From contig NZ_VKAB01000012.1 in NCBI RefSeq assembly GCF_009769385.1, forward strand, positions 1-64,000: a DNA stretch of 64,000 nucleotides. The letters are read 5' to 3'. Source of the DNA: Saccharothrix deserti (GTDB lineage Bacteria > Actinomycetota > Actinomycetes > Mycobacteriales > Pseudonocardiaceae). This document shows, one piece after another, positions 1 through 64,000 of this stretch. Numbering within the stretch: the stretch's first letter is position 1; the number at the start of each line of letters is the position of its first letter. The position numbers were made by a program, and so were the translations under genes. A model generated the notes under the pieces. That model did no database searches. It was not told the DNA's origin and worked only from the letters and a program-made list of their open reading frames with translations.

Positions 1-2
1 CG

Positions 3-98
3 GCGGTGGTCCGCAACCGCCTCAAACGGATGCAGTACCGCCCCGACCTGCTCGACGGGTTCATCGCACAAACCGGATTGATCACTACGCCACCATGA
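3..98 (+). CDS. C-terminal fragment of a gene entering from the left edge, possibly a transposase
   Basis: The first 98 bases hold the last 31 codons of a rightward frame ending in TGA. The residues are basic and include RNRLKRMQYRP and LLDGFIAQTGL. Just beyond its stop, the reading frame of the leftward TraB gene loses family similarity at about position 120. A transposase C-terminus inside an insertion sequence whose right end lies near 119-124 would explain both facts. The transposase call rests on this context and a vague resemblance; no catalytic residue is in view and the IS family is not identifiable. Confidence 0.4.
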   Translation, partial: AVVRNRLKRMQYRPDLLDGFIAQTGLITTPP

Positions 99-100
99 CG

Positions 101-1222
101 TCACCCTGAACTGAAAAGGTCAGTAGCCCGCGCTGCCCGTTCGCGGAGCTGCTTGTCCGGCTGGTAGGCGATCAGGTCCGCCAGCTCATCGACCACCAGA
201 ACCGTGAACGGCTCCCCGGTCGACCGCGCCCACAGCCGTCGAATACCCCGGTACCGGGTGGCGCGTTCCTTGACCTCTGCGGCGATTTCTTCAAGCAGGG
301 CAACGGCTTCCGACCCGTTGTCGTACACGACCCGGTCGAAGGCGTCCGGGCACTGCCCGAGTTCCATCCCGCCCTTCGGGTCGATCCCCACCAGCCGCAC
401 CAGACCCGCACGGACGGCCGGAGCGAGCTGCCAGACGATCGACCACAACACCGAGCCCTTACCGGCACCGGGCACGCCAACCACGAGCACCTGAGACCCG
501 AGCAGGCGCAGCCGCCACGGCTTGCCGGTCTCTGTCCGGCCGACGACCACCCGCTTGAGGTCCACCTCGGCCGAGTCCGCCAGCACGGGCACCGGCAGAG
601 GACGCGCCAGCGGGTCACGGTGGATCAAGTCCAGCTCGATCACCCGAGGCCGCAGCACCCGCACCCGACACGAGCGAGCGCCGAACGAGTGCGCCAGGCC
701 GTCCCGCCGCAACTCCCACGCCTCCGGTGACTGGGCAGGCACCATCCGCACCCGGACCCGATCCCGCCAGCCCTCCGACCGGACCCGCCGCAGCCTCGGC
801 CGGTACTCACGGCCCCGGTCCCGCTTGGCCAGGTCCGACAGCCGCATCACCGACCGCCACCGGGGCACGTACACCGTCGCCCGCCGCCACTCGGTCACCA
901 ACCGGTACCAGCCGTGCCGCAGGAACGACCGTCGATCCAGGCCCGCCCAGATCGCCAGCGCCGCGACCAGCGACAACAGCGCCAGGACCAGGGGCGAGAG
1001 CCCGAACCGCCACCAACACCAGGCCGCCGACACCGGCACCACCGTGACCACCGGATACCGCACGACGACGAGCACCAGGCGCACGACGCCGACCACCGCC
1101 AGCCACACCAGAGCGACCAGTGCAGCCAGCCACTTCGCCTTGCCCGGAACCAGCACCCACCACGGCACCCGAGGCCGGACACCCTCGAACGGAGCCGGAT
1201 CAACCCACTTCCCGCCGCTCAT
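101..1222 (-). pseudogene. TraB/FtsK-type DNA translocase, C-terminus truncated
   Basis: This is the septal DNA translocator family that moves double-stranded plasmid or AICE DNA between mycelial compartments. About 373 residues remain. Two hydrophobic segments lie near residues 30-55 and 60-95. The ATPase core has Walker A GVPGAGKGS near residue 252 and Walker B LVVDELADL near 340. Homologues continue for roughly 100 or more residues past the ERAARAT motif, but here the frame turns into DLFSSG and stops, so the distal ATPase motifs and DNA-recognition end are gone. The ATG at 1222 overlaps the stop of the preceding small gene in an ATGA junction, which fixes the start. The break near 120 coincides with foreign-looking DNA at the left edge. 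The product is unlikely to support transfer. Confidence 0.75.
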
Positions 1223-1410
1223 CGCGCACGCCCCACGGGGGCGAAAATCAGCGGCAGCCAACCCAGGCAGGAGCAGCACACGAGCTGGTTCGGGGCATAC
1301 ACACCGAACCGCCTGCACTCCCCACAGGGGCGACCGTTGGACAACTTCCACACCGACGGAGCACCACGCCGACTTGACGCACGGCCCCCACGTACCGATA
1401 GCCTTGACAT
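1219..1410 (-). CDS. Small cysteine-rich protein coupled to traB
   Basis: This encodes 63 residues. A basic N-terminus is followed by a CGEC and CCSC pair about 12 residues apart, which looks like a small zinc ribbon, and then a hydrophobic GWLPLIFAP tail. Its stop overlaps the traB start as ATGA, so the two are probably translationally coupled. An AAGGGA ribosome site lies 8 bases before the ATG. I do not recognise a named family. A DNA- or partner-binding accessory protein of conjugal transfer is an inference from position alone. Confidence 0.55.
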   Translation of the reverse strand: MSRLSVRGGRASSRRGAPSVWKLSNGRPCGECRRFGVYAPNQLVCCSCLGWLPLIFAPVGRAR

Positions 1411-1562
1411 GACCGGAATCCCTTGTGTGTCAACAAAAGCGCGCGACAGTTCCGGTCGGTGCGTCGTCGGTGAACAGCTCCAGGCCCGCCAAGACTTGAG
1501 GTCCGTTCACCGGCGACCACCACCGACAGGTCAGTGATCGACTTCAGATGTCACTACCGCGA

Positions 1563-1599
1563 TGTGGGCGGACACCGCCGCATCCGATGCCCGCCCACA
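1563..1599. terminator. Inverted repeat after the winged-helix gene
   Basis: Nine-base arms (TGTGGGCGG and CCGCCCACA) flank a 19-base loop just past the stop of the leftward gene at 1607. There is no clear U tract. It probably separates that transcription unit from the downstream zinc-ribbon/traB pair. Confidence 0.4.
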
Positions 1600-1606
1600 C
1601 CACCGG

Positions 1607-2341
1607 CTAGTAGTCGAGCGGATCGGGCATCCAGGGCAGCCAGGCCACCAGACCGGCGAGGGAGATCTTGAACCGCGTCTCCGCACGCCCCTGTCCGCCG
1701 TCCTCCCGCCACTCGTGGGCCATGGCATGTCCGGCCGCGACCAGGTCCAGACAGGCCAGACGCACCATCTCCGCATCCGCCCCCGCCGCCGTCACCAGGT
1801 CCGTGACGCTCCACTCCCGCGACGGCACCAGCACCAGCGCGTCCGCCACCCGGTACAACACCGGAAACGAGTAGCCCACCACCTCGCCCCGCGTCCGATC
1901 CTCCGGCGACAGGCGCGACCCCATCACCGGCGTCAGCCGGGGATCACGCCACGAGTCCGCGTCACGCAACCAGTCGTGCGCCACCACCGGACCACCCCAG
2001 TAGGCAAGCCCTTCCGACGACAGCCGGTGCAAGTGCGCCGGCCGACCCGCACCGGCCTGCGGTCCCACCCGCACGATCACATGCCCCAACTCGACAAGGT
2101 CACGGCAGACGTTGCGCAGCGCCGAGTACGGCACCAGAGCCGACCGCGCCAACGACCGCAACGACCACTCCTTGTCCGGGTAGCCGACCAGTTGACGCAT
2201 CACCGCCTCGAACATCAGCGGCGTGTACCCGGCATCGGACAACCGCTCCAACGGCAACCCGTCCCGCACCACACGGGCCAGACCACCATCGACACCGCCG
2301 GACCGACGACGATCCCGCTCCACAGCCTGATCAACGCTCAT
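1607..2341 (-). CDS. Winged-helix-type plasmid protein
   Basis: This encodes 244 residues. The segment from about 45 to 110 (EAVMRQLVGYPDKEWSLRS through DLVELGHVIVR) reads as a winged helix, and a second similar unit appears around 175-225 (EWSVTDLVTAAGADAEMVR). Two tandem winged helices would suit a regulator or replication accessory protein. The ATG at 2341 is preceded by a GAGGGGG ribosome site and overlaps the upstream gene by 11 bases. An alternative upstream start would add 48 low-complexity residues and was rejected. It belongs to the leftward AICE cluster between the Pra-like gene and traB. Exact function unknown. Confidence 0.6.
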   Translation of the reverse strand: MSVDQAVERDRRRSGGVDGGLARVVRDGLPLERLSDAGYTPLMFEAVMRQLVGYPDKEWSLRSLARSALVPYSALRNVCRDLVELGHVIVRVGPQAGAGRPAHLHRLSSEGLAYWGGPVVAHDWLRDADSWRDPRLTPVMGSRLSPEDRTRGEVVGYSFPVLYRVADALVLVPSREWSVTDLVTAAGADAEMVRLACLDLVAAGHAMAHEWREDGGQGRAETRFKISLAGLVAWLPWMPDPLDY

Positions 2342-2585
2342 CCGACTCAACCCCCTCAGCCTTGGCACGCTCACGCTTTGCCCAATACAGCGCCTCGTGG
2401 TGATGACCCCGATCAACCTCCGCCACCCGCGCGTACACCTCTGCCGACCGCAGGTAGAACTCCCGCCGCACCTGCGGTGACGCATCCGGCGCAGGCATCA
2501 ACTTCCCGACGACTTCATGCGCCTGCTTCAGCGTCGTCGCCGCCCGCGCGTACTCCCACGGGTCAGCCTTCTTCGGCTGAGCCAT
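2331..2585 (-). CDS. Small helical AICE protein (AMED_5909-like)
   Basis: This encodes 84 residues, charged and helical, with the run RREFYLRSAEVYARVAEVD and a lysine/arginine-rich end. It resembles small proteins annotated in Amycolatopsis-type elements as the AMED_5909 family; this is from memory. The ATG at 2585 shares one base with the preceding stop (TGATG); a GTG three bases earlier would also be coupled. No function is known. Its packed position inside the leftward cluster supports it as a real gene. Confidence 0.6.
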   Translation of the reverse strand: MAQPKKADPWEYARAATTLKQAHEVVGKLMPAPDASPQVRREFYLRSAEVYARVAEVDRGHHHEALYWAKRERAKAEGVESDER

Positions 2586-2800
2586 CACTCACCCCCAGAC
2601 CCAGACACGGTGCCCAACGCGGCTTGCCCCTCGGCAACCGCCTGCGCCAGACGCGGCAGCGCATCGCGGTCCACGACCAGCACGGCGGGAAAAGCGTTGC
2701 CCAGCCGGAACTCCACTCTCCCCGCGAACGCCAGCGGCTCGACCCGAATCGGCAGGTCAGCGGTCACATGAAGACGCACCATGTCCGCCACCGGGGTCAC
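2585..2800 (-). CDS. Small conserved AICE protein
   Basis: This encodes about 71 residues when started at the GTG at 2800, which overlaps the stop of the Pra-like gene as GTGA. A downstream ATG at 2782 is the alternative. The sequence is a compact alpha/beta protein (MVRLHVTADLPIRVEPL, then VLVVDRDALPRLAQAVAEG) ending in a Gly/Ser tail. I do not recognise the family. Tight overlaps on both sides indicate one polycistronic message from the promoter near 3250. Confidence 0.5.
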   Translation of the reverse strand: MTPVADMVRLHVTADLPIRVEPLAFAGRVEFRLGNAFPAVLVVDRDALPRLAQAVAEGQAALGTVSGSGGE

Positions 2801-3249
2801 GCGGCCTTGGAGGTGGCCTTGACGACGACCGGCTTCATACCGGACGCGCGCAAGCTGTACCCGAGCTTCGCCCGGCACCGGTGCCGCTCACCGCCGTGAC
2901 TCCCCCGACACGCCTTGTCGTCAATCCACGGCGTCACCGTCAGCCCTTCGAACACCACCGGCCGGACATCAGTCCCCGGAATCGCCTCCGGTGGAACCGG
3001 CTGGTGAGGAGCAGCGATCTTCACCGTCACCGCAGCATCCGTCTTGCGCTCCGCCGCCTGGTCGATCACCAGGACCGACCACACCAGCAGCCCGGACTCC
3101 TTGTCCGTCTCCTGCTGGACCGGCAACCCCTTCGCCCGTTCCTCGGCGGACTGGAACCTCAACACCGGCTCCACACCCATCACCAGCGCACCACGCGGGA
3201 ACACGAAGTCGTGCGACGTGGGGAGCCTGCTCCCACCCGTGATCGCCAC
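2797..3249 (-). CDS. pra: Pra-like activator of AICE replication, integration and excision
   Basis: This encodes 150 residues. It matches the small actinomycete family named after Pra of pSAM2, which switches on the replication/excision operon. Seen here: the N-terminal FVFPRGALVMGVEPVLRF block, a central VTVKIAAPHQPVPPEAIPG block and VVFEGLTVTPWIDD; I recognise these blocks from memory. The GTG at 3249 is chosen because AGGAG lies about 8 bases upstream and because family members carry the FPRGA segment, which the internal ATG would drop. It heads the leftward cluster and shares a divergent control region with the HTH gene. Its usual targets (rep, xis, int) are outside the window. Confidence 0.7.
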   Translation of the reverse strand: MAITGGSRLPTSHDFVFPRGALVMGVEPVLRFQSAEERAKGLPVQQETDKESGLLVWSVLVIDQAAERKTDAAVTVKIAAPHQPVPPEAIPGTDVRPVVFEGLTVTPWIDDKACRGSHGGERHRCRAKLGYSLRASGMKPVVVKATSKAA

Positions 3250-3408
3250 AGCCGATCTCCTGTCGTCAGCGTCGGCCGGACCCCATGTCCGGCACCTTGA
3301 CACCAACCACTCTCGGCAGAAATGCGGGACGTCAGCACCGCATGGCCGGACATCTACAGACGTCCTTGCTATATTGAAGACGTCCCAACTCGTTCCACAG
3401 GGGGAGTC
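3250..3408. promoter_or_regulatory. Divergent control region with three GACGTC boxes
   Basis: The palindrome GACGTC occurs at 3328-3333, 3359-3364 and 3379-3384. The last two belong to identical GACGTCC heptamers 20 bases apart, flanking the only AT-rich stretch (TTGCTATATTGAA, 3366-3378), a likely -10 for the rightward gene. Placement suggests an operator for the HTH protein at 3409 or a KorSA-like repressor. The binding protein is inferred. Confidence 0.45.
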
Positions 3409-4152
3409 ATGCCGAACCAACGCCTACGAGACTCGTTGCTGCGCAACGGTTTCGACCTCAACCAGGTGTCCAAAGCCACCGGCGTAGACCCCAAGACGGT
3501 CGAACGCTGGATCAACCTCGACCGGACCCCGTACCCCCGCCACCGCCGAACCATCGCGGCCATGGTCAGGGAGGCCGAGACCTACCTCTGGCCCAACGCA
3601 CTCGCCCCGGACGCCAAGAAGGAGATCACCCAGTCGGAGGTCGTGCAGGTCTACCCGCACCGCCACTCCGTCCCCCAGGAGCAGTGGACGCACCTGGTCG
3701 ACCAGGCCCGCCTGAACATCTCGATCCTGATCTACTCTGGCATGTTCCTCACCGACAACCCGAACCTGATCAAGACCTTCCGCCAGAAGGCCGAGGCAGG
3801 TGTCAAGATCCGCCTACTCCTGGGCGACCCGACCAGCCGCGAGGTGGCCCGCCGCAGCGAGGAAGAAGGCATCGGCAAGGGCACTCTGGCCGCCAAGGTC
3901 CGCAACTCTCTCGCGATCTTCAAGCCCCTGGCCGACAGCGGCCACGCCGAGATCCGCTGCCACAAGACCACGCTGTACAACTCGATCTACCGCTTCGACG
4001 ACGAGATGCTGGTCAACACTCACGTCCACGGCTTCATGGCAGCCCACGCCCCGGTCCTCCACCTGCGCCGCCTCTCCGGAGGGGACCTCTTCGAGACCTA
4101 CGCCGAGAGCTTCCAGGGCGTCTGGGACGACGCCAAGCCACCCAAGTGGTAG
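3409..4152 (+). CDS. HTH regulator with PLD-like C-terminal domain
   Basis: This encodes 247 residues. Residues 1-60 form an XRE-type helix-turn-helix (DLNQVSKATGVDPKTVERWI). Residues from about 95 on resemble the phospholipase-D-like fold seen in similar AICE regulators: a strand-rich ISILIYSGMFL segment, an IRLLLGDP segment, and RCHKTTLYNSIYRFDDEM, where a His-Lys pair precedes an acidic pair but a clean HKD motif is not visible. The ATG at 3409 has GGGGGAG upstream. The Nudix gene follows 10 bases after the stop, so the two are probably co-transcribed. The C-terminal domain may sense a ligand rather than cleave one. Autoregulation through the GACGTC boxes is likely but unproven. Confidence 0.65.
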   Translation: MPNQRLRDSLLRNGFDLNQVSKATGVDPKTVERWINLDRTPYPRHRRTIAAMVREAETYLWPNALAPDAKKEITQSEVVQVYPHRHSVPQEQWTHLVDQARLNISILIYSGMFLTDNPNLIKTFRQKAEAGVKIRLLLGDPTSREVARRSEEEGIGKGTLAAKVRNSLAIFKPLADSGHAEIRCHKTTLYNSIYRFDDEMLVNTHVHGFMAAHAPVLHLRRLSGGDLFETYAESFQGVWDDAKPPKW

Positions 4153-4162
4153 GCAGGAAGAC

Positions 4163-4636
4163 ATGGCGCGCACCGATCACTACAACGACCCGAACGCCCC
4201 CAAGGCGACCAACATCGTCGTCGCGGTGACCGCGTTCGTCCAAGACGACCAGGGCCGCCTACTCATGATCCGCCGCACCGACAACGACCTCTACTCCATC
4301 CCCGGTGGAGCCCAAGACGTAGGCGAGACGATCGGCCACACCGTCATCCGCGAGGTCAAGGAAGAGACCGGCATCGACGTAGACCCCACCGACATCATCG
4401 GCGTCTACTCCGACCCGGCCCACGTCATCTCCTACACAGACGGCGAAGTCCGCCAGGAGTTCTCCATCTGCTTCCGCGCTCGACTCATCGGAGGCGAGCT
4501 GCACACAAGCAACGAGTCCAGCGAGGTCCACTGGGTGGCCCGCGAAGACCTGGCGGCGCTCAACATCCACCCGTCGATCCGCCTACGGATCCAACATGGC
4601 TTCGAACCGCGGACCACGCCCTACTTCGCCAAGTGA
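4163..4636 (+). CDS. Nudix hydrolase, Pif-like immunity candidate
   Basis: This encodes 157 residues. The Nudix box runs from GGAQDVGETIGHTVIREVKEET, that is GX5EX7REVXEET, near residues 47-69, with all four conserved acidic residues present. Nudix enzymes hydrolyse nucleoside diphosphates linked to another group. In pSAM2 the Pif protein carries a Nudix motif and blocks redundant transfer into cells that already hold the element; the position here, beside the regulator and near the Pra-like gene, invites that role but sequence alone cannot prove it. A GGAAG ribosome site precedes the ATG. Its end overlaps the opposing HD gene by 16 bases. Plain housekeeping nucleotide cleansing is the alternative. 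Confidence 0.8.
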   Translation: MARTDHYNDPNAPKATNIVVAVTAFVQDDQGRLLMIRRTDNDLYSIPGGAQDVGETIGHTVIREVKEETGIDVDPTDIIGVYSDPAHVISYTDGEVRQEFSICFRARLIGGELHTSNESSEVHWVAREDLAALNIHPSIRLRIQHGFEPRTTPYFAK

Positions 4637-5181
4637 GCCAACCCAGCCGCCCGCAACCGCTCCTCAGTCCGCTCCACAGCAGCCGTCAGTTCTGGCTTCG
4701 CCTCCGCGATGAAAGCCGTTACAAGGTCCGTCGGACCGTACCGATTCTGGATCTCCTCAATCCGGTCGTTGATGTTCGTTCGTTCACCATCAGGCGTCGT
4801 AGTCATATCTGCCCACCAGAGCGCGTCACGCAACGAAGTTTCTTCATCACCCCATTCATCCAGCTCTTTCGATAGCCCACGAAGTCTCGCTTCAAGGTAC
4901 GAACAGGAGTGGTGCGCAACTAGCGCACAAAGCCTCTCCGGCGAAGTGGCTTCACGTAGGTATCGCGCTCCATCCAGCGGGTGGAATCCAGTCAACGCCA
5001 AGGCCGGAGAGTAGCCGATGTCATGCAGCACCGCTGCCTCCACCAGGAGCGTGGCATCGTCTGTGGAGAACAGCACCGAAACAGAGCGTGCACGATCAGC
5101 CACTCCCTGAACATGCACCCATCGGCGCGGCAGCGGTTCCCGTAGAAGGTGTTCTGCCAGCTCAAAAGCCCATGCCACCAT
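4621..5181 (-). CDS. HD-domain protein
   Basis: This encodes 186 residues. The HD signature is visible: H in RWVHVQGV, the HD pair in EAAVLHDIGYSP near residue 55, and a later LVAHHS. HD proteins bind metal and usually hydrolyse phosphoesters or nucleotides. Homologues commonly sit next to XRE and Nudix genes in actinomycete elements. The ATG at 5181 is preferred over a GTG two codons earlier. It converges on the Nudix gene, with 3' ends sharing 16 bases. Substrate unknown; a nucleotide-related role alongside Nudix is an inference. Confidence 0.7.
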   Translation of the reverse strand: MVAWAFELAEHLLREPLPRRWVHVQGVADRARSVSVLFSTDDATLLVEAAVLHDIGYSPALALTGFHPLDGARYLREATSPERLCALVAHHSCSYLEARLRGLSKELDEWGDEETSLRDALWWADMTTTPDGERTNINDRIEEIQNRYGPTDLVTAFIAEAKPELTAAVERTEERLRAAGLAHLAK

Positions 5182-5295
5182 GCTCACACCATAGTCAGCA
5201 CCGAACCAGACACGCTGTCAGTCTCATGCTAACGCTCGTCGCACAGCCGCCGATACGAGACGCAACCGGCCCGACACGATGCACAGGCGGAACTG

Positions 5296-5916
5296 ATGTT
5301 GCAGCGACTCTTACTCTGCTCTTTTTTTATTCTGACAGCGACGGCGATGGGCTGCGGGAGTGGAGCCACCACCTCGACACAGACATCAAGCACGTCCGCC
5401 ACTAGTGAGTCACCGAAGACGACAACACCTACCACATACTCACGGGCCGAGCCATTCGACTCATCGATAAATGACGTGATCACTCAGATCAATCTTCAAC
5501 TACCGATTCTCACGGATGACTCCTCACCTCTCCCCACAACGATCGTTAAGGAAGGAGTGTTCGGCGGCCGAGCAACGTCTAACACGAAAATTTATCTACT
5601 ACCGGAAAGCAGCGCGTTCAGCAAGACACGCGCCGTTACCGCCCACGTAACCGGCAGTGGCGGCTCGGTTCAGACACCCGCTCGCTTGTTGAGCGGCATC
5701 GGCGCATCACTTAACACGCTTTCTAGCGATGCAGTCGAGGCATTCCAAAAGGATGCACTACCCCGGCTTTCAATGCTCACACAGTCACGCACCACCATCA
5801 CCGTAGGATCGTTCTACGACCTCACGATCTTGGTGCGCAGTTCCACCTCACTCACCTTCATCTACACGCCTATCGGAACCACACCGCCCTCTGAAGCTGA
5901 GACGCTTGGGCTGTAG
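5296..5916 (+). CDS. Putative lipoprotein of the element
   Basis: This encodes 206 residues. A short signal peptide (LLLCSFFILTATAMG) leads to a lipobox-like cysteine at residue 20, then a Thr/Ser-rich linker to about residue 50 and a soluble domain with no recognised family. Base composition is clearly less GC-rich than the chromosomal genes and uses A/T third positions, as expected for recently acquired DNA. It stands alone, 115 bases from the divergent HD gene. Cell-surface exclusion or adhesion are possible roles for a lipoprotein on a conjugative element, but nothing in the sequence decides. Confidence 0.6.
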   Translation: MLQRLLLCSFFILTATAMGCGSGATTSTQTSSTSATSESPKTTTPTTYSRAEPFDSSINDVITQINLQLPILTDDSSPLPTTIVKEGVFGGRATSNTKIYLLPESSAFSKTRAVTAHVTGSGGSVQTPARLLSGIGASLNTLSSDAVEAFQKDALPRLSMLTQSRTTITVGSFYDLTILVRSSTSLTFIYTPIGTTPPSEAETLGL

Positions 5917-6358
5917 AACGCTGCGGAACGTCCGTTGCTAGTAGAGTGACACCATTGCCGAATTCGGCTCTATGGGATCAAGGCGCGCCGCCTGCGGCGA
6001 CGCGCGGCCAGTCCCGCCTCACGTTTGCACCGACTCCCCGCATCGCGGCACGCCGGGCTCCCGCTCCGCTCCGCCCGTCGGCCGCGCGCAGCGTCGGTGC
6101 ACGTGGCCGGGAGAGCGGCGCGCCACACAGATGCGAGCTGCCGCCAAGCCACTTCCAGCCACCACGGTCGGGACGATCGCGCGGTCACACGGCTGACAGC
6201 ACTGGGCGCGGCGATCGGCTGCCGCGACGGCTCCGCCGCCTTGCCATCGGTATTGGATTGTGACTTCGATGAAGCGGGTCGATCAACCTCAAGCACTAAG
6301 CACAAGGGCTACACCGGGTAGCTCTTCGACGGTTCAGGCATGACATGAACGAGAGTCG
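5917..6358. other. Gene-free GC-rich spacer with strong hairpins
   Basis: No convincing gene is seen in these 442 bases. From about 5980 to 6120 the sequence is extremely GC-rich; at about 5981-6004 GCGCGCCGCC and GGCGACGCGC form a near-perfect hairpin. Several short frames overlap on both strands with no ribosome sites. Such structured spacers occur in rolling-circle actinomycete plasmids as single-strand origins, but this identification is speculative. Confidence 0.3.
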
Positions 6359-7900
6359 CTAAATCCACGGGACTGGATATACCGCTCCGGCAGCAACAGA
6401 AGGGCGCAGTGGCGAACGAGCCTTGCCCGCAAAGCCGATAACGCGCAGTATTGCAAGCTCAAGATAGTGACATGCAATAATTGAAGCTTCCACCCATTGC
6501 TCGAATTGCCATTTGATCGGCTTATCCCGCTTAGGGTGAATCACCAGGTTACGCATGTCAACAATACACCGGAGCGCATCCCTCGAATGACCTTCCGGTG
6601 TTGGACCAAGAACATCCGAGACAGTCTTGAGGTAAGGCATGTGATCAGGAATATTCAGATCGATACCACAGTCGTCAAGGAGTAGGCGGATCTCCTCTTC
6701 GGTCCGCGGCAAGTTCTCCCACTTCGACCTAGTGTACGTCCTCCGCTGCTCAACAAATAGATCGTAAGCAAGCATCTGAAGCGCAGAAATAGGGATAGCT
6801 GTAGTCAGTTCTGCGCTAGTGTTGACATTGATACTCACGTAATAAGCTACGGCATATTGGAGGACTTCCGCCTGGTGTGCATCCTTGCAAAACTCGACTA
6901 CACGGCGAGTCACCTCCGAGAGCTGAGCCGGAAATTCCGTGGAGTCACTCCACGTATGAACCGATATCATTCGGTCTATCGGCTGGACTCGCCACGATGA
7001 CCATCTCGGATTGTCCCCACTCCAGCCGACAGGAAGAAGAGGCCGGACCCAACGACCAAGTGTGAGACTCATCGACAAGCCCAACTGATGCAGCAAATCA
7101 ACGATATCGGCGTAAGCGAAATCGGAGCCATCTTTTCTCCGCAACTCGCCCACATGCGTAAACCTGGACCCGCCACTACGCCTCAATTCCGCCCAATTTT
7201 CCCTCCACCGCATATCGCGAAGCAGATCGATATTTATGATCCAGTCGTCGAGATCAATCTCCAACCGCCCTCGCCACCATACCCACGGCTCATTCGGATC
7301 ACAGATGTTGATTGCCCCGGAGGACTGAGCCCACCCATTAGGAACAAAGAACGTTACCCTATCCACAGGGGCAGCCTCATCACCAATGTACTGATCACCC
7401 AACCTCTCGTTAATGTAGTGTGTACGATCAGCTTTCGACCATCGGAATCGACATTCACCAGGGGGCTTTACTACAGCATCCAGACCTGCAAATGACGCCG
7501 TCGGTGTCTCCGACCAGTGCGAATCATCATCTGCGGGGAAAATTTCGGACAGAGACTCGAAACTTATCTCCGCCTCACCTGAAGCCTCGGTACGCGCAGA
7601 AGGAAGCCAGTTGAAACAGATTTCCCCATCGAAGTCCCCCGGGCCGCTACCCTCATTCAACTGGAAGCGCCCGCTATACAATGGAACTTTCTGATTAATC
7701 CCCTGATCGACGTACAGGTGACTCAAAGCATCAGGGAAGCGCTGTTCTATCACTACTTCTCCCCGATCCGTAGTCAGGTGCCGAAATCGGACTACTCTTT
7801 GACCGTTTTCATGGTCGACGGAGACATTCTTCGGCTTTTGTGATCCATGCTCGTCGCTTGACCGGGACGTCACACACGCCTCCCAGTATTGCAATATCAA
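6359..7900 (-). CDS. Large protein with C-terminal HEPN-like motif, candidate defence gene
   Basis: This encodes 513 residues. The N-terminal 300 residues are strand-rich with many Trp residues (PWVWWRGRLEIDLDDW; THVGELRRKDGSDF), a layout like the N-terminal domain of ApeA-type proteins. The C-terminal third is helical and contains RNLVIHP, with Arg450 and His455 spaced as in the RX4-6H motif of HEPN ribonucleases. Composition is AT-richer than the chromosome, matching its neighbour lipoprotein. It stands alone as a leftward unit close to the attachment site, a usual cargo position. An abortive-infection or anti-phage role is inferred. The ATG at 7900 is used; a GTG nine codons later is possible. 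Confidence 0.55.
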   Translation of the reverse strand: MILQYWEACVTSRSSDEHGSQKPKNVSVDHENGQRVVRFRHLTTDRGEVVIEQRFPDALSHLYVDQGINQKVPLYSGRFQLNEGSGPGDFDGEICFNWLPSARTEASGEAEISFESLSEIFPADDDSHWSETPTASFAGLDAVVKPPGECRFRWSKADRTHYINERLGDQYIGDEAAPVDRVTFFVPNGWAQSSGAINICDPNEPWVWWRGRLEIDLDDWIINIDLLRDMRWRENWAELRRSGGSRFTHVGELRRKDGSDFAYADIVDLLHQLGLSMSLTLGRWVRPLLPVGWSGDNPRWSSWRVQPIDRMISVHTWSDSTEFPAQLSEVTRRVVEFCKDAHQAEVLQYAVAYYVSINVNTSAELTTAIPISALQMLAYDLFVEQRRTYTRSKWENLPRTEEEIRLLLDDCGIDLNIPDHMPYLKTVSDVLGPTPEGHSRDALRCIVDMRNLVIHPKRDKPIKWQFEQWVEASIIACHYLELAILRVIGFAGKARSPLRPSVAAGAVYPVPWI

Positions 7901-8400
7901 TCAACGTTTTATCTGAGATCAGATTTTAGTACTAGACGTAGCAATCTGCCGCATCGACAGCTTGACCGCCATGTCAGCCAGGAGATCATCCGGCTTCAGC
8001 ACTACGCCTCGAACGGGGACGGGCATCGGCCGACGCAGGCACCACTCATGAGCCCGCGCCGTGTCCTTGCGTGTAACAGGATGATCAGGCCGTCTCCAGG
8101 CCGTCGGACGTGGATCAGCGTTGGTCAACGATAGTGAACGTCGAGAGGAAACAAGCAGGTCAGACATGGTGCGGTAGGGCGAACCGCAGGTAGTTGCCGA
8201 CCGCTGGCAGTACTACGACGTCTGAGTCAGACCATCCCACCACAAGCTCAACATCGCGCCAGGCATGTCACCGCCGCCCGTGCCCCTGGCGTGCCCCATC
8301 TCAGGGTCAACAGCGGTCAATCAGGGGCACGGGCGGTCAGGATGGCGGCTAAGGCGCAGGTCAGAGGGTTAGCTGGTCAAGGGCTTGATCGCTGCCAGAC
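7901..8400. other. Spacer between the HEPN gene and the attachment site
   Basis: Short open frames of about 80 codons occur on both strands (7889-8134 and 7919-8167), but neither has a ribosome site, family resemblance or a clear codon signature. No integrase, excisionase or complete tRNA is seen here. The promoter of the HEPN gene must lie at its left end. Confidence 0.3.
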
Positions 8401-8444
8401 CTTCCAAGCTGGTCATGCGGGTTCGATTCCCGTCACCCGCTCCA
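8401..8444 (+). other. Attachment-site remnant: 3' half of tRNA-Gly(UCC)
   Basis: From 8401 the sequence is a tRNA 3' half. It has the anticodon loop CTTCCAA (anticodon TCC at 8403-8405), the 3' anticodon strand GCTGG, a T stem GCGGG/CCCGT with loop TTCGATT, the acceptor strand CACCCGC, discriminator T and an encoded CCA at 8442-8444. The bases before 8401 (CAGAC) do not pair with GCTGG and no GCGGGTG acceptor strand exists upstream. The 5' half is therefore absent. This is the duplication a tyrosine integrase leaves at one end of an element inserted in a tRNA gene. Confidence 0.75.
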
Positions 8445-8554
8445 AGCTCTTCCTGCTGGTAGTCGCTACGTACCGTCCCCTGTGGACGGTCATTTTGCTT
8501 CTGCAGGCCCCGTCGCGAGCCCGGGGACGGCGGCTGGTTGCTGAGGGCTGCCGT

Positions 8555-8752
8555 TCAGGTGGTCAGGTTGAAGTGGGTCGCTACGTCGTCCGCTACGGCC
8601 TCGGCGTCTTGTGAGCCGTCGTTCGCGATCCGGCGGGCCAGGTGTCCGCGGGCGTCGTGGTAGTCGTGGTGGTGCGCGGTCAGTCCATATTGGACGGCCA
8701 GGGTGCGGGCCGCCGTGCTCTTCCCCGCCCACTGGCCAACGGTGATCCACAA
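8555..8752 (-). pseudogene. Fragment of a P-loop ATPase/kinase gene
   Basis: Sixty-five codons remain. They contain a Walker A-like GQWAGKST near residue 6 and a DYHDARGHLARRIA segment, as in actinobacterial P-loop proteins of about 200 residues, then stop after FNLTT. The conserved downstream half is missing and continues in no frame. The fragment sits 110 bases outside the attachment site, where older insertions or excisions could have eroded it. Family assignment is from motif memory only. Confidence 0.4.
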
Positions 8753-8802
8753 CGTCCGGCTCGACGCGCCGAAGGGGGCCTAGGCCACCGCATGATGGAG
8801 CC

Positions 8803-9156
8803 ATGCACCTGAACCAGATCGTGGTGGATTGCCTCGAACCCTCACGCCTCGTGCGCTTCTGGGCGGCACTGCTCGGTGGTGAGCCCGTCGACCGGGCGCA
8901 CGGGTGGGCGCACGTCTCGCCACCCGGCTGGCCGCGCATCTCCTTCCAGCCCGTCCCCGAACCGAAAGCGGTCAAGAACCGGCTGCACCTGGACATCGAG
9001 GTCGAAGATGTCGCAGTGGCCACCAGAAGAGCGACGGAACTCGGCGCCGCGCCGCAGGGCGGCATCCAAACCGACGAACAGGGCAGCTTCCAAGTCCTCC
9101 TCGACCCCGCCGGCAACGAGTTCTGCCTCGTCACGGGCTACGACCATGACCGGTAG
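8803..9156 (+). CDS. VOC (glyoxalase/bleomycin-resistance) family protein
   Basis: This encodes 117 residues, one vicinal-oxygen-chelate domain. It begins LNQIVVDCLEPSRLVRFWAALLG, has a central RLHLDIEVEDV metal-strand segment (His in LHLDIE) and ends FQVLLDPAGNEFCLV with a Glu/Asp-containing closing strand. Small single-domain members dimerise and act in drug binding, isomerisation or dioxygenation; the substrate cannot be read here. The last 11 bases overlap the hydrolase gene downstream, so the two are co-translated. Confidence 0.8.
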   Translation: MHLNQIVVDCLEPSRLVRFWAALLGGEPVDRAHGWAHVSPPGWPRISFQPVPEPKAVKNRLHLDIEVEDVAVATRRATELGAAPQGGIQTDEQGSFQVLLDPAGNEFCLVTGYDHDR

Positions 9157-9910
9157 GTTCACCGACCGAGCGGCGCGGGAGAGGTTCGGCGAGGCGCTTG
9201 GCCGGGCGATGGAGGCGTGGCCGCCGCACGAAACGCTGGACGTGCCGACGACGTGGGGCACGACCCGCGTCCACCACCGCCCCGGCACGGGCAAGCCGGT
9301 CGTCCTGCTGCACGGCGCCGGTGTGACGTCCGCGATGTGGGCGGACACCGTCAAAGCGATCGAACGGCCGGTGTTCGCCGTCGACATCCTCGGTGACGCC
9401 GGCGGCAGCGTGCAGACTGCGCCGTTGAAGGACATGAACGCGTGGTTGGCCGAGGTGCTCGACAGGCTCGGCCTCGCAGATCCGCTCCTGGTCGGCATCT
9501 CGTACGGCGCCTGGATCGCCGCGCTGCACCCGGTGACCGAATCGGTGCTGGTGGAGCCCGCCGCGGGCACGTTCGCGCCCTACCGGTTCCGTGCCATCTT
9601 CTACGCCGTCCTGGCCAAGCTCAGCCATTCCGAACGCGCCTGGCGCCGCTACCTGCGGTGGATCTCGAACGGTGAGGAGCCGTCCGACGCGGCGGTCATC
9701 GGCCTCACGCACTGGCGCTCCGGCCTGCCTCTGCCCCGCCGGATCAGGAGAACGATCGAAGCGAAGACGGTGGTGATCGTGGGCGAACGCAGTCGGGCCC
9801 AGGACTCGCGCAAGCTCGTCGCCCGAGCGAAGGAACTCCCGAACGCCCGGATCGTCGTGACCCCCGGCGGTCACGGCCTACCCGCGAACCTGGCCGACTA
9901 CCTGCCGTAG
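9146..9910 (+). CDS. Alpha/beta-fold hydrolase
   Basis: This encodes 254 residues. The oxyanion loop HGAG sits near residue 56 and the nucleophile elbow G-I-S-Y-G near residue 118. A terminal GGHG supplies the catalytic His near residue 242. The family covers esterases, lipases and C-C hydrolases; the short cap region here does not identify a substrate. The ATG at 9146 lies inside the end of the VOC gene, which favours a two-gene operon, possibly for detoxification of a small organic molecule (inference). Confidence 0.8.
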   Translation: MTGRFTDRAARERFGEALGRAMEAWPPHETLDVPTTWGTTRVHHRPGTGKPVVLLHGAGVTSAMWADTVKAIERPVFAVDILGDAGGSVQTAPLKDMNAWLAEVLDRLGLADPLLVGISYGAWIAALHPVTESVLVEPAAGTFAPYRFRAIFYAVLAKLSHSERAWRRYLRWISNGEEPSDAAVIGLTHWRSGLPLPRRIRRTIEAKTVVIVGERSRAQDSRKLVARAKELPNARIVVTPGGHGLPANLADYLP

Positions 9911-10020
9911 GACGTCATCGCGCGCCACAGAGCCTCGCCCAACCGCATCGCCACCACCACCATGAGGAAGCCGATGGTGCAGGTCAGCATGCCTCTCAGG
10001 GCCAGGCGCAGCTTCGTCAC
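9898..10020 (-). CDS. Possible 40-residue membrane peptide
   Basis: A leftward GTG-initiated frame encodes 40 residues with one hydrophobic stretch (MLTCTIGFLMVVVAM) followed by a short charged tail. It fills most of the gap between the hydrolase and the isomerase-like gene and overlaps the hydrolase stop by 13 bases. No good ribosome site is seen. It may be spurious. Confidence 0.2.
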   Translation of the reverse strand: MTKLRLALRGMLTCTIGFLMVVVAMRLGEALWRAMTSYGR

Positions 10021-10067
10021 GCGCACAGTGTGCGGCACCCCGCACACCTCTGAGCAACAGCAGGGAA

Positions 10068-10649
10068 TCAACCGGTTACGGCCGCGACGGCGGCACGCAG
10101 CGAGCGCACGACCGCGACGTCACCCTCCACGGACAGCTGCTCCTCCCCCGCCCGCCCCCACAACCACAGGTCCACCGCCGACGACGACCCACTGACCACG
10201 GCCGCCGGGTCGGCCTCCGGGCAGTAGTCCACGACCCCCTCGTGCAGCGCCACGGTCCACTCCCGGCCGGGCACCCGCAACGACACCGCCCGCCCCGACG
10301 TGTGGGCACCGGGCGGCTGGTGGCAGCCCAGCCACAGCGTCAGCACCTCGTCGATGCCGTTGGCCGCCAACCCGGTCTCCAACGGCGCCGCCGAGCCGAT
10401 CGCGGCCTGTGCGTCGACCCGGTGCACGGCCGTCTCGTGCGCCATCCGCCGCAGCCAGAACCCCAGCGTGTGGTCCCACGGACACCACGTCGCCGCAGGT
10501 GAGGCGGCACGCGCCGGGTCCAGCACGGCGATCAGCGAGGCCGCGCCGATCCGGTACCAGTCGACCATGTCCGCGTCACCCGGCGAGCACGTCCAGTCCG
10601 CCGGCCGGGCACCACGGGTGATCCACCGCGTCACGCGCCGGCGCAGCAT
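10068..10649 (-). pseudogene. Mycothiol-dependent maleylpyruvate isomerase-like gene, 5' truncated
   Basis: The remaining 193 codons match the later part of the family: a ARPADWTCSPGDADMVDWYR segment, FWLRRMAHETAVHRVDAQ, and a C-terminal domain ending in a mixed beta/helix LWLWGRAGEE unit. Family members are usually 230-260 residues and open with a helical mycothiol-binding segment that includes the metal-binding His; here the frame upstream of the ATG at 10649 has no such residues. The gene therefore lacks roughly its first 60 codons and may be dead, or it may use the internal ATG. It is divergent from the Eis-like gene with only 73 bases between. Confidence 0.6.
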
Positions 10650-10722
10650 CGCGGAATCGACCACCCGGATGCGACCCCTGAATTGGATCGCGCGAAACGG
10701 ACGACCGGCGTATGAACGTGCC

Positions 10723-11931
10723 ATGGCGCTCACCCTCCGCACCCTCACCGCGGACGATCTGCCGGAGTTCCAGCGGGTCGTCAACTCGGCGTTCCTCTTC
10801 GACAGCGTCGAGGACCAGCTCGAACGCTGGCGTGACATCTTCGAGCCGGAACGCCACCACGGCGTGTTCGACGGTGACGAGCTGATCGGCGGCGGGGGCA
10901 TCCAGAGCCGCGAGATCACGGTGCCCGGCGCAGGTCCCCGGCCGGTGGCTGCGGTGACCTCGGTAGGTGTGAAACCGGGCCATCGCCGGCGCGGCGTGCT
11001 CACGCGCGTGATGCGGGCGCAGTTGCACGGCCTGCACGAGGAGGGCCGTGAGGCGGTGGCCGCGTTGTGGGCGTCGGAGGCGGCGATCTACCCGCGGTTC
11101 GGGTACGGACTCGCGGCGGAGTTCGCCCGGCTCGAGGTGCCGAGCGGTGCGAAGTTCCGGCCCGGCGTGTCGGTGGGTGGCGAGCGGGTGCGCGAGGTGT
11201 CGCGGGACGAGGCCATGCCCGTCATGAAGGCCGTGTACGAGGCGATCCGGCCGAGCCGCACGGGGTGGCTGAGCCGGGTCGACGGCAACTGGAACCACCA
11301 GTTCGCCGACACCGAACGCGACCGTGAAGGGCTCACCGCCTTCCGGTACGTGCTGCACCCGCAGGGTTACGCGGTCTACCGGGTCAAGGCGGACTGGCAG
11401 GAGCGCGGACCGCGCAACGAGCTGCACGTGAAAGAGATCGCGGCGCGGACCGACGAGGCCTACGCGGCGATCTACCGGTACCTGCTCGACGTCGACATGG
11501 TGGGGGAGCTGAAGTTCTTCACCGCCTCCGACGACCCGGTCGTCCACCTGCTGGAAGACCCGCGGCTCGCGTTGCGCAGCCGGTCGGACTCGCTGTGGGT
11601 GCGCGTCGTGGACGTCGACCGCGCGCTCACCCAGCGCCGTTACGCCTCGGACGTGGACGCGGTGCTGGAGGTGTCGGACGAGTTCTGCCCGTGGAACGCG
11701 GGCCGGTGGCGGTTCACCGTGAAGGACGGCGAGGCGACCGTGCAGCGGGTGGACGACGACGCGGACGTGGTGCTGGACGTGCAGGCGTTGGGCGCGGCGT
11801 ACCTCGGTGGGACGAGGCTGACGTCCATGGCGCGTGCTCAGCGGGTGCGTGAGGTCACAGAGGGTGTCGTGAACGCCTTGTCACACGCCTTTTCGGGTGA
11901 CCGGGACCCTCACTGCCCGGAGGTGTTCTGA
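10723..11931 (+). CDS. Eis-family GNAT acetyltransferase
   Basis: This encodes 402 residues, the same length as the mycobacterial Eis class. It has an N-terminal GNAT domain with the acetyl-CoA loop GVKPGHRRRGVLTRVM near residues 85-100, a second GNAT-like middle domain, and a sterol-carrier-like C-terminal domain. The last residue is Phe, as in Eis, where the free C-terminal carboxylate takes part in catalysis. Eis enzymes acetylate amines on aminoglycosides and lysines at several positions. The ATG at 10723 is chosen because GNAT homology starts at LTLRTLTADDLPEF. Natural substrate unknown. Confidence 0.85.
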   Translation: MALTLRTLTADDLPEFQRVVNSAFLFDSVEDQLERWRDIFEPERHHGVFDGDELIGGGGIQSREITVPGAGPRPVAAVTSVGVKPGHRRRGVLTRVMRAQLHGLHEEGREAVAALWASEAAIYPRFGYGLAAEFARLEVPSGAKFRPGVSVGGERVREVSRDEAMPVMKAVYEAIRPSRTGWLSRVDGNWNHQFADTERDREGLTAFRYVLHPQGYAVYRVKADWQERGPRNELHVKEIAARTDEAYAAIYRYLLDVDMVGELKFFTASDDPVVHLLEDPRLALRSRSDSLWVRVVDVDRALTQRRYASDVDAVLEVSDEFCPWNAGRWRFTVKDGEATVQRVDDDADVVLDVQALGAAYLGGTRLTSMARAQRVREVTEGVVNALSHAFSGDRDPHCPEVF

Positions 11932-11993
11932 CCGTTTCGGGAACCTCCGCCGGTCGGGCGGCGTTTTCCGGACAACAGGCACCGGGAGGGTCG

Positions 11994-12755
11994 ATGACCA
12001 CCGCGATCGTGTTGCTCGTGCTGCTGGTTCTGGTCGTGGGCGTGGGCTGGTACTTCGCCAGGTCCGCCGCCGACAAGCGCCGACGCGAGTTGGAGGACGC
12101 CCAGGCCGACGCGCGTCGGTGGGTGGAACGGTTGGGCGGCCAGGTGATGAACCTGACCGGCTCGGACGTCGCCTCGCAGCAGGCGCTGGCGGACGCGTCC
12201 GAGCGGTTCACCGCGGCCGGGTCGCAGATGGAGCAGGCCCGCACGGTGGAGCAGTGCCGCCTGGTCACGCAGACCGCGATGGAAGGCCTGTACTACGTGC
12301 GGGCCGCGCGCACCGCGATGGGCTTGGACCCGGGTCCCGAGCTGCCCGACCTCACTGGTCAGAGCCGTGCGGGCAAGGTGATGGAAGAGCGTGACGTCAC
12401 GGTGGAGGGTCGCCGCTACGTCGCCTCGCCGCAGCCGAGTTCGGGCACGCCGCACTACTACCCCGGTGGCGTGGTCGCGGGCAGGCCGGTGCCGCAGGGC
12501 TGGTACTCGGAGCCGTGGTGGAAGCCCGCTCTGGTGGCCGGCGCGTGGGGCTTCGGCTCGATGCTGCTGTTCAGCGCGATGTTCTCGGGCATGGTCGGTG
12601 TGCCGGCAGCCGTTGCGGCCGAGGACACCGGCTCCGACGGCGGTGACGGTGGCGACGGCGGTGACGCGGGCGGTGACGGCGGCGATGCCGGTGGCGGCGA
12701 CTTCGGTGGCGGCGACTTCGGTGGCGGCGACTTCGGCGACTTCGGCGGGTTCTGA
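11994..12755 (+). CDS. Membrane protein with Gly/Asp-rich tail
   Basis: This encodes 253 residues. A transmembrane helix at about 4-22 is followed by a helical, coiled-coil-prone stretch to about 110 (DKRRRELEDAQADARRWVERLGG), a linker, a second hydrophobic segment near 180-205 (VAGAWGFGSMLLFSAMFSG) and a C-terminal run of GGDGG, then GGGDFGGGDFG repeats. It resembles actinobacterial proteins annotated with DUF1542. The first 60 bases after the Eis-like gene contain the likely start region; ATG at 11994 follows GGGAGG. Function unknown, probably envelope-related. Confidence 0.7.
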   Translation: MTTAIVLLVLLVLVVGVGWYFARSAADKRRRELEDAQADARRWVERLGGQVMNLTGSDVASQQALADASERFTAAGSQMEQARTVEQCRLVTQTAMEGLYYVRAARTAMGLDPGPELPDLTGQSRAGKVMEERDVTVEGRRYVASPQPSSGTPHYYPGGVVAGRPVPQGWYSEPWWKPALVAGAWGFGSMLLFSAMFSGMVGVPAAVAAEDTGSDGGDGGDGGDAGGDGGDAGGGDFGGGDFGGGDFGDFGGF

Positions 12756-12759
12756 CGAC

Positions 12760-12777
12760 CCCGCCTGATCAGGCGGG
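12760..12777. terminator. Bidirectional terminator between convergent genes
   Basis: CCCGCCTGATCAGGCGGG is a perfect 18-base palindrome that contains the nei2 stop codon and lies 4 bases after the stop of the opposing membrane-protein gene. It can fold in transcripts from either side. Confidence 0.6.
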
Positions 12778-13572
12778 TTGGCAGGTGGGGCACCAGTAGA
12801 GGTTGCGGCCGGCCAGTCCGGCGGCGGCCACGGGTGTGCCGCAGACCAGGCACGGTTGACCGGTGCGGCGGTAGACGTAGACCTCGCCGCCGTGCCGGTC
12901 CTGGCGCGGTGCGCGGCCGGTGACCTCGGGCAGGTGTTCCGGCCGCACGGTGTCGATGCGGCCGATCTTCACGCCGGCGCGCATCAGCAGGGTCAGGTCG
13001 AGCCACAGGTCGTCCCACAGCGCCCGGTCGATCTTGTTGCCGGGCACGAGCGGGTGGATGCCGTGCCGGAACAGCACCTCGGCGCGGTAGACGTTGCCGA
13101 CGCCCGCGAGCACGGTCTGGTCCATCAGCAGCACGGCGATGGACTGGCGGGAACGGGCGACACGCGCGTACACCAGGTCCGGTTTCGCGTCACGGCGCAG
13201 CGGGTCCGGGCCGAGGCGGGCGCGCAGGGCGGTGACCTCGACGTCGGTGAGGACCTCGCACCGGTTCGGGCCGCGCAGGTCCGTCCAGTGGGTCGGGCCT
13301 GCGAGGCGCATCCGCACCTGGCCGACCGGTTCGGTCACCGGGTGCGGTGATTCGGTGAACGTGCCGTAGAGGCCGAGGTGGACGTGCACGGTCGCGTCCG
13401 GGCCGTAGACGTGGAACAGGTGCTTGCCGTGCGCCTCGGCGCGCTCGAACAGCCGACCGTCCACAAGGGACGCGGAGAACTTGCCCTGCGGGCTCGACAC
13501 CCGGACCGTCGAGCCCGCGTAACGGCGTTGGTGCAGCTTCGCCAGGCGGTGGAGCGTGTGACCTTCGGGCAT
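12769..13572 (-). CDS. nei2: Nei2-type DNA glycosylase/AP lyase
   Basis: This encodes 267 residues of the Fpg/Nei family of base-excision repair. It starts MPEGHT, giving the catalytic N-terminal Pro2 and Glu3. It has the helix-two-turn-helix LAGVGNVYRAEVLF near 170 and a C-terminal zinc finger with CLVCG and CPTC pairs. The Nei2 group removes oxidised pyrimidines. The start at 13572 shares one base with the rpiB stop (TGATG), so rpiB-nei2 form an operon, as in M. tuberculosis Rv2465c-Rv2464c (recalled). The stop lies in the palindromic terminator. Confidence 0.9.
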   Translation of the reverse strand: MPEGHTLHRLAKLHQRRYAGSTVRVSSPQGKFSASLVDGRLFERAEAHGKHLFHVYGPDATVHVHLGLYGTFTESPHPVTEPVGQVRMRLAGPTHWTDLRGPNRCEVLTDVEVTALRARLGPDPLRRDAKPDLVYARVARSRQSIAVLLMDQTVLAGVGNVYRAEVLFRHGIHPLVPGNKIDRALWDDLWLDLTLLMRAGVKIGRIDTVRPEHLPEVTGRAPRQDRHGGEVYVYRRTGQPCLVCGTPVAAAGLAGRNLYWCPTCQPA

Positions 13573-14039
13573 CAGGGCAGGGCCGGAGCCTCGCCGGTGC
13601 GCTCGTACTCGCTGAGGATGGCGATGCGGCGGGCGTGCCGCTCCTGACCGGAGAACGAGGTGGACAGGAACGCCTCCACGATCGCGAAGGCCTCCTCGGT
13701 GGTGTGCATCCGGCCGCCGACGCCGATCAGCTGGGCGTCGTTGTGCTCGCGGGCGAGCTTCGCCGTCTCCACGTTGTAGGCCAGCGCGCAACGGGCGCCG
13801 GGCACCTTGTTCGCGGCGATCTGCTCGCCGTTGCCGGAGCCACCGATGACGATGCCCAGGCTGCCCTCGTCCGCGACGACGCGGCGGGCCGCCTCGATGC
13901 AGAACGGTGGGTAGTCGTCCTCCGCGTCGTACACCGCGGGGCCGACGTCGATCACGTCGTGGCCGGCGTCGGTCAGGTGCTTGACGAGGTGGGTCTTCAG
14001 CTCGAAGCCCGCGTGGTCGGATCCCAGGTAAACGCGCAC
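13572..14039 (-). CDS. rpiB: Ribose-5-phosphate isomerase B
   Basis: This encodes 155 residues. It interconverts ribose 5-phosphate and ribulose 5-phosphate in the pentose phosphate pathway. Family marks seen are YLGSDHAGFELK at the N-terminus, IGGSGNGEQIAANKVPGARCA around residues 65-85 and LIGVGGRMH near 105. The GG-S-GNG loop with Ser rather than Cys as the proton-shuttling residue is the actinobacterial/mycobacterial variant. The GTG at 14039 places the first strand correctly. It is divergent from the ComB-like gene by 27 bases and overlaps nei2. Confidence 0.92.
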   Translation of the reverse strand: MRVYLGSDHAGFELKTHLVKHLTDAGHDVIDVGPAVYDAEDDYPPFCIEAARRVVADEGSLGIVIGGSGNGEQIAANKVPGARCALAYNVETAKLAREHNDAQLIGVGGRMHTTEEAFAIVEAFLSTSFSGQERHARRIAILSEYERTGEAPALP

Positions 14040-14066
14040 GTCAGCAAGTCTGCCATCCTGGGCCGA

Positions 14067-14777
14067 GTGTTCGGACAAGAGGGTTACCGGCTGCGGCTGG
14101 AGTGGGGTCCCGAGGGGGTTGTCGCGCTCGGGGGTCAGTGCGCGGTGATCGTGATCGTGGACGTGCTGTCGTTCTCGACATCGGTGGACATCGTGGTCGG
14201 ACGAGGTGGTTCGGTGCGGCCGGTGCGCTGGGCGGACCGGGAGCGGGCGGCTCGGCCGGCGGACCCGTCGTGGTCGTTGCGGCCGTCGTCGCTGGTGTCG
14301 GTGCCCGCGGGGACGGAGTTGGAGTTGCCTTCGCCGAACGGTGCGACGTTGTGCTCGTTGGCCGAGTCGACGGGGGCGATCGTGTTGGCGGGGTGTTTGC
14401 GGAACGCGCGTGCGGTCGCGTTGGCGGCCCGGTCGTTGGCGGACGATGGGCCTATCGGCGTGGTGCCGGGCGGTGAGCGGTGGGGCGTGAACGCCTTCAC
14501 GAACACCGGCGAAGTCGGCCCTTTGCGCCCCGCCGTCGAGGACCTGCTCGGCGCGGGCGCGGTGATGGCGTCGTTGCTCGGGTACGGGTCGGCTTCGGTG
14601 GAGGCGGCGTTGGCGGCGGAGATGTACGCGCGGGCGTCGGTGGAGGACGTGCTGGCGGGCTGCGTGTCCGGCCGCGAGCTCATCGCCGCCGGCCACGCGG
14701 GCGACGTGGCCCTGGCCTCCGAGGTGAACGTCAGCACCGCCGTCCCCCGCCTGACCAACGGCGTCCTACGCGCCTGA
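14067..14777 (+). CDS. ComB-like 2-phosphosulfolactate phosphatase family protein
   Basis: This encodes 236 residues. It matches the ComB/RamA-type fold annotated as 2-phosphosulfolactate phosphatase: IVIVDVLSFSTSVDIVVGRG near residues 28-48, LPSPNGATLCSL near 92, and GVVPGGERWG...EVGPLRPAVEDLLGAG. In methanogens ComB acts in coenzyme M synthesis; in actinobacteria the real substrate is unknown. The GTG at 14067 was chosen because similarity starts at GYRLRLEWGPEG; the intergenic space to rpiB is short and must hold both promoters. Confidence 0.75.
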   Translation: MFGQEGYRLRLEWGPEGVVALGGQCAVIVIVDVLSFSTSVDIVVGRGGSVRPVRWADRERAARPADPSWSLRPSSLVSVPAGTELELPSPNGATLCSLAESTGAIVLAGCLRNARAVALAARSLADDGPIGVVPGGERWGVNAFTNTGEVGPLRPAVEDLLGAGAVMASLLGYGSASVEAALAAEMYARASVEDVLAGCVSGRELIAAGHAGDVALASEVNVSTAVPRLTNGVLRA

Positions 14778-14780
14778 CCC

Positions 14781-14947
14781 CGCGAGAGTCGAACCCTCAA
14801 GTGCCGAGAGTCGAACGCTCAGGTCGTGCGTGTCGAACGTTCAGGTGCCCTGAGTTCTACATTCAGGACACCACCGAACCCACCTGAGCGTTGAATTCGG
14901 GGGTCCTGGAGGTTCGACTCTCGGCACCTGGGCGTTCGACTCTCGGG
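14781..14947. repeat. 22-bp intergenic repeat array, head-to-head form
   Basis: Seven degenerate units of about 22 bp fill the gap between two convergent genes. The core is GAACGTTCGACTCTCGGG, usually preceded by ACCT or TCCT. Four units at 14781-14868 run on the minus strand and three at 14881-14947 run on the plus strand, so the array is a large imperfect inverted repeat. The last unit abuts the TAA of the aldehyde dehydrogenase. A second array of the same family is at 38877-39008. Confidence 0.7.
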
Positions 14948-16315
14948 TTAGCGTTGGATGGACTTCAGTTCGGTGAACTCGTCCAGGCCGTGGCGGCCGA
15001 ACTCTCGGCCGGTGCCGGATTGGCGGTAGCCGCCGAAGGGGGCACTGGTGTTGAAGGCGGCGCCGTTGATGTCCACCTGGCCGGTCCGCAGGCGTTTGGC
15101 CACGGTGAGGGCGCGGGAGGCGTCGGCGGAGAAGACCGCGCCGCCCAGGCCGTAGATGGTGGAGTTCGCGATGCGGACGGCGTCGTTCTCGTCGGTGTAC
15201 GGCAGGACGGACAGGACTGGGCCGAAGATTTCCTCTTGGGCGATGGTCATGTCCGGGTGCACGTTGCCGAAGACGGTCGGGGCCACGTGGAAACCGCGGT
15301 CCGTGGGGCGCTCGGGGCCGCCGATGGCCAGCTTTGCGCCCTCGGCGATGCCGCGTTGGATGTAGGCGACCACGCGGTCACGTTGGGCTGCCGACACGGC
15401 GGGGCCGATGCGGGTGGTGGGCAGAGCGGGGTCGCCCGGCTCGTATTTTGACGCGGCGGCTGCGGCGATCTCCAGCGCCTCGTCGTGGCGGGAAGCGGGC
15501 ACCAGGAGCCTGGTCCACGCGCTGCACGCCTGGCCGTTGTTCATGAACGCGTTCGCCACACCGATCTTCACCGCCCGCGTCAGGTCGGCGTCGTCCAGCA
15601 CGACGTTCGCGGACTTGCCGCCCAGCTCCAACGCCACCCGCTTCACCGTCTCGGCGGCCAGCGCGGCGACCCGCCGACCGGCCCGCGTCGACCCGGTGAA
15701 CGACACCATGTCCACCATCGGGTGAACTGCCAGAGCCTCACCCACCACCGGACCCGTGCCGTGGACGACGGAGAACACCCCGTCGGGCGCACCGGCGTCA
15801 GCCAAGGCGGAACGAAGAACGGACGCCAACAGATCGGCCGTCATCGGCGCCAGCTCGCTCGGTTTGAGCACCACCACGTTGCCCGCCGCGAGAGCGGGCA
15901 CGACCTTGGCGACCATCTGCTGGAGCGGGAAGTTCCACGGGGTGATGGCGGCGACCACACCGATCGGCTCGCGCAGCACCAGCGAGTTCCCGATCTCCTC
16001 ACCGTCGAAGTACCCGCCCGCGAGCACGTCGGCCACGCCGCGCGAGATCCCGACCGGGTTCGGCACCTGGACCCGGGTCGCGAACGTGATGGGCGAACCC
16101 ATCTCGGCGGTCATGGTCGCGGCCAGCTCGTCGGTCCGCGCCGCGAGCGCGTCGGCGACCCGGCGGACCAGGGCCAGCCGGGTGTCCACAGGCGTCGCCG
16201 ACCACGCCGGGAACGCGGCAACGGCCCTGGTCACGGCCGCGTCGACGTCACCGGGCGTGCCGGCGCGGACCGTGCCGATGACCTCTTCGGTAGTCGGGTT
16301 GACGACCTCGATCAC
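14948..16315 (-). CDS. NAD(P)-dependent aldehyde dehydrogenase
   Basis: This encodes 455 residues of the ALDH superfamily, oxidising aldehydes to acids. Seen are TPWNFPLQQMVAKVVPALAAGN near 125-150, the catalytic Glu in LELGGKSANVV near 230, the nucleophile Cys in NNGQACSAWTR near 265, and the closing PFGGYRQSGTGREFGRHGLDEF. It is slightly shorter than the common 475-500 residues at the N-terminus but all catalytic parts are present. No neighbour fixes a substrate. Two identical 13-base inverted arms lie directly upstream and probably control it. Confidence 0.88.
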   Translation of the reverse strand: MIEVVNPTTEEVIGTVRAGTPGDVDAAVTRAVAAFPAWSATPVDTRLALVRRVADALAARTDELAATMTAEMGSPITFATRVQVPNPVGISRGVADVLAGGYFDGEEIGNSLVLREPIGVVAAITPWNFPLQQMVAKVVPALAAGNVVVLKPSELAPMTADLLASVLRSALADAGAPDGVFSVVHGTGPVVGEALAVHPMVDMVSFTGSTRAGRRVAALAAETVKRVALELGGKSANVVLDDADLTRAVKIGVANAFMNNGQACSAWTRLLVPASRHDEALEIAAAAASKYEPGDPALPTTRIGPAVSAAQRDRVVAYIQRGIAEGAKLAIGGPERPTDRGFHVAPTVFGNVHPDMTIAQEEIFGPVLSVLPYTDENDAVRIANSTIYGLGGAVFSADASRALTVAKRLRTGQVDINGAAFNTSAPFGGYRQSGTGREFGRHGLDEFTELKSIQR

Positions 16316-16332
16316 TGCGGACTCCCCGAGAA

Positions 16333-16377
16333 CGGTGTGACACTCAAAGACGAAACCTGCCCAAGAGTGTCACACCG
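16333..16377. promoter_or_regulatory. Inverted repeat upstream of aldehyde dehydrogenase
   Basis: Arms CGGTGTGACACTC (16333-16345) and GAGTGTCACACCG (16365-16377) are perfect complements with a 19-base spacer. Each arm itself contains a small palindrome (GTGT-n-ACAC). It lies between the ALDH start (16315) and the stop of the preceding gene (16384). It may act as an operator pair about three helical turns apart, as a terminator of the upstream gene, or both. Confidence 0.5.
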
Positions 16378-16383
16378 GCGGCG

Positions 16384-16998
16384 TCAGGAGAAGTCCAGAC
16401 CCCCCGTCCGGGTGCGCTTGAGCTCGAAGAAGTCCGGGTAGCTCGCCAACGCACGCGCACCGTCGAAGATCTTCACCGCGTCCTCGCCACGAGGGATCGA
16501 GGTGAGCACGGGACCGAAGAACGCCACGCCGTCGATGTGGATCGTGGGCGTGCCGACGTCCATGCCCACCGGGTCCATGCCGCGGTGGTGGCTGGCGCGC
16601 AGGTCGGCGTCGTGCTCGTCGGTGCGGGCGGCCTCGGCCAGTTCGAGGGGCAGGCCCAGCTCTTCCAAGGCCTCCTTGACGACCTCGTCGTAGTCCTTGT
16701 TGCCCCCGTTGTGGATCCGGGTGCCCATCGCGGTGTAGAGGTCGCGCAGGATGTCGTCGCCCTTGAGCTTGGCCGCCGCGATCGCGACGCGGACCGGACC
16801 CCAGCCCCGATCGAGCAGGTCGCGGTACTCGTCCGGGAGGTCCCGCCCCTCGTTGAGCACCGAGAGGCTCATGACGCGGAAGTTCAGGTCGAGCTCCCGT
16901 TCCTTCTCCACCTCGAGGATCCACCGGGACGAGATCCACGCGAACGGGCAGATCGGGTCGAAGTAGAAGTCGACCTTCGTGCGTCCCTCTGTCGACAT
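16384..16998 (-). CDS. DsbA-like thioredoxin-fold protein, Rv2466c type
   Basis: This encodes 204 residues. A thioredoxin-fold start [18 protein letters not shown] carries a C-P-F-A active site, where the second cysteine of the CPWC motif of Rv2466c is replaced by Ala. A helical insertion follows and the cis-Pro loop is [16 protein letters not shown] near 150. Rv2466c is a mycothiol-dependent nitroreductase; a one-cysteine site would need mycothiol to complete the cycle. ATG at 16998 has GGAGGGA upstream. It is divergent from pepN, as its counterpart is in M. tuberculosis (recalled). Confidence 0.8.
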
Positions 16999-17218
16999 GC
17001 GGTGTTCCCTCCGTGGCTGTTCGTGTGCGGTTTCGCCGGACTCGGCGCCCCATCGTGCACAACCAGCCGACCGCACGGAGTCTTCCCTCGGACGCCAGTC
17101 CACTTCCCGGCGTCCCACGTGATTGGATGCGACTGTCGTGTTCACCGACTCGACACCCAATTCCCATTCCGACGACGTCAGCGCCAAGGTCCCGTGGCGC
17201 CGGCAGACGAGGTGACCT

Positions 17219-19780
17219 GTGGCGGCACCCAACCTCACCCGCGACCAAGCGCAGCAGCGGGCTGCGCTGCTGGAAGTCGATTCCTACCGGATCGAGTTGG
17301 ACCTGACCGACGGTGGCGGCAAGCCCAGCTCGGACACGTTCCGCTCCACCACGACGGTTGCCTTCCGCAGCCTGACGCCCGGCGCGTCCTCGTGGGTCGA
17401 CATCGTGGCCGCCAATGTCCACCGCGCCGTGCTCAACGGACACGAGCTGGACGTCTCCGAGTACCGCGAGGAAGACGGCGTCCACCTGCCCGACCTGGCC
17501 GAGGTCAACGAGCTGACCATCGAGGCCGACTGCCGGTACATGAACACCGGCGAGGGCCTGCACCGGTTCGTCGACCCCGTCGACGGCGAGGTCTACCTGT
17601 ACTCGCAGTTCGAGACGGCCGACGCCAAGCGCATGTTCGCCTGCTTCGACCAGCCGGACCTCAAGGCCGTCTACGACCTGACGGTGACCGCGCCGCACCA
17701 CTGGAAGGTCGTCTCCAACTCGGCGATCGAGTCCACTGTGGACGGCGTCGGCGGCGCGGACAGGCACGTCTTCGCCACCACCAAGCCCATGTCGACCTAC
17801 CTGGTCGCGCTCGTCGCCGGCCCGTACGCGGAGTGGCGCGACGAGTTCACCGAGGGCGACACCACGATCCCGCTGGGCATCTACTGCCGCGCCTCGCTGG
17901 CCCCGCACATGGACTCCGAGCGGCTGTTCACCGAGACCAAGCAGGGTTTCGGCTTCTTCCACCGCGCGTTCGGGGTGAAGTACGCGTTCGGCAAGTACGA
18001 CCAGTGCTTCGTGCCCGAGTTCAACGCGGGCGCGATGGAGAACGCGGGCTGCGTCACGTTCCTGGAGGACTACGTCTTCCGCAGCCGCGTCACCCGCTAC
18101 ATGTACGAGCGCCGCGCCGAGACCGTGCTGCACGAGATGGCGCACATGTGGTTCGGCGACCTGGTAACCATGCGCTGGTGGGACGACCTGTGGCTGAACG
18201 AGTCGTTCGCCACCTGGGCGTCGGTGCTGGCGCAGGCCGAGGCGACCGAGTACCGGCAGGCGTGGACGACGTTCGCCAAGATCGAGAAGTCGTGGGCGTA
18301 CCGGCAGGACCAGCTGCCGTCCACGCACCCGGTGGCCTCGGACATCCCGGACCTCCAGGCGGTCGAGGTCAACTTCGACGGCATCACCTACGCCAAGGGC
18401 GCCAGCGTCCTCAAGCAGCTGGTGGCGTACGTCGGTCTGGAGAACTTCCTGGCCGGCCTGCGGGTGTACTTCGGCAAGCACGCCTGGGGCAACGCGACGC
18501 TGGCCGACCTGCTCGGCGCGCTGGAGGAGGCGTCCGGCCGCGACCTGTCGTGGTGGAGCGCGCAGTGGCTGGAGACCACCGGCCTGAACCTGCTGCGGCC
18601 CAAGTTCTCGGTCGACGCGGAGGGCCGGTTCACCGACTTCGCCGTGTTGCAGGGCGGGGCGCGGCCGGGTGCGGGCGAACTGCGGACGCACCGGTTGGCG
18701 ATCGGCGTGTACGACTCGGACGAGAACGGCAAGCTCGTGCGCACGCACCGGGTGGAGCTGGACGTGTCGGGCGAGCGCACCGACGTGCCGGAGCTGGTCG
18801 GGGTGTCGCGCGGCAAGCTCGTGCTGGTCAACGACGACGACCTCACCTACTGCACGATGCGGTTGGACGCCGATTCGCTGGCGTCGCTGATCGACCACAT
18901 CGCCGACATCGCCGAACCGCTGCCGCGCACGCTGTGCTGGTCGGCGGCGTGGGAGATGACGCGTGAGGCGGAGCTGAAGGCCCGCGACTTCGTGAACCTG
19001 GTGCTCGGCGGGCTGCACTCGGAGACCGAGGTCGGCGTGGTGCAGCGGCTGCTGCTGCAGGCGCAGACGGCGCTGTCGTCGTACGCGGACGCGGCGTGGC
19101 GCGACGAGGGCTGGCGGCGGTTCACCACGCGGACGCTGGAGCTGGCGCGTGCGGCCGAGCCCGGTTCGGACCACCAGTTGGCGTTCGTGAACGCGTTGGC
19201 CGGTTCGGTGCTGGACGAGGAGACGCTGGGGCTGCTGCGGGGTTGGTTGGACGGCACGGACGTGCTCGAAGGCCTGGACGTCGACACCGACCTGCGGTGG
19301 CGGCTGCTGCACGCACTGGTCGCGCACGGCGCCGCGTCGCTGGAGGAGATCAACGCCGAGGAGGAACGCGACCCGACCGCGACCGGCCGCCGCAAGGCCG
19401 AGTCGGCACGGGCGCTGCGGCCCACCTTCGAGGCCAAGACCGAGGCGTGGGACCGGGCGGTGAACGCCGACGAGCTGCCGAACGCGGTGACGGAGGCCAT
19501 TATCGCCGGCATCCAGCACCCCGGGCAGAAGGCGCTGTTGCAGCCGTTCGTGGAGCGGTACTTCGCCGACGTCGCCAACGTGTGGGACCGGCGGTCGAGC
19601 GAGCGGGCGCAGTCGGTCGTCATCGGCCTGTTCCCGTCGTGGTCGATCTCGAAGGAGACGGTGACGGCGGCGGACCAGTGGCTGGCCGAGGACCGGCCGC
19701 CGGCCCTGCGGCGGTTGGTGTCGGAGGGCCGTGCGGGCATCGTGCGTGCTCTGGCGGCCCAGGAGTTCGACCGGTCTTGA
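17219..19780 (+). CDS. pepN: Aminopeptidase N (M1 family)
   Basis: This encodes 853 residues. It is a zinc metallopeptidase that trims N-terminal residues from peptides in the cytoplasm. The exopeptidase motif GAMEN starts at residue 271 and the zinc motif HEMAH at residue 305, with the third ligand Glu in NESFATWAS about 20 residues later. The C-terminal third is the ERAP1-like helical domain of actinobacterial PepN. The start is a GTG at 17219; no good ribosome site precedes it, so translation may be leaderless. A strong terminator follows. Confidence 0.93.
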
Positions 19781-19794
19781 GTTGCATGACGTGA

Positions 19795-19831
19795 ACGGGG
19801 TGGCGCTGCAAGCGTCGCCCCGTTTCGTTTT
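19795..19831 (+). terminator. Rho-independent terminator of pepN
   Basis: A 12-pair stem (arms starting ACGGGG and ending CCCCGT, with G-U pairs in the middle) closes a 5-base loop and is followed by TTTCGTTTT, 14 bases after the pepN stop. Confidence 0.8.
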
Positions 19832-19918
19832 CGACCTGTCGTGAGGCATTGAGCCGGCCAGGTGAACGGGTGGCGGTTCCGGGGGTGGGCGGTGGCGGGC
19901 GTGGCTAGCCTCCGCTGA

Positions 19919-20566
19919 ATGGCCGAGATGATCAACGCCATCGCGACCCTCTTGTGGCCGCTGGTGGTGCTGTTCCTGTTGTTCGGGTTCCGCTCTCAAC
20001 TGCGCGAGGTGATCAAGTCCGCCGCCAAGCGCGAGGTCACGTTGGAGATAGGCGGGCAGACCGTCTCCTTGGGCAAGCTCAGCGAGGTCCAGAGCGAGGC
20101 CATCGCCGACCTCCAGAAGCAGCTCGGCGAGTTGCGCGAACAACTGGGTGCGCCTGACGAAACGGTTGTCGTCACGACCGAACAGCAGGTCACGCCCTTC
20201 GCGGTCTTGTGGGTGGACGACCACCCGGAGAACAACGTGCTGGAGATCGCCCAACTGCGCGCCAGCGGCGTCCGGGTCGATCTCGCGCGCTCCACGCAGG
20301 AGGGGTTGACCCAGTTCGAACGCGGCCGGTACCGGGCGGTGGTCACGGACATGGGGCGGTACGAGAACGGGGCCGAGGTGCCCGACGCCGGATTGCAACT
20401 GGTCGACGCGGTGCGGGTGTTGGATCCCGCGGTGCCGGTCGCTGTCTATTCGGCCGGGCGCACGGCTCGGACGATGACCGATGACGCCACGTCGGCCGGC
20501 GCGAACCTCGTCACCGACTCGCCGTGGGAGCTGTCGGAGTTCTTCCGGAAGCTCGAACTGCGCTGA
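19919..20566 (+). CDS. Membrane-tethered, degenerate receiver-domain protein
   Basis: This encodes 215 residues. A transmembrane helix at 10-23 is followed by a charged helix and a probable coiled coil (LSEVQSEAIADLQKQLGELREQLG, 56-80). Residues 98-215 read as a CheY-like receiver: acidic pair in LWVDDHPENN, the phosphoacceptor-position Asp in VVTDMGRYENG, and a Ser in VAVYSAG. The conserved Lys is not seen (LVTDSPWEL instead), so phosphorylation is doubtful. There is no output domain or partner kinase nearby. A membrane-located protein-interaction module is the most that can be inferred. Confidence 0.65.
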   Translation: MAEMINAIATLLWPLVVLFLLFGFRSQLREVIKSAAKREVTLEIGGQTVSLGKLSEVQSEAIADLQKQLGELREQLGAPDETVVVTTEQQVTPFAVLWVDDHPENNVLEIAQLRASGVRVDLARSTQEGLTQFERGRYRAVVTDMGRYENGAEVPDAGLQLVDAVRVLDPAVPVAVYSAGRTARTMTDDATSAGANLVTDSPWELSEFFRKLELR

Positions 20567-20569
20567 CCG

Positions 20570-21418
20570 TCAGCGGCCGTCGCGGTCGTAGGCGTCGGCC
20601 CAGCGGGCGAACAGGTCGCGTGACTGGGCGGGTGTCAGGACCAGGCGTTCCAGGTGCCGCATCTTGGTCTGGTACGCGGTGACGGCGTTCGGGTCGTCGT
20701 GGAAGACGGTGGCGGTGTCGGTCTCGGTGTAGGCCAGCGGCTTGGTGGGTGCGGGGAAGGTCAGCAGGGTCGCCGGGTGGCGCAGGGCCGCGTGCGACGG
20801 CGCGCTCATCGGGATGACGCGAGGACTGACCCGCGACCAACCGCACATCAACGTCAGGCGCAGCAGTTGGTCGCGCATGACCTTCGGGTCGCCGACGACC
20901 ATCCGCAACGCGGCCTCGTGGATGTAGAGCACGGTCTCCGGGCCGCCTGGCCTGCGCACCACGTCCTGGCGACCTATGCGGGCCTGGGTGACGGCACGGT
21001 CCCTGGTCAACGCGTAGGCGTAGTCCTCGGTCTGCGCCAGGCTCGGGATCGTCAGCGGCTCGTAGGTGGTGACGGTGCGCGCCACGTTCTCGTGCACGGA
21101 CAGCGCCGTGAGGGTGTCCGACGACGGGTCGTGCAGGCGCAGGAAGCTGCCGGTATCGGCTTCACTGGCGATGGCCAGGATGCGGTCGCGGGTGGGTTTG
21201 TCCGCGCCACAACGGCCGAGCAGCGTGCCGATTTCCCACGGGCTCGTGCCGCGACTGCCCGTTTCGAGCTTCGACAGTTTCCCCAACGACCAGCCCAGGG
21301 CCTCGGCGACGAAACCCGACGACATCCGGGCCCGGTGCCGGACCCGGCGCAATTCCTCCCCCAATTCCCGACTGCGGGCAGTGCTCAGCCGGGCAGGCGG
21401 CCTTTCTTCGGACTCCAT
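20570..21418 (-). CDS. XRE-type regulator with DUF5753 domain
   Basis: This encodes 282 residues. The HTH spans about 14-70 (LGEELRRVRHRARMSSGFVAEALGWSLGKLSKLETG) and the rest is DUF5753 (YEPLTIPSLAQTEDYAYALTRDR, then YIHEAALRMVVGDPKVMRDQL and VIPMSA). Actinomycete proteins of this type often pair with DUF397 proteins and influence development or antibiotic production. Start ATG at 21418. It diverges from a second DUF5753 regulator across a 211-base spacer, and converges on the receiver gene with only 3 bases between stops. Confidence 0.85.
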   Translation of the reverse strand: MESEERPPARLSTARSRELGEELRRVRHRARMSSGFVAEALGWSLGKLSKLETGSRGTSPWEIGTLLGRCGADKPTRDRILAIASEADTGSFLRLHDPSSDTLTALSVHENVARTVTTYEPLTIPSLAQTEDYAYALTRDRAVTQARIGRQDVVRRPGGPETVLYIHEAALRMVVGDPKVMRDQLLRLTLMCGWSRVSPRVIPMSAPSHAALRHPATLLTFPAPTKPLAYTETDTATVFHDDPNAVTAYQTKMRHLERLVLTPAQSRDLFARWADAYDRDGR

Positions 21419-21629
21419 GACTCCCCTGGTTCCCCTTTGTTGCGAAGACGCAACGGGTGGTGGGCGCTGCGCAGTTCTCGCGCGCTCCACCACCCGCTGC
21501 GCATGTCCGACCAGCGTGCGGACCGGTCGGTAGCTCTGGTGCGCAACAGCCTGTCCGGCGCGGAACAGTCGGTCAATACCCTTTTCGAGCGAGAGACTGG
21601 ACCACTGGTCCCGCCTTAAGCTTCATTCC

Positions 21630-22472
21630 ATGAAGCGCAATACCTCGAAATCCATCACCCTTGGCGCGCGCCTGCGCAACGTCCGAGAGGCCAAGAAACT
21701 CAGTCAACGTGCACTGGCGGAGAAGATTGGCGTCGCCCATTCGTTGCTTTCACGCAACGAAAGCGGACTTCGAACGCCGACACGGGCTGAGGTAATCGTG
21801 ATCCTCGACGCCCTGGACGTCACCGGACGTGAACGCGAGGAAATCATCGAGCTGGCCGAGGACACCACTGGATCGCCCCTGGAAGTGATCGAACTGCCCG
21901 AACGACGCACGCAGATCGCCGCGCTGGTCGAGGTCGAGCAGATGGCCCGCGAGGTGGTGAGCTGGTCGCCACTGATCATCCCCGGCCTGCTCCAGGTCAG
22001 CTCCTACACCCGCACGATCATGGAGTCCGCCCGCATCCCCGACGAGGAGATCGCCACCCGCGTCGCGGTCCGGATGGGACGACGCGACATCCTCACGCGC
22101 CGCAAACCGGTCCGCTACACCGCTCTCATCGGCGAGAGCGTGTTGAGCCAGAAGCTCGGCGGCCCGGAGGTCATGGCCGAGCAGTTCGACCACCTCCTGA
22201 TGATGAGCGCGCACGAGAACGTGGATCTCCGGATCGTGCCCACCGCCACCGGCTGGCATCGGGGACTCGGCGGCTCCTTCCAGCTGATCAAGTGCGACGG
22301 CACCTCGTTCGTGCACCTGGAGAACCCGGTCAGCGCCGTGTTCGTGCAGGAGCCCGAGACGGTAGCCGGCTTCGAAGGGTGCGTGCCACAGTTGTTGGAG
22401 GTCGCGATGAGCCCGGAACAGTCCTTCGAGTTCATCGCACGGGAGGTGGACAGGACGACGGGAGTCGCATGA
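21630..22472 (+). CDS. XRE-type regulator with DUF5753 domain
   Basis: This encodes 280 residues. The HTH runs from about 10 to 65 (LGARLRNVREAKKLSQRALAEKIGVAHSLLSRNESG); DUF5753 follows (SWSPLIIPGLLQVSSYTRTIM; GESVLSQKLGGPEVMAEQFDHLL; VDLRIVPTATGWH). Its stop overlaps the start of the DUF397 gene as ATGA, the classic paired arrangement in which the small protein modulates the regulator. Compared with the divergent copy its HTH is only distantly similar, so they are not a recent duplication. A terminator closes the operon. Confidence 0.88.
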   Translation: MKRNTSKSITLGARLRNVREAKKLSQRALAEKIGVAHSLLSRNESGLRTPTRAEVIVILDALDVTGREREEIIELAEDTTGSPLEVIELPERRTQIAALVEVEQMAREVVSWSPLIIPGLLQVSSYTRTIMESARIPDEEIATRVAVRMGRRDILTRRKPVRYTALIGESVLSQKLGGPEVMAEQFDHLLMMSAHENVDLRIVPTATGWHRGLGGSFQLIKCDGTSFVHLENPVSAVFVQEPETVAGFEGCVPQLLEVAMSPEQSFEFIAREVDRTTGVA

Positions 22473-22630
22473 CTGTGCGGTGGAAGAAGTCCAGCAGGAG
22501 CGAAGGCGGCGACTGCGTCGAGGTGGCGAACCACCTGGGTGCGGTGCGGGACAGCAAGAACCCCGAGGTAGCGCTGGGTGTCAACCCGGCCCGGCTGAGG
22601 GCGTTCGTCCAGGCGCTCAAGACCTGGTGA
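22469..22630 (+). CDS. DUF397 small partner protein
   Basis: This encodes 53 residues matching DUF397: WKKSSRSEGGDCVEVANHLGAVRDSKNP, then a LRAFVQALK helix. Such proteins are encoded next to DUF5753 regulators in actinomycetes and are thought to work with them as a unit, in some cases behaving like a toxin-antitoxin or anti-regulator pair. The ATGA overlap with the regulator suggests fixed stoichiometry. The gene ends 5 bases before a strong terminator. Confidence 0.9.
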   Translation: MTVRWKKSSRSEGGDCVEVANHLGAVRDSKNPEVALGVNPARLRAFVQALKTW

Positions 22631-22635
22631 CAGCA

Positions 22636-22664
22636 AAGGCCCCGGCTTGATCCGCCGGGGCCTT
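22636..22664. terminator. Terminator after the DUF5753-DUF397 operon
   Basis: An 11-pair perfect stem (AAGGCCCCGGC with GCCGGGGCCTT) around a 7-base loop. The leading A and trailing T runs are short. It lies between convergent genes and may serve both directions. Confidence 0.75.
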
Positions 22665-22686
22665 CACTTCGTCGGGCTTCGGTGCG

Positions 22687-23169
22687 TCAGTGCCTGGGGG
22701 CTTGGCCCGCCTGGTCGGTCAGCATCCGCAGGCCGCTCACCAGGCCGCCGGCGAGGTCGCCTTCCTTGAAGGACGCGACCATGCTCATGACGGCGAGCTT
22801 CGCGCCGCGGTCGGCGAGCCGGCGGTGGGACTCCTCGCCCGTCACCACCTCGACCACGCGCTCACCGGGCGACACCGCGACCAGCACGTGGTGCGTCGGG
22901 CGCGAGGTGCTCGCGTGCAGCTCCTCGGCCTTCGCTCGGGCGTCGGGGCCGAGTTCGCCCAGGTACACGCTGAAGTCCAGCCCGGTGGTGCGGCTGGCCA
23001 GCGTCAGCGCCTCGTCCAGCCTCGCCAGCTGCGCCGGCGTGAACGGCAGGCTCGGCGCGTGCGGCTCGTACATCTTCGCGGCGGACACCCGACCGCTGTT
23101 GGTGACGACCGCACCGACCTCCAGGGTCGACGGGTCCACCTCAGCCCTCGTCAGCTCACCAGTTGCCAC
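22687..23169 (-). CDS. DUF5130 (TPM-like) protein
   Basis: This encodes about 160 residues. The domain runs LPFTPAQLARLDEALTLASRTTGLDFSVYLGELG through HVLVAVSPGERVVEVVTG and ends in a helical ASFKEGDLAGGLVSGLRML. DUF5130 resembles TPM_phosphatase-like folds that associate with membrane complexes. The GTG at 23169 overlaps the end of ctaJ by 14 bases, so the pair is co-translated. Pairing with CtaJ suggests an accessory role in assembly of the aa3 oxidase or the bcc-aa3 supercomplex (inference). Confidence 0.7.
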   Translation of the reverse strand: MATGELTRAEVDPSTLEVGAVVTNSGRVSAAKMYEPHAPSLPFTPAQLARLDEALTLASRTTGLDFSVYLGELGPDARAKAEELHASTSRPTHHVLVAVSPGERVVEVVTGEESHRRLADRGAKLAVMSMVASFKEGDLAGGLVSGLRMLTDQAGQAPRH

Positions 23170-23401
23170 GAGCACCTCCCTTGGCGGTACGGCCCTCGAC
23201 CGGGATCTCGGCGGGCTGGTGCACGCCGGTCGTCAGGCCGGCGGGGTTGGCACTCCACCAGACGGGGGCGTAGTTCCACTCCTGGCCGGGCCGGTACCGC
23301 TGAATGCGGGTGGCCTTCGGCCTCAGCGTCAGTAGCGTGATCACGCCGTAGATGGCCAGCGGGATCAGCGCGAAGACGAGCACGGTCTCCACGATGGTCA
23401 C
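23156..23401 (-). CDS. ctaJ: aa3-type cytochrome oxidase subunit CtaJ
   Basis: This encodes 81 residues. One N-terminal transmembrane helix (ETVLVFALIPLAIYGVITLLTL) leads to a conserved tail with ATRIQRYRPGQEWNYAPVWWSANP. This matches the small actinobacterial subunit CtaJ of the bcc-aa3 supercomplex as remembered from mycobacteria. The main cta genes are not in the window. A perfect palindrome GGTTACGGTAACC is centred 10 bases upstream of the start on this strand and could be the operator or part of the promoter. Confidence 0.7.
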   Translation of the reverse strand: MTIVETVLVFALIPLAIYGVITLLTLRPKATRIQRYRPGQEWNYAPVWWSANPAGLTTGVHQPAEIPVEGRTAKGGARGNW

Positions 23402-23805
23402 GGCGGTTACGGTAACCGATCGCCCTGGTCACGTCGGGGCGAGGGCACCCGTTTTCCGCACTGGTGTGGGTCGGGCGGGGCGCGCGGCGCCGTCCGACGA
23501 CCGTTCCGTCTGTGAACGCGGGTGCGGCGACAGGGCCGTGATCACGGCTTCCACCGTGTGATCTAGACGACGCTCGACCAGGAACGACGTCACCGAGGGT
23601 GTCCATCGGCGCCGGATGCACTAGATCCAGCTCTCGATCGTCGCAGTCCGTACACCCGGATGGCCTTCGCCCGGACGGAGGCGAATGGCGGCCGGTTTGG
23701 CGTCTTGTACTGAACCCACTCGGCTTCTAGCTTTTCACCTGTACGGGTCTTGCGCATCCGATTCCGGATACTAATTCCCGCCCGATGAGTCTCGGAGGAC
23801 ACGAC
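23402..23805. promoter_or_regulatory. Gene-free region between ctaJ and the repeat-protein gene
   Basis: It holds the palindrome GGTTACGGTAACC at 23405-23417 next to ctaJ, and CCGTGATCACGG at 23536-23547. A possible rightward promoter has TTGTAC (23705-23710) and TAGCTT (23728-23733) separated by 17 bases. The ribosome site GGAGG lies at about 23793-23797, 8 bases before the ATG of the repeat protein. No gene is seen. Confidence 0.4.
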
Positions 23806-24228
23806 ATGTACACCGTGAACCGCGCTCTGGTCGCCGCCATCACTCGTTCGTCGTACACCCAATCGGAGCAGAGCGTTACCGACGTTCAGCGCTCTGCCGC
23901 ACTCTCGGACTCGGTGCGCATCACCTGCCGGGACTCCGTCCGGATTACGTGTGATGACTCCGTCCGGATCACGGCCGCGATGGACGACTCGGTCCGCATC
24001 ACGGCCTGCGACTCCGTGCGCATCACGGCATCCGACTCGGTCCGGATCACCGCCTCGGACTCCGTCCGCATCACCGCGTCCGACTCGGTCCGGATCACCG
24101 CCTCCGACTCCGTCCGCATCACGGCGTCCGACTCCGTGCGCATCACCGCGTCCGACTCCGTGCGCATCACCGCGTCCGACTCGGTGCGCATCACGGCGCG
24201 CCGCGAGGACTTCACCCTGGCAGCGTGA
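23806..24228 (+). CDS. Octapeptide-repeat protein (DSVRITAS)12
   Basis: This encodes 140 residues. A 34-residue leader (MYTVNRALVAAITRSSYTQ and on) is followed by twelve copies of DSVRITAS-like units at 23908-24201 and a short RREDFTLAA tail. The first four units vary (C-R, C-D, an AAMD insertion, A-C) and the next eight are nearly identical. Differences among the regular copies are at synonymous third positions (TCC/TCG, CGC/CGG, ACC/ACG), which shows selection on the plus-strand protein. There is no signal peptide. The eight-residue period with alternating V-I pairs suits a beta-solenoid or amyloid-like stack; a multi-core RiPP precursor is another idea, but no modifying enzyme is adjacent. 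I recognise no family. Confidence 0.7.
   Translation: MYTVNRALVAAITRSSYTQSEQSVTDVQRSAALSDSVRITCRDSVRITCDDSVRITAAMDDSVRITACDSVRITASDSVRITASDSVRITASDSVRITASDSVRITASDSVRITASDSVRITASDSVRITARREDFTLAA
23908..24201 (+). repeat. Tandem 24-bp coding repeat, 12 copies
   Basis: Each copy encodes D-S-V-R-I-T plus two variable residues, mostly A-S. The third copy carries a 6-base insertion. Copies are uninterrupted, without spacers, and stay in frame. Synonymous drift between copies argues against a very recent expansion. Confidence 0.9.
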
Positions 24229-24261
24229 GCGGGAGCCGGCTACAGCACTGCTAGACCACGA

Positions 24262-24927
24262 CTAGGCCGCGGGTTCGCCCAAGTAGGGCAGCCACAGCGG
24301 GTCGGCTTCGGTGACGCCGGCCAGCAGCCGCCAGTGCGGCCCGCGGGGAGCGTTGGGCACCACGCGCAGACGCCAGCCCAGCTCCGAGAGGAGCTTGTCG
24401 GCCTTGCGGTGGTTGCACTTGGCGCAACAGGCCACGCAGTTCGTCCACGAGTGGGGGCCACCCCGGCTGCGCGGCACGACGTGGTCGATCGTCTCGGCGC
24501 GCCCGCCGCAGTACGCGCAGCGGTACCGGTCGCGGTGCATCAACCCGGCACGGGTCAGCGGGACCCGACCGCGGTAGGGCACCCGCACGTAGTTCGCCAG
24601 CCGGATCACCGACGGCACGACCACCTCGGACGTCGAGGAGTGGACGACAGCCCCGGCGGGGTCGCCGTGCACCACCTCGGCCTTCCCGCACACCACGAGA
24701 ACCACCGCGCGCCGCAACGGCAGCGCGGTGAGCGGTTCGAACGTGGCGTTGAGCAGCAGGACCTTGCGTCTTCCCCAAGGCAACACCACGGGCGCCTGAC
24801 CGGCTCCCTCTCCGTCGACCACCGCGTGCACGGCGTGCACCGCGAGCTGTTTTTGGCCGGACGGTGCCGACGACGCGATCCCGGCGTTCACCAGGGCGCC
24901 GATCGGGGTGGGTTGTCGGTCTGGCAC
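24262..24927 (-). CDS. HNH endonuclease family protein
   Basis: This encodes 221 residues. Residues 50-110 hold the conserved WGRRKVLLLNATFEPLTALPLRRAVVLVV segment, and residues 135-180 the HNH site: zinc pair CAYCG, DHVVPRSRGGPHSWTNCV and CCAKCNHRKAD. This is the actinobacterial HNH family that includes M. tuberculosis Rv2469c (recalled), of unknown cellular target. The ATG at 24927 leaves 152 bases to the divergent peptidase gene, a region with a GTGAC/GTCAC inverted repeat near 24994-25005. Confidence 0.85.
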   Translation of the reverse strand: MPDRQPTPIGALVNAGIASSAPSGQKQLAVHAVHAVVDGEGAGQAPVVLPWGRRKVLLLNATFEPLTALPLRRAVVLVVCGKAEVVHGDPAGAVVHSSTSEVVVPSVIRLANYVRVPYRGRVPLTRAGLMHRDRYRCAYCGGRAETIDHVVPRSRGGPHSWTNCVACCAKCNHRKADKLLSELGWRLRVVPNAPRGPHWRLLAGVTEADPLWLPYLGEPAA

Positions 24928-25079
24928 GCGACCACCTCCACCGGTTCAGCAATAGCAGACCACAGATCGCACCCAAAAATCACCTGTGATATGTGACGTG
25001 TCACGGAGCCGACACCAAAACTTGGGTGAACTCACCCCTATCGAAGATGGTTTTCATCAGAGTCGCTACGCTCGGCGGG

Positions 25080-27173
25080 GTGACCGAAGCCCCCCGCGCA
25101 GCGCTGCCTGCGACGATCACCTATCCCGCCGCGGAACGCCTCGACCTCGTCGAAGACCTGCACGGACACGCGGTGGCCGATCCGTACCGCTGGCTCGAAG
25201 ACGCTGCGGATCCCCGCACCGCCGCCTGGTCCGCCGAGCAGGACGGGCTGGCGCGGTCGTGGCTGGACGCCATGCCCGGACGGACCGCGCTGGGCGACCG
25301 GCTCGGCGAGCTGATGCGGACCGGAGCCGTCGGCACGCCGGTGTGGCGGGCCGGGCGGGCGTTCTACACCCGTCGCGGGCCGGAGCAGGACCACCCCGTG
25401 CTGTACGTGCGGGTGGACGGCGTGGAGCGGGTGTTGTTGAACGTGTCGGCGCTCGACCCGACCGGCCGGACCACGTTGGACCGGTGGTCGCCGTCCCGCG
25501 AAGGCACGCGGCTCGCGTACCAGGTCTCCGTGGGCGGCGACGAGCACTCGTTGCTGCACGTGGTGGACGTCGACTCGGGCGAGTTGCTGGACGGGCCGAT
25601 CGACCGGTGCCGGTACTCGCCGGTGGCCTGGCTGCCCGGTGGCGAGGAGTTCTTCTACGTCCGGCGCATCGACCCTGCGCTGGTGCCCGAGGACGAGCGG
25701 CAGTTCCATCGGCGGGTGTGGCGGCACCGGGTCGGGACGCCGGCGTCCGGTGACGTCAACGTGCACGGGGACGGGCTCGACCACACGTACTACTACGGCC
25801 TGTCGCTGTCCGAGGACGGGCGGTGGCTGCTGGTGAACGGCGCGCCCGGCACCGTGCGGCGCGACTCGGTGTGGATCGCGGACCTGCACGGGTCCGGGGA
25901 GTTGAAGCAGGTCGTGTCGGCCGACGACGGGGCGCAGTGCTCGGCGTGGGTCGCGCCGGACGGGCGGCTCTACCTGCGGACCAGCCTGGACGCGCCGCGG
26001 TTCCGGCTGTGCGTGGCCGACCCGGCGACGCCCACCGAGTGGACCGAGTTGGTGCCCGAGCAGGCGGATTCGGTGCTCGACGGGGTGACGTGGCTGGACG
26101 GGTCGCTGGTGCTGCTGCGGACCCGGCACGCGGTGTCGGAACTGCACCTGCACTCTCCCGGGACCGGTGAGCACCTGCGGGAGGTCCCGCTGCCCGGAAC
26201 CGGGTCGCTGCACGGGTTGTCCACAGTCGACGCACTGACGGTTGCGGACCGTGACGTGCTGTGGTTCGGGTGGTCCGACTTCACAACGCCCTTGTCGGTG
26301 TACCGGTTCTCCCTCTCCGAGGGCCGGACGGAGCTGGAGGCGGCGGCCCCCGGAACGGTCGCTCTGCCGCAGGTGTCCACACAGCAGGTCTCGTACACGT
26401 CGTCCGACGGCACCGTCGTGCGAATGTTCGTGGTGTCCGGGGAACAGCACCCGGATCTGCCCAGGCCGACGCTGCTCACCGGGTACGGCGGGTTCGCGGT
26501 GGGACGTGGGCCGGGGTACAGCGCGACGACGTTGGCCTGGGTCGAGGCGGGCGGTGTGTGGGTGCACGCGTCGTTGCGGGGCGGCGACGAGGAGGGTGAG
26601 GAATGGCACCGGGCGGGGATGCGCGAGCGGAAGCAGAACGTGTTCGACGACTTCCACGCGGCGGCCGAGCGGTTGATCCGGGACGGCTGGACCACGCCGC
26701 AGCAGTTGTCGGTCATGGGCGGTTCGAACGGCGGGCTGCTGGTCGGGGCGGCGCTGACCCAGCGGCCGGAGCTGTACGCGGCCGTGGTGTGCTCAGCGCC
26801 ACTGCTGGACATGGTGCGGTACGAGAACTTCCTGCTCGGGCGGCTGTGGGCGGAGGAGTACGGCTCCGCGGCCGTGCCGGAGGAGCTGGGATGGCTGCTG
26901 GCCTACTCCCCGTACCACCAGGTAGGGGTCGGAGTTGAGTACCCTTCGGTGCTGTTCACGGTCTTCGAGTCGGACAGCCGTGTGGACCCCAACCACGCCC
27001 GGAAGATGTGCGCGGCGCTCCAGCACGCGACGTCGAGTGATCCGACCAAGCACCCGGTGCTGCTCCGCCGCGAGACGGAGGTGGGGCACGCGGGCCGATC
27101 GGTGAGCCGGTCGGTGGGGCTGGCCGTGGACCAGTTGACCTTCCTGGCCTGGGCGACCGGCCTCGAGTTGTGA
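25080..27173 (+). CDS. Prolyl oligopeptidase (S9A)
   Basis: This encodes 697 residues. It cleaves short proline-containing peptides. An N-terminal beta-propeller (about 70-410) is followed by the alpha/beta hydrolase domain with nucleophile GGSNGG (Ser about 549), an Asp in SDSRVDPNHARKM and the His in ETEVGHAG near the C-terminus. The GTG at 25080 is preferred: homology starts at the TITYPAAERLDLVEDLHG block and a TACGCT -10-like hexamer ends 7 bases before it, as in leaderless genes. An ATG at 25047 would add 11 residues. There is no signal peptide, so it is cytoplasmic. Confidence 0.9.
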   Translation: MTEAPRAALPATITYPAAERLDLVEDLHGHAVADPYRWLEDAADPRTAAWSAEQDGLARSWLDAMPGRTALGDRLGELMRTGAVGTPVWRAGRAFYTRRGPEQDHPVLYVRVDGVERVLLNVSALDPTGRTTLDRWSPSREGTRLAYQVSVGGDEHSLLHVVDVDSGELLDGPIDRCRYSPVAWLPGGEEFFYVRRIDPALVPEDERQFHRRVWRHRVGTPASGDVNVHGDGLDHTYYYGLSLSEDGRWLLVNGAPGTVRRDSVWIADLHGSGELKQVVSADDGAQCSAWVAPDGRLYLRTSLDAPRFRLCVADPATPTEWTELVPEQADSVLDGVTWLDGSLVLLRTRHAVSELHLHSPGTGEHLREVPLPGTGSLHGLSTVDALTVADRDVLWFGWSDFTTPLSVYRFSLSEGRTELEAAAPGTVALPQVSTQQVSYTSSDGTVVRMFVVSGEQHPDLPRPTLLTGYGGFAVGRGPGYSATTLAWVEAGGVWVHASLRGGDEEGEEWHRAGMRERKQNVFDDFHAAAERLIRDGWTTPQQLSVMGGSNGGLLVGAALTQRPELYAAVVCSAPLLDMVRYENFLLGRLWAEEYGSAAVPEELGWLLAYSPYHQVGVGVEYPSVLFTVFESDSRVDPNHARKMCAALQHATSSDPTKHPVLLRRETEVGHAGRSVSRSVGLAVDQLTFLAWATGLEL

Positions 27174-27189
27174 GTGGAGGACTGACCTG

Positions 27190-28098
27190 GTGAGGACTGA
27201 CCTGATGGTCGACGTGGAGTCGACCCTCGCCGTCGAGTGGTGGGTGACCAACGGGCCGAAGATCGCCGAAGGCGCGCTGCGGATCGCGCTGACGCTGATC
27301 ATCGCCGTGGTGGTCCGGTTCCTGCTCCGCAGGCTGATCGACCGGCTGACGCGCGGCAACGGGGGCCGCAAGCCGAAGTTGCTCGCGCCGTTGCGCGAGC
27401 GGGCGCCCCAGGCGCTGGGCGCGCTGGTCTCCGAGCGGCGCGAGCAGCGGGCCAAGACCATCGGCTCGGTGCTCAAGTCAGTCGTCACGATCATGGTCTT
27501 CGGCGTGGCGTTCATACAGATCCTCACCGAGCTGGGGATGAACGTCGCGCCGATCCTGACGTCGGCCGGGATTCTGGGTGTCGCCATCGGTTTCGGCGCG
27601 CAGAACCTGGTCAAGGACTTCCTGTCCGGCATGTTCATGATGTTGGAGGACCAGTACGGGGTCGGTGACGTGGTCGACCTCGGCCCCGCCACCGGCACGG
27701 TCGAGTCGGTCGGGTTGCGGATAACCACGATCCGCGACACCAACGGCACGGTCTGGTACGTCCGCAACGGCGAGATCCTGCGGGTCGGCAACTCGTCGCA
27801 GGGCTTCGCGGTGGCGGTCGTCGACCTGCCGCTCGGGTACGGGGCGAACCTGGCCTCGGCCAGCGAGGTGCTGAACAAGGCGGTCACGGCCGCGACGGAC
27901 GAGGAGTCGCTGGCCAAGGACGTGATCGACAAGCCGCAGGTGCTCGGTGTGGAGAAGGTCACGCCCGAGGGCATCACCATGCGGGTGACGGTCAAGGTGC
28001 GGCCGGGCAGACAGTGGGCGGTCCAACGCGCCCTGAGAGCCAAGCTGATGCCCGCCCTGGACGACGCCGGCATCTCCCTGAAGTCCTCCTCCTCTTAG
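27190..28098 (+). CDS. MscS-type mechanosensitive channel
   Basis: This encodes 302 residues. One or two N-terminal helices (GALRIALTLIIAVVVRFLLRRL; KSVVTIMVFGVAFIQILTELG) precede the pore helix segment ILTSAGILGVAIGFGAQNLVKDFLSGMFMMLEDQYGVGD, the MscS signature, at about 115-155. A soluble beta/alpha vestibule follows (GTVESVGLRITTIRDTNGTVWYVRNGEI). It releases solutes on osmotic downshock. GGAGG lies 9 bases before the GTG at 27190. It starts 16 bases after the peptidase stop and is probably in the same transcript. Confidence 0.9.
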   Translation: MRTDLMVDVESTLAVEWWVTNGPKIAEGALRIALTLIIAVVVRFLLRRLIDRLTRGNGGRKPKLLAPLRERAPQALGALVSERREQRAKTIGSVLKSVVTIMVFGVAFIQILTELGMNVAPILTSAGILGVAIGFGAQNLVKDFLSGMFMMLEDQYGVGDVVDLGPATGTVESVGLRITTIRDTNGTVWYVRNGEILRVGNSSQGFAVAVVDLPLGYGANLASASEVLNKAVTAATDEESLAKDVIDKPQVLGVEKVTPEGITMRVTVKVRPGRQWAVQRALRAKLMPALDDAGISLKSSSS

Positions 28099-28235
28099 CC
28101 GTCGCGCAGCCCGTCGCAGCCGGCCGGTTGCGGTCACGCGCCCGTTCACCGGCCGTGGCCGCCCCGCCACCGACGTCGGCGGGGTCGGCGGGGTCGGCGT
28201 GGGACACCTCTCGGTGACTGAGGCAGGATGGAGGG

Positions 28236-28622
28236 GTGACCACTCCTCCGGAGAACTTCTACGAAGCAGTGGGCGGGTACGAGACGTTCCACAAGATCGT
28301 CGCGCGCTTCTACGAGGAAGTGGCCAACGATCCCGTCCTGCGTCCGCTGTACCCCGAAGAGGACCTGGGGCCCGCCGAAGAGCGGTTCCGGCTGTTCCTC
28401 ATGCAGTACTGGGGCGGCCCGCACACGTACTCCGACACCCGCGGTCATCCTCGGTTGCGGATGCGCCACGCTCCGTTCGTGATCGGTCCCATTGAGCGGG
28501 ACGCCTGGCTGCGCTGCGCCAAGGTCGGCGTCGACTCGGTTGATCTTTCTCCGCAGCACCGTGAGCAGCTCTGGGCGTACCTGGAGATGGCCGCGAACAG
28601 CATGATGAACGCGTGGGTGTGA
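28236..28622 (+). CDS. glbO: Group II truncated haemoglobin
   Basis: This encodes 128 residues of the 2-over-2 globin group II. Seen are the opening [22 protein letters not shown], the B10/CD1 region with [26 protein letters not shown], the proximal His in MRHAPFVIG and a G8 Trp in RDAWLRC. GlbO binds oxygen at the membrane and may support respiration or scavenge NO and peroxide. It is followed 57 bases later by the glucosidase gene, the same order as Rv2470-Rv2471 in M. tuberculosis (recalled). Confidence 0.92.
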
Positions 28623-28679
28623 TTCTTGATCACCCGAACGGGCTCGTGGTGTCTGTCGCGAATGGCAGGATGACCTCTC

Positions 28680-30275
28680 GTGCGACGATCCTCCGACCTA
28701 CAACCAGAGATCGCCGACGAGTCCGCCTGGTGGCGTGACGCCGTCTTCTACCAGGTCTACGTCCGATCCTTCGCCGACGCGAACGGTGACGGCGTGGGCG
28801 ACCTCGACGGCATCCGCTCCCGGCTCGGCTACCTCGAACTGCTCGGTGTGGACGCCCTCTGGCTCACACCGTTCTTCACCTCGCCCATGGCCGACCACGG
28901 GTACGACGTGGCCGACCCCCGTGACGTCGACCCGCTGTTCGGCGACCTGGCCGCGTTCGACCGGCTGGTCGCCGAGGCGCACGCGCACAACCTCCGCGTC
29001 ACGATCGACCTCGTTCCCAACCACACCAGCGACCGGCACGCCTGGTTCCAGGCCGCGCTGCGGGCCGGGCCGGGTTCGGTCGAACGGGACCGGTACATCT
29101 TCCGGGACGGCGGCGGGTACGACGGGTCCGTGCCGCCGAACAACTGGCCGAGCCAGTTCGGCGGGCCGGCGTGGACCCGCGTCCCGGACGGGCAGTGGTA
29201 CCTGCACCTGTTCGCGCCCGAGCAGCCCGACCTGAACTGGGACAACCCCGAGGTCGCCGCGGATCTGGCGCGCACCCTGCGGTTCTGGCTGGACCGCGGC
29301 GTGGACGGGTTCCGGATCGACGTGGCCCACGGGATGGCCAAGCCGTACGGGCTGCCGAACGTCGACCCGCGGGTCGAGCTCGGGTCCGGCGTCATGCACG
29401 ACAACTCGCTGGACCCCCGGTTCGACAACGACGGGGTGCACGAGGTGCACCGGATGATCCGCAAGGTCATCGACGAGTACCCCGGCCGGATGGCCGTCGG
29501 CGAGATCTGGGTCCAGGACGACGAGCGGTTCGCCCGGTACGTGCGGCCCGACGAGCTGCACCTCGGGTTCAACTTCCGGCTGGTCGAGGCGCCGTTCGAC
29601 GCGGACGGCGTGCGGTCGGCCATCGAGCACTCGCTGGGCGCGATCCGCGGCCTGGACACGCCGCCCACCTGGACGTTGTCCAACCACGACGTGACGCGGC
29701 ACGTGACCCGGTACGGCGGCGGTGCGCTCGGCGCGCAGCGGGCGCGGTCGATGACGCTGGTGGAGCTGGCGCTGCCCGGCGTCGTCTACCTGTACAACGG
29801 CGAGGAGCTGGGGCTGCCGGACGTGGAGCTGCCGGAGTGGGCGCTCCAGGACCCGATCTGGCTGCGGTCCGGGCACACCGACCGGGGCCGGGACGGGTGC
29901 CGGGTGCCGTTGCCGTGGGAGGGCGACATGCCGCCGTTCGGGTTCTCGGAGGCGGTGAGCACGTGGCTGCCGCAGCCCAACGAGTGGGCCGGGCTGACCG
30001 CCGAGTCGCAGCTGGAAGACCCGAGGTCGATGCTGTCGTTCTACCGGCACGCGCTGGAGCTGCGGAAATCGCACGGGGCGTTCAGCGGTGACGAGCTGGA
30101 GTGGTACGGCGCGCCGGCCGGGTGCTTCGCGTTCCGCCGCAAGGGCGGCGGGTTGATCTGCGCGCTGAACACGTCCGGTAGCCCGGTGCCGCTGCCGCCC
30201 GGTGAGGTGCTGCTGGCCAGTGGCCCGATGACCGGGAACCAGTTGCCGCCGGACACGGCCGTCTGGCTCGTCTAG
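28680..30275 (+). CDS. GH13 alpha-glucosidase, AglA-like
   Basis: This encodes 531 residues. It hydrolyses alpha-1,4 or alpha-1,6 linked gluco-oligosaccharides in the cytoplasm. The TIM barrel shows region I DLVPNHTSDRH, region II GFRIDVAHGM with the nucleophile Asp, region III AVGEIWV with the acid Glu, and region IV LSNHDVTRH. QVYVRSFADANGDGVGD is the oligo-1,6/alpha-glucosidase subfamily mark. A short beta C-domain ends the protein. A GTG at 28680 starts it. About half of it resembles the second GH13 gene at 33433, a likely paralogue. Confidence 0.9.
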   Translation: MRRSSDLQPEIADESAWWRDAVFYQVYVRSFADANGDGVGDLDGIRSRLGYLELLGVDALWLTPFFTSPMADHGYDVADPRDVDPLFGDLAAFDRLVAEAHAHNLRVTIDLVPNHTSDRHAWFQAALRAGPGSVERDRYIFRDGGGYDGSVPPNNWPSQFGGPAWTRVPDGQWYLHLFAPEQPDLNWDNPEVAADLARTLRFWLDRGVDGFRIDVAHGMAKPYGLPNVDPRVELGSGVMHDNSLDPRFDNDGVHEVHRMIRKVIDEYPGRMAVGEIWVQDDERFARYVRPDELHLGFNFRLVEAPFDADGVRSAIEHSLGAIRGLDTPPTWTLSNHDVTRHVTRYGGGALGAQRARSMTLVELALPGVVYLYNGEELGLPDVELPEWALQDPIWLRSGHTDRGRDGCRVPLPWEGDMPPFGFSEAVSTWLPQPNEWAGLTAESQLEDPRSMLSFYRHALELRKSHGAFSGDELEWYGAPAGCFAFRRKGGGLICALNTSGSPVPLPPGEVLLASGPMTGNQLPPDTAVWLV

Positions 30276-30284
30276 CGCCGATGT

Positions 30285-30317
30285 GGTGGTGGCGCGGCCC
30301 TCGACCGCGCCACCACC
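30285..30317. terminator. Strong hairpin after the glucosidase gene
   Basis: A 13-pair perfect stem (GGTGGTGGCGCGG with CCGCGCCACCACC) around a 7-base loop, 9 bases past the stop. There is no U tract, which is common for actinobacterial terminators. Confidence 0.6.
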
Positions 30318-30389
30318 CCTCCGGCGCCTGGCCGGAGCCGTCCTGCGCCTCGTGGCACGTGCTCGGGCATTCGAGCAGGTCGCCGGGGG

Positions 30390-31019
30390 TCAGACCAGGA
30401 GCGGCAGCATGGAGTGACGGCGGCGGACCACCGCGCCGAACCGGGCGTCGATGCGCAGCCACGAGTCGGTGGCGGTGATGCGCACGTCGTCACCGCCCAG
30501 GAAACCCATGCCGGACAACGCGAACAGGCACCGCATCGGCACCTTCACGTCCAACCCGGAACCGCTCACCGTGATCACCGTCTGGTCCAGCAGCGACGCG
30601 GGCGGGGTGCCGCGCGGGCCGGCGTTCTCCCGCGCCACCTCCACGCCCTTCTCCGCCAGCTCCGAGACCACGCTGCCGGGCAGCCGGTCCACCGGCAGCC
30701 AGCCCGCCGACGGAGGCAGCGCCGAACGCCACATCATGTCCCGCGCCGGACCGGGGTCGACGGTCTCGGTCCGCACCACGGCCAGGCCGGTGAGCAGGTC
30801 GTTCGCCGACACGGTCACGTCATTCGGGGTCACCTGCCCGGCCACGGTACGGGTCGCCAGGGCGTCGAACGGGGTCGCGACCCACGCGTCCAGCAGGCCG
30901 CCGGACGCGCGGTTGCGCAGCCGCACCACCGCCTGGGCGTCCAGGCGAACGGCACGGGCGACGAACGCGCCGAGGTCGTCCCGCTCGGCGGGGTCGGCGA
31001 GGACCAATTCAGGCACCAT
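30390..31019 (-). CDS. Conserved actinobacterial protein of unknown function (Rv2474c-like)
   Basis: This encodes 209 residues. An N-terminal LVLADPAERDDLGAFVARAVRLDAQAVVRLRNR segment and a later GWLPVDRLPGSVVSELAEKGVEVARE segment are visible. The protein is soluble, with no recognised fold or catalytic motif. It overlaps the thioesterase gene upstream by 11 bases, in the order of Rv2475c-Rv2474c (recalled), so the association is conserved. GGAGGT immediately precedes the ATG at 31019, so the adjacent GTG codon may be the true start. Confidence 0.65.
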   Translation of the reverse strand: MVPELVLADPAERDDLGAFVARAVRLDAQAVVRLRNRASGGLLDAWVATPFDALATRTVAGQVTPNDVTVSANDLLTGLAVVRTETVDPGPARDMMWRSALPPSAGWLPVDRLPGSVVSELAEKGVEVARENAGPRGTPPASLLDQTVITVSGSGLDVKVPMRCLFALSGMGFLGGDDVRITATDSWLRIDARFGAVVRRRHSMLPLLV

Positions 31020-31440
31020 TACCTCCGGCACGCCAGCCCGCGAGGAAGTCGCGCTCGGCTTCGAGGAGACGGCGCGGACGTCCGGCCGTCAGGTTGTACG
31101 GCACCATAAGGGTCTCCGCCGTCGTGACGACAGCGCTGCCCTCCTGGCGACCTCCGCGGACGGTGTAGTCGAGCGTGAACGACGCCGACTTCAGCTCCCG
31201 CACCGACATCTCGACCACGATCTCGTCGCCGGTGAACACCGTCGGCGCGAGGTAGTCCACCACGAGGCGGGCCACCACCATGCCCTGCGACATCTCCGGC
31301 AGACCGTGCCGGGCGGCCTCCGTGAACAGGAGGTCGATGCGCGCCTCTTCCAGCAACGTCACCGTGTTGGCGTGGTTGACGTGGCCGAACGCGTCCATGT
31401 CCGACCAGCGCGGGCGCACACCCGTCACGAACACACCCAA
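31009..31440 (-). CDS. Acyl-CoA thioesterase, hotdog fold (Rv2475c-like)
   Basis: This encodes 143 residues. The 4-hydroxybenzoyl-CoA thioesterase signature WSDMDAFGHVNHANTVTLLEEAR carries the catalytic Asp near residue 16. A later DYLAPTVFTGDEIVVEMSV strand pair completes the hotdog fold. It hydrolyses acyl-CoA thioesters; the natural acyl group is not apparent. The start is TTG at 31440, supported by GGGAGG 10 bases before it; GTG at 31434 is possible. It is first in a two-gene leftward unit. Confidence 0.85.
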   Translation of the reverse strand: MGVFVTGVRPRWSDMDAFGHVNHANTVTLLEEARIDLLFTEAARHGLPEMSQGMVVARLVVDYLAPTVFTGDEIVVEMSVRELKSASFTLDYTVRGGRQEGSAVVTTAETLMVPYNLTAGRPRRLLEAERDFLAGWRAGGNGA

Positions 31441-31490
31441 GTTGAACGCGCCTCCCGGTGTTGTTGCGGTGGAGTGACCCTATCCACGCG

Positions 31491-32432
31491 CTACACCCAG
31501 GTTAAGCGCGCATCCAGGTCGAGGAATCGCCCCAGGTCAGCGACCTCGTCGGCGATATCCGGCAGAGCTCCGAACGGGTGCACGGCGATCTGCGCGCCGT
31601 CGCGCCGCCAGACCGCGACCACCCGGCCGTCCACCACGACGTGCGGGGTGAGGAAACCGCCACCGGTCTGGACGAGCGGCGCGTGCTCGGGGGCCAGGGC
31701 GGCGGAGCGGTCGCGGTAGCCGAGCAGGTAGGTGTCGAAGTGGCCGAGCATGCGGACCGTGCCGTCGGGTTCGGCCGGTTCGCCTTCCACGTCGGGGAGG
31801 TCCTTCAGCTGCCGTTTGGGCAGGCCGCTCCAGCCGGCGAAGTCGTCGGGCGTCGCCGGGCCGTAGGCACGCCGGTAGCGCCGCCACAGCTCGTCCACGC
31901 CTCGGGGTTCGCAGTCGATGCGCAGGAGCCGGTAGGTGTCGTCCAGGCCTCGGCACAGCACGCCGGAGTTCGCGGCGAACGCCAGCAGGTGCGCCGGGGC
32001 CTGCGACTTCGGGTCGAGGGTGATGCCGACTTCGGCCAGGCGGTTGACGATTTCGGCGCGTTCCAGCGGTTCGGTCAGAACTTCGCGGAGCGCGGGTAGC
32101 GCGCGCTCGCACAGCTCATCGGTGAGGCCGAGTTGTTCGCGTCTCCGTCGTCCGGCGGCGATGAAGGTCGGCCCCAGGAGGTTGACGACCCACAGGTCGT
32201 CTTCGTGGAGCAGGTGGAGGGTGCCGCGCATGGCCCACGTACGCACCAGAGGACCGTCTAGGGACCTCACGCCTCGGGCGCGCGCTGCGAGCCGTGCCGC
32301 GGACATGTCCTGGGCTTGGAGGGCGAAGACGGATTTCAGCAAGTCCGTCACGTTCTTCGCGGGGTGCGAGAGCCGCTGTGCTCGCATTCTCCGGGCGAGC
32401 ATCCACTGTGCCTCTTGGTCTGGCAAGGTCAT
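31491..32432 (-). CDS. Winged-helix DNA glycosylase-like protein (AlkZ/YcaQ family)
   Basis: This encodes 313 residues of the HTH_42 superfamily that includes AlkZ, which excises alkylated or crosslinked bases. The catalytic QxQ motif is present as Q39-A-Q41 in FALQAQDMSAARLA, followed by RTWAMRGTLHLLHEDDLWV and the C-terminal VVDGRVVAVWRR strands. AlkZ homologues occur with clusters for DNA-damaging antibiotics and also as general repair paralogues; this copy is not in such a cluster. Its ATG overlaps the LacI-family stop as ATGA, so the repair gene is the second gene of a regulator-led unit. Confidence 0.8.
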   Translation of the reverse strand: MTLPDQEAQWMLARRMRAQRLSHPAKNVTDLLKSVFALQAQDMSAARLAARARGVRSLDGPLVRTWAMRGTLHLLHEDDLWVVNLLGPTFIAAGRRRREQLGLTDELCERALPALREVLTEPLERAEIVNRLAEVGITLDPKSQAPAHLLAFAANSGVLCRGLDDTYRLLRIDCEPRGVDELWRRYRRAYGPATPDDFAGWSGLPKRQLKDLPDVEGEPAEPDGTVRMLGHFDTYLLGYRDRSAALAPEHAPLVQTGGGFLTPHVVVDGRVVAVWRRDGAQIAVHPFGALPDIADEVADLGRFLDLDARLTWV

Positions 32433-33421
32433 CTCGGCCGGGCGCCGGTCGAGCCCCGCACCACCAACTCGGGCTGGAACACGAACTCCGCGTGCGGTGC
32501 GGGGGTGCCGCCGATCTCCTCCAGCAACGCGTGCACTGCGGCCTGGCCCATCGCTTCGACGGGCTGGCGGATCGTGGTCAGCGGCGGGTCGGCGAACACG
32601 ATCAGCGGCGAATCGTCGAAGCCGACCACGGAGACGTCACGCGGCACGTTGAGGCCCCGCTGGCGGGCCGCGCGGATCGCGCCGAACGCCATCAGGTCGC
32701 TGCCGCACACGATCGCCGTGCAGCCACGGTCCAGCAGGGCGTTGGCCGCGGCCTGGCCGCCCTCGACCGTGAACAGGGAGTGCTCGACCAGGTCGGACGC
32801 CTGCGGGCGGACGAGCGTGAAGCCCTCGACCATGCGTTGGGCGGGCACGAACCTCGGCGGACCGACGGCCAGGCCGATGTTCTCGTGGCCGAGTTCAACC
32901 AAGTGGGTGACAGCGAGCCGGACGGCCGCGCGGTTGTCCACCGACACGAACGGTGCGGAAACCTGATCGGTGTAGCCGTTGATCATCACGAACGGCACCC
33001 CGCGCCCGGCCAGTTTGACGTACCGGTCCTTGTCGGCCGTCGTGTCGGCGTGCAGGCCGGACACGAAGACGATCCCGGTGACGCCGCGGTCGACCAGCAT
33101 GTCGGTCAGCTGGTCCTCGGTGGAGCCGCCGGGCGTCTGCGTGCAGAGCACCGGCGTGTAGCCGTCGCGGGTCAGCACCTGCTCGATGACCTGCGCGAAC
33201 GCCGGGAAGATCGGGTTGTTCAACTCGGGGGTGATCAACCCGATCAACCCGGCGCTGCGCTGTCGGAGCCTGGGCGGGCGCTCGTAGCCGAGGACGTCCA
33301 TCGCGGCGACCACGGCCTGGCGGGTGGCGGCGGAGACGCCCGGCTTGCCGTTGACCACCCGGCTGACCGTCGCCTCGCTCACGCCTGCCTGGTTCGCGAT
33401 GTCACTGAGCCGCGCTGTCAC
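32429..33421 (-). CDS. LacI-family regulator of the alpha-glucan block
   Basis: This encodes 330 residues. The HTH ARLSDIANQAGVSEATVSRVVNG and hinge GKPGVSAATRQAVVAAMDVLGY lead to a periplasmic-binding-like domain (SAGLIGLITPELNNPIFPAF to DDSPLIVFADPPLTTIRQP). LacI regulators bind short palindromes and are released by sugars. It starts 12 bases after the upstream GH13 stop in the same direction, so it probably controls that glucosidase and the divergent secreted amylase. A TTGC-n11-GCAA site sits in the shared promoter region. The GTG at 33421 is fixed by the HTH start. Confidence 0.9.
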   Translation of the reverse strand: MTARLSDIANQAGVSEATVSRVVNGKPGVSAATRQAVVAAMDVLGYERPPRLRQRSAGLIGLITPELNNPIFPAFAQVIEQVLTRDGYTPVLCTQTPGGSTEDQLTDMLVDRGVTGIVFVSGLHADTTADKDRYVKLAGRGVPFVMINGYTDQVSAPFVSVDNRAAVRLAVTHLVELGHENIGLAVGPPRFVPAQRMVEGFTLVRPQASDLVEHSLFTVEGGQAAANALLDRGCTAIVCGSDLMAFGAIRAARQRGLNVPRDVSVVGFDDSPLIVFADPPLTTIRQPVEAMGQAAVHALLEEIGGTPAPHAEFVFQPELVVRGSTGARPR

Positions 33422-33432
33422 ACCGGGTGACT

Positions 33433-34983
33433 CTACGGGCGTGTGAGCCACACGGTCGTGTCCGGCGGCACGAGGACGTCCGCGCCTTCTGTCGCGCAAC
33501 CACCCGAGGCCAGCAGCACTCGTCCGTCGGCGGGCAGGCGTGCGGTGTCCGGGCCGAAGTTCACCACGCACGTGAAAGCGCCACGGCGGAAGGACAACAC
33601 GCCCTCGGGCACGTCCAACCACTCCACTTCGGAGCCCGCGCCGAGGTCCGGGTGCTCGCGTCGCACGCGCAGCGCGCTGCGGTACAGCTCCAGCACCGAG
33701 TTCGGGTCGTCGAGCTGTCGGGCGACGCTCAGCTCCGCCCAGTCGGCGGGCTGCGGGAGCCACGAACCGCCCTCGCCGAAGCCGAACGACGGGCCGTCCG
33801 GCGTCCACGGGATCGGCACGCGGCAGCCGTCACGGCCCCGTTCGGTGTGGCCGGACCGTTCCCACACGGGGTCTTGGAGGACGTCCTCGGGCAGGTCGAG
33901 CACCTCGGGCAGGCCCAGTTCCTCGCCCTGGTAGACGTACGCGCTGCCGGGCAGCGCGAGCATCAACAACGCGGCGGCCCGCGCCCGCGTCATGCTGCCG
34001 TACCGGGTCGCGTGCCGCTGCACGTCGTGGTTGGACAGCACCCACGTCGTCGGCGCGGCCACCGGCGCCATCGCGGCCAGCGAGTCGTCGATGACCTGCC
34101 TGAGGTCGGCGGCGTTCCACTCGGCGGTCAGGTAGTGGAAGTTGAACGCCTGGTGCAGCTCGTCGGAACGCAGGTAGCGGGCGGTGCGCTCGGGGCTGGG
34201 CGTCCACGCCTCGGCCACGCCGATCCGGCCGCCGGGGTACGAGTCGAGCACCTTGCGCCAGTCGCGGTAGATCTCGTGCACGCCGTCCTGGTCGAAGAAC
34301 GGCAGCGCCTGCGTGTCGAGCAGCTTGATGTGGCCGGGCGTGCCGACGTCGGGCAGGCCGTCCGCCTTGACCATGCCGTGGGCGACGTCGATGCGGAACC
34401 CGTCCACGCCGAGGTCGAGCCAGAAGCGGAGGATGTCGAGGAACTCGTCGCGGACCTCCGCCTGGTCCCAGTTCAGGTCCGGCTGCTCGGGCGCGAACAG
34501 GTGCAGGTACCACTGGCCGTCGGGGGTCTTCGTCCACGCGGGACCGCCGAAGACGGACTCCCAGTCGTTCGGCGGGAGATCGCCGTTGCCGTCCCGGAAG
34601 TGGTAGCGGGCGCGTTCCGGTGAGCCCGGCGCGGCCTTGAGGGCCTGCTGGAACCACCTGTGCCGGTCGCTCGTGTGGTTCGGGACGAGGTCGACGATCA
34701 CGCGGATGCCTCGTTCGTGCGCTTCGTCGACGAGGCCCTTGGCGTCGTCGAGGGTGCCGAACGACGGGTCGATCGCGCGGTAGTCGGCGACGTCATAGCC
34801 GCCGTCCGCCATCGGGGACGCGTAGAACGGGGTGATCCACACCGCGTCCACGCCGAGGTCGGCGAGGTAGGGCAGCCGGGAGCGGATGCCGGGCAGATCA
34901 CCGACGCCGTCGCCGTTCGAGTCGGCGAAGCTGCGCACGTAGACCTGGTAGATGACGGCCTCGCGCCACCAGTCCTGCGTCAT
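33433..34983 (-). CDS. GH13 alpha-glucosidase
   Basis: This encodes 516 residues of the oligo-alpha-glucosidase subfamily. Catalytic regions are DLVPNHTSDRH, GFRIDVAHGM (nucleophile Asp), IGVAEAW (acid Glu) and LSNHDVQRH. QVYVRSFADSNGDGVGD marks the subfamily. There is no signal peptide, so it acts on imported maltodextrins. ATG at 34983 has GGAAGGA upstream. It is divergent from the secreted amylase and followed directly by the lacI gene, giving a catabolic unit: external amylase, internal glucosidase, regulator. No sugar transporter is in the window. Confidence 0.9.
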   Translation of the reverse strand: MTQDWWREAVIYQVYVRSFADSNGDGVGDLPGIRSRLPYLADLGVDAVWITPFYASPMADGGYDVADYRAIDPSFGTLDDAKGLVDEAHERGIRVIVDLVPNHTSDRHRWFQQALKAAPGSPERARYHFRDGNGDLPPNDWESVFGGPAWTKTPDGQWYLHLFAPEQPDLNWDQAEVRDEFLDILRFWLDLGVDGFRIDVAHGMVKADGLPDVGTPGHIKLLDTQALPFFDQDGVHEIYRDWRKVLDSYPGGRIGVAEAWTPSPERTARYLRSDELHQAFNFHYLTAEWNAADLRQVIDDSLAAMAPVAAPTTWVLSNHDVQRHATRYGSMTRARAAALLMLALPGSAYVYQGEELGLPEVLDLPEDVLQDPVWERSGHTERGRDGCRVPIPWTPDGPSFGFGEGGSWLPQPADWAELSVARQLDDPNSVLELYRSALRVRREHPDLGAGSEVEWLDVPEGVLSFRRGAFTCVVNFGPDTARLPADGRVLLASGGCATEGADVLVPPDTTVWLTRP

Positions 34984-35031
34984 CGGGGTGTCCTTCCGGA
35001 TCGGTTCCGCGCCGGTCCGCAATGAAATACT

Positions 35032-35050
35032 TTGCAAGTGTTTTCAGCAA
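35032..35050. promoter_or_regulatory. Putative LacI operator between glucosidase and amylase genes
   Basis: TTGCAAGTGTTTTCAGCAA has inverted TTGC/GCAA ends and lies 48 bases from the glucosidase start and 51 from the amylase start. Position and symmetry fit a sugar-responsive LacI site. Binding is inferred. Confidence 0.5.
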
Positions 35051-35101
35051 CTCTGCCGGCTGGTATGACCTAGAGCACATCCCTGCCAGCGAGGAGACAA
35101 C

Positions 35102-36769
35102 GTGGTTTCCGCTACCCGACGCGCCTTGTGCGCGATAGCCGTCCTCCTGTTCAGCCTTTTGGCGGTCCCGGTTCCGCAAACTCTTGCGGCGCCGCCGTCC
35201 GCCAAGGACGTCACCGCGACCCTGTTCCAGTGGCCGTTCCCGCGGGTCGCCGCCGAGTGCGCGAACGTGCTGGGGCCCAAGGGGTACGGGTTCGTCGAGG
35301 TGTCCCCTGCCACCGAACACATCCAGGGGTCCCAGTGGTGGACCTCCTACCAGCCCGTCAGCTACCGCATCGCCGGACGCCTCGGTGACGAGGCCGCGTT
35401 CCGCCAGATGGTCGACATCTGCCACGCGGCGGGTGTGAAGGTCATCGCGGACGCGGTCATCAACCACATGAGCGCCGGGTCCGGGGTCGGCACCGGCGGC
35501 TCTTCGTATGCGAAGTACAGCTACCCCGGCACCTACAGCGACTGGGACTTCCACTCGTGCCGGGCGCACATCAGCGACTACCGCAACCGCGACAACGTGC
35601 AGAACTGCGAGCTGGTCGGGCTGTCGGACCTCGACACCGGCAGCGACTACGTGCGCGGCAGGATCGCCTCCTACCTGAACCACCTGATCTCGCTCGGGGT
35701 GGACGGGTTCCGGATCGACGCGGCCAAGCACATGCCGGCGGCCGATCTGGCGGCGATCAAGTCGCGGTTGAGCAACCCCGGTGTGTTCTGGGTGCACGAG
35801 GTGATCTACGGGGCAGGTGAGGCCGTGCAGCCCGGCGAGTACACCGGGTCGGGTGATGTGGACGAGTTCCGGTACGCGTATGACATCAAGCGGATCTTCA
35901 ACAACGAGAACCTGGCTTACCTGAGCACGTTCGGGCAGTCGTGGGGTTACCTGCCGAGTGGGCAGGCGCGGTCGTTCGTGGACAACTGGGACACCGAGCG
36001 CAACGGGTCGACGTTGTCGTACCGCGACGGGTCGACCTACACGTTGGCGAACGTGTTCATGCTGGCGTGGCCTTACGGCGCGCCGAACGTGTACTCGGGG
36101 TACGAGTTCTCTTCGCACGACGCCGGGCCGCCCGGAGGGTCGGAGTGCTACACGTCCGGGTGGAAGTGCCAGCACCGGTGGACGCAGATCGCTTCGATGG
36201 TGGGGTTCCGCAACGCCGTCGCCGGCACGTCGGTGGTGAACTGGTGGGACAACGGCGGTGACGCGATCGCGTTCGGCCGGGGTGGCAAGGGTTTCGTGGC
36301 GATCAACCGGGAGTCCTCGTCCTTGACGCGGACGTTCCAGACCTCGCTGCCCGCCGGGTCGTACTGCAACGTGCAGCAGGACGGGTGCGTGGCTCACACC
36401 GTGGGGTCGAACGGTCAGTTCACGGCGGCGTTGGGTGCCGGCGAGGCGTTGGCGTTGCACGTGGGGGCCACCGGGACACCGCCGCCAACCGGTTCGACGT
36501 CGTTCGCGGTGAACGCCACGACCACGTTGGGGCAGAACATCTTCGTGGTCGGGGACCACCCGTCGCTGGGTGCGTGGAACCCGGCGGCCGCGGTGGCGCT
36601 GTCGTCCGCGACCTACCCGACGTGGCGGGGCTCGGCGTCGCTGCCGGCCGGGACCTCGTTCCAGTACAAGTACATCCGGAAGGAGTCGGACGGTGCGGTG
36701 ACGTGGGAGAGCGGCGCCAACCGCACCGCCACGTCACCCGTGACGCTGTCCGACACCTGGCGCACCTAG
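35102..36769 (+). CDS. Secreted alpha-amylase with CBM20 starch-binding domain
   Basis: This encodes 555 residues. A signal peptide ([24 protein letters not shown]) is cleaved near residue 30. The GH13 barrel has [17 protein letters not shown] (nucleophile Asp), WVHEVI (acid Glu) and [13 protein letters not shown], in the animal/Streptomyces-type alpha-amylase subfamily. From about 465 on, a CBM20 domain ([28 protein letters not shown]) binds granular starch, joined by a [10 protein letters not shown] linker. The GTG at 35102 follows GAGGAG. It starts the outward half of the alpha-glucan block. Confidence 0.93.
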
Positions 36770-36793
36770 CCGTTCGAACACTTCGGGCAACCG

Positions 36794-36820
36794 GGCCCGC
36801 CGCAGAGCCCGCGGCGGGCC
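36794..36820. terminator. Hairpin between convergent amylase and reductase genes
   Basis: A 10-pair stem GGCCCGCCGC with GCGGCGGGCC around a 7-base loop, 24 bases past the amylase stop. It is GC-rich with no U tract and probably works for both strands. Confidence 0.5.
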
Positions 36821-36876
36821 ACCGGCCGGCTTCGACACACGCGACCACAACGGCCGCAACGTCGTGCATCGCTGCT

Positions 36877-37896
36877 TCAGCGGCGCCGCAGTGACGGGTC
36901 GAGCAAGGCGGGAGGGGTGTCGTACTTCTCGTGTGCGGCAAGGTCGACACCGGGAGCGACGATCTCGTCGATCGCGTCGAGCACGTCGGCGGAGAGCACG
37001 GTGTCAGCGGCGGCGAGCTGCGAGCGCAGGTGGTCCAGCGTGCGGGGGCCGATGATCGCGCTGGTCACGGCGGGATGCGCGGTGACGAAGCCGAGCGCGA
37101 GCTGGATCATGGTCAAACCGGCCCGGTCTGCGACCTCGGCCAACTGCTCGACGGCATCGAGCCTGGCCCGGTTGGAGGGGATGGCGGTGTCGAAGCGTTG
37201 GGGCATGAACGTCGAGCGGCTGGTGGTGATCTCCCGGCCCTCGCGGATCGCGCCCGACAGCCAGCCCGAAGCCAACGGGCTCCACACCAGCACACCGAGC
37301 CCGTACTGCTCGGTCACGGGCAGCACGTGGGTTTCGACACCGCGTTGCAGGATCGAGTAGCTGGGCTGTTCGGTGACGTAACGACTCAGGCGATGCTCGC
37401 GGGCGGCCCATTGGGCTTGCACGAGGCGGTATGCGGGGAAGGTCGAGGAGCCGAAGTAGCGGATCTTTCCCGCGCGCTGCAGGTCGGTCAACGCCGACAG
37501 CGTCTCCTCGTCGCTGGTGCTCGGGTCCCACCGGTGGATCTGGTAGAGATCAACGTGGTCGACGCCGAGACGGCGCAGGCTGTTGTCCAACTCGGTGGCC
37601 AACCAGCGGCGCGAACTGCCCTGGTGGTTGCGATCGTCGCCCATGGGCATGCTCGCCTTCGTGGCCAGCACGATGTCGTCGCGGCGGCCGGCGATGGCTT
37701 TGCCGACCATCTCCTCCGATTCGCCGCCGCTGTACATGTCGGCGGTGTCGATGACGTTGATCCCGCCCTCGAGAGCGGCATCGACGATGGCGGTGGCCTC
37801 GTCCTGGGTGGTGCGCCCGATCTCGCCGAAGTTCATCGCGCCGAGCGCGAGGGAGCTGACCTGCACACCGGTGCGACCCAAGGTGCGGTACTGCAT
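36877..37896 (-). CDS. Aldo/keto reductase
   Basis: This encodes 339 residues, an NADPH-dependent reductase with a TIM barrel. It starts YRTLGRTGVQVSSLALGAMNFGEIG. The catalytic tetrad is visible as Asp in DTADMYSGGESEE with its Tyr, Lys in ATKASMPMGDD and His in QIHRWDPSTS. The C-terminal cofactor part is GPRTLDHLRSQLAAADTVL. Members of this general-stress subgroup reduce aldehydes and ketones. It is divergent from a TetR gene over a 154-base region with two palindromes, so TetR most likely represses it. Confidence 0.9.
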   Translation of the reverse strand: MQYRTLGRTGVQVSSLALGAMNFGEIGRTTQDEATAIVDAALEGGINVIDTADMYSGGESEEMVGKAIAGRRDDIVLATKASMPMGDDRNHQGSSRRWLATELDNSLRRLGVDHVDLYQIHRWDPSTSDEETLSALTDLQRAGKIRYFGSSTFPAYRLVQAQWAAREHRLSRYVTEQPSYSILQRGVETHVLPVTEQYGLGVLVWSPLASGWLSGAIREGREITTSRSTFMPQRFDTAIPSNRARLDAVEQLAEVADRAGLTMIQLALGFVTAHPAVTSAIIGPRTLDHLRSQLAAADTVLSADVLDAIDEIVAPGVDLAAHEKYDTPPALLDPSLRRR

Positions 37897-37976
37897 GACC
37901 GTGTTCCTCCATTGCGGGTGAGGCGCGGTGACAGTGCGCGGGTTGGTTGTCAGGCCCTGCTCTGACATCCTGAGCA

Positions 37977-38017
37977 AACGGAACGTTGCTCCGTTAACGA
38001 TACGGAACACCGTTCCG
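37977..38017. promoter_or_regulatory. Two TetR-type operators in the reductase/TetR divergent promoter
   Basis: Site 1 at 37977-37995 has arms AACGGA and TCCGTT with a 7-base centre. Site 2 at 38003-38017 has arms CGGAAC and GTTCCG with a 3-base centre. Both share the half-site CGGAAC/AACGGA, and their centres are about 24 bases apart. Confidence 0.6.
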
Positions 38018-38050
38018 CTTAGCAAGCTCGGTAGCGGAGGGAGCGGCGCG

Positions 38051-38641
38051 GTGAACGAGAGCGACGAGGGCGCGGGGCACGCGGCCCGGTCCAAGCGGGC
38101 GGACGCCCGGCGTAACGAGAAGACCCTGCTCGACGCGGCCGCCGCGGTCTTCGTGACGTCAGGCGTGGAAGCGCCGGTGCGCGCCATCGCGGCCAAGGCG
38201 GGCGTCGGGATGGGCACGATCTACCGCCACTTCCCGACTCGGGCGGATCTGATCATCGCCGTCTACCGGCACCAGGTCGAGGCCTGCGCCGAGGCCGGTC
38301 CAGCCCTGCTGGCGACCAGCGCGACTCCTCACGCCGCACTGGGGCAGTGGATCAACCTCTTCGTTGACTTCCTGGTCACCAAGCACGGACTCGCTGCCGT
38401 GCTGCAGTCCGACAACGCCGGCTTCGACACGCTGCACGCGTACTTCCTCGACCGCCTCGTGCCCGTGTGCACCCAACTGCTCGACGCCGCAGCCGGTTCT
38501 GGCGAGATCCGATCGGACGTGGAGGCCTACGAGCTCATGCGCGGCGTCGGGAACCTCTGCATAGGCGCGGACAGCGATCCCCGCTACGACCCGCGTCGAC
38601 TGGTCGAGCTCCTCATCGCAGGACTACGCCGACCGCACTGA
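38051..38641 (+). CDS. TetR-family regulator
   Basis: This encodes 196 residues. A basic N-terminus leads into the HTH (LLDAAAAVFVTSGVEAPVRAIAAKAGVGMGTIYRHFPTRADLI, about 24-68). The ligand domain has a HAALGQWINLFVDFLVTKHGL segment typical of regulators of reductases and small-molecule responses. The GTG at 38051 is chosen for its GGAGGGA 8 bases upstream; an upstream start would include the operator region. It is expected to repress itself and the divergent aldo/keto reductase through the paired palindromes. Confidence 0.88.
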   Translation: MNESDEGAGHAARSKRADARRNEKTLLDAAAAVFVTSGVEAPVRAIAAKAGVGMGTIYRHFPTRADLIIAVYRHQVEACAEAGPALLATSATPHAALGQWINLFVDFLVTKHGLAAVLQSDNAGFDTLHAYFLDRLVPVCTQLLDAAAGSGEIRSDVEAYELMRGVGNLCIGADSDPRYDPRRLVELLIAGLRRPH

Positions 38642-38765
38642 CCATCGGCCAGGCAGCTGGTGCAGACCGGCCACCCCGGCCGCGATCAGCGCGAAGCGCG
38701 GATCCTCGGCAGCCCCGCTGGGGCAGGTCACCGGATCGCGGACGTCCTCAAGCCCGAAGGGCTAC

Positions 38766-38798
38766 GCAGGGGTCCCCGCCAAGGGGACCCCTGCTTTT
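38766..38798 (+). terminator. Rho-independent terminator downstream of the TetR gene
   Basis: A 12-pair perfect stem (GCAGGGGTCCCC with GGGGACCCCTGC) around GCCAA, followed by TTTTA. It lies 125 bases after the TetR stop; the stretch between shows no gene. Confidence 0.85.
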
Positions 38799-38876
38799 AC
38801 CCTGCCACAACGGTCTGACAATCCGCCGCGTCCAAGCCCCGCCTGTGGACAACTGCCCGGACACCCGACTCGCGCG

Positions 38877-39008
38877 TCCCGAACGTTCAACTCGCCGGTC
38901 CTGAACGTAGGACACACGCGACCGGAACGTAGGACACACGCGTTCCGAACGTAGGACACACGGCACCTGAACGTAGGACTCTCGGGACCTGACGGTTCGA
39001 CTCTCGGG
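38877..39008. repeat. 22-bp intergenic repeat array, all units in one direction
   Basis: Six consecutive 22-bp units share the core GAACGTAGGACACACGCG or the variant GACGGTTCGACTCTCGGG, each preceded by a 4-base spacer such as TCCT, ACCG, TTCC or ACCT. The last two units match the 14781-14947 array closely. Units are contiguous, so this is not CRISPR. It lies between the terminator of tetR and the end of the opposing gdh gene. Confidence 0.75.
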
Positions 39009-39025
39009 ATTAGCTGGGGGCGGCT

Positions 39026-39065
39026 GGTGGGTGGGTGGGTGGGTGGGTGGGTGGGTGGGTGGGGG
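39026..39065. repeat. (GGGT)n microsatellite at the 3' edge of gdh
   Basis: About eight GGGT tetranucleotides end one base before the gdh stop codon. On the plus strand this is a textbook G-quadruplex sequence; the gdh mRNA carries the complementary C-rich run right after its stop. Slippage could vary its length between strains. Confidence 0.85.
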
Positions 39066-42000
39066 TTAGCGGATCATGCTGCGGACTTGGCGGGCGGCTA
39101 CGGAGAGGGTGGCCAGGTCCAGTTTGCTGACCCGGTTGATCTCCGCGAGGGCGGCGCGGGCTCGGACCAGGCGGGAGGAGTTGGTCTGCTCCCACTGGGC
39201 GATCTTCTCTTCCGGGCTGTCGCCGGGATCGGCCGACCGGAGCACGTCGATCGTGATCGAGCGCAGTGACGAGTAGAAGTCGTCCCGCAACGCCAAGCGC
39301 GCCAGCGCGTGCCAGCGGTTCAGGCGTTCCAGGTCCGACACCGAGCTGAGCATCCGGTCCACGTCCAGGTGGTCGGACAGCGCGAAGTACAGCTCGGCCG
39401 TCTCCTCGTGCGTCCGCTCGTGACCGGTCGCGCCCTCGCCCTCCTCGCGCTCGGCGAGTTCGGCCACCTCCGTGACGTCCAGCAACCCGTAGGTGAACAG
39501 CAGCCCGGCGATCCGCCGCGCCAACGCCACCGGCACGCCCTTCGCCACCAGCCGCTCGACGTCCTCCAGCACGGTCTTCTTCTCGTGACCCTGGAGCATG
39601 TCGATCGTGCGCGGCGCGAGCGAGGAGACCACCGGGGCGAACCGGCTGATCGTGGACCCGATCGCGAGCGGCTGGGGACGGTTGGTCAGCAGCCAGCGCG
39701 ACGCGCGGTCGAGCAGGCGGCGGGTCTCCAGCACCATGTCGTCCTGGACGTCCGTCGCGACGACGTTGTCCAGCGCCCGGATCTCCTGCCACAACGACGG
39801 CAGGTCGTAGATCGCGGTCACCACGGTGTACGCGCGCACGGCGTCCGTCGTCGACGCGCTGATCTCCTCGGCCAACCGGAACGCGTACGACACCCCACCG
39901 CCGTCCACGACCTCGTTGACCAGCACCGTCGTGATGATCTCGCGGGACAGCGGGTGATGGGCGATCGCGTCGGCGAACCGTTCCCGCAGCTCGCTCGGGA
40001 AGTAGTCGGGCAGCCTGCGAGCGAGCACGTCCATCGCCGGCAGGTCGCTGGCCAGCACCTCCTCCTTCAACGCCAGCTTCACGTGCGCCAACAGGGTCGC
40101 GAGTTCCGGTGAGGTCAGGCCCTCGCCGGCCTTCTCCAACGCCTTGAACTCCGACACGCTCGGCAGCGCTTCGAGGGTCCGGTCGAGCGCGCCGCGCTGC
40201 TCGAGATCGGCGACGAGTCGCGCGTGCACCGACAGCATCGGCGCGGCGTGGGCGCGGGACACGCCGAGCACGGTGTTCTGCGAGTAGTTGTCGGCCAGCA
40301 CCAGCTCGCCGACCTCGTCGGTCATCTGGCCCAGCAGCTCGTTGCGCTGCCCGTGGTCGAGCTTGCCGTCGCGGACCAGCTCGTCCAGCAGGATCTTGAT
40401 GTTGACCTCGTGGTCGGAGCAGTCCACACCGGCCGAGTTGTCCAACGCGTCGGTGTTGACCTTGCCGCCACCGCGGGCGAACTCGATCCGGCCGCGCTGG
40501 GTCAGGCCCAGGTTGCCGCCCTCGCCGACGACCTTCACCCGCAGGTCCGCGCCGTTGACCCGGATCGCGTCGTTGGCCTTGTCGCCGACCTCGGCGTGCG
40601 ACTCGGTGCCCGCCTTCACGTACGTGCCGATGCCGCCGTTCCACAGCAGGTCGACCGGCGCCAGCAGGACGGCCTTCATCAGCTCCTGCGGCGACAGCTT
40701 CACCACGCCCTCGGGCAGGCCCAGGGCCTCGCGGACCTGCTCGCTGACCGGGATCGACTTCGCCGAACGCGGCCACACGCCGCCGCCCTCGCTGATCAGC
40801 GAGCGGTCGTAGTCGTCCCACGACGACCGGGGCAGCTCGAACAGCCGCTTGCGCTCGGCGTAGGACGGTGCCGCGACGGGGTTCGGGTCGATGAAGATGT
40901 GCCGGTGGTCGAACGCGGCCACGAGCCGGATGTGCTCGGACAGCAGCATGCCGTTGCCGAACACGTCACCGGACATGTCGCCGACGCCGACGACGGTGAA
41001 CTCCTGCGACTGGGTGTCGACGTTCAGCTCGCGGAAGTGGCGCTTCACGCTCTCCCACGCGCCCTTGGCGGTGATGCCCATCGCCTTGTGGTCGTAGCCG
41101 ACGGAACCGCCGGACGCGAACGCGTCACCGAGCCAGAAGCCGTAGGACTTCGACACCTCGTTGGCGATGTCGGAGAACGACGCCGTGCCCTTGTCCGCCG
41201 CGACCACCAGGTACGTGTCGTCGCCGTCGTGCCGGACGACCTGCTGCGCGGGGATGACCTTGCCGGAGTTCAGGTTGTCGGTCAGGTCCAGCAGGCCGGA
41301 GATGAACTGGCGGTAGCAGGCGATGCCCTCGGCCAGCGACGCCTCGCGGTCGAGACCGGGGTCCCCCGTCGGAGCCGGCGGCTTCTTCACCACGAACCCG
41401 CCCTTCGCGCCTACGGGCACGATCACGGCGTTCTTCACCGCCTGCGCCTTCACCAGGCCCAGCACCTCGGTGCGGAAGTCCTCGCGCCGGTCGGACCAGC
41501 GCAGACCACCGCGCGCCACCGGACCGAACCGCAGGTGCACGCCCTCGATGCGCGGCGAGTACACGAAGATCTCGAACCGCGGCCGGGGCTGTGGCAGGTC
41601 CGGGATCGCGCGCGGGTTCAGCTTCACCGCCAGGTACGGGCGGGGGTTGCCGTCGGCGTCGCGGACGAAGAAGTTCGTGCGCAGCGTGGCCTGCACCAAC
41701 GTGAGCAGGCTGCGCAGGATCCGGTCCGCGTCGAGGCTGGTCACGTTGTCGATCAGCTCGGTGATCTCGGCGACCAGGTGCTCGGTGCGGGCGGAGCGCT
41801 TCCCCTCGTCGAGTTCGGGGTCGAACCGCGCCTCGAACAGCCGCACCAGGGCCGTGGCGACCTCGGTGTGCGCGAGGACGGCGTCCTCGATGTAGTCCTG
41901 GCTGTACGGGGTGCCGGCCTGGCGCAGGTACTTGGCGTAGGCGCGCAGCATCGCCGCCTGCTGCCACGTGACGCCCGCCTTGAGCACGAGCGTGTTGAAG

Positions 42001-44027
42001 CCGTCCACCTCGGCCTCACCGCGCCACGCGGCGGCGAACGCGTCCTGGAAGCGGGTGCGGATCGACTCCACGTCCCCGGTGGACAGCTTGTCGAGCGTGA
42101 CCTGGTCGATGCGCAGGCCGAAGTCGTAGATCCAGCACTCGACGCCGTCGTCGCGGACCAGCTCGTACGGGCGCTCGTCCACCACGACCACGCCCATGCG
42201 CTGCAACATCGGCAGCACGTCGGACAGCGTGAGCCGGGCGCCGACCAGGAACAGCTTGAACCGCCGTTCACCGGGCTCGGCGTCACGCGGCACGTAGAAG
42301 ACCATGTCCAGGTCGCCCCGGCCCAGCGCCTCGATGCGCCGGAAGTCCGCCAGGCCCTCGACCGCGGTGAAGTCCTCCTTGTAGGCCTCCGGGAACGCCG
42401 CGGCGATCCGCTGGCCCTGCTCGGACGACGACTCCGCGCCCAGACCGGCGCCCTGGTCCTCCAGGACCGCTTCGACCATGCGGTCGTCCCAGGTACGCAC
42501 CGCCTCGGCCAGCAGCTGCTGGATGTAGGCGGTGTCCGGCTCGACCTGGCGCGTCGGATCGGTGTGCACCATGAAGTGCACGCGGGCCAGCGCGGACTCG
42601 CCGACGCGGGCGCTGTACTCCAGGTTCAGGCCGCCGAGCTGGTCGATCAGCACTTCCTGCATGGCCAGCCGCGACGTCGTGGTGTAGCGGTCGCGCGGCA
42701 GGTAGACCAGGCACGAGTAGAAGCGGCCGTACGGGTCGCGGCGCAGGAACAGCCGCAGCCTGCGGCGTTCGGCCAGCGCGATCACGCCCGTGACGGTCTG
42801 GTAGAGCGTGTCCGTGTCCACCGAGAACAGCTCGGTGCGCGGGTAGTTCTGGATCACTTCCAGCATCCGCTGACCCGAGTACGAGTGCAGCGGGAAACCG
42901 GCGCGGTGGATGACGTCGCGGACCCGGCGCTCGATGGCCGGGATGTCCAGCACGTCCTCGTGCAGGGCCGTGGTGGAGAAGACGCCGAGGAACCGGTGCT
43001 CGCCGGTCACGTTGCCGTCGGCGTCGAAAGTCTTCACGCCGACGTAATACGGGTAGACCGAACGGTGGACGCTCGACTGCGCGCTCGCCTGCGTCAAGAC
43101 CAGCAGTTCGGGTGACAGCGCCTGCGCGCCCGCGTCCGGGCCCGCGGTCAGGCTGCGCGCCGCGAGGCTGTCCTGTCTGAGCACACCCAGACCGCTGGCC
43201 AGGACCGCTCTGAGGGCCGGTTCACCGTCCGTCGCCGGGTCGTCGCGGACGAGTTCGTACTGGCGGTAGCCGAGGAACGTGAAGTGGTCGTGGGCCAGCC
43301 AGCGCAGCAGGTTCGCGCCGTCCAGGACCTCGTGCTCGGGCAGCGGCGGCGGGTCGGACTCCAGCTGGTCGGCCAGGCTGAATGCCGTGCCGATCATCTT
43401 GTCGGTGTCCTCGACGACCTCGCGGACGTCGTTGAGGACGGTGTGCAGCTTGGTCTCCAGCTCACGCGCCCGGTCCGGGTCGGTGAGCAGGTCGACCTCG
43501 ATGTACATCCACGATTCCGCCATCGCGTCGCCCGGCGGGTCGGCCGGGTCGGCGGTCGGCAGGACCTCCAGGAGCTCGCCCGTCACCAGGTCCCGGCGCA
43601 CCACGACGATCGGGTGCACCACCCGCTGCACCTGCACGCCGCCGCGGGTCAGCTCGGAGGCCACCGAGTCGACCAGGTACGGCATGTCGTCGGTGACCAC
43701 CTGCACCACCGTGGCCGGACACGTCCAGCCGTCGTGCGCGCGCGTCGGGTTGAGGATCCGCACCACCGGGCGGCCGGGCACGCGGCTCTCGGCGAGCTGG
43801 TAGTTCGAGCGCACGGCGCCCACCAGGTCGACCGGGTCGTCGTCGATGACTTCCTCGGCGGGGACGTGGCGGTAGTACAGGCGGATCAGGTCGGCGAGCT
43901 CGGGGGCGTTGGCGGCGGCCCGTTCGATCAATTCGTCACGAGCCTGTTCGGGACTGGCCGTGCGGGCCGCGCCGGCGTCGTGCCGGCCGGCGAGCTCGGA
44001 TCGGGACGGGACTCCAGTCGAGGTCAT
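39066..44027 (-). CDS. gdh: Large NAD-specific glutamate dehydrogenase (GDH180 class)
   Basis: This encodes 1653 residues, the usual size of the 180-kDa class. It converts glutamate to 2-oxoglutarate and ammonia. The N-terminal ACT-like regulatory part covers about the first 700 residues. The catalytic core follows with [49 protein letters not shown] near 850, where the catalytic Lys is in GAKGG, and the NAD-binding [15 protein letters not shown] near 1010. A C-terminal helical domain follows. ATG at 44027 was chosen after a poor upstream stretch. M. tuberculosis Rv2476c is the counterpart (recalled). The 196 bases upstream hold its promoter. Confidence 0.93.
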   Translation of the reverse strand: [1653 protein letters not shown]

Positions 44028-44223
44028 GTTCAGGCGACTCCACGCTATCCGGTACCTCTGTGTACCGGGTCCGCGCACCACTTAACCAGACGCGCGCGAA
44101 CCCGTTCGCCGCAACCCTCGCACTGAATCGAACAACTTGCGAGAAAGTAGGAAATTGGCTGCGACGCAGACTATTTTCCCACTTTGTTACCCACGGGAAA
44201 CCTTATTAGAACCTCAAATCATT

Positions 44224-47200
44224 TCACGATTCGGGAAGTGTCCACGTGTCGAACCGGGGTGGCGGGTCGACGCGCTGGATCGGAGTCGTCGTCTCGGTGT
44301 CGGACTCGGGTGCCGCTCCGCCGACCGGGGTGATGGGCACGGTGTCCTCGTCCACCCTGCCGGCGGCCTCGTCCTCGCGTCGGGCGTCCTCGTACGCGAC
44401 CAGGGCTTCGGCGAGGAGTTCGGCCAGGCTGAGGTCGCTCTTGTGCCGGCGTGACGCGCGGGTGGCGCTGGGCGAGTCGGGGGCCGGTGGGGTCGGTTCG
44501 ACGATGGCCGGGAGGTCGATCGTCTTGCCGCCGACGACGACGGCTGTGACGAAGGGCTCCTTGTGCGGGTCGGCGGGGTCGGCAGCGAGGTCGGCAGCGG
44601 CGTCAGCGGCCGGGTCCACCGCCGGGGTGTCGTCGTGCTCGACGTCGGCGGCGCTGAGGAAGCCGGTGGGGCCGAACTGCGACGGAGGTGTCTGGGCCGC
44701 CTCCGGGGACGGGTTGGACGGGTTCGACGGCACCGGGTCGGGGAGCGGGACCGGGGGGACCTGGTCGGGCTCGGGAACGCCCGGCACCTGGTCCGGCTCG
44801 GGCGTCGGCTCGGGCACCGACCGGTCCTCGGGGGCCGACTCGTTCGCCTGCATGGGTTCGCCCACGGGGGCTGCCGATGCGTTCCCCGGCGCCGATTCGA
44901 CTTCCGGCGCGGGGAAGACCGGCCGCGCCCCGGCAGCCTCCGTCTCCGCCACGTCTGCCGACGTCGACGTCGACGCCATCGCCGAGAAGTCGGGCAACGA
45001 CAACCCGAAGTCGGGCACGGGCGGCAACGGGAAGTCGGGCGGCTCGGGCACCCGCGCGGTGGGGATGAGCGGGCCCTTCACGAAGGCCGCGCCAAGCCCG
45101 ACCGGTGGCACGTCGTCGCGCACGGCAGGCTGGACCATGGTCGGCGAGTCGAACATGTCGATGGGCGGCGGTTCCTCGGCCTCGGCCCGCAGCCGTTGCG
45201 GAGCTTCGACCCGCCACTGCACCGGCTCCGGTTCAGCCTGCGCGGGGGGCGTGGGCTCGGACACGGCGGCCTCCTCGTCGGCGTCAGGCGCACGCCGCCG
45301 ACCGCCGGCACGCTGGGGGTCGAGGAGACCGGCGGCCTTCAACGCGTCCAGCACATTGGGATCGGACCCCGCGTCACCGGGGGAACGTTCACTCTCGTCC
45401 TCGGCGGCCTCCCGAGCAGCCCGCCGACGCCCGCTCCGCACGGCACCCGCAGCCGCGATCAACCCGGCCGCCGACACACTCCGCTCACCGGTTTCGTTCC
45501 CGGCGCCCGAGGCCTCGCCACTCTCAGCCCCGCCCAACGCCACCCCACCAGGTTCGGAGCCGGACGAGTTCTCACCGGGGTCCCCCGGCGCCGCCCCACT
45601 CAGCTCGGGCGCGCCACCGAATTGATCGGCGCCAATCCCCCGACCACTGCCGGCAGCAAACCCACCGAAGGCCCTTCCGACAACGTTCGAATGCGCCCCA
45701 CCAAATCCGCCGACCCCCGCGCCACCGGCGTCGACGCCACCGCCCGACGCACCAGCGCCTTGTTGCGCACCACCGAACTCGCCGGCACCAAGGCCCGCGC
45801 CGCCGGCGGGACCACCGGCCAACGGGGCTGAATCCTGCTGCGCGCTGCCGGACGTGTCACTGCCAAAGCCCGTGCCGCTAGCGGGACCGGCGCCGAAAGC
45901 ACCACCGAGGCCTGCACCGCCGGCTGGCACGGCGGGAGTTTGGTGTGCGCTGGTGGACGTGTCACCGCTTAGGCCTGCACTGCCGGCGTGGCTGCCGGTT
46001 GATGGGGCGAAGCCTTGCTGCGCACCACCGAGACCGCCGTCGCCCGGGCCGGCACTACCTGCGTGACCGCCAACCTGCGCGGACGTGTCCTGTTGGGCGA
46101 TTCCGAAACCACCCTCGCCCAGGCCTGCGCCGACGGGGTGACCGACGGGCGAGCCACCCGGGACCTGGTGCGTGCTGCTGAAGCCGCTGCCTGCGCCTGC
46201 GCCGGCCATCTGGCTGTCGGTTGCTGGGGTGGCGGTTGCGGGAGTGGTGGTTGCGGGGGTGGCGGTGGGGAAGGGCGCGCTGCCGGCTTCGGTGCCGGGG
46301 TGCGGGGTGCTGGTGGGGTGGGGAGCCAAGGGGGCGCCTGGTGGAGGGGTGGGGGGTTGGGCGAGGGGTGGGAGGGACCTTGCTTGGCCGCTTCTCGCGT
46401 GTTCCGGGCGACCCTGGGTGGGTGGGGGTTGGGAAGGCTCGGGGTCCGGGGCTCGGCGGCGACCTCCTGGTTCGGGCTCGCCTTCCGTTTCCCCGAACGG
46501 CTGCACCAGGCGCCAGCGGTCGGCCGCGTGGGCTCTGGCCGCTGAGATGCCCTCTACCGTCATGTCCTCCGCCGCACGGCGGGAGCGTTTTACCCGGACG
46601 CCCTCGTTGCGGTGCATCTGGACCGGGCGCCACTGGCGGAGTTGTTGCTTGACCTCGGGGGCGAGGCCGGCTTCCGGAGGTGGCGGGACGGCTGGGGTTC
46701 CGGTGCGGAGCAGGGAGGCCAACTCGTCGTGCAGACCGCCGGTGGGCGGGCGGTGGATTCCGGAGAACTCGGCGGCGAGCCTGGCCCGCACGGCGTAGAC
46801 CGCTCTTGCCCGCCTGCGTTCGGCGGCGTGTGCCGTGCGGAGGTTGGCCAGGGCCTCGGTCAGGTTGCCGGCTACCTCGTGGACGTGCGCCAGCGCGAGG
46901 AGGCTTTCCGCCTGGAGGGTCTCCAACTGGTGGCGTTCCGCGCTGTCCGCGGCGTCTCGTAGCAGGTCACGTGCCTGGTCCACTCGTCCGGCTGGGAGGT
47001 GGACCCTGGTCGCGAGGGCCACGCGGAGCCAACCCGTGGTGGACGCCGACGGTGCCCGTACCGGGCGTTCCAGGAGTGGGGTGCCCACCTCGGAGGCCTC
47101 GCCGGGCTTGTTCAGGTCCAAGAGGGCGCAGACCAGCTCGACCGTGAGCCTGCCGCGGACCTGGCCGTTGTCCGACTCGGCTTCTTTGAGGCGGTCCAGC

Positions 47201-47814
47201 ATGCCCAGGCCTTCGCGACACGCGGCGATCGCGGCTTGGAGGTCGCCCCAACGGCGGTGTTGGCCTGCGGCGGCCGCGCGGAGCAGGCCGCGGTGCAGGA
47301 GGGTGGTGTCGTGGTCCAGGACCGGGTCCGCCTGGTAGAGGTGGTCGGCTTCGTCCAGGGCTTGGGACAGGGCCGCGCCCCGGCCCACCGAGACCAGGCA
47401 CTCGCTGGCCTGCACGAGTGCGGTGGCGCGGAGGCCCGGTGGAACGTTGTCGGCTTCCAGGACCGGGCGGACGGCGGCGAAGCCCGTGAGGGGGGCGCCG
47501 ACCGACCTGGCGCTGTCGGCCAGTTCGACCCGCAGGCGCCAGGCCGTTTCGTGCTCGGACTCGGACTCGGCCGCCTTGAGGGCGTCCAGAGCCCGGTCCG
47601 CGGTCCTGACGCCCCGGCCCATGCGGTTGCTCGCGAAGACCACCAGGGCCTCCGCGCGCAACCTGTCGACCTCGTCACGGCGGGCGGAGGCGAGGGCGAC
47701 GGCGCGCTCGCCCAGCACCAGAGCAAGCTCCGGTGCCCGCCAACGCAGCCGCCAGGCGGGCACGACCAGCGTGCTCACCTCGACGTCCGCCTGCGCCTCG
47801 CCCCTCGCCGCCAC
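44224..47814 (-). CDS. TPR protein with a very long disordered tail
   Basis: This encodes 1196 residues. The first 390 or so form helical TPR-like repeats (ALVLGERAVALASARRDEVDRLRAEALVVF; LAHVHEVAGNLTEALANLRTAHAAERRRARA). A basic hinge WRPVQMHRNEGVRVKRSRRAAEDMTVEG follows, and then more than 700 residues rich in Gly, Ala, Pro, Ser and Gln with repeated AGGAGLG and GGAQQG blocks. A conserved-looking C-terminal helix (KSDLSLAELLAEALVAYEDARRED) ends it. Its GTG lies 18 bases after the ettA stop, so it follows ettA in one transcript. No enzymatic motif is present; a scaffold or condensate-forming protein is inferred. Confidence 0.75.
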   Translation of the reverse strand: MAARGEAQADVEVSTLVVPAWRLRWRAPELALVLGERAVALASARRDEVDRLRAEALVVFASNRMGRGVRTADRALDALKAAESESEHETAWRLRVELADSARSVGAPLTGFAAVRPVLEADNVPPGLRATALVQASECLVSVGRGAALSQALDEADHLYQADPVLDHDTTLLHRGLLRAAAAGQHRRWGDLQAAIAACREGLGMLDRLKEAESDNGQVRGRLTVELVCALLDLNKPGEASEVGTPLLERPVRAPSASTTGWLRVALATRVHLPAGRVDQARDLLRDAADSAERHQLETLQAESLLALAHVHEVAGNLTEALANLRTAHAAERRRARAVYAVRARLAAEFSGIHRPPTGGLHDELASLLRTGTPAVPPPPEAGLAPEVKQQLRQWRPVQMHRNEGVRVKRSRRAAEDMTVEGISAARAHAADRWRLVQPFGETEGEPEPGGRRRAPDPEPSQPPPTQGRPEHARSGQARSLPPLAQPPTPPPGAPLAPHPTSTPHPGTEAGSAPFPTATPATTTPATATPATDSQMAGAGAGSGFSSTHQVPGGSPVGHPVGAGLGEGGFGIAQQDTSAQVGGHAGSAGPGDGGLGGAQQGFAPSTGSHAGSAGLSGDTSTSAHQTPAVPAGGAGLGGAFGAGPASGTGFGSDTSGSAQQDSAPLAGGPAGGAGLGAGEFGGAQQGAGASGGGVDAGGAGVGGFGGAHSNVVGRAFGGFAAGSGRGIGADQFGGAPELSGAAPGDPGENSSGSEPGGVALGGAESGEASGAGNETGERSVSAAGLIAAAGAVRSGRRRAAREAAEDESERSPGDAGSDPNVLDALKAAGLLDPQRAGGRRRAPDADEEAAVSEPTPPAQAEPEPVQWRVEAPQRLRAEAEEPPPIDMFDSPTMVQPAVRDDVPPVGLGAAFVKGPLIPTARVPEPPDFPLPPVPDFGLSLPDFSAMASTSTSADVAETEAAGARPVFPAPEVESAPGNASAAPVGEPMQANESAPEDRSVPEPTPEPDQVPGVPEPDQVPPVPLPDPVPSNPSNPSPEAAQTPPSQFGPTGFLSAADVEHDDTPAVDPAADAAADLAADPADPHKEPFVTAVVVGGKTIDLPAIVEPTPPAPDSPSATRASRRHKSDLSLAELLAEALVAYEDARREDEAAGRVDEDTVPITPVGGAAPESDTETTTPIQRVDPPPRFDTWTLPES

Positions 47815-47832
47815 GATGTAGTTACCCGGCTC

Positions 47833-49509
<1,677 letters not shown>

Positions 49510-49831
49510 GCCCGCGATCGTAGAGCGGTGCCGTACGTGACCGAACCTCGGACGCCGGCAACGGACGTGGGCCCAACGCAGAGTTAACGCGAACGTGGGT
49601 CACCCACAGTCGTAACACGACCGTAGGACGCGCCTGGCGCAACCCTGCGACCAGCGACTCCGACCTGATACGCGAACTCGTAGCGCTGTCAACCCCCCGA
49701 TGCCTGCGTGCGGACTGGCCCGGCCTGGCGCCTGCCCGACGACCTCCCTCCTCCACGCTCGCAACGGCAACGACTGCCCGGGCATTCTCCGCCCCGTTCA
49801 TGAAAACGGAAGCCCTTGTCGCTCGATTGGC
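49510..49831. promoter_or_regulatory. Spacer between ssb and ettA
   Basis: These 322 bases carry no convincing gene. They should contain the leftward ettA promoter and the end of the ssb transcript. Two related stretches around 49586-49632 (GGGTCACCCACA; CGTAACACGACCG) are the only AT-richer parts. No clear terminator is seen. Confidence 0.3.
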
Positions 49832-50323
49832 TCAGAACGGCACTTCGGCCACCTCCTTCGGGTGCTCCGCCTCACCCGTGAGGACCAGCGGCAACTCGTC
49901 CGGTTTGCGCGGCGCGGCTATCTCGGGCGCGGCACGGGCCTCGACGGCGTCCGGCGCGAGCCTGGTCCGCACCGGTGTGGCGGTGCACATGGCCAGGTTG
50001 GGCCCGATCGCCGTGGCCTCGACCTCCACGATCTGGCGGGTCTTGCCCTCGTAGTCCACGTCCTTGATCGTCAACCGGCCGCTGACCACCACCGGGTCAC
50101 CCTTGTTCAACGACGCGTGCGCGTTGTCCGCGAGCATGCGCCAGCAGGAGACCGACAGGAACATCCTGGCGCCGTCCTCCCAGGTGCGTTGTTCCTGGTC
50201 CCAGACCCGCTCGGCGGTGAACAGGCGGAACTTCGCCCGGCTGAAACCGGTGCCGACCTTGGTGTGGCTGACCGTGCTGGCGACATTGCCGCAGATGGTG
50301 ACCCGGGACTCGTTGTAAGCCAT
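49832..50323 (-). CDS. ssb: Single-stranded DNA-binding protein (second-copy type)
   Basis: This encodes 163 residues. The OB fold is clear: VTICGNVASTVSHTKVGTGFSRAKFRLFTAERVWDQE, FLSVSCWRMLADNAHASLNKGDPVVVSGRL and KTRQIVEVEATAIGPNLA. The acidic DDDIPF-type tip that recruits repair proteins is replaced by EHPKEVAEVPF. This matches the shorter paralogous Ssb seen next to ettA in mycobacteria (Rv2478c, recalled), not the replicative Ssb with its Gly-rich tail. The ATG at 50323 has GGAGGT 5-6 bases upstream. A divergent TetR promoter follows. Confidence 0.85.
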   Translation of the reverse strand: MAYNESRVTICGNVASTVSHTKVGTGFSRAKFRLFTAERVWDQEQRTWEDGARMFLSVSCWRMLADNAHASLNKGDPVVVSGRLTIKDVDYEGKTRQIVEVEATAIGPNLAMCTATPVRTRLAPDAVEARAAPEIAAPRKPDELPLVLTGEAEHPKEVAEVPF

Positions 50324-50433
50324 TTCTACCTCCTGGTGTTGATCGCTCGGGACCAGGTTGCCTGCGGCTGAGCTGGGCGGGAAGCGGCGATCCCGGATCT
50401 GTGGACAAGTGCTCGGGACATGCATAATCGGAT

Positions 50434-50479
50434 GAGTGAGCGCTCACTCGTTGACATGAGTGAGGACTCACTCATAAGC
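50434..50479 (+). promoter_or_regulatory. TetR-ABC promoter with two palindromic operators
   Basis: GAGTGAGCGCTCACTC (50434-50449) is a perfect 16-base palindrome. Next, TTGACA (50451-50456, -35) and ATAAGC (50474-50479, -10) are separated by exactly 17 bases that carry TGAGTGAG-GA-CTCACTCA (50457-50474). A repressor bound there would cover the whole promoter. Both sites share the GAGTGAG half-site. Confidence 0.8.
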
Positions 50480-50486
50480 TGGCACC

Positions 50487-51107
50487 ATGCCCGAGGAGAC
50501 CACACAACGCCGTCGGCGAGCGCCCGCGATGAGCCCCGAAGACCGCCGCGAGGCGATCGTCAGCGCCACCCTGCCGCTCCTGTTCGAGCACGGCGCCAAC
50601 GTGACGACCAGCCAGATCGCCAAGGCGGCCGGCATCGCGGAGGGCACCGTCTTCCGGGCGTTCAAGGACAAGCAGGAGCTCATCCGGACCTGTGTGCACA
50701 ACGTGCTCGCGATCGACTCCGAGCTGGAGCTCATCGAGCACGCGAGGCAGGCGGGCACCCTCGCCGAGCGCCTCTCGTGGGCCATCAGCGCCGTCTCCGG
50801 CTACCTGGACCGGATGTGGAAGCTGGTCAGCGTGCTCCGGGACTCCGGCTACGACCCACACGACCCGCACGACGGGAAGCGCGAGCACAAGGGACCGCCG
50901 GCCGAGATGCAGCGCCTCGCCGAGCACGTCGCCTCGCTGTTCGGCCCGGACGACGACCTCCGCGTCGACCCGTCCCTGGCCGCACGCCTGCTGCTCGGGC
51001 TCGTGTTCACCAACCGGATGCACGGCAAGGGCTTCGGCGACTCCACCGCCGACACCGAGCAGCTCGTGGAGCTGTTCCTGCACGGCGTACTGAGGGGAAA
51101 CCAGTGA
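50487..51107 (+). CDS. TetR-family repressor of the ABC exporter
   Basis: This encodes 206 residues. The HTH is at about 17-62 (DRREAIVSATLPLLFEHGANVTTSQIAKAAGIAEGTVFRAFKDKQEL). The C-terminal domain presumably binds the drug the transporter expels. The gene lies 13 bases past a promoter whose spacer is itself an operator, so strict autorepression is expected. Its stop overlaps the ATPase gene start as GTGA, making regulator, ATPase and permease one operon. Confidence 0.92.
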   Translation: MPEETTQRRRRAPAMSPEDRREAIVSATLPLLFEHGANVTTSQIAKAAGIAEGTVFRAFKDKQELIRTCVHNVLAIDSELELIEHARQAGTLAERLSWAISAVSGYLDRMWKLVSVLRDSGYDPHDPHDGKREHKGPPAEMQRLAEHVASLFGPDDDLRVDPSLAARLLLGLVFTNRMHGKGFGDSTADTEQLVELFLHGVLRGNQ

Positions 51108-52051
51108 ACGAGGGGGAAGCGGTGAAGGACCTGATGATCGAAGCGACGGACGTCGTCAAGGCGTTCGGCGCGCAGAAGGCGCTCGACGGGGTGAGCATCG
51201 CCGTGCCCAAGGGCACCGTGCTCGGCCTGCTCGGCCACAACGGCGCGGGCAAGACGACGCTGGTCAACGTGCTCACCACGATGCTGCCGCCGGATTCGGG
51301 CAGCGCGAGGGTGGCCGGGTTCGACGTCGTCGCGCAAGGCCACGAGGTCCGCAGCCGGATCGGCCTGACCGGCCAGTTCGCCGCCGTGGACGAGCAGCTG
51401 TCCGGCCTGGACAACCTGATCCTGATCGCCCGCCTGCTCGGTGCGAGTTCGCGTGAGGCCAGGGCCAGGGGCAACGAGCTGCTGGAGCTGTTCGGGCTGG
51501 CGGACGCGGCGAAGCGGCCGTCCCGCACCTACTCCGGCGGGATGCGGCGACGCCTGGACCTGGCCGCGAGCCTCGTCGGCCACCCCGAGGTGATCTTCCT
51601 CGACGAGCCGACCACGGGCCTGGACCCGGCCAGCAGGCTCGGGTTGTGGGAGATCGTGGAAGGCCTGGTCACGGACGGCACCACGGTCCTGCTCACCACG
51701 CAGTACCTGGACGAGGCCGACCGCCTCGCCGACTCGATCACGGTGCTCTCCCAGGGCAAGGTGGTCGCCGCGGGCACCAGCGCCGAGCTGAAGGCCCAGG
51801 TGGGCCAGCGCACGGTCACCGTCACCCTGGCCGACGTCTCGGACGTCCCCAAGGCCGGTGGGGCCCTGGAACGGGCGGGTCTGCAGCCCGTGTCCGCGCA
51901 GAACACGCTGACCGCGCCGGTCACGTCGTCCCGCGAGATCGCCATCGTCGTCCGCGCCCTGGACGAGGTCGGCCTGGAGGCCACCGAGCTGGCCCTGGGC
52001 GAACCGACCCTGGACGACGTCTACCTCACCCTCGCGCAGCACGCGGCCTGA
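51104..52051 (+). CDS. ABC-2 exporter ATPase, DrrA-like
   Basis: This encodes 315 residues. Walker A is GHNGAGKTT, signature YSGGMRRRLDLA, Walker B VIFLDEPTTGLDP and the switch His is replaced by Gln in LLTTQYLDEADRLAD. This Gln is typical of the DrrA/daunorubicin-resistance subgroup. The C-terminal 80 residues are the DrrA-type regulatory tail. It energises the permease encoded next for export of a hydrophobic compound. The GTG at 51104 is fixed by the GTGA overlap. Confidence 0.92.
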   Translation: MNEGEAVKDLMIEATDVVKAFGAQKALDGVSIAVPKGTVLGLLGHNGAGKTTLVNVLTTMLPPDSGSARVAGFDVVAQGHEVRSRIGLTGQFAAVDEQLSGLDNLILIARLLGASSREARARGNELLELFGLADAAKRPSRTYSGGMRRRLDLAASLVGHPEVIFLDEPTTGLDPASRLGLWEIVEGLVTDGTTVLLTTQYLDEADRLADSITVLSQGKVVAAGTSAELKAQVGQRTVTVTLADVSDVPKAGGALERAGLQPVSAQNTLTAPVTSSREIAIVVRALDEVGLEATELALGEPTLDDVYLTLAQHAA

Positions 52052-52065
52052 ACAGGAGCCCACGA

Positions 52066-52878
52066 ATGACCGCCACCCTCACCGCCGCGCCGCAGACCCG
52101 TTGGCGCGGCACCGACTTCGGCACACAGGTGCTCGTGCTCACCCAACGGTCGCTGCGCACGCTGGTCAGCGACCCGCGGATGATCGTGTTCAGCATCCTC
52201 CAGCCGCTGATCATGCTCACCCTGTTCAGCCAGATCTTCGCCAGCATCGCGAACACGCCGGGCTTCCCGCAGGGCGTGGCCTACATCGACTTCCTGATGC
52301 CCGCGATCCTGGTCAACACGGCCATGCAGTCCGCGCTCCAGGCGGGCGTCGGCCTGGTCACGGACATGAAGAACGGCGTGCTGGCCCGGTTCCGCTCGCT
52401 GCCCATCCGGTCCGGCTCGGTGCTCGTCGCACGCAGCCTGTCCGACCTGGTCCGCACGGCCTCGCAGCTGCTGTTGATGCTGGTGTTCGCCGTCGTGGTC
52501 TTCGGCTTCTCCCCCGCGGGCGGCGTCCTCGGCATCGCGGCGGCACTCGCCCTGTCGCTGGCCGTCGGCTGGGGTCTGGGCTGGATCTTCCTGGCCATCG
52601 CCGCCTGGCTGCGCAACGCCGAGCTGATGCAGACCGTCGGCTTCCTGGCGATGTTCCCGCTGATGTTCGCGTCCAGCGCGTACGTGCCGATCAGCGGTCT
52701 GCCGGGCTGGCTCCAGGCGGTCGCCAACGTCAACCCGCTGACGTTCGCGGTGGACGCGGCGCGCTCCCTGGCGCTCGCCCAGCCCGTCACCGGTGTGGTG
52801 GGCGCTCTGGTCACCAGCGCCGTGCTGGCCGCGGCGGGCTGGATCGCCGCCGTGCGAGGGTTCAAGCGCCCGCTGTGA
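52066..52878 (+). CDS. ABC-2 exporter permease, DrrB-like
   Basis: This encodes 270 residues with about six transmembrane helices. It has the ABC-2 marks SDPRMIVFSILQPLIMLTLFSQIF, the cytosolic MKNGVLARFRSLPIRSGSVLVAR coupling loop and the late FPLMFASSAYVPISGLPGWLQAVANVNPLTFAVDA. ATG at 52066 comes 15 bases after the ATPase stop with AGGAG between. With the ATPase it forms a complete dimeric exporter. The cargo is unknown. Confidence 0.92.
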   Translation: MTATLTAAPQTRWRGTDFGTQVLVLTQRSLRTLVSDPRMIVFSILQPLIMLTLFSQIFASIANTPGFPQGVAYIDFLMPAILVNTAMQSALQAGVGLVTDMKNGVLARFRSLPIRSGSVLVARSLSDLVRTASQLLLMLVFAVVVFGFSPAGGVLGIAAALALSLAVGWGLGWIFLAIAAWLRNAELMQTVGFLAMFPLMFASSAYVPISGLPGWLQAVANVNPLTFAVDAARSLALAQPVTGVVGALVTSAVLAAAGWIAAVRGFKRPL

Positions 52879-52912
52879 CATGGCCGGTGCTGGGCAGACT
52901 GCGGCGACCTCG

Positions 52913-54865
52913 CTAGTCCTTGCCGGACATCTTGCGCAGCATCGCGTTGTACGCGGCGAGGTCCGCGTCACCGTCCGCGTCCGCCCGCCGGTCCGCCCGG
53001 CGGGCGTCGCGGTCGTCCGACCTGGCCCACTGCACCAGCAGCGCCACCATCACCACGATCAGCGGCAACTCCCCCGCCGCCCACGCGATGCCGCCGCCGA
53101 GCCGCTGCTCCTCCAGCAGCGACGTCACCCACGGCAGGCCCAACGAGCGGTAGAAGTCGTCGCCGATCACGGTCTGCGAGCTCATCAGCACGATGCCGAA
53201 GAACGCGTGGAACGGGATCGAGGCGAACAGCAGGCCCAGCCGTCCCAGCGGCGGCAGCCGGTTCGGCGCCGGGTCGATCCCGATCACCGGCCAGTAGAAG
53301 ACGTAGCCGACCAGGATGAAGTGGGCGTTCATCGCCAGGTGCGCCCAGTGGTAGTCCAGCGCCGCGTCGAACAGGCCGGAGAAGTACAGGCCGTAGAACG
53401 AGCCGACGAACAGCGCCAACGCCACGAACGGGTTGGTGAGCACCTTCGCCACCGGCGAGTGCACGAACGCCAGCAGCCACTCGCGCGGCCCCGGCGGATT
53501 GCCCTTGCCGGCCGTGGGCAGCGCGCGCAGCGCCAACGTCACCGGACCGCCCAGCACCAGCAGGATCGGCGCCAGCATGGACAGCAGCATGTGCGCTTCC
53601 ATGTGGATGCTGAACATCGCGGGCGCGTACCGGCCGAGGCCGGACGACGTGGCGAACACCACGGTCAGGCAGCCCAGGACCCACGCGATCGTGCGGCCGA
53701 CCGGCCACGCGTCACCGCGCCGCCGCAGCCGTCGCACGCCCAGCAGGTACAGCACGGCCAGCGCGATGAAGGCCGAGCCGAAGATCAGGTCGAACCGCCA
53801 GTCGAACAGCAGCCGGGACAGCGTCGGCGCGCCGAACAGGTCGTAGCCGATGCGCAGCTCCACCGTGCTGGGCAGCGCCCGTTCCAGGATCGGCGGAGGC
53901 GTGCGGCTCAACGCGGCGGCCAGGCCGATCGTGAGGAACATCAGCAGCACCTCGACGCCCGCGAGCTTGACCAGCGAACGCCCGGAGCCCGTCGCGACGA
54001 CCTGCTTCACGCTCTTCTCGCGCTGGAAGTACCCCACGACACCCAGGACGACCAGCGCGACCGTCTTGCCGACCAGCAGCAGGCCGTAACCGCTGACGAA
54101 CAGCTGGCTCAACGGCAGCCGCACCCACGCGTTGATCACGCCGGAGGCCGCCATCACGATCCAGCAGACCAGCGCGAGCTTGGAGAACCGCGTCGTCGCC
54201 AACGCCAGGTGATCACCGCCACGCCTGCCGTGCGCCAGCAGCGCGATCAGACCGCCGACCCACACCGCCGCCGCGATCAGGTGGTACAGCAGGCTGTTCG
54301 TGGCCACGTCGTGCGAGCCGCCACCGGACGAGTGCCCCGTCACCGCGACCGGGACCAGGGCGAACAGCGCCAGGAAGAACAGCGCCGTGGTCCAGCCCCA
54401 CGACAGCGCCAGCCGGCAGCCCAACGCCAGCAGCGCCACGACCACCGCCGTGATCATCCACGCCTTGGACTGCTCCACCAGCCCCGCGACCTGGAACAAC
54501 ACCGACGGCTCCAGCAGCACCGTCACCGGCTGGCCCAGCGCGTCCGCCACCGTGAACGGCACCGAGAGCACCGCGCCCAACGTCCACAGCAGCGCCGCCC
54601 AGCCCGCCGTCCGCAGGGCCGCGTAACCGTCGGCGGCCAGCGTGCCGTTCTCCTGCGGCGGCACCAGGAACGCCGCCAGCAGCAGTGAGCCGATGGTCAC
54701 CACGGCGGCGGACTCGGTCAGCACGCGCACGACGATCAGCCCTGAGGCCTCGCCGCCCGCGACGGTGAGCAGCCCGACCGCGACCAGCGCGGCTATCGCC
54801 GTGCCGACGACCAGCAGGGGGATCAGACCGGTGCGCAGGGTGCGAGTGGGCGCTTCAGTGGGCAC
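52913..54865 (-). CDS. CopD-CtaG fusion: copper import and cytochrome oxidase assembly
   Basis: This encodes 650 residues and many transmembrane helices. The N-terminal half is CopD-like (SHDVATNSLLYHLIAAAVWVGGLIALLAHG, about 215-245). The C-terminal half is the bacterial CtaG_Cox11-unrelated membrane domain with FSIHMEAHMLLSMLAPILLVLGGPVTLALRA, NAHFILVGYVFYWPVIGIDP and PFHAFFGIVLMSSQ, whose His and Met residues suit copper handling. Actinobacterial fusions of this type (Rv0102-like, recalled) load copper into the aa3 oxidase. The GTG at 54865 removes 32 poor upstream residues. Confidence 0.88.
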   Translation of the reverse strand: MPTEAPTRTLRTGLIPLLVVGTAIAALVAVGLLTVAGGEASGLIVVRVLTESAAVVTIGSLLLAAFLVPPQENGTLAADGYAALRTAGWAALLWTLGAVLSVPFTVADALGQPVTVLLEPSVLFQVAGLVEQSKAWMITAVVVALLALGCRLALSWGWTTALFFLALFALVPVAVTGHSSGGGSHDVATNSLLYHLIAAAVWVGGLIALLAHGRRGGDHLALATTRFSKLALVCWIVMAASGVINAWVRLPLSQLFVSGYGLLLVGKTVALVVLGVVGYFQREKSVKQVVATGSGRSLVKLAGVEVLLMFLTIGLAAALSRTPPPILERALPSTVELRIGYDLFGAPTLSRLLFDWRFDLIFGSAFIALAVLYLLGVRRLRRRGDAWPVGRTIAWVLGCLTVVFATSSGLGRYAPAMFSIHMEAHMLLSMLAPILLVLGGPVTLALRALPTAGKGNPPGPREWLLAFVHSPVAKVLTNPFVALALFVGSFYGLYFSGLFDAALDYHWAHLAMNAHFILVGYVFYWPVIGIDPAPNRLPPLGRLGLLFASIPFHAFFGIVLMSSQTVIGDDFYRSLGLPWVTSLLEEQRLGGGIAWAAGELPLIVVMVALLVQWARSDDRDARRADRRADADGDADLAAYNAMLRKMSGKD

Positions 54866-54944
54866 GCCACGAGCGTAGGCGGCCCGGGTTCGCCTCCACC
54901 AACCGCCGGACGTGCGCGGATCACACCCACTACCGTTGCTGGAC

Positions 54945-55520
54945 GTGACCGGTTCTCGCACGCTGCTCGTGATGGCCTTCGCCGTGCTCCTTTCGGCGGG
55001 GTGCAGCTACACCATCAACGGCGACGCGCTGCCCCAAGCCGGGGTCACACCGTCGGAGACCACGGGGTCCTCGGCGCCGTCGAACGCACCGAAGATCGCC
55101 AAGCCGCGCACGGTCGTAGGCGTCGACCCGTGCGGGCTGCTCAACGCCGACGACCTCAAGGCCATCGGGCCGTACAAGAAAGACCCGACGCGCAAGGACG
55201 ACGTGATCCAGGAGTCGTGCCAGTACGTGCTGGACGACGGCTCGGCCGGCGGGCGCACGGTGGTCGCCGCGCTCTACCAGAAGTACGAGCAGGTGCAGAC
55301 GCGGCAGGCCAAGGGCCGAGAGGTGGTCGTGGAGGGGCACTCGACGTGGGTGCTGTGCGACCTGAGCGGCAGCGAGATGGCGTGCACCGCGACCCTGGCG
55401 GTGAACACCAACCGCAGCGTCCTGGTGGCGATGGCCCAGCCCGGTGGCGTCCCCGAGCAGATGCTGGCCGCGATGCAGCCGCTGCTCAAGGCCGCGTTGA
55501 GCCGGCTTCCAGCCGCGTGA
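54945..55520 (+). CDS. DUF3558-type lipoprotein
   Basis: This encodes 191 residues. The signal peptide TLLVMAFAVLLSAGC has a clear L-S-A-G-C lipobox with Cys near 20. A Ser/Pro-rich linker leads to the domain VGVDPCGLLNADDLKAIG...SCQYVLDDG, the DUF3558 pattern with paired cysteines. Such lipoproteins are abundant on actinobacterial envelopes; function unknown. The GTG at 54945 has a TACCGT hexamer 8 bases upstream and no ribosome site, which suggests a leaderless transcript. Its 3' end overlaps the opposing MFS gene by 35 bases. Confidence 0.82.
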   Translation: MTGSRTLLVMAFAVLLSAGCSYTINGDALPQAGVTPSETTGSSAPSNAPKIAKPRTVVGVDPCGLLNADDLKAIGPYKKDPTRKDDVIQESCQYVLDDGSAGGRTVVAALYQKYEQVQTRQAKGREVVVEGHSTWVLCDLSGSEMACTATLAVNTNRSVLVAMAQPGGVPEQMLAAMQPLLKAALSRLPAA

Positions 55521-56673
55521 GCTCACGGGCGCGGGACCGGCGCACCAGCAGCACGGCGGGCACCATCAGGGCGATCACGAACGCCACGAAACCCAGCGAC
55601 ACCGACAGGCTGCTGACGTGCGCGATACCGCCGACCATCGGCGGGCCGATCAGGAAGCCGGTGTAGGCGACCGTCGTCACCAGGCCGATCTCGCGTTCGC
55701 CGCCCGTGCCGTCGGCGCGCCTGCCCGCCTCGCCCGCCAGGTCCATGATCACCGGGAACGCGAAGGCCAGGCCCAGGCCGACGAAGGCGAACCCGACGTA
55801 GCCGACCGCGGGCGCCTGGACGAGCACGGCCAGCGCGAGACCCGTCGCGGCCACCACCGCGCCCGCCGCGAGCAGCCGGTACGGGCCCAGGCGGCGTTGC
55901 ACGGGCTCGCCGAACATGCGGGCGGCGGCCATCGCGACGGAGAACCCGGCGTACGCCGCCGCGGCGGCGGCCTCGCTCAGACCGCGTTCGTTGACGAAGA
56001 ACAGTGCCGACCAGTCGGACGTGGCGCCCTCGGCGATCGCGGAGAACAGCGTGATGACCGCGAGCAGCCACAACAACGGCCTCTTGAGCACCGGGCGGTC
56101 GTCCTCGGGCGCGTCGGCGGTGTCGCCGGTCACGCCTGGCACGGCCTTGATCACCCACGCCATCGCGACCGCGCCGATGACGGCGACGGTGATCAGGTGG
56201 CGGGTCAGGCTCCAGCCCGCGTTCGCCGCAGCCGCCGCGCCGAGCGAGCCGACCAGGCCGCCGACGCTGAAGCCCGCGTGGAACTGGGGCATCAGCGGCC
56301 GGTCGAGGCTGCGGGTGACGGCCACCGCGGCGACGTTCATGCCCACGTCCAGCGCCGCGCCGCACGAGCCGAGCACGAACAGGACCAAGCCCAGGTGCAG
56401 GGGCGTTTCCGCGAGCGTGAGGGCGGGCACGGCCAACACGGTGACGACCACGCCCGCGATGATCAGCTTGCGGGCGCCCACCTTCGCGCAGATCCGGGCC
56501 GCGAACGGCGCCGTCAGCGCCAGGCCGACGCTCGCACCCAGCAGCGCCAGGCCGAGGGTGGCCTCGGTCGCGCCGACCTGGGCGGCCAACGCGGGCATGC
56601 GGGCCGCCCAGGACAGGAAGAGCGCCCCGTTGAACAGGAACACCGCGAAGACGGCGAGGCGTGGCGTGGGCAT
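55486..56673 (-). CDS. MFS transporter
   Basis: This encodes 395 residues with 12 predicted helices. The A-motif-like segment is GASVGLALTAPFAARICAKVGARKL near 47-70. The central loop at about 190 carries the usual charged stretch (GDTADAPEDDRPVLKRP). The subgroup resembles FucP/YbjJ-type carriers. It is divergent from a LacI-family regulator with one shared operator, so a sugar or sugar-like substrate is likely, although export is possible. Confidence 0.88.
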   Translation of the reverse strand: MPTPRLAVFAVFLFNGALFLSWAARMPALAAQVGATEATLGLALLGASVGLALTAPFAARICAKVGARKLIIAGVVVTVLAVPALTLAETPLHLGLVLFVLGSCGAALDVGMNVAAVAVTRSLDRPLMPQFHAGFSVGGLVGSLGAAAAANAGWSLTRHLITVAVIGAVAMAWVIKAVPGVTGDTADAPEDDRPVLKRPLLWLLAVITLFSAIAEGATSDWSALFFVNERGLSEAAAAAAYAGFSVAMAAARMFGEPVQRRLGPYRLLAAGAVVAATGLALAVLVQAPAVGYVGFAFVGLGLAFAFPVIMDLAGEAGRRADGTGGEREIGLVTTVAYTGFLIGPPMVGGIAHVSSLSVSLGFVAFVIALMVPAVLLVRRSRARELTRLEAGSTRP

Positions 56674-56687
56674 GCGTCCGAGTGTGG

Positions 56688-56701
56688 CTGAAGCGCTTCA
56701 G
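56688..56701. promoter_or_regulatory. LacI operator between MFS and LacI genes
   Basis: CTGAAGCGCTTCAG is a perfect 14-base palindrome with the central CG step typical of LacI sites. It lies 15 bases from the MFS start and 35 from the lacI start. Confidence 0.75.
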
Positions 56702-56735
56702 ACCGTCCACTCGATTAGCTGGTTACGCTCACCAC

Positions 56736-57791
56736 GTGGACCGCCCTCGCAAGCCGACGCTCGACACGGTGGCCGGCGCGGTCGGTGTGTCGCGCGCCAC
56801 GGTGTCCAACGCCTACAACCGGCCGGACCAGCTGTCCGCCGCGTTGCGCGAGCGGATCATGGAGACGGCGGCGTCGTTGGGCTACCCGGGACCCGATCCG
56901 GTGGCGCGCAGCCTGGCCACCCGGCACAGCGCGGCCGTCGGGTTCATGCTCGGGCAGGGACTGTCGGCGTCGTTCGCCGATGCCGCGCTGTCGATCGTGT
57001 TGGACGGGCTGGCTTCGACCGTGGACGGACACGACCACTGCCTGGTACTGATCCCCGGGCGGGACAAGGGCGGGCCGCGCCCGGAGACGGTGGCGCGGGC
57101 ACAGGCGGACGTCGTGGTGGCGTATTCGCTGCCGGACGACGCGCCGGCGTTGGCGGCCGTGCGGGCGCGTGGGCTGCCGATGGTGGTGATCGACCAGCCC
57201 GTGCTGCCGGACACCGCACGGGTCGAGGTGGACGACTTCGGCGGGGCGCGGTTGGCGGCGTCGTCGCTGTGGGATCTGGGGCACCGGCGGTTCGGGGTGG
57301 TGACGTTCGCGCTGCACCCGGACGGGCACAACGGCCCCGTGACACCCGAGCGGCTGACGTCCACGCCCTTCCGGGTGACATGGGACCGGCTGCAGGGCTA
57401 TCTGGACGTGGCGGGGGCAGACACCCCGACATGGGAGTGCGCGCGGAGCAGTCGCGAGTTGGGCCGGGCGGGGGCACGGGCGCTGATGTCCGCAGAGCCG
57501 CGGCCGACGGCGCTGCTGTGCGCTTCGGACGAGTTGGCGTTCGGCGCGCTCCAGGCCGTTCGGGATCTGGGGCTGCGCGTGCCGGCCGACGTTTCGGTGA
57601 TCGGGTTCGACGACGTGCCCGCTGCCGAACACGCAGACCCACCTTTGACTACTGTGCGTCAACCCCTGGCCGAGAAGGGGCGCCACGCCGGCGAACTGGC
57701 GCTCCGCTTGCTGAACGGCGGCAGACCGGGCGAGCCGACAAGACTGGCGGTCTCCCTCGTTTCCCGCGACTCGACAGCCCCTCCAGAGTGA
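56736..57791 (+). CDS. LacI-family regulator of the MFS gene
   Basis: This encodes 351 residues. The HTH is TLDTVAGAVGVSRATVSNAYNRPDQLSAALRERIMETAASLGY. The ligand domain contains VVVAYSLPDDAPALAAVRARGLPMVVIDQPV and ends VSVIGFDDVPAAEHADPPLTTVRQP, the LacI/GalR closing motif. The start GTG at 56736 has a TTACGCT box 7 bases upstream and may be leaderless. It probably represses both itself and the transporter through CTGAAGCGCTTCAG. Confidence 0.92.
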   Translation: MDRPRKPTLDTVAGAVGVSRATVSNAYNRPDQLSAALRERIMETAASLGYPGPDPVARSLATRHSAAVGFMLGQGLSASFADAALSIVLDGLASTVDGHDHCLVLIPGRDKGGPRPETVARAQADVVVAYSLPDDAPALAAVRARGLPMVVIDQPVLPDTARVEVDDFGGARLAASSLWDLGHRRFGVVTFALHPDGHNGPVTPERLTSTPFRVTWDRLQGYLDVAGADTPTWECARSSRELGRAGARALMSAEPRPTALLCASDELAFGALQAVRDLGLRVPADVSVIGFDDVPAAEHADPPLTTVRQPLAEKGRHAGELALRLLNGGRPGEPTRLAVSLVSRDSTAPPE

Positions 57792-57916
57792 TCCACATCA
57801 CTTTTTGGCCATCTTGATCACTCTTCTGGTGCCTCGACGGAAACGCACCGCGTCTTCCGGACGATGTGTCCGGTGGGGCGGCTACGCTGCTACAGCGCGT
57901 GGTCACAGCCCCTCCA

Positions 57917-57989
57917 GCCTCCGTAGCTCAGTGGAGAGAGCGAGGGACTTCTAATCCCGAGGTCGCAGGTTCGAATCCTGCCGGGGGCG
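57917..57989 (+). tRNA. tRNA-Arg(UCU)
   Basis: This is a 73-base cloverleaf. The acceptor strands GCCTCCG and CGGGGGC pair with one G-U. The anticodon loop CTTCTAA has anticodon TCT at 57950-57952. The T arm is GCAGG-TTCGAAT-CCTGC and the discriminator is G. CCA is not encoded. The anticodon stem has one A-G mismatch at its outer end. Confidence 0.95.
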
Positions 57990-58002
57990 CTCGAAGGACG
58001 AG

Positions 58003-58030
58003 CCCCTGACCTGCAACGACAGGTCAGGGG
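58003..58030. terminator. Terminator of tRNA-Arg
   Basis: An 11-pair perfect stem CCCCTGACCTG with CAGGTCAGGGG around CAACGA, 14 bases after the tRNA. No U tract follows. Confidence 0.6.
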
Positions 58031-58097
58031 ACGGCAACAACCCGCTAGTCGGCGGTCTTGATCATGCCGCGTGGTGCCGCATGTGGAGCCCTCGCGT

Positions 58098-59066
58098 TCA
58101 GCGACGCGGCAGTGCGGCGATGATGATGTTCGGGTCCCGCGCGGTCGTGTAGGCGGCGCTGAGCACTAGGACTACGCCGCCGCGCACAGCTACTGACGTG
58201 GGGTTTTGCAGTCCGTCGGCGCTGGTGAGCATCGTGCCGGCGGTGCCGTCGGCCGCGATGCGCACGATCTTGTTGGGTCCGTTGAGGGCGGCCAGGACGT
58301 CGTCGCCGGCGAAGTCGAAGTCGTCGATGCCGACCAGTCCGCTCGCCACGACTCGGACGGGACCGGGGCGGGCGGCCCGCAGCGGGATGCGCAGCAGGGT
58401 TCCTTGGTCGAGGTTGGTGGCCCACACGGCGCCACCGCGCACCTTGATGCCGTTGGCGCCGAGGAAGCCCGAGGGCGCCAGTTCCCGTGCCGCCGACCAG
58501 ACGGTGGCGCGACCGCCGCGCAGCGGCACGGTGGAGATCGTGCCCCGCACCGAGTCGGTGATGTAGAAGACACCGGCGCGGCTGTCCAGGGCGAGACCGT
58601 TGGGCAGGCCGTCGGCGGGCAGCGCGGCGATGCGCTGCGGCGTTCCTCCCGGCACCAGGCGGTACAGGCCGGTGGAGGTGGGGTCGCCGCTGGCGTACAG
58701 GAAGTGCAGAACGCCGTCGTACGTGCGGACGATGCCCGTGGTCAGGGCGAAGCGCAGCACGGGGGTGTTGACGCCGCCGTCCGCGGGTGCGGGCAGGGTC
58801 GCCAGCACACGGGTGTTCCCGCGTCGGTCGATCGCGGCCACCTGACGTGCGGCGGCGAACGTGACGTAGGCGGTGCCGTCCGGCGCCAACGCGACGTTCT
58901 CCGGCATCTGGCCCGCAGCCAGGTCGAAGTGCACCGCGATGCGTGCATCCGTTTGGACGTCGACCGGGGCGGTTGGCACGGCATCGGCTGTTGCCGCTGG
59001 TGTCGTGGCGACCATCATCGCCGCCGCCGCGGTCATGATCCCGGCGGCGATCCTGTGTTTGCGCAT
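58098..59066 (-). CDS. Secreted beta-propeller protein (SMP-30/NHL-like)
   Basis: This encodes 322 residues. A signal peptide (AAGIMTAAAAMMVATTPAATA) ends near residue 28. The mature part is a run of propeller blades with repeated G-TAYVTF, GVLHFLYASGD, GLPNGLALDSRAGVFYITDS, GANGIKVRGGAVWATNLDQG and GIDDFDFAGDDVLAALNGPNKI, like SMP-30/gluconolactonase or NHL proteins. Metal-binding residues of true lactonases cannot be confirmed, so enzymatic activity is open. ATG at 59066; the upstream frame is not protein-like. Its neighbour is an HTH regulator transcribed the same way from 124 bases upstream. Confidence 0.75.
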   Translation of the reverse strand: MRKHRIAAGIMTAAAAMMVATTPAATADAVPTAPVDVQTDARIAVHFDLAAGQMPENVALAPDGTAYVTFAAARQVAAIDRRGNTRVLATLPAPADGGVNTPVLRFALTTGIVRTYDGVLHFLYASGDPTSTGLYRLVPGGTPQRIAALPADGLPNGLALDSRAGVFYITDSVRGTISTVPLRGGRATVWSAARELAPSGFLGANGIKVRGGAVWATNLDQGTLLRIPLRAARPGPVRVVASGLVGIDDFDFAGDDVLAALNGPNKIVRIAADGTAGTMLTSADGLQNPTSVAVRGGVVLVLSAAYTTARDPNIIIAALPRR

Positions 59067-59190
59067 GAGTTCCTCACTGATGTGGTGCGCGATGAGGCGC
59101 ACGCTGTTTTTGGGCGCGCGGGTGCGCCCGGAGAGACCCGTTCGCGGGACGAACGGTGAGAGACCCCGGAGAGGGCTTGTGGACGTGTGG

Positions 59191-60090
59191 CTAACCGCGC
59201 AGCGGCGAGGTGGGCGTCGACAGGTCGTGCTCAACCGCTCGACCTGCGGACGCGCTGTGCGCGAGCAGTGCCAGCGCGGTGTGCGAGGACGAGCCCGGCT
59301 CGGTGGTCGCCACCACGATGTGGTGGCCCCGCTCGGTCAGCAGCGTCTGCTGGGTGACCGTCAGCGGGCCCACCAGCGGGTGCCGCATCTCGTAGGCGGC
59401 ATCACCTGGCGCCTTGACCCGGTGGTCCGCCCACAGCGACACGAACTCGGGGCTCTTGACCGTCAGCTCGCCGATCAGTGATGCCAGTGCCGGGTCGTCC
59501 GGCCACTGCCCGGACACGGTGCGCAAGGACGCCGCCACCGCCTTGGCCTTGGCCGGCCAGTCGGCGTACAGGGCGCGGGTGTGCGCGTCGAGGAACAGCA
59601 GCCGGGCCATGTTCGGCCGCCGGTCGGGCCGCTCCGGGGCATCGCGTTCCACGTGCCCGGCGAACAGGGCGTGGCCCGTCCGGTTCCAGGCCAGCACGTC
59701 GCTGCGACGTCCCAGCACCACGGCGGGCACGTCACCGAGCGCTGCGAGCAGTTGCCGCACTGCGGGGGCGACCCGCTCGGGTGCGGGCCGACGTGGCTTC
59801 GTGCGACGACGACTACCGGCTGCCAGCTCGTGCAGGTGTCGGCGCTCGGTGTCGTTGAGCCGCAGGGCGCCGGCGAGGGCGTCGAGCACTTCGGGTGAGG
59901 CATTGGTCGACTGGCCCTGTTCCAGGCGTGCGTAGTAGGACGGGCTGACCCCGGCCAGCAGTGCCAGTTCCCCTCGCCGCAGTCCCGGCACCCGTCGGCG
60001 CTCGCCGTAGCTCGGCAGGTCCACGTCCTCCGGCCTGAGCTGCGAACGGCGCACCTGGAGGAACTCGCCGAGCTGTCGCGTGTTGTCCAC
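59191..60090 (-). CDS. HTH regulator with MmyB-like ligand domain
   Basis: This encodes 299 residues. The XRE HTH spans about 5-85 with the marks SYGERRRVPGLRRGELALLAGVSPSYYARLEQG. The C-terminal part is the MmyB-like PAS-related domain (VPAVVLGRRSDVLAWNRTGHALFAGH, then NMARLLFLDAHTRALYADW). Such regulators usually act on an adjacent oxidoreductase or secreted protein gene; here the propeller gene 124 bases downstream is the obvious candidate. GTG at 60090 gives the N-terminus typical for the family. Confidence 0.88.
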   Translation of the reverse strand: MDNTRQLGEFLQVRRSQLRPEDVDLPSYGERRRVPGLRRGELALLAGVSPSYYARLEQGQSTNASPEVLDALAGALRLNDTERRHLHELAAGSRRRTKPRRPAPERVAPAVRQLLAALGDVPAVVLGRRSDVLAWNRTGHALFAGHVERDAPERPDRRPNMARLLFLDAHTRALYADWPAKAKAVAASLRTVSGQWPDDPALASLIGELTVKSPEFVSLWADHRVKAPGDAAYEMRHPLVGPLTVTQQTLLTERGHHIVVATTEPGSSSHTALALLAHSASAGRAVEHDLSTPTSPLRG

Positions 60091-60163
60091 GTCGACCAGT
60101 ATTGGATCGCCACAACGCCGTAGCGACACCCTGCCGGGGTCACGCACGGGAGGGGTGCGAGAG

Positions 60164-61411
60164 CTACACGGGACGGGCGGAACGGCAGCTCTTGGCCCGA
60201 CAGCCCCAGGTGGTTGTGGTCGAGCCAACGGTCACGAGTGCGGCGTGGGCCAGGAACTGGTCGCGTTTGGTGCGCTCGTCCAGTTCCTCGCAGTCGCACC
60301 GGACGTCGGGCGCGGCCTGCTCGTCGTGGGCCAAACCCATGTAGCCCAAGGGAACTCCGAGGCCCTTCGCGATGTCGGTCAGGGTGTCGTAGGACTCGAC
60401 CTTGCGGCCCGCCAGGACGTCGTCCACCTCTTGGGGTGACTGGCCGGTCAGTGCGGCGAGGTGGTGGCGCGGGACGCCGTGGCGCAGCAGCAGGTGGTAC
60501 ACGGTGTCGATGTCGCGCAGCGCCAGGGCGGCGCGCATCTCCGGCTGCTCCCACACGTCGGGCAGACCGGCCGCGGGACGCAGGGGGCGGACGGCGCGTT
60601 CGTGCACGGCCGCGCCCGGCACGGAGGTGGCGAGCCACAGGTCCCATGCCCACTCCGGGTACGGGTGGTGGGACTCTTCAGCGGACGTGGACGTGGACGC
60701 GGTCAGGGCCACGCCTCGCACGGCGTTGCGGAACGTGTACGGCACCGCGTCCGTGCCGGGGAGGGCGCACGCGGAACGCGTCAGGATCGCGGCGACCGCC
60801 TCGGCCGGCGGACCGCCCCGCCAGTACAGCTCCAGCGCGTCCCCGACGACCACGGCGTCCAGCCAGGCCGCGCCGCGCCACAACGGGAGCCTGCGCAGGA
60901 CACCGCTCATCAGCGCGGTGGGCAGTGACGGCCGCGGGGTGGCGTGGCCGTCCGGCGGTTCGGTGGGCAGACCGGTCTCCAGGGCCTGCCGCCAGCGCTT
61001 CCGGGTGACGCCGAGCAGGCGCAACTCGCCGTCGGGCGTGCCCAGGTCGAGGTGGTCGCGGCCGGGGCGGGCGCGCAGGTCGGGGACGCCGCGGAGCCGT
61101 TCACCGACGAGCACCGGCAGCATTTCGGCGAGCAGGTGGTCGAGCGCGGTGTCGTGCACGCGCAGGCCGACCACCCGGGAGTCCAGCCGGACCCGGCCGA
61201 TCAGGGACGTCGGTCGGAGCGGGTGCCCTCGCCGTCGCATGCCTGCCATGGCGCGCACCACCGCCTGCAGGACTCCTGCCTCGAACCGCTCCTGGCCGGG
61301 GCCCGCGGCGGGCACGAGCGCGCCGTCGGCCCGACCGCGCTGCCGGCGCACCGCGTTCGGCGTCTCGCCGGTGCACCAGCAGCGCTTGCGCAGGTCGGAG
61401 TTTGTCAGCAC
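60164..61411 (-). CDS. Hybrid protein: unknown N-terminal domain plus C-terminal HTH cut short
   Basis: This encodes 415 residues. Residues 285-375 carry the HTH block that normally begins actinomycete HTH-TPR regulators: WEQPEMRAALALRDIDTVYHLL, HHLAALTGQSPQEVDDVLAGRKVESYDTLTDIAKGLGVPLGYMGLAHDE. It continues into RTKRDQFLAHAALVTVG but stops there, so the TPR half is missing. The first 280 residues are not recognised (segments LDHLLAEMLPVLVGERLRG, WLDAVVVGDALELYWRGGPPAEAVAAIL). Either this is a natural fusion with the HTH at its end, or a decayed regulator joined in frame to an unrelated gene. Confidence 0.5.
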   Translation of the reverse strand: MLTNSDLRKRCWCTGETPNAVRRQRGRADGALVPAAGPGQERFEAGVLQAVVRAMAGMRRRGHPLRPTSLIGRVRLDSRVVGLRVHDTALDHLLAEMLPVLVGERLRGVPDLRARPGRDHLDLGTPDGELRLLGVTRKRWRQALETGLPTEPPDGHATPRPSLPTALMSGVLRRLPLWRGAAWLDAVVVGDALELYWRGGPPAEAVAAILTRSACALPGTDAVPYTFRNAVRGVALTASTSTSAEESHHPYPEWAWDLWLATSVPGAAVHERAVRPLRPAAGLPDVWEQPEMRAALALRDIDTVYHLLLRHGVPRHHLAALTGQSPQEVDDVLAGRKVESYDTLTDIAKGLGVPLGYMGLAHDEQAAPDVRCDCEELDERTKRDQFLAHAALVTVGSTTTTWGCRAKSCRSARPV

Positions 61412-61826
61412 GAGGGACCTCCGGCCGCCGCCCGGTCGGCATCACCGGGTTCGTCACAAGCCGAACCACGGGAGTCGGTGGGGATGCGGGCACGCCCGAC
61501 GGGACGCGCTCTGGAGGCACCCGCTCCAACCGGGTCAGGAGGAGCCTCGGCGGCAGCCGCACCTGCCAGGTAACGAAATTACAACACCGGCAGGTGCGGA
61601 GGCCGTTCGATCACTCGAAGGTGGGAATCGGGACAACCACCCGCTCAGCCCCGCGCCGTCGTCCGCGCTCGCCGTCGAGGACGTGGTCCTCGACGCCTCC
61701 TCGAGGGTGTCGATCAAGAACAGGGCACCGTTGTGCCTGATCACCGACAGGTCGGCGGTGCCGAAACACAGTTGCTCGACGAAGTCGCCGCGGAACGGAT
61801 CACCGGAAAGCCCACGCCTGCCCCGG
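61412..61826. other. Spacer with a long-loop hairpin
   Basis: No clear gene in 415 bases. A leftward frame of 124 codons (61535-61909) overlaps the immunity gene and has one protein-like stretch (DFVEQLCFGTADLSVIRHNGALFLIDTLEEAS), so a small hidden or decayed gene is possible. At 61557-61599 an 11-pair perfect stem (CCGCACCTGCC with GGCAGGTGCGG) closes a 21-base AT-rich loop and may end the toxin-immunity transcript. Confidence 0.35.
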
Positions 61827-62312
61827 TCAGCCGGTGAGGTGCTGTCGCGCCAGATCCCTGAGCACTCGCGGACCGCGGGCCGCGGATTCGGCCACGAGGG
61901 CGCGGGCACCGTCGTCGTCGATCTTGGCCAGCGCCCACAGTGCCTTGACCGCGATGGCGTGGAACTCGTCCCACTCCGGCCGCCAGTGGAGCATCTCCCG
62001 AAGAGCGGGGACGGCTCGCGCGTCCGCCACCGGGTTCAGAGCGGCCAACACCTCCTCGGGGAAGACCCGTTCATCCTTCAGCAGAAGCGCCGCGCACAAG
62101 AGCGGCACCGCCTCCCCCGAAGGTTTTCGCTGTGCGGCGAGCACGTACAACTCGAACCCGTCCCAATCCTCGCGCGCGAAGGTGTGTTCCAACCCCTCGA
62201 CGATGCACCGCTCGTCCCCGTCCGACACCTCCACCGACCGCAGCCGTTCGAGGAGGTCGACGCTTCCATCGCGGAGCGCCCGGTCGAAGTCCCGGCAGTC
62301 GACATCAGTCAT
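61827..62312 (-). CDS. Putative immunity protein (HEAT-like)
   Basis: This encodes 161 residues, acidic and almost all helical, with repeated helix pairs (AVPLLCAALLLKDERVFPEEVLAALNP; ADARAVPALREMLHWRPEWDEFHAIAVKALWALAKID) that read as HEAT repeats. Its ATG overlaps the stop of the toxin gene by 8 bases, and it follows the toxin in the same direction. This position and fold are typical of immunity proteins that bind and block a polymorphic toxin domain. The assignment is by context; no specific immunity family was recognised. Confidence 0.65.
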   Translation of the reverse strand: MTDVDCRDFDRALRDGSVDLLERLRSVEVSDGDERCIVEGLEHTFAREDWDGFELYVLAAQRKPSGEAVPLLCAALLLKDERVFPEEVLAALNPVADARAVPALREMLHWRPEWDEFHAIAVKALWALAKIDDDGARALVAESAARGPRVLRDLARQHLTG

Positions 62313-64000
62313 CGAGCTTCCCCACCACTCCCCAATCGAGGATCCCCGAGTTGAAGACCTTGACCGAGCCCCTGCGGAGCCCGTAGTTCAAGTGACCACC
62401 TTCGGATTTCATGTGCACCTGGTTCCGCCCTGCTCGCCCTTTGGCCAGGACGGGCAGGCCGCCGAGTCCTGCTGCCGCGATACCCGCCGAGATGACCCCG
62501 TCGCGGGCGCCGACCGCGAGCAGCGCATCACGCGTCCCGGGCTTGACGTCGAACCGGATCAGGTGATCGTAGGTGTACTGGTCATTTCCATTGGCCGCTG
62601 CCTGCGCGGCGAGTCCGATGATGTAGTCGACGCTTTGCGTGACGAACGACTCACCGTACTTCGGCCAGAGCTTGCCTTTGGAACCTTCGAGGAACTCCAG
62701 TTCCGCCGTCGAGACTCCCCGGTAGAAGGTCTCACAAGCGCCGCCGGCTGATGCGTTGGGAGCAGAGTTGTGCGTGAGTACCGCGGCCGCGCCGGCGCCC
62801 ACGAAGTACGTGTGCAGGCCGTCGACGGTGAGGTTGTGGACCTCGCGGTCCGGGGAGAACGGGCGGGTGCCGGTGACGGTGGCCGGGCGGTGGTCTGCGG
62901 TTTCGAAGGTGTAACCGGGCTCGAGGTCCTTGGCGTGGACCCACTTCTGCAGGGACTCGACCCAGAACGGGTGTTCGTCGGTGGCTACCAGGTTGTCCGC
63001 GCCGTCGACGGTGATCTCGTAGAGCAGGCGCTCCGCCTGGTGCGAGCGGGTGTCGGTGACGGTGCGCGGGCCGGTTTCGCCGGTGGTCGGGTCGGTGGAC
63101 AGGACCTGGTCGCCCACCGCGACGCCGGCGATCGGCTTGCGACTCCCGTCCGCCATGAGGACCGGGGTGTCGCCGGAGAAGCTGTTGGAGTCGTAGGACA
63201 CCCGGCAGGACGCGCCACCGGCCGCTTCCCCCTTGGCCTGCTTGCCCTTGGTGCCGGGCGACTTCTTCTTGCGGCCGCCGAGGTCCATCAGGTTCTCGGC
63301 GTACGGGATGCCGGACGTCGCCAGGACTTCCGACACCTGGGCCTGCGCCGCTTCCTTGATCACTTCCTTGCCGGCGCCGAGCATCGCCGTCTTGATCGTC
63401 TCGTAGACCTTGTTCAGGTCCTGCACGTTCGTCACGGTCGCCTGCACGATGCGGGCGGGTGCGTTGGGAACGGCGGAGACGATGTTCTTGGCGTTGGCGA
63501 TCCGGGGCTTCAACGCCGCCTGCATCGTGGGCAGCGGGTTGTTCTTGACCGCCTTGGCCACGGCGGCCTTGGCGGCGGACGTGCGGGCGATCGCCGCCTG
63601 GAGTGCCGCACGGGCCGCGGCGGCTCGGCGGGCCGCCGCTTCGGCCGCCAGCTTGCGCGCGTCCGGCACGGCCTTGCTCGTGGACGGGACGCCGTTGCTC
63701 TTCTTGATCGGCACGCCGTCCGGGCCCCGGACGTTCTTCGGGGTCGAGTAGTCCGGGGTGCGGCCACTCGGCGCGTCGGGGGTGCGCGGGGTCGGCACGT
63801 TGTCCGCGCCGCGCACCGCGTCGTAGCCCCGGTTGCCCCACTTGGCGGCGGTGGCGCCCCAGCCGGCGAACGGCACCATGCCCGCGAACGACAGGCCCGC
63901 GTCCACGTAGTTGCCCTCGGCCAGGTACCAGGCGCCGTTGATGCCGTCGGCGATCTCGCCGATGCCCGGGACCAGTCCCGCGACGTCGAGTGCCGTGTGG
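62305..64000 (-). CDS. Polymorphic toxin with pretoxin and Hint domains, 5' end beyond the window
   Basis: At least 564 residues are visible; the frame is open to the right edge, so the N-terminal secretion part is missing. From the edge: a pretoxin TG-like segment (LDVAGLVPGIGEIADGING, FAGMVPFAGWG), a Pro-rich linker, an Ala/Arg-rich helical region, a Hint autoprocessing domain starting SNSFSGDTPVLMADG near 63190 and ending HN before SAPNAS near 62760, then a toxin tip of about 150 residues. The tip has FYRGVS, a FVTQS and NQVHMKSEGGH, which loosely fit the R-S-E layout of ADP-ribosyltransferases. The usual Cys1 of Hint is not before NSF; a Ser is there. The immunity gene overlaps the stop. 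Confidence 0.75.
   Translation of the reverse strand, partial: HTALDVAGLVPGIGEIADGINGAWYLAEGNYVDAGLSFAGMVPFAGWGATAAKWGNRGYDAVRGADNVPTPRTPDAPSGRTPDYSTPKNVRGPDGVPIKKSNGVPSTSKAVPDARKLAAEAAARRAAAARAALQAAIARTSAAKAAVAKAVKNNPLPTMQAALKPRIANAKNIVSAVPNAPARIVQATVTNVQDLNKVYETIKTAMLGAGKEVIKEAAQAQVSEVLATSGIPYAENLMDLGGRKKKSPGTKGKQAKGEAAGGASCRVSYDSNSFSGDTPVLMADGSRKPIAGVAVGDQVLSTDPTTGETGPRTVTDTRSHQAERLLYEITVDGADNLVATDEHPFWVESLQKWVHAKDLEPGYTFETADHRPATVTGTRPFSPDREVHNLTVDGLHTYFVGAGAAAVLTHNSAPNASAGGACETFYRGVSTAELEFLEGSKGKLWPKYGESFVTQSVDYIIGLAAQAAANGNDQYTYDHLIRFDVKPGTRDALLAVGARDGVISAGIAAAGLGGLPVLAKGRAGRNQVHMKSEGGHLNYGLRRGSVKVFNSGILDWGVVGKLDD

Follow-up and report, generated by a model that had tools for sequence, protein, structure and literature searches.

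A Pseudonocardiaceae repeat protein whose pentapeptide is kept alike within each array and differs between lineages: a candidate homotypic assembly system

The needle repeats of VgrG and T4 gp5 (DUF2345, Gp5_trimer_C) have an octapeptide periodicity with a V-x-I-T-A-like pattern and sit in proteins with further domains, while the functional amyloids curli and FapC repeat a short strand motif with loops, and the signal peptides of the Rap-Phr type are pentapeptides. At the DNA level, tandem arrays usually drift or become homogenised. The carboxysome protein CsoS2 is a largely disordered scaffold with many (V/I)(T/S)G triplets placed eight residues apart (PMC11365436). Degrons ending in Ala-Ala send other cellular proteins to ClpXP (PMC7652416), and AlphaFold2 is reported to produce confident but unrealistic solenoids for perfect repeats (PMC11795689).

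The locus compared here with these systems lies in a window of 64,000 nucleotides (positions 1 to 64,000 of contig NZ_VKAB01000012.1, Saccharothrix deserti), in which the following features were located.

23156..23401, minus strand: ctaJ gene (NCBIfam CtaJ), divergent flank and synteny anchor
23705..23733, plus strand: predicted sigma-70-like promoter, -35 TTGTAC (23705-23710), 17-base spacer, -10 TAGCTT (23728-23733), conserved in relatives
23732..23753, plus strand: nearly invariant element, TTTTCACCTGTACGGGTCTTGC, where transcription presumably starts, from the family-wide search
23794..23798, plus strand: ribosome site GGAGG, from the sequence and kept across relatives
23806..24228, plus strand: repeat-protein gene, 140 aa, from the ORF list and the conservation of its start in relatives
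23806..23907, plus strand: 34-residue leader, counted from 23806
23908..24195, plus strand: array of 12 DSVRIT units with spacers, from tandem-repeat detection and motif count
24196..24225, plus strand: C-terminal tail ARREDFTLAA, ssrA-like by its likeness to the genome's own tmRNA tag
24262..24927, minus strand: HNH endonuclease gene (Pfam HNH), convergent flank and synteny anchor

The plus-strand ORF of 147 codons, given as 23785-24228 in the ORF list of the window, is evidently a real gene with its start best placed at 23806. A preliminary description had started it at 23785, an upstream in-frame ATG that is probably not the true start; the second in-frame ATG, at 23806, follows the GGAGG after a gap of 7 bases and is conserved in relatives together with this ribosome site. 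The 34-residue leader and the good ribosome site of that description hold with the corrected start. The leader has no clear signal peptide as judged by the hydropathy of the first 45 residues, its pLDDT is below 50 over residues 1-29 and 31-33 of the AlphaFold2 model, and the repeat protein is probably cytosolic. Twelve in-frame copies had been described and twelve SVRIT were counted, with ten of the 11 spacings measuring 8 residues and one 10, and repeat detection gave tandem repeats with periods of 24, 48 and 72 within 23908-24198. Across the 12 DSVRIT units, 5 of 18 columns are variable, all five at third codon positions, where 21 minority bases were counted against 0 at the first two positions (hypergeometric chance 0.0007). 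Among the seven copies that read regularly as DSVRITAS, six columns are variable, again all at third positions, confirming the synonymous-only differences described before, and in a fixed register the motif pN of this array is 0. The antisense ORF (109 aa, open frame) does mix Met and Ile, as had been pointed out. Of the two copies reported to carry Cys, copies 1 and 2 indeed read SVRITC, and copy 4 also has a Cys, one residue later; the reported insertion is of two residues and follows copy 3. The suggestion that such deviating copies form a capping turn finds no support at family level, where one-off copies are spread evenly along the arrays (11, 8, 7, 14 and 10 in successive fifths, n = 50).

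The window protein shares its octapeptide periodicity with the VgrG and T4 gp5 needles and passes the cut-off of Pfam DUF2345 (34.8 bits, cut-off 30.7), which qualifies the earlier statement that no named family has this repeat, although no well-fitting family was found. This match is likely an effect of periodicity, since three of ten other orthologs exceed the cut-offs of unrelated families (DNA_pol3_beta, Sarcoglycan_1 and DUF3060; DUF6799; Hexapep). DUF2345 was matched at E up to 0.01 by 5 of these ten, and membership in DUF2345 or the VgrG needle was rejected because only 1 of the ten reached the cut-off. A VgrG- or gp5-like protein was rejected as well, the window protein standing alone at 140 aa with no other Pfam or NCBIfam domain; in contrast to the needles, no attached domain was found and the spacing in the repeat family is not fixed. 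When modelled with AlphaFold2 together with 16 relatives, the window protein shows strands about every 8 residues with a pTM of 0.69 and a pLDDT of 91-95 in 8 of 9 repeat blocks. The irregular ortholog L037, with spacings of 6 to 11, gave no strand, a pLDDT of 62 and a pTM of 0.41, a soft negative in that its alignment (13 relatives, 54-65% identity) is less similar than that of the window protein. The solenoid is not relied on, because L037 loses the fold and AlphaFold2 is reported to over-predict for perfect repeats, and it seems advisable to check confident solenoids for regular repeats on irregular orthologs. A Foldseek search against the PDB gave no match at E up to 0.001, the top row being FapC (E 0.059, non-significant). 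Functional amyloids such as curli and FapC likewise have a short repeated motif with spacers, from which the family differs in its five-residue motif, the lack of a clear signal peptide and of a significant structural match; the amyloid-like stack proposed earlier, or another homotypic stack, may still apply. As compared to the middle-region repeats of CsoS2, the RI[TS][GA] of some versions is strikingly like (V/I)(T/S)G, with similar spacing (excerpt of PMC11365436); however, that excerpt describes no Arg-centred pentapeptide for CsoS2, and the family has a single-motif array. The BMC shell domain (PF00936) was not found in 25 of 26 genomes, while the controls E. coli and Synechococcus matched, and a carboxysome-type partner is therefore unlikely. 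Two BMC shell-domain matches lie side by side in one genome of genus g20 (L202 and L203, G057).

Searches with the window protein gave matches in 98 of 297 Pseudonocardiaceae genomes, covering 21 of 46 genera, and 31 loci in named genome contigs, which belong to Saccharothrix, Lentzea, Umezawaea and one record labelled Nocardia, apart from a weak match in Bacteroidia that was left out of the family. In 45 further loci (20 + 25), mostly of genera in which the protein search had matched nothing, the ORF that lies 70-75 bases past the start element was read. This gave further repeat proteins, many with other motifs, and the neighbourhood of the HNH gene yielded 13 more at loci with a weaker or absent start element, with start codons that are rough in these last cases. 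The collection amounts to 136 repeat proteins, of which 121 are distinct, and is best explained by a single-copy, vertically inherited gene of Pseudonocardiaceae. The copy number ranges from 2 to 60 per protein, and a spacing of 8 residues is not general among these relatives. The record labelled Nocardia sp. NRRL S-836 (L060) is probably mislabelled, because its HNH protein groups with Lentzea. Weak repeat-like matches were also seen in a Bordetella phage VR2 region (AY526908.1, 33277-33609) and in a Bacillus velezensis plasmid (NZ_CP019039.1, 35217-35525).

Within this family, the repeated unit is evidently no fixed octapeptide but a pentapeptide, [GS]-[VTI]-R-[IV]-[TSNEH], separated by spacers that vary in length, and hence the 8-residue unit described before stands for the window ortholog and not for the family. 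Counted by protein, the versions are SVRIT (48), GTRVT (34), GVRIS (23), GIRVN (4), GVRIH (3), GVRVT (3) and GTRIT (2), with GVRIE, GVRVN, GVRIN and GIRVT seen in one protein each. The motif end [IV][TS] is mostly followed by G, A, S, M, C or R, namely by G in 272 GVRIS-class copies and by A, M or R in others. Motif starts are mostly 6 to 11 residues apart, sometimes more and never fewer than 6; GTRVT proteins often keep a strict spacing of 6 and SVRIT proteins one of 8 or 9, and a single protein, L017, combines spacings of 6, 8, 10 and 11. Such spacings, often mixed within one protein, argue against the period-8 beta-solenoid as first proposed, as does the structure prediction, confident for the regular window protein and without a strand in L037.

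Among 120 proteins with three or more copies, 1,932 copies are exact and 50 are one-off, with the Arg lost in 7 of these 50, and a separate scan found Lys at motif position 3 in 0 cases against 1,949 motif matches; since copies were chosen by motif match with Arg required, badly decayed copies and Arg-less arrays would escape these counts. Between copies of the same protein (114 proteins), the motif has a mean pS of 0.49, a pN of 0.034 and a pN/pS of about 0.07, a figure that is lowered by choosing copies by match and whose pN is in part an artefact of counting TCN-AGY serine paths, as compared to a pS of 0.58, a pN of 0.39 and a pN/pS of 0.67 in the spacers. This between-copy comparison agrees with the earlier proposal that selection acts on the peptide and not on the DNA. 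Furthermore, CGN and AGR arginine codons are mixed in 55 of 121 proteins and both serine codon blocks are mixed at position 1 in 25, the motif DNA of the copies shows a mean of 2.6 differences per 15 bases (114 proteins), and on average 5% of copy pairs are identical in motif DNA (120 proteins). With pS high, pN low and codon blocks mixed, copies thus vary widely at silent sites and little in the peptide, and the pentapeptide is held at the protein level in every copy, with the spacers and the copy number left to vary. The one-off rate does not increase as arrays become larger (Spearman 0.01, p 0.90) and is highest, at 0.056, in the bin with the smallest arrays (3-10 copies). The net charge of the family proteins ranges from -11 to +80, which counts against a general charge-based binder of nucleic acids.

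Copies inside one protein agree with each other and lineages differ in the version they carry (SVRIT, GVRIS, GTRVT, GIRVN and others). Which version a protein carries agrees with the tree of the adjacent HNH protein, on which motif labels require 15 changes over 105 rows (minimum 11, shuffled mean 61), and GTRVT, which is scattered on this tree, may be ancestral. Comparison of the arrays indicates that versions change by whole-array switches. L117, with GVRVT, is nested inside a GTRVT clade of the HNH tree and has 5 distinct motif DNA units among its 12 copies with 1.33 differences per 15 bases, as opposed to 13 distinct of 13 and 3.41 differences in L116 of the same genus. On the simplest reading of this single and undated case, the L117 array would have been rebuilt from a few altered units, from which it follows that a new motif may be tolerated if all copies agree. 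In L125, 5 of 14 units are distinct, a low diversity reached without a motif switch. Divergence at silent sites, a near-identical peptide, free array size and block switching together set this family apart from usual arrays. What is new in it is that the motif switches as a block while the start element stays fixed, the architecture itself being a variant of the multivalent repeat protein; neither any of five hexamer strings nor two of six strings were found in the literature text searched, coverage of which was partial.

The upstream DNA shows near-invariant blocks in 26 loci. Allowing up to 2 mismatches, the 21-base start element TTTCACCTRTNYGGGTCTTGC occurs in 207 of the 297 genomes of the family, spread over 34 of the 46 genera sampled, and is present once per genome in all but four of the 207 as we read the table, and the genome of the window has a single site with up to 3 mismatches. 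Outside Pseudonocardiaceae, it was met only at two mismatches, in 41 of 391 genomes (reversed control, 33 of 394). The stretch TTGNNN-N17/18-TANNNT is found at the same place in 35 of 35 loci (34 genera) with the strict element, out of 38 loci of 37 genera tried; its spacer is 17 bases long in 33 loci and 18 in 2, and it ends at or next to the element. A standard scan with a stricter consensus found no promoter at this site in the window. The element would cover about the first 15-20 transcribed bases, and its near-invariance and usual occurrence once per genome point to a dedicated regulator or an RNA control. It is still present beside the short or decaying arrays (2-5 copies) of L089, L101, L099 and L104, which belong to genus g35 and to two genomes of the window's genus and in which the repeat gene may be on its way out.

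The chromosomal place of the gene is constant as well. Of 138 stretches that bear the repeat, among which some genomes count twice, 137 have a convergent HNH gene downstream, at a distance of 9 to 615 bases from the final motif. The ctaJ gene is divergent in all 101 of the 138 stretches where it was matched; the other 37 gave no match, many of them being too short to reach it. The sole exception in synteny is L121 (G207), where mscS follows the array with no HNH match between. In 26 genomes taken for being without the element as searched, the HNH gene is present in all, 13 of these HNH loci have no repeat gene in the flank examined, and in five repeat-less loci with a ctaJ match (g3, g4, g28, g36 and g37) ctaJ and the HNH match are 42 to 127 bases apart. 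The HNH gene probably takes no part in the mechanism. Nine flanking proteins of the window were scanned against Pfam and NCBIfam, namely two XRE-type regulators, DUF397, DUF5130, CtaJ, HNH, a receiver-like protein, a prolyl oligopeptidase and MscS, with no RiPP modifying or processing enzyme among them.

As to the C-terminus, the own tmRNA tag of the genome is AESNDQRAFTLAA, and the tags of 23 further genomes (24 with the own) end in LAA. Among the 121 distinct proteins, 51 end in LAA, 16 in another AA and 54 otherwise. Many of the repeat proteins have LAA or AA tails like those of ClpX substrates carrying ssrA-like degrons, but only 67 of 121 have an AA end; the tail cannot be essential to all, because 54 do without it. 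The exact FTLAA match is probably due to chance, since most Lentzea proteins end in SLAA and three tmRNA tags of g8 (Lentzea-like) in ALAA.

Taken as a best guess, a reading in which the motif pairs with its own kind ranks first, with a co-evolving partner nearly as likely. We favour, with a probability of roughly 0.4, a short-lived protein of stickers and spacers. Each pentapeptide would form a short beta strand and pair with other copies that have its sequence, in the same molecule or in another, such that a single mismatched copy would do harm and the loss or gain of whole units would not. The repeat protein could in this way form a reversible homotypic assembly, the ssrA-like C-terminus of many members would let ClpXP remove it quickly, and at a guess it might hold or exclude other proteins under stress. 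Homotypic pairing is favoured because the copy number is free, the copy sequence is constrained and all copies change together, and the flat one-off rate is expected from a mismatch penalty but not from simple dosage. However, the highest one-off rate, and not the lowest, falls in the smallest-array bin, the strands are absent from the AlphaFold2 model of L037, the Foldseek search gave no significant match, and array renewal alone could keep copies alike, as low-diversity arrays without a switch such as L125 suggest. The Arg at position 3 of every lineage motif found, in a search that required Arg, also stands against homotypic pairing, as a common Arg is better explained by a bound partner than by self-stacking. 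Accounting for it, the pentapeptide may be a multivalent linear motif for a partner protein with which it co-evolves, each copy docking as an additional beta strand in a groove whose acidic pocket receives the Arg. The repeat protein would then serve as a scaffold or sponge, comparable to CsoS2, which threads carboxysome shells. This is a serious, if tentative, competitor, to which the missing Lys, the free spacing and the triplets placed eight residues apart in the disordered CsoS2 scaffold (PMC11365436) lend weight. Against it, a partner should resist whole-array motif switches, and the BMC-domain shell proteins, the class suggested by CsoS2, were those not found in 25 of the 26 genomes. Moreover, if binding strength to a partner alone mattered, redundancy should relax single copies in large arrays, which should therefore decay more, and no such rise was seen.

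The remaining explanations are less probable. A rigid beta-solenoid, a left-handed helix or needle-like, perhaps acting as filament or surface mimic, is improbable given the four spacings inside L017, the model lost for L037 and the reported bias of AlphaFold2 for perfect repeats (PMC11795689); the lag test, in which related sequences are pooled and arrays with two periods account for part of the signal, gives lag 4 as well (z 5.0). The leader, the repeated identical core with variable spacers, the ssrA-like tail and a size that resembles Rap-Phr pentapeptides would suit a multi-copy precursor, cut by ClpXP or another protease to release the pentapeptide as a modified peptide or signal, which we regard as more doubtful still, with no clear signal peptide by hydropathy and no modifying enzyme among the nine flanking proteins scanned. 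That the array is unselected low-complexity DNA or an antisense product, as the differing copy number among relatives and the open antisense frame might suggest, is very hard to reconcile with the conserved start, the promoter-like stretch and the fixed chromosomal place, and is refuted by the motif pN/pS and the third-position-only variation unless these are artefacts. Returning to the stickers and spacers, a stronger form of homotypic pairing, which we hold to be rather unlikely, is a self-recognising peptide code in which each lineage has its own pentapeptide, the 2-60 copies are kept identical as like pairs only with like, and the whole array can be rewritten within a genus, although most genera have nearly the same start element. 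If true, bacteria would have here a homotypic assembly system in which the recognition sequence evolves as arrays are replaced. The repeat family also serves as a natural experiment on whether a repeated linear motif is selected to match itself or a partner.

Elsewhere in the window, positions 4001-8000 have a G+C content of 0.55-0.60 against about 0.70 in the rest and are possibly acquired DNA. A 22-base spaced repeat, GAACGTWSGACWCWCG, occurs in four copies, 22 bases apart, at 38903-38984; a copy with one mismatch lies at 14805-14820, and 14905-14946 holds a 22-base tandem. It has 246 exact matches in the own genome, 123 per strand (reversed control, 0), and among the matches listed these often form small tandem and inverted clusters. 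A perfect GGTG run of 9.5 units (39026-39063) follows directly after the 22-base repeats.
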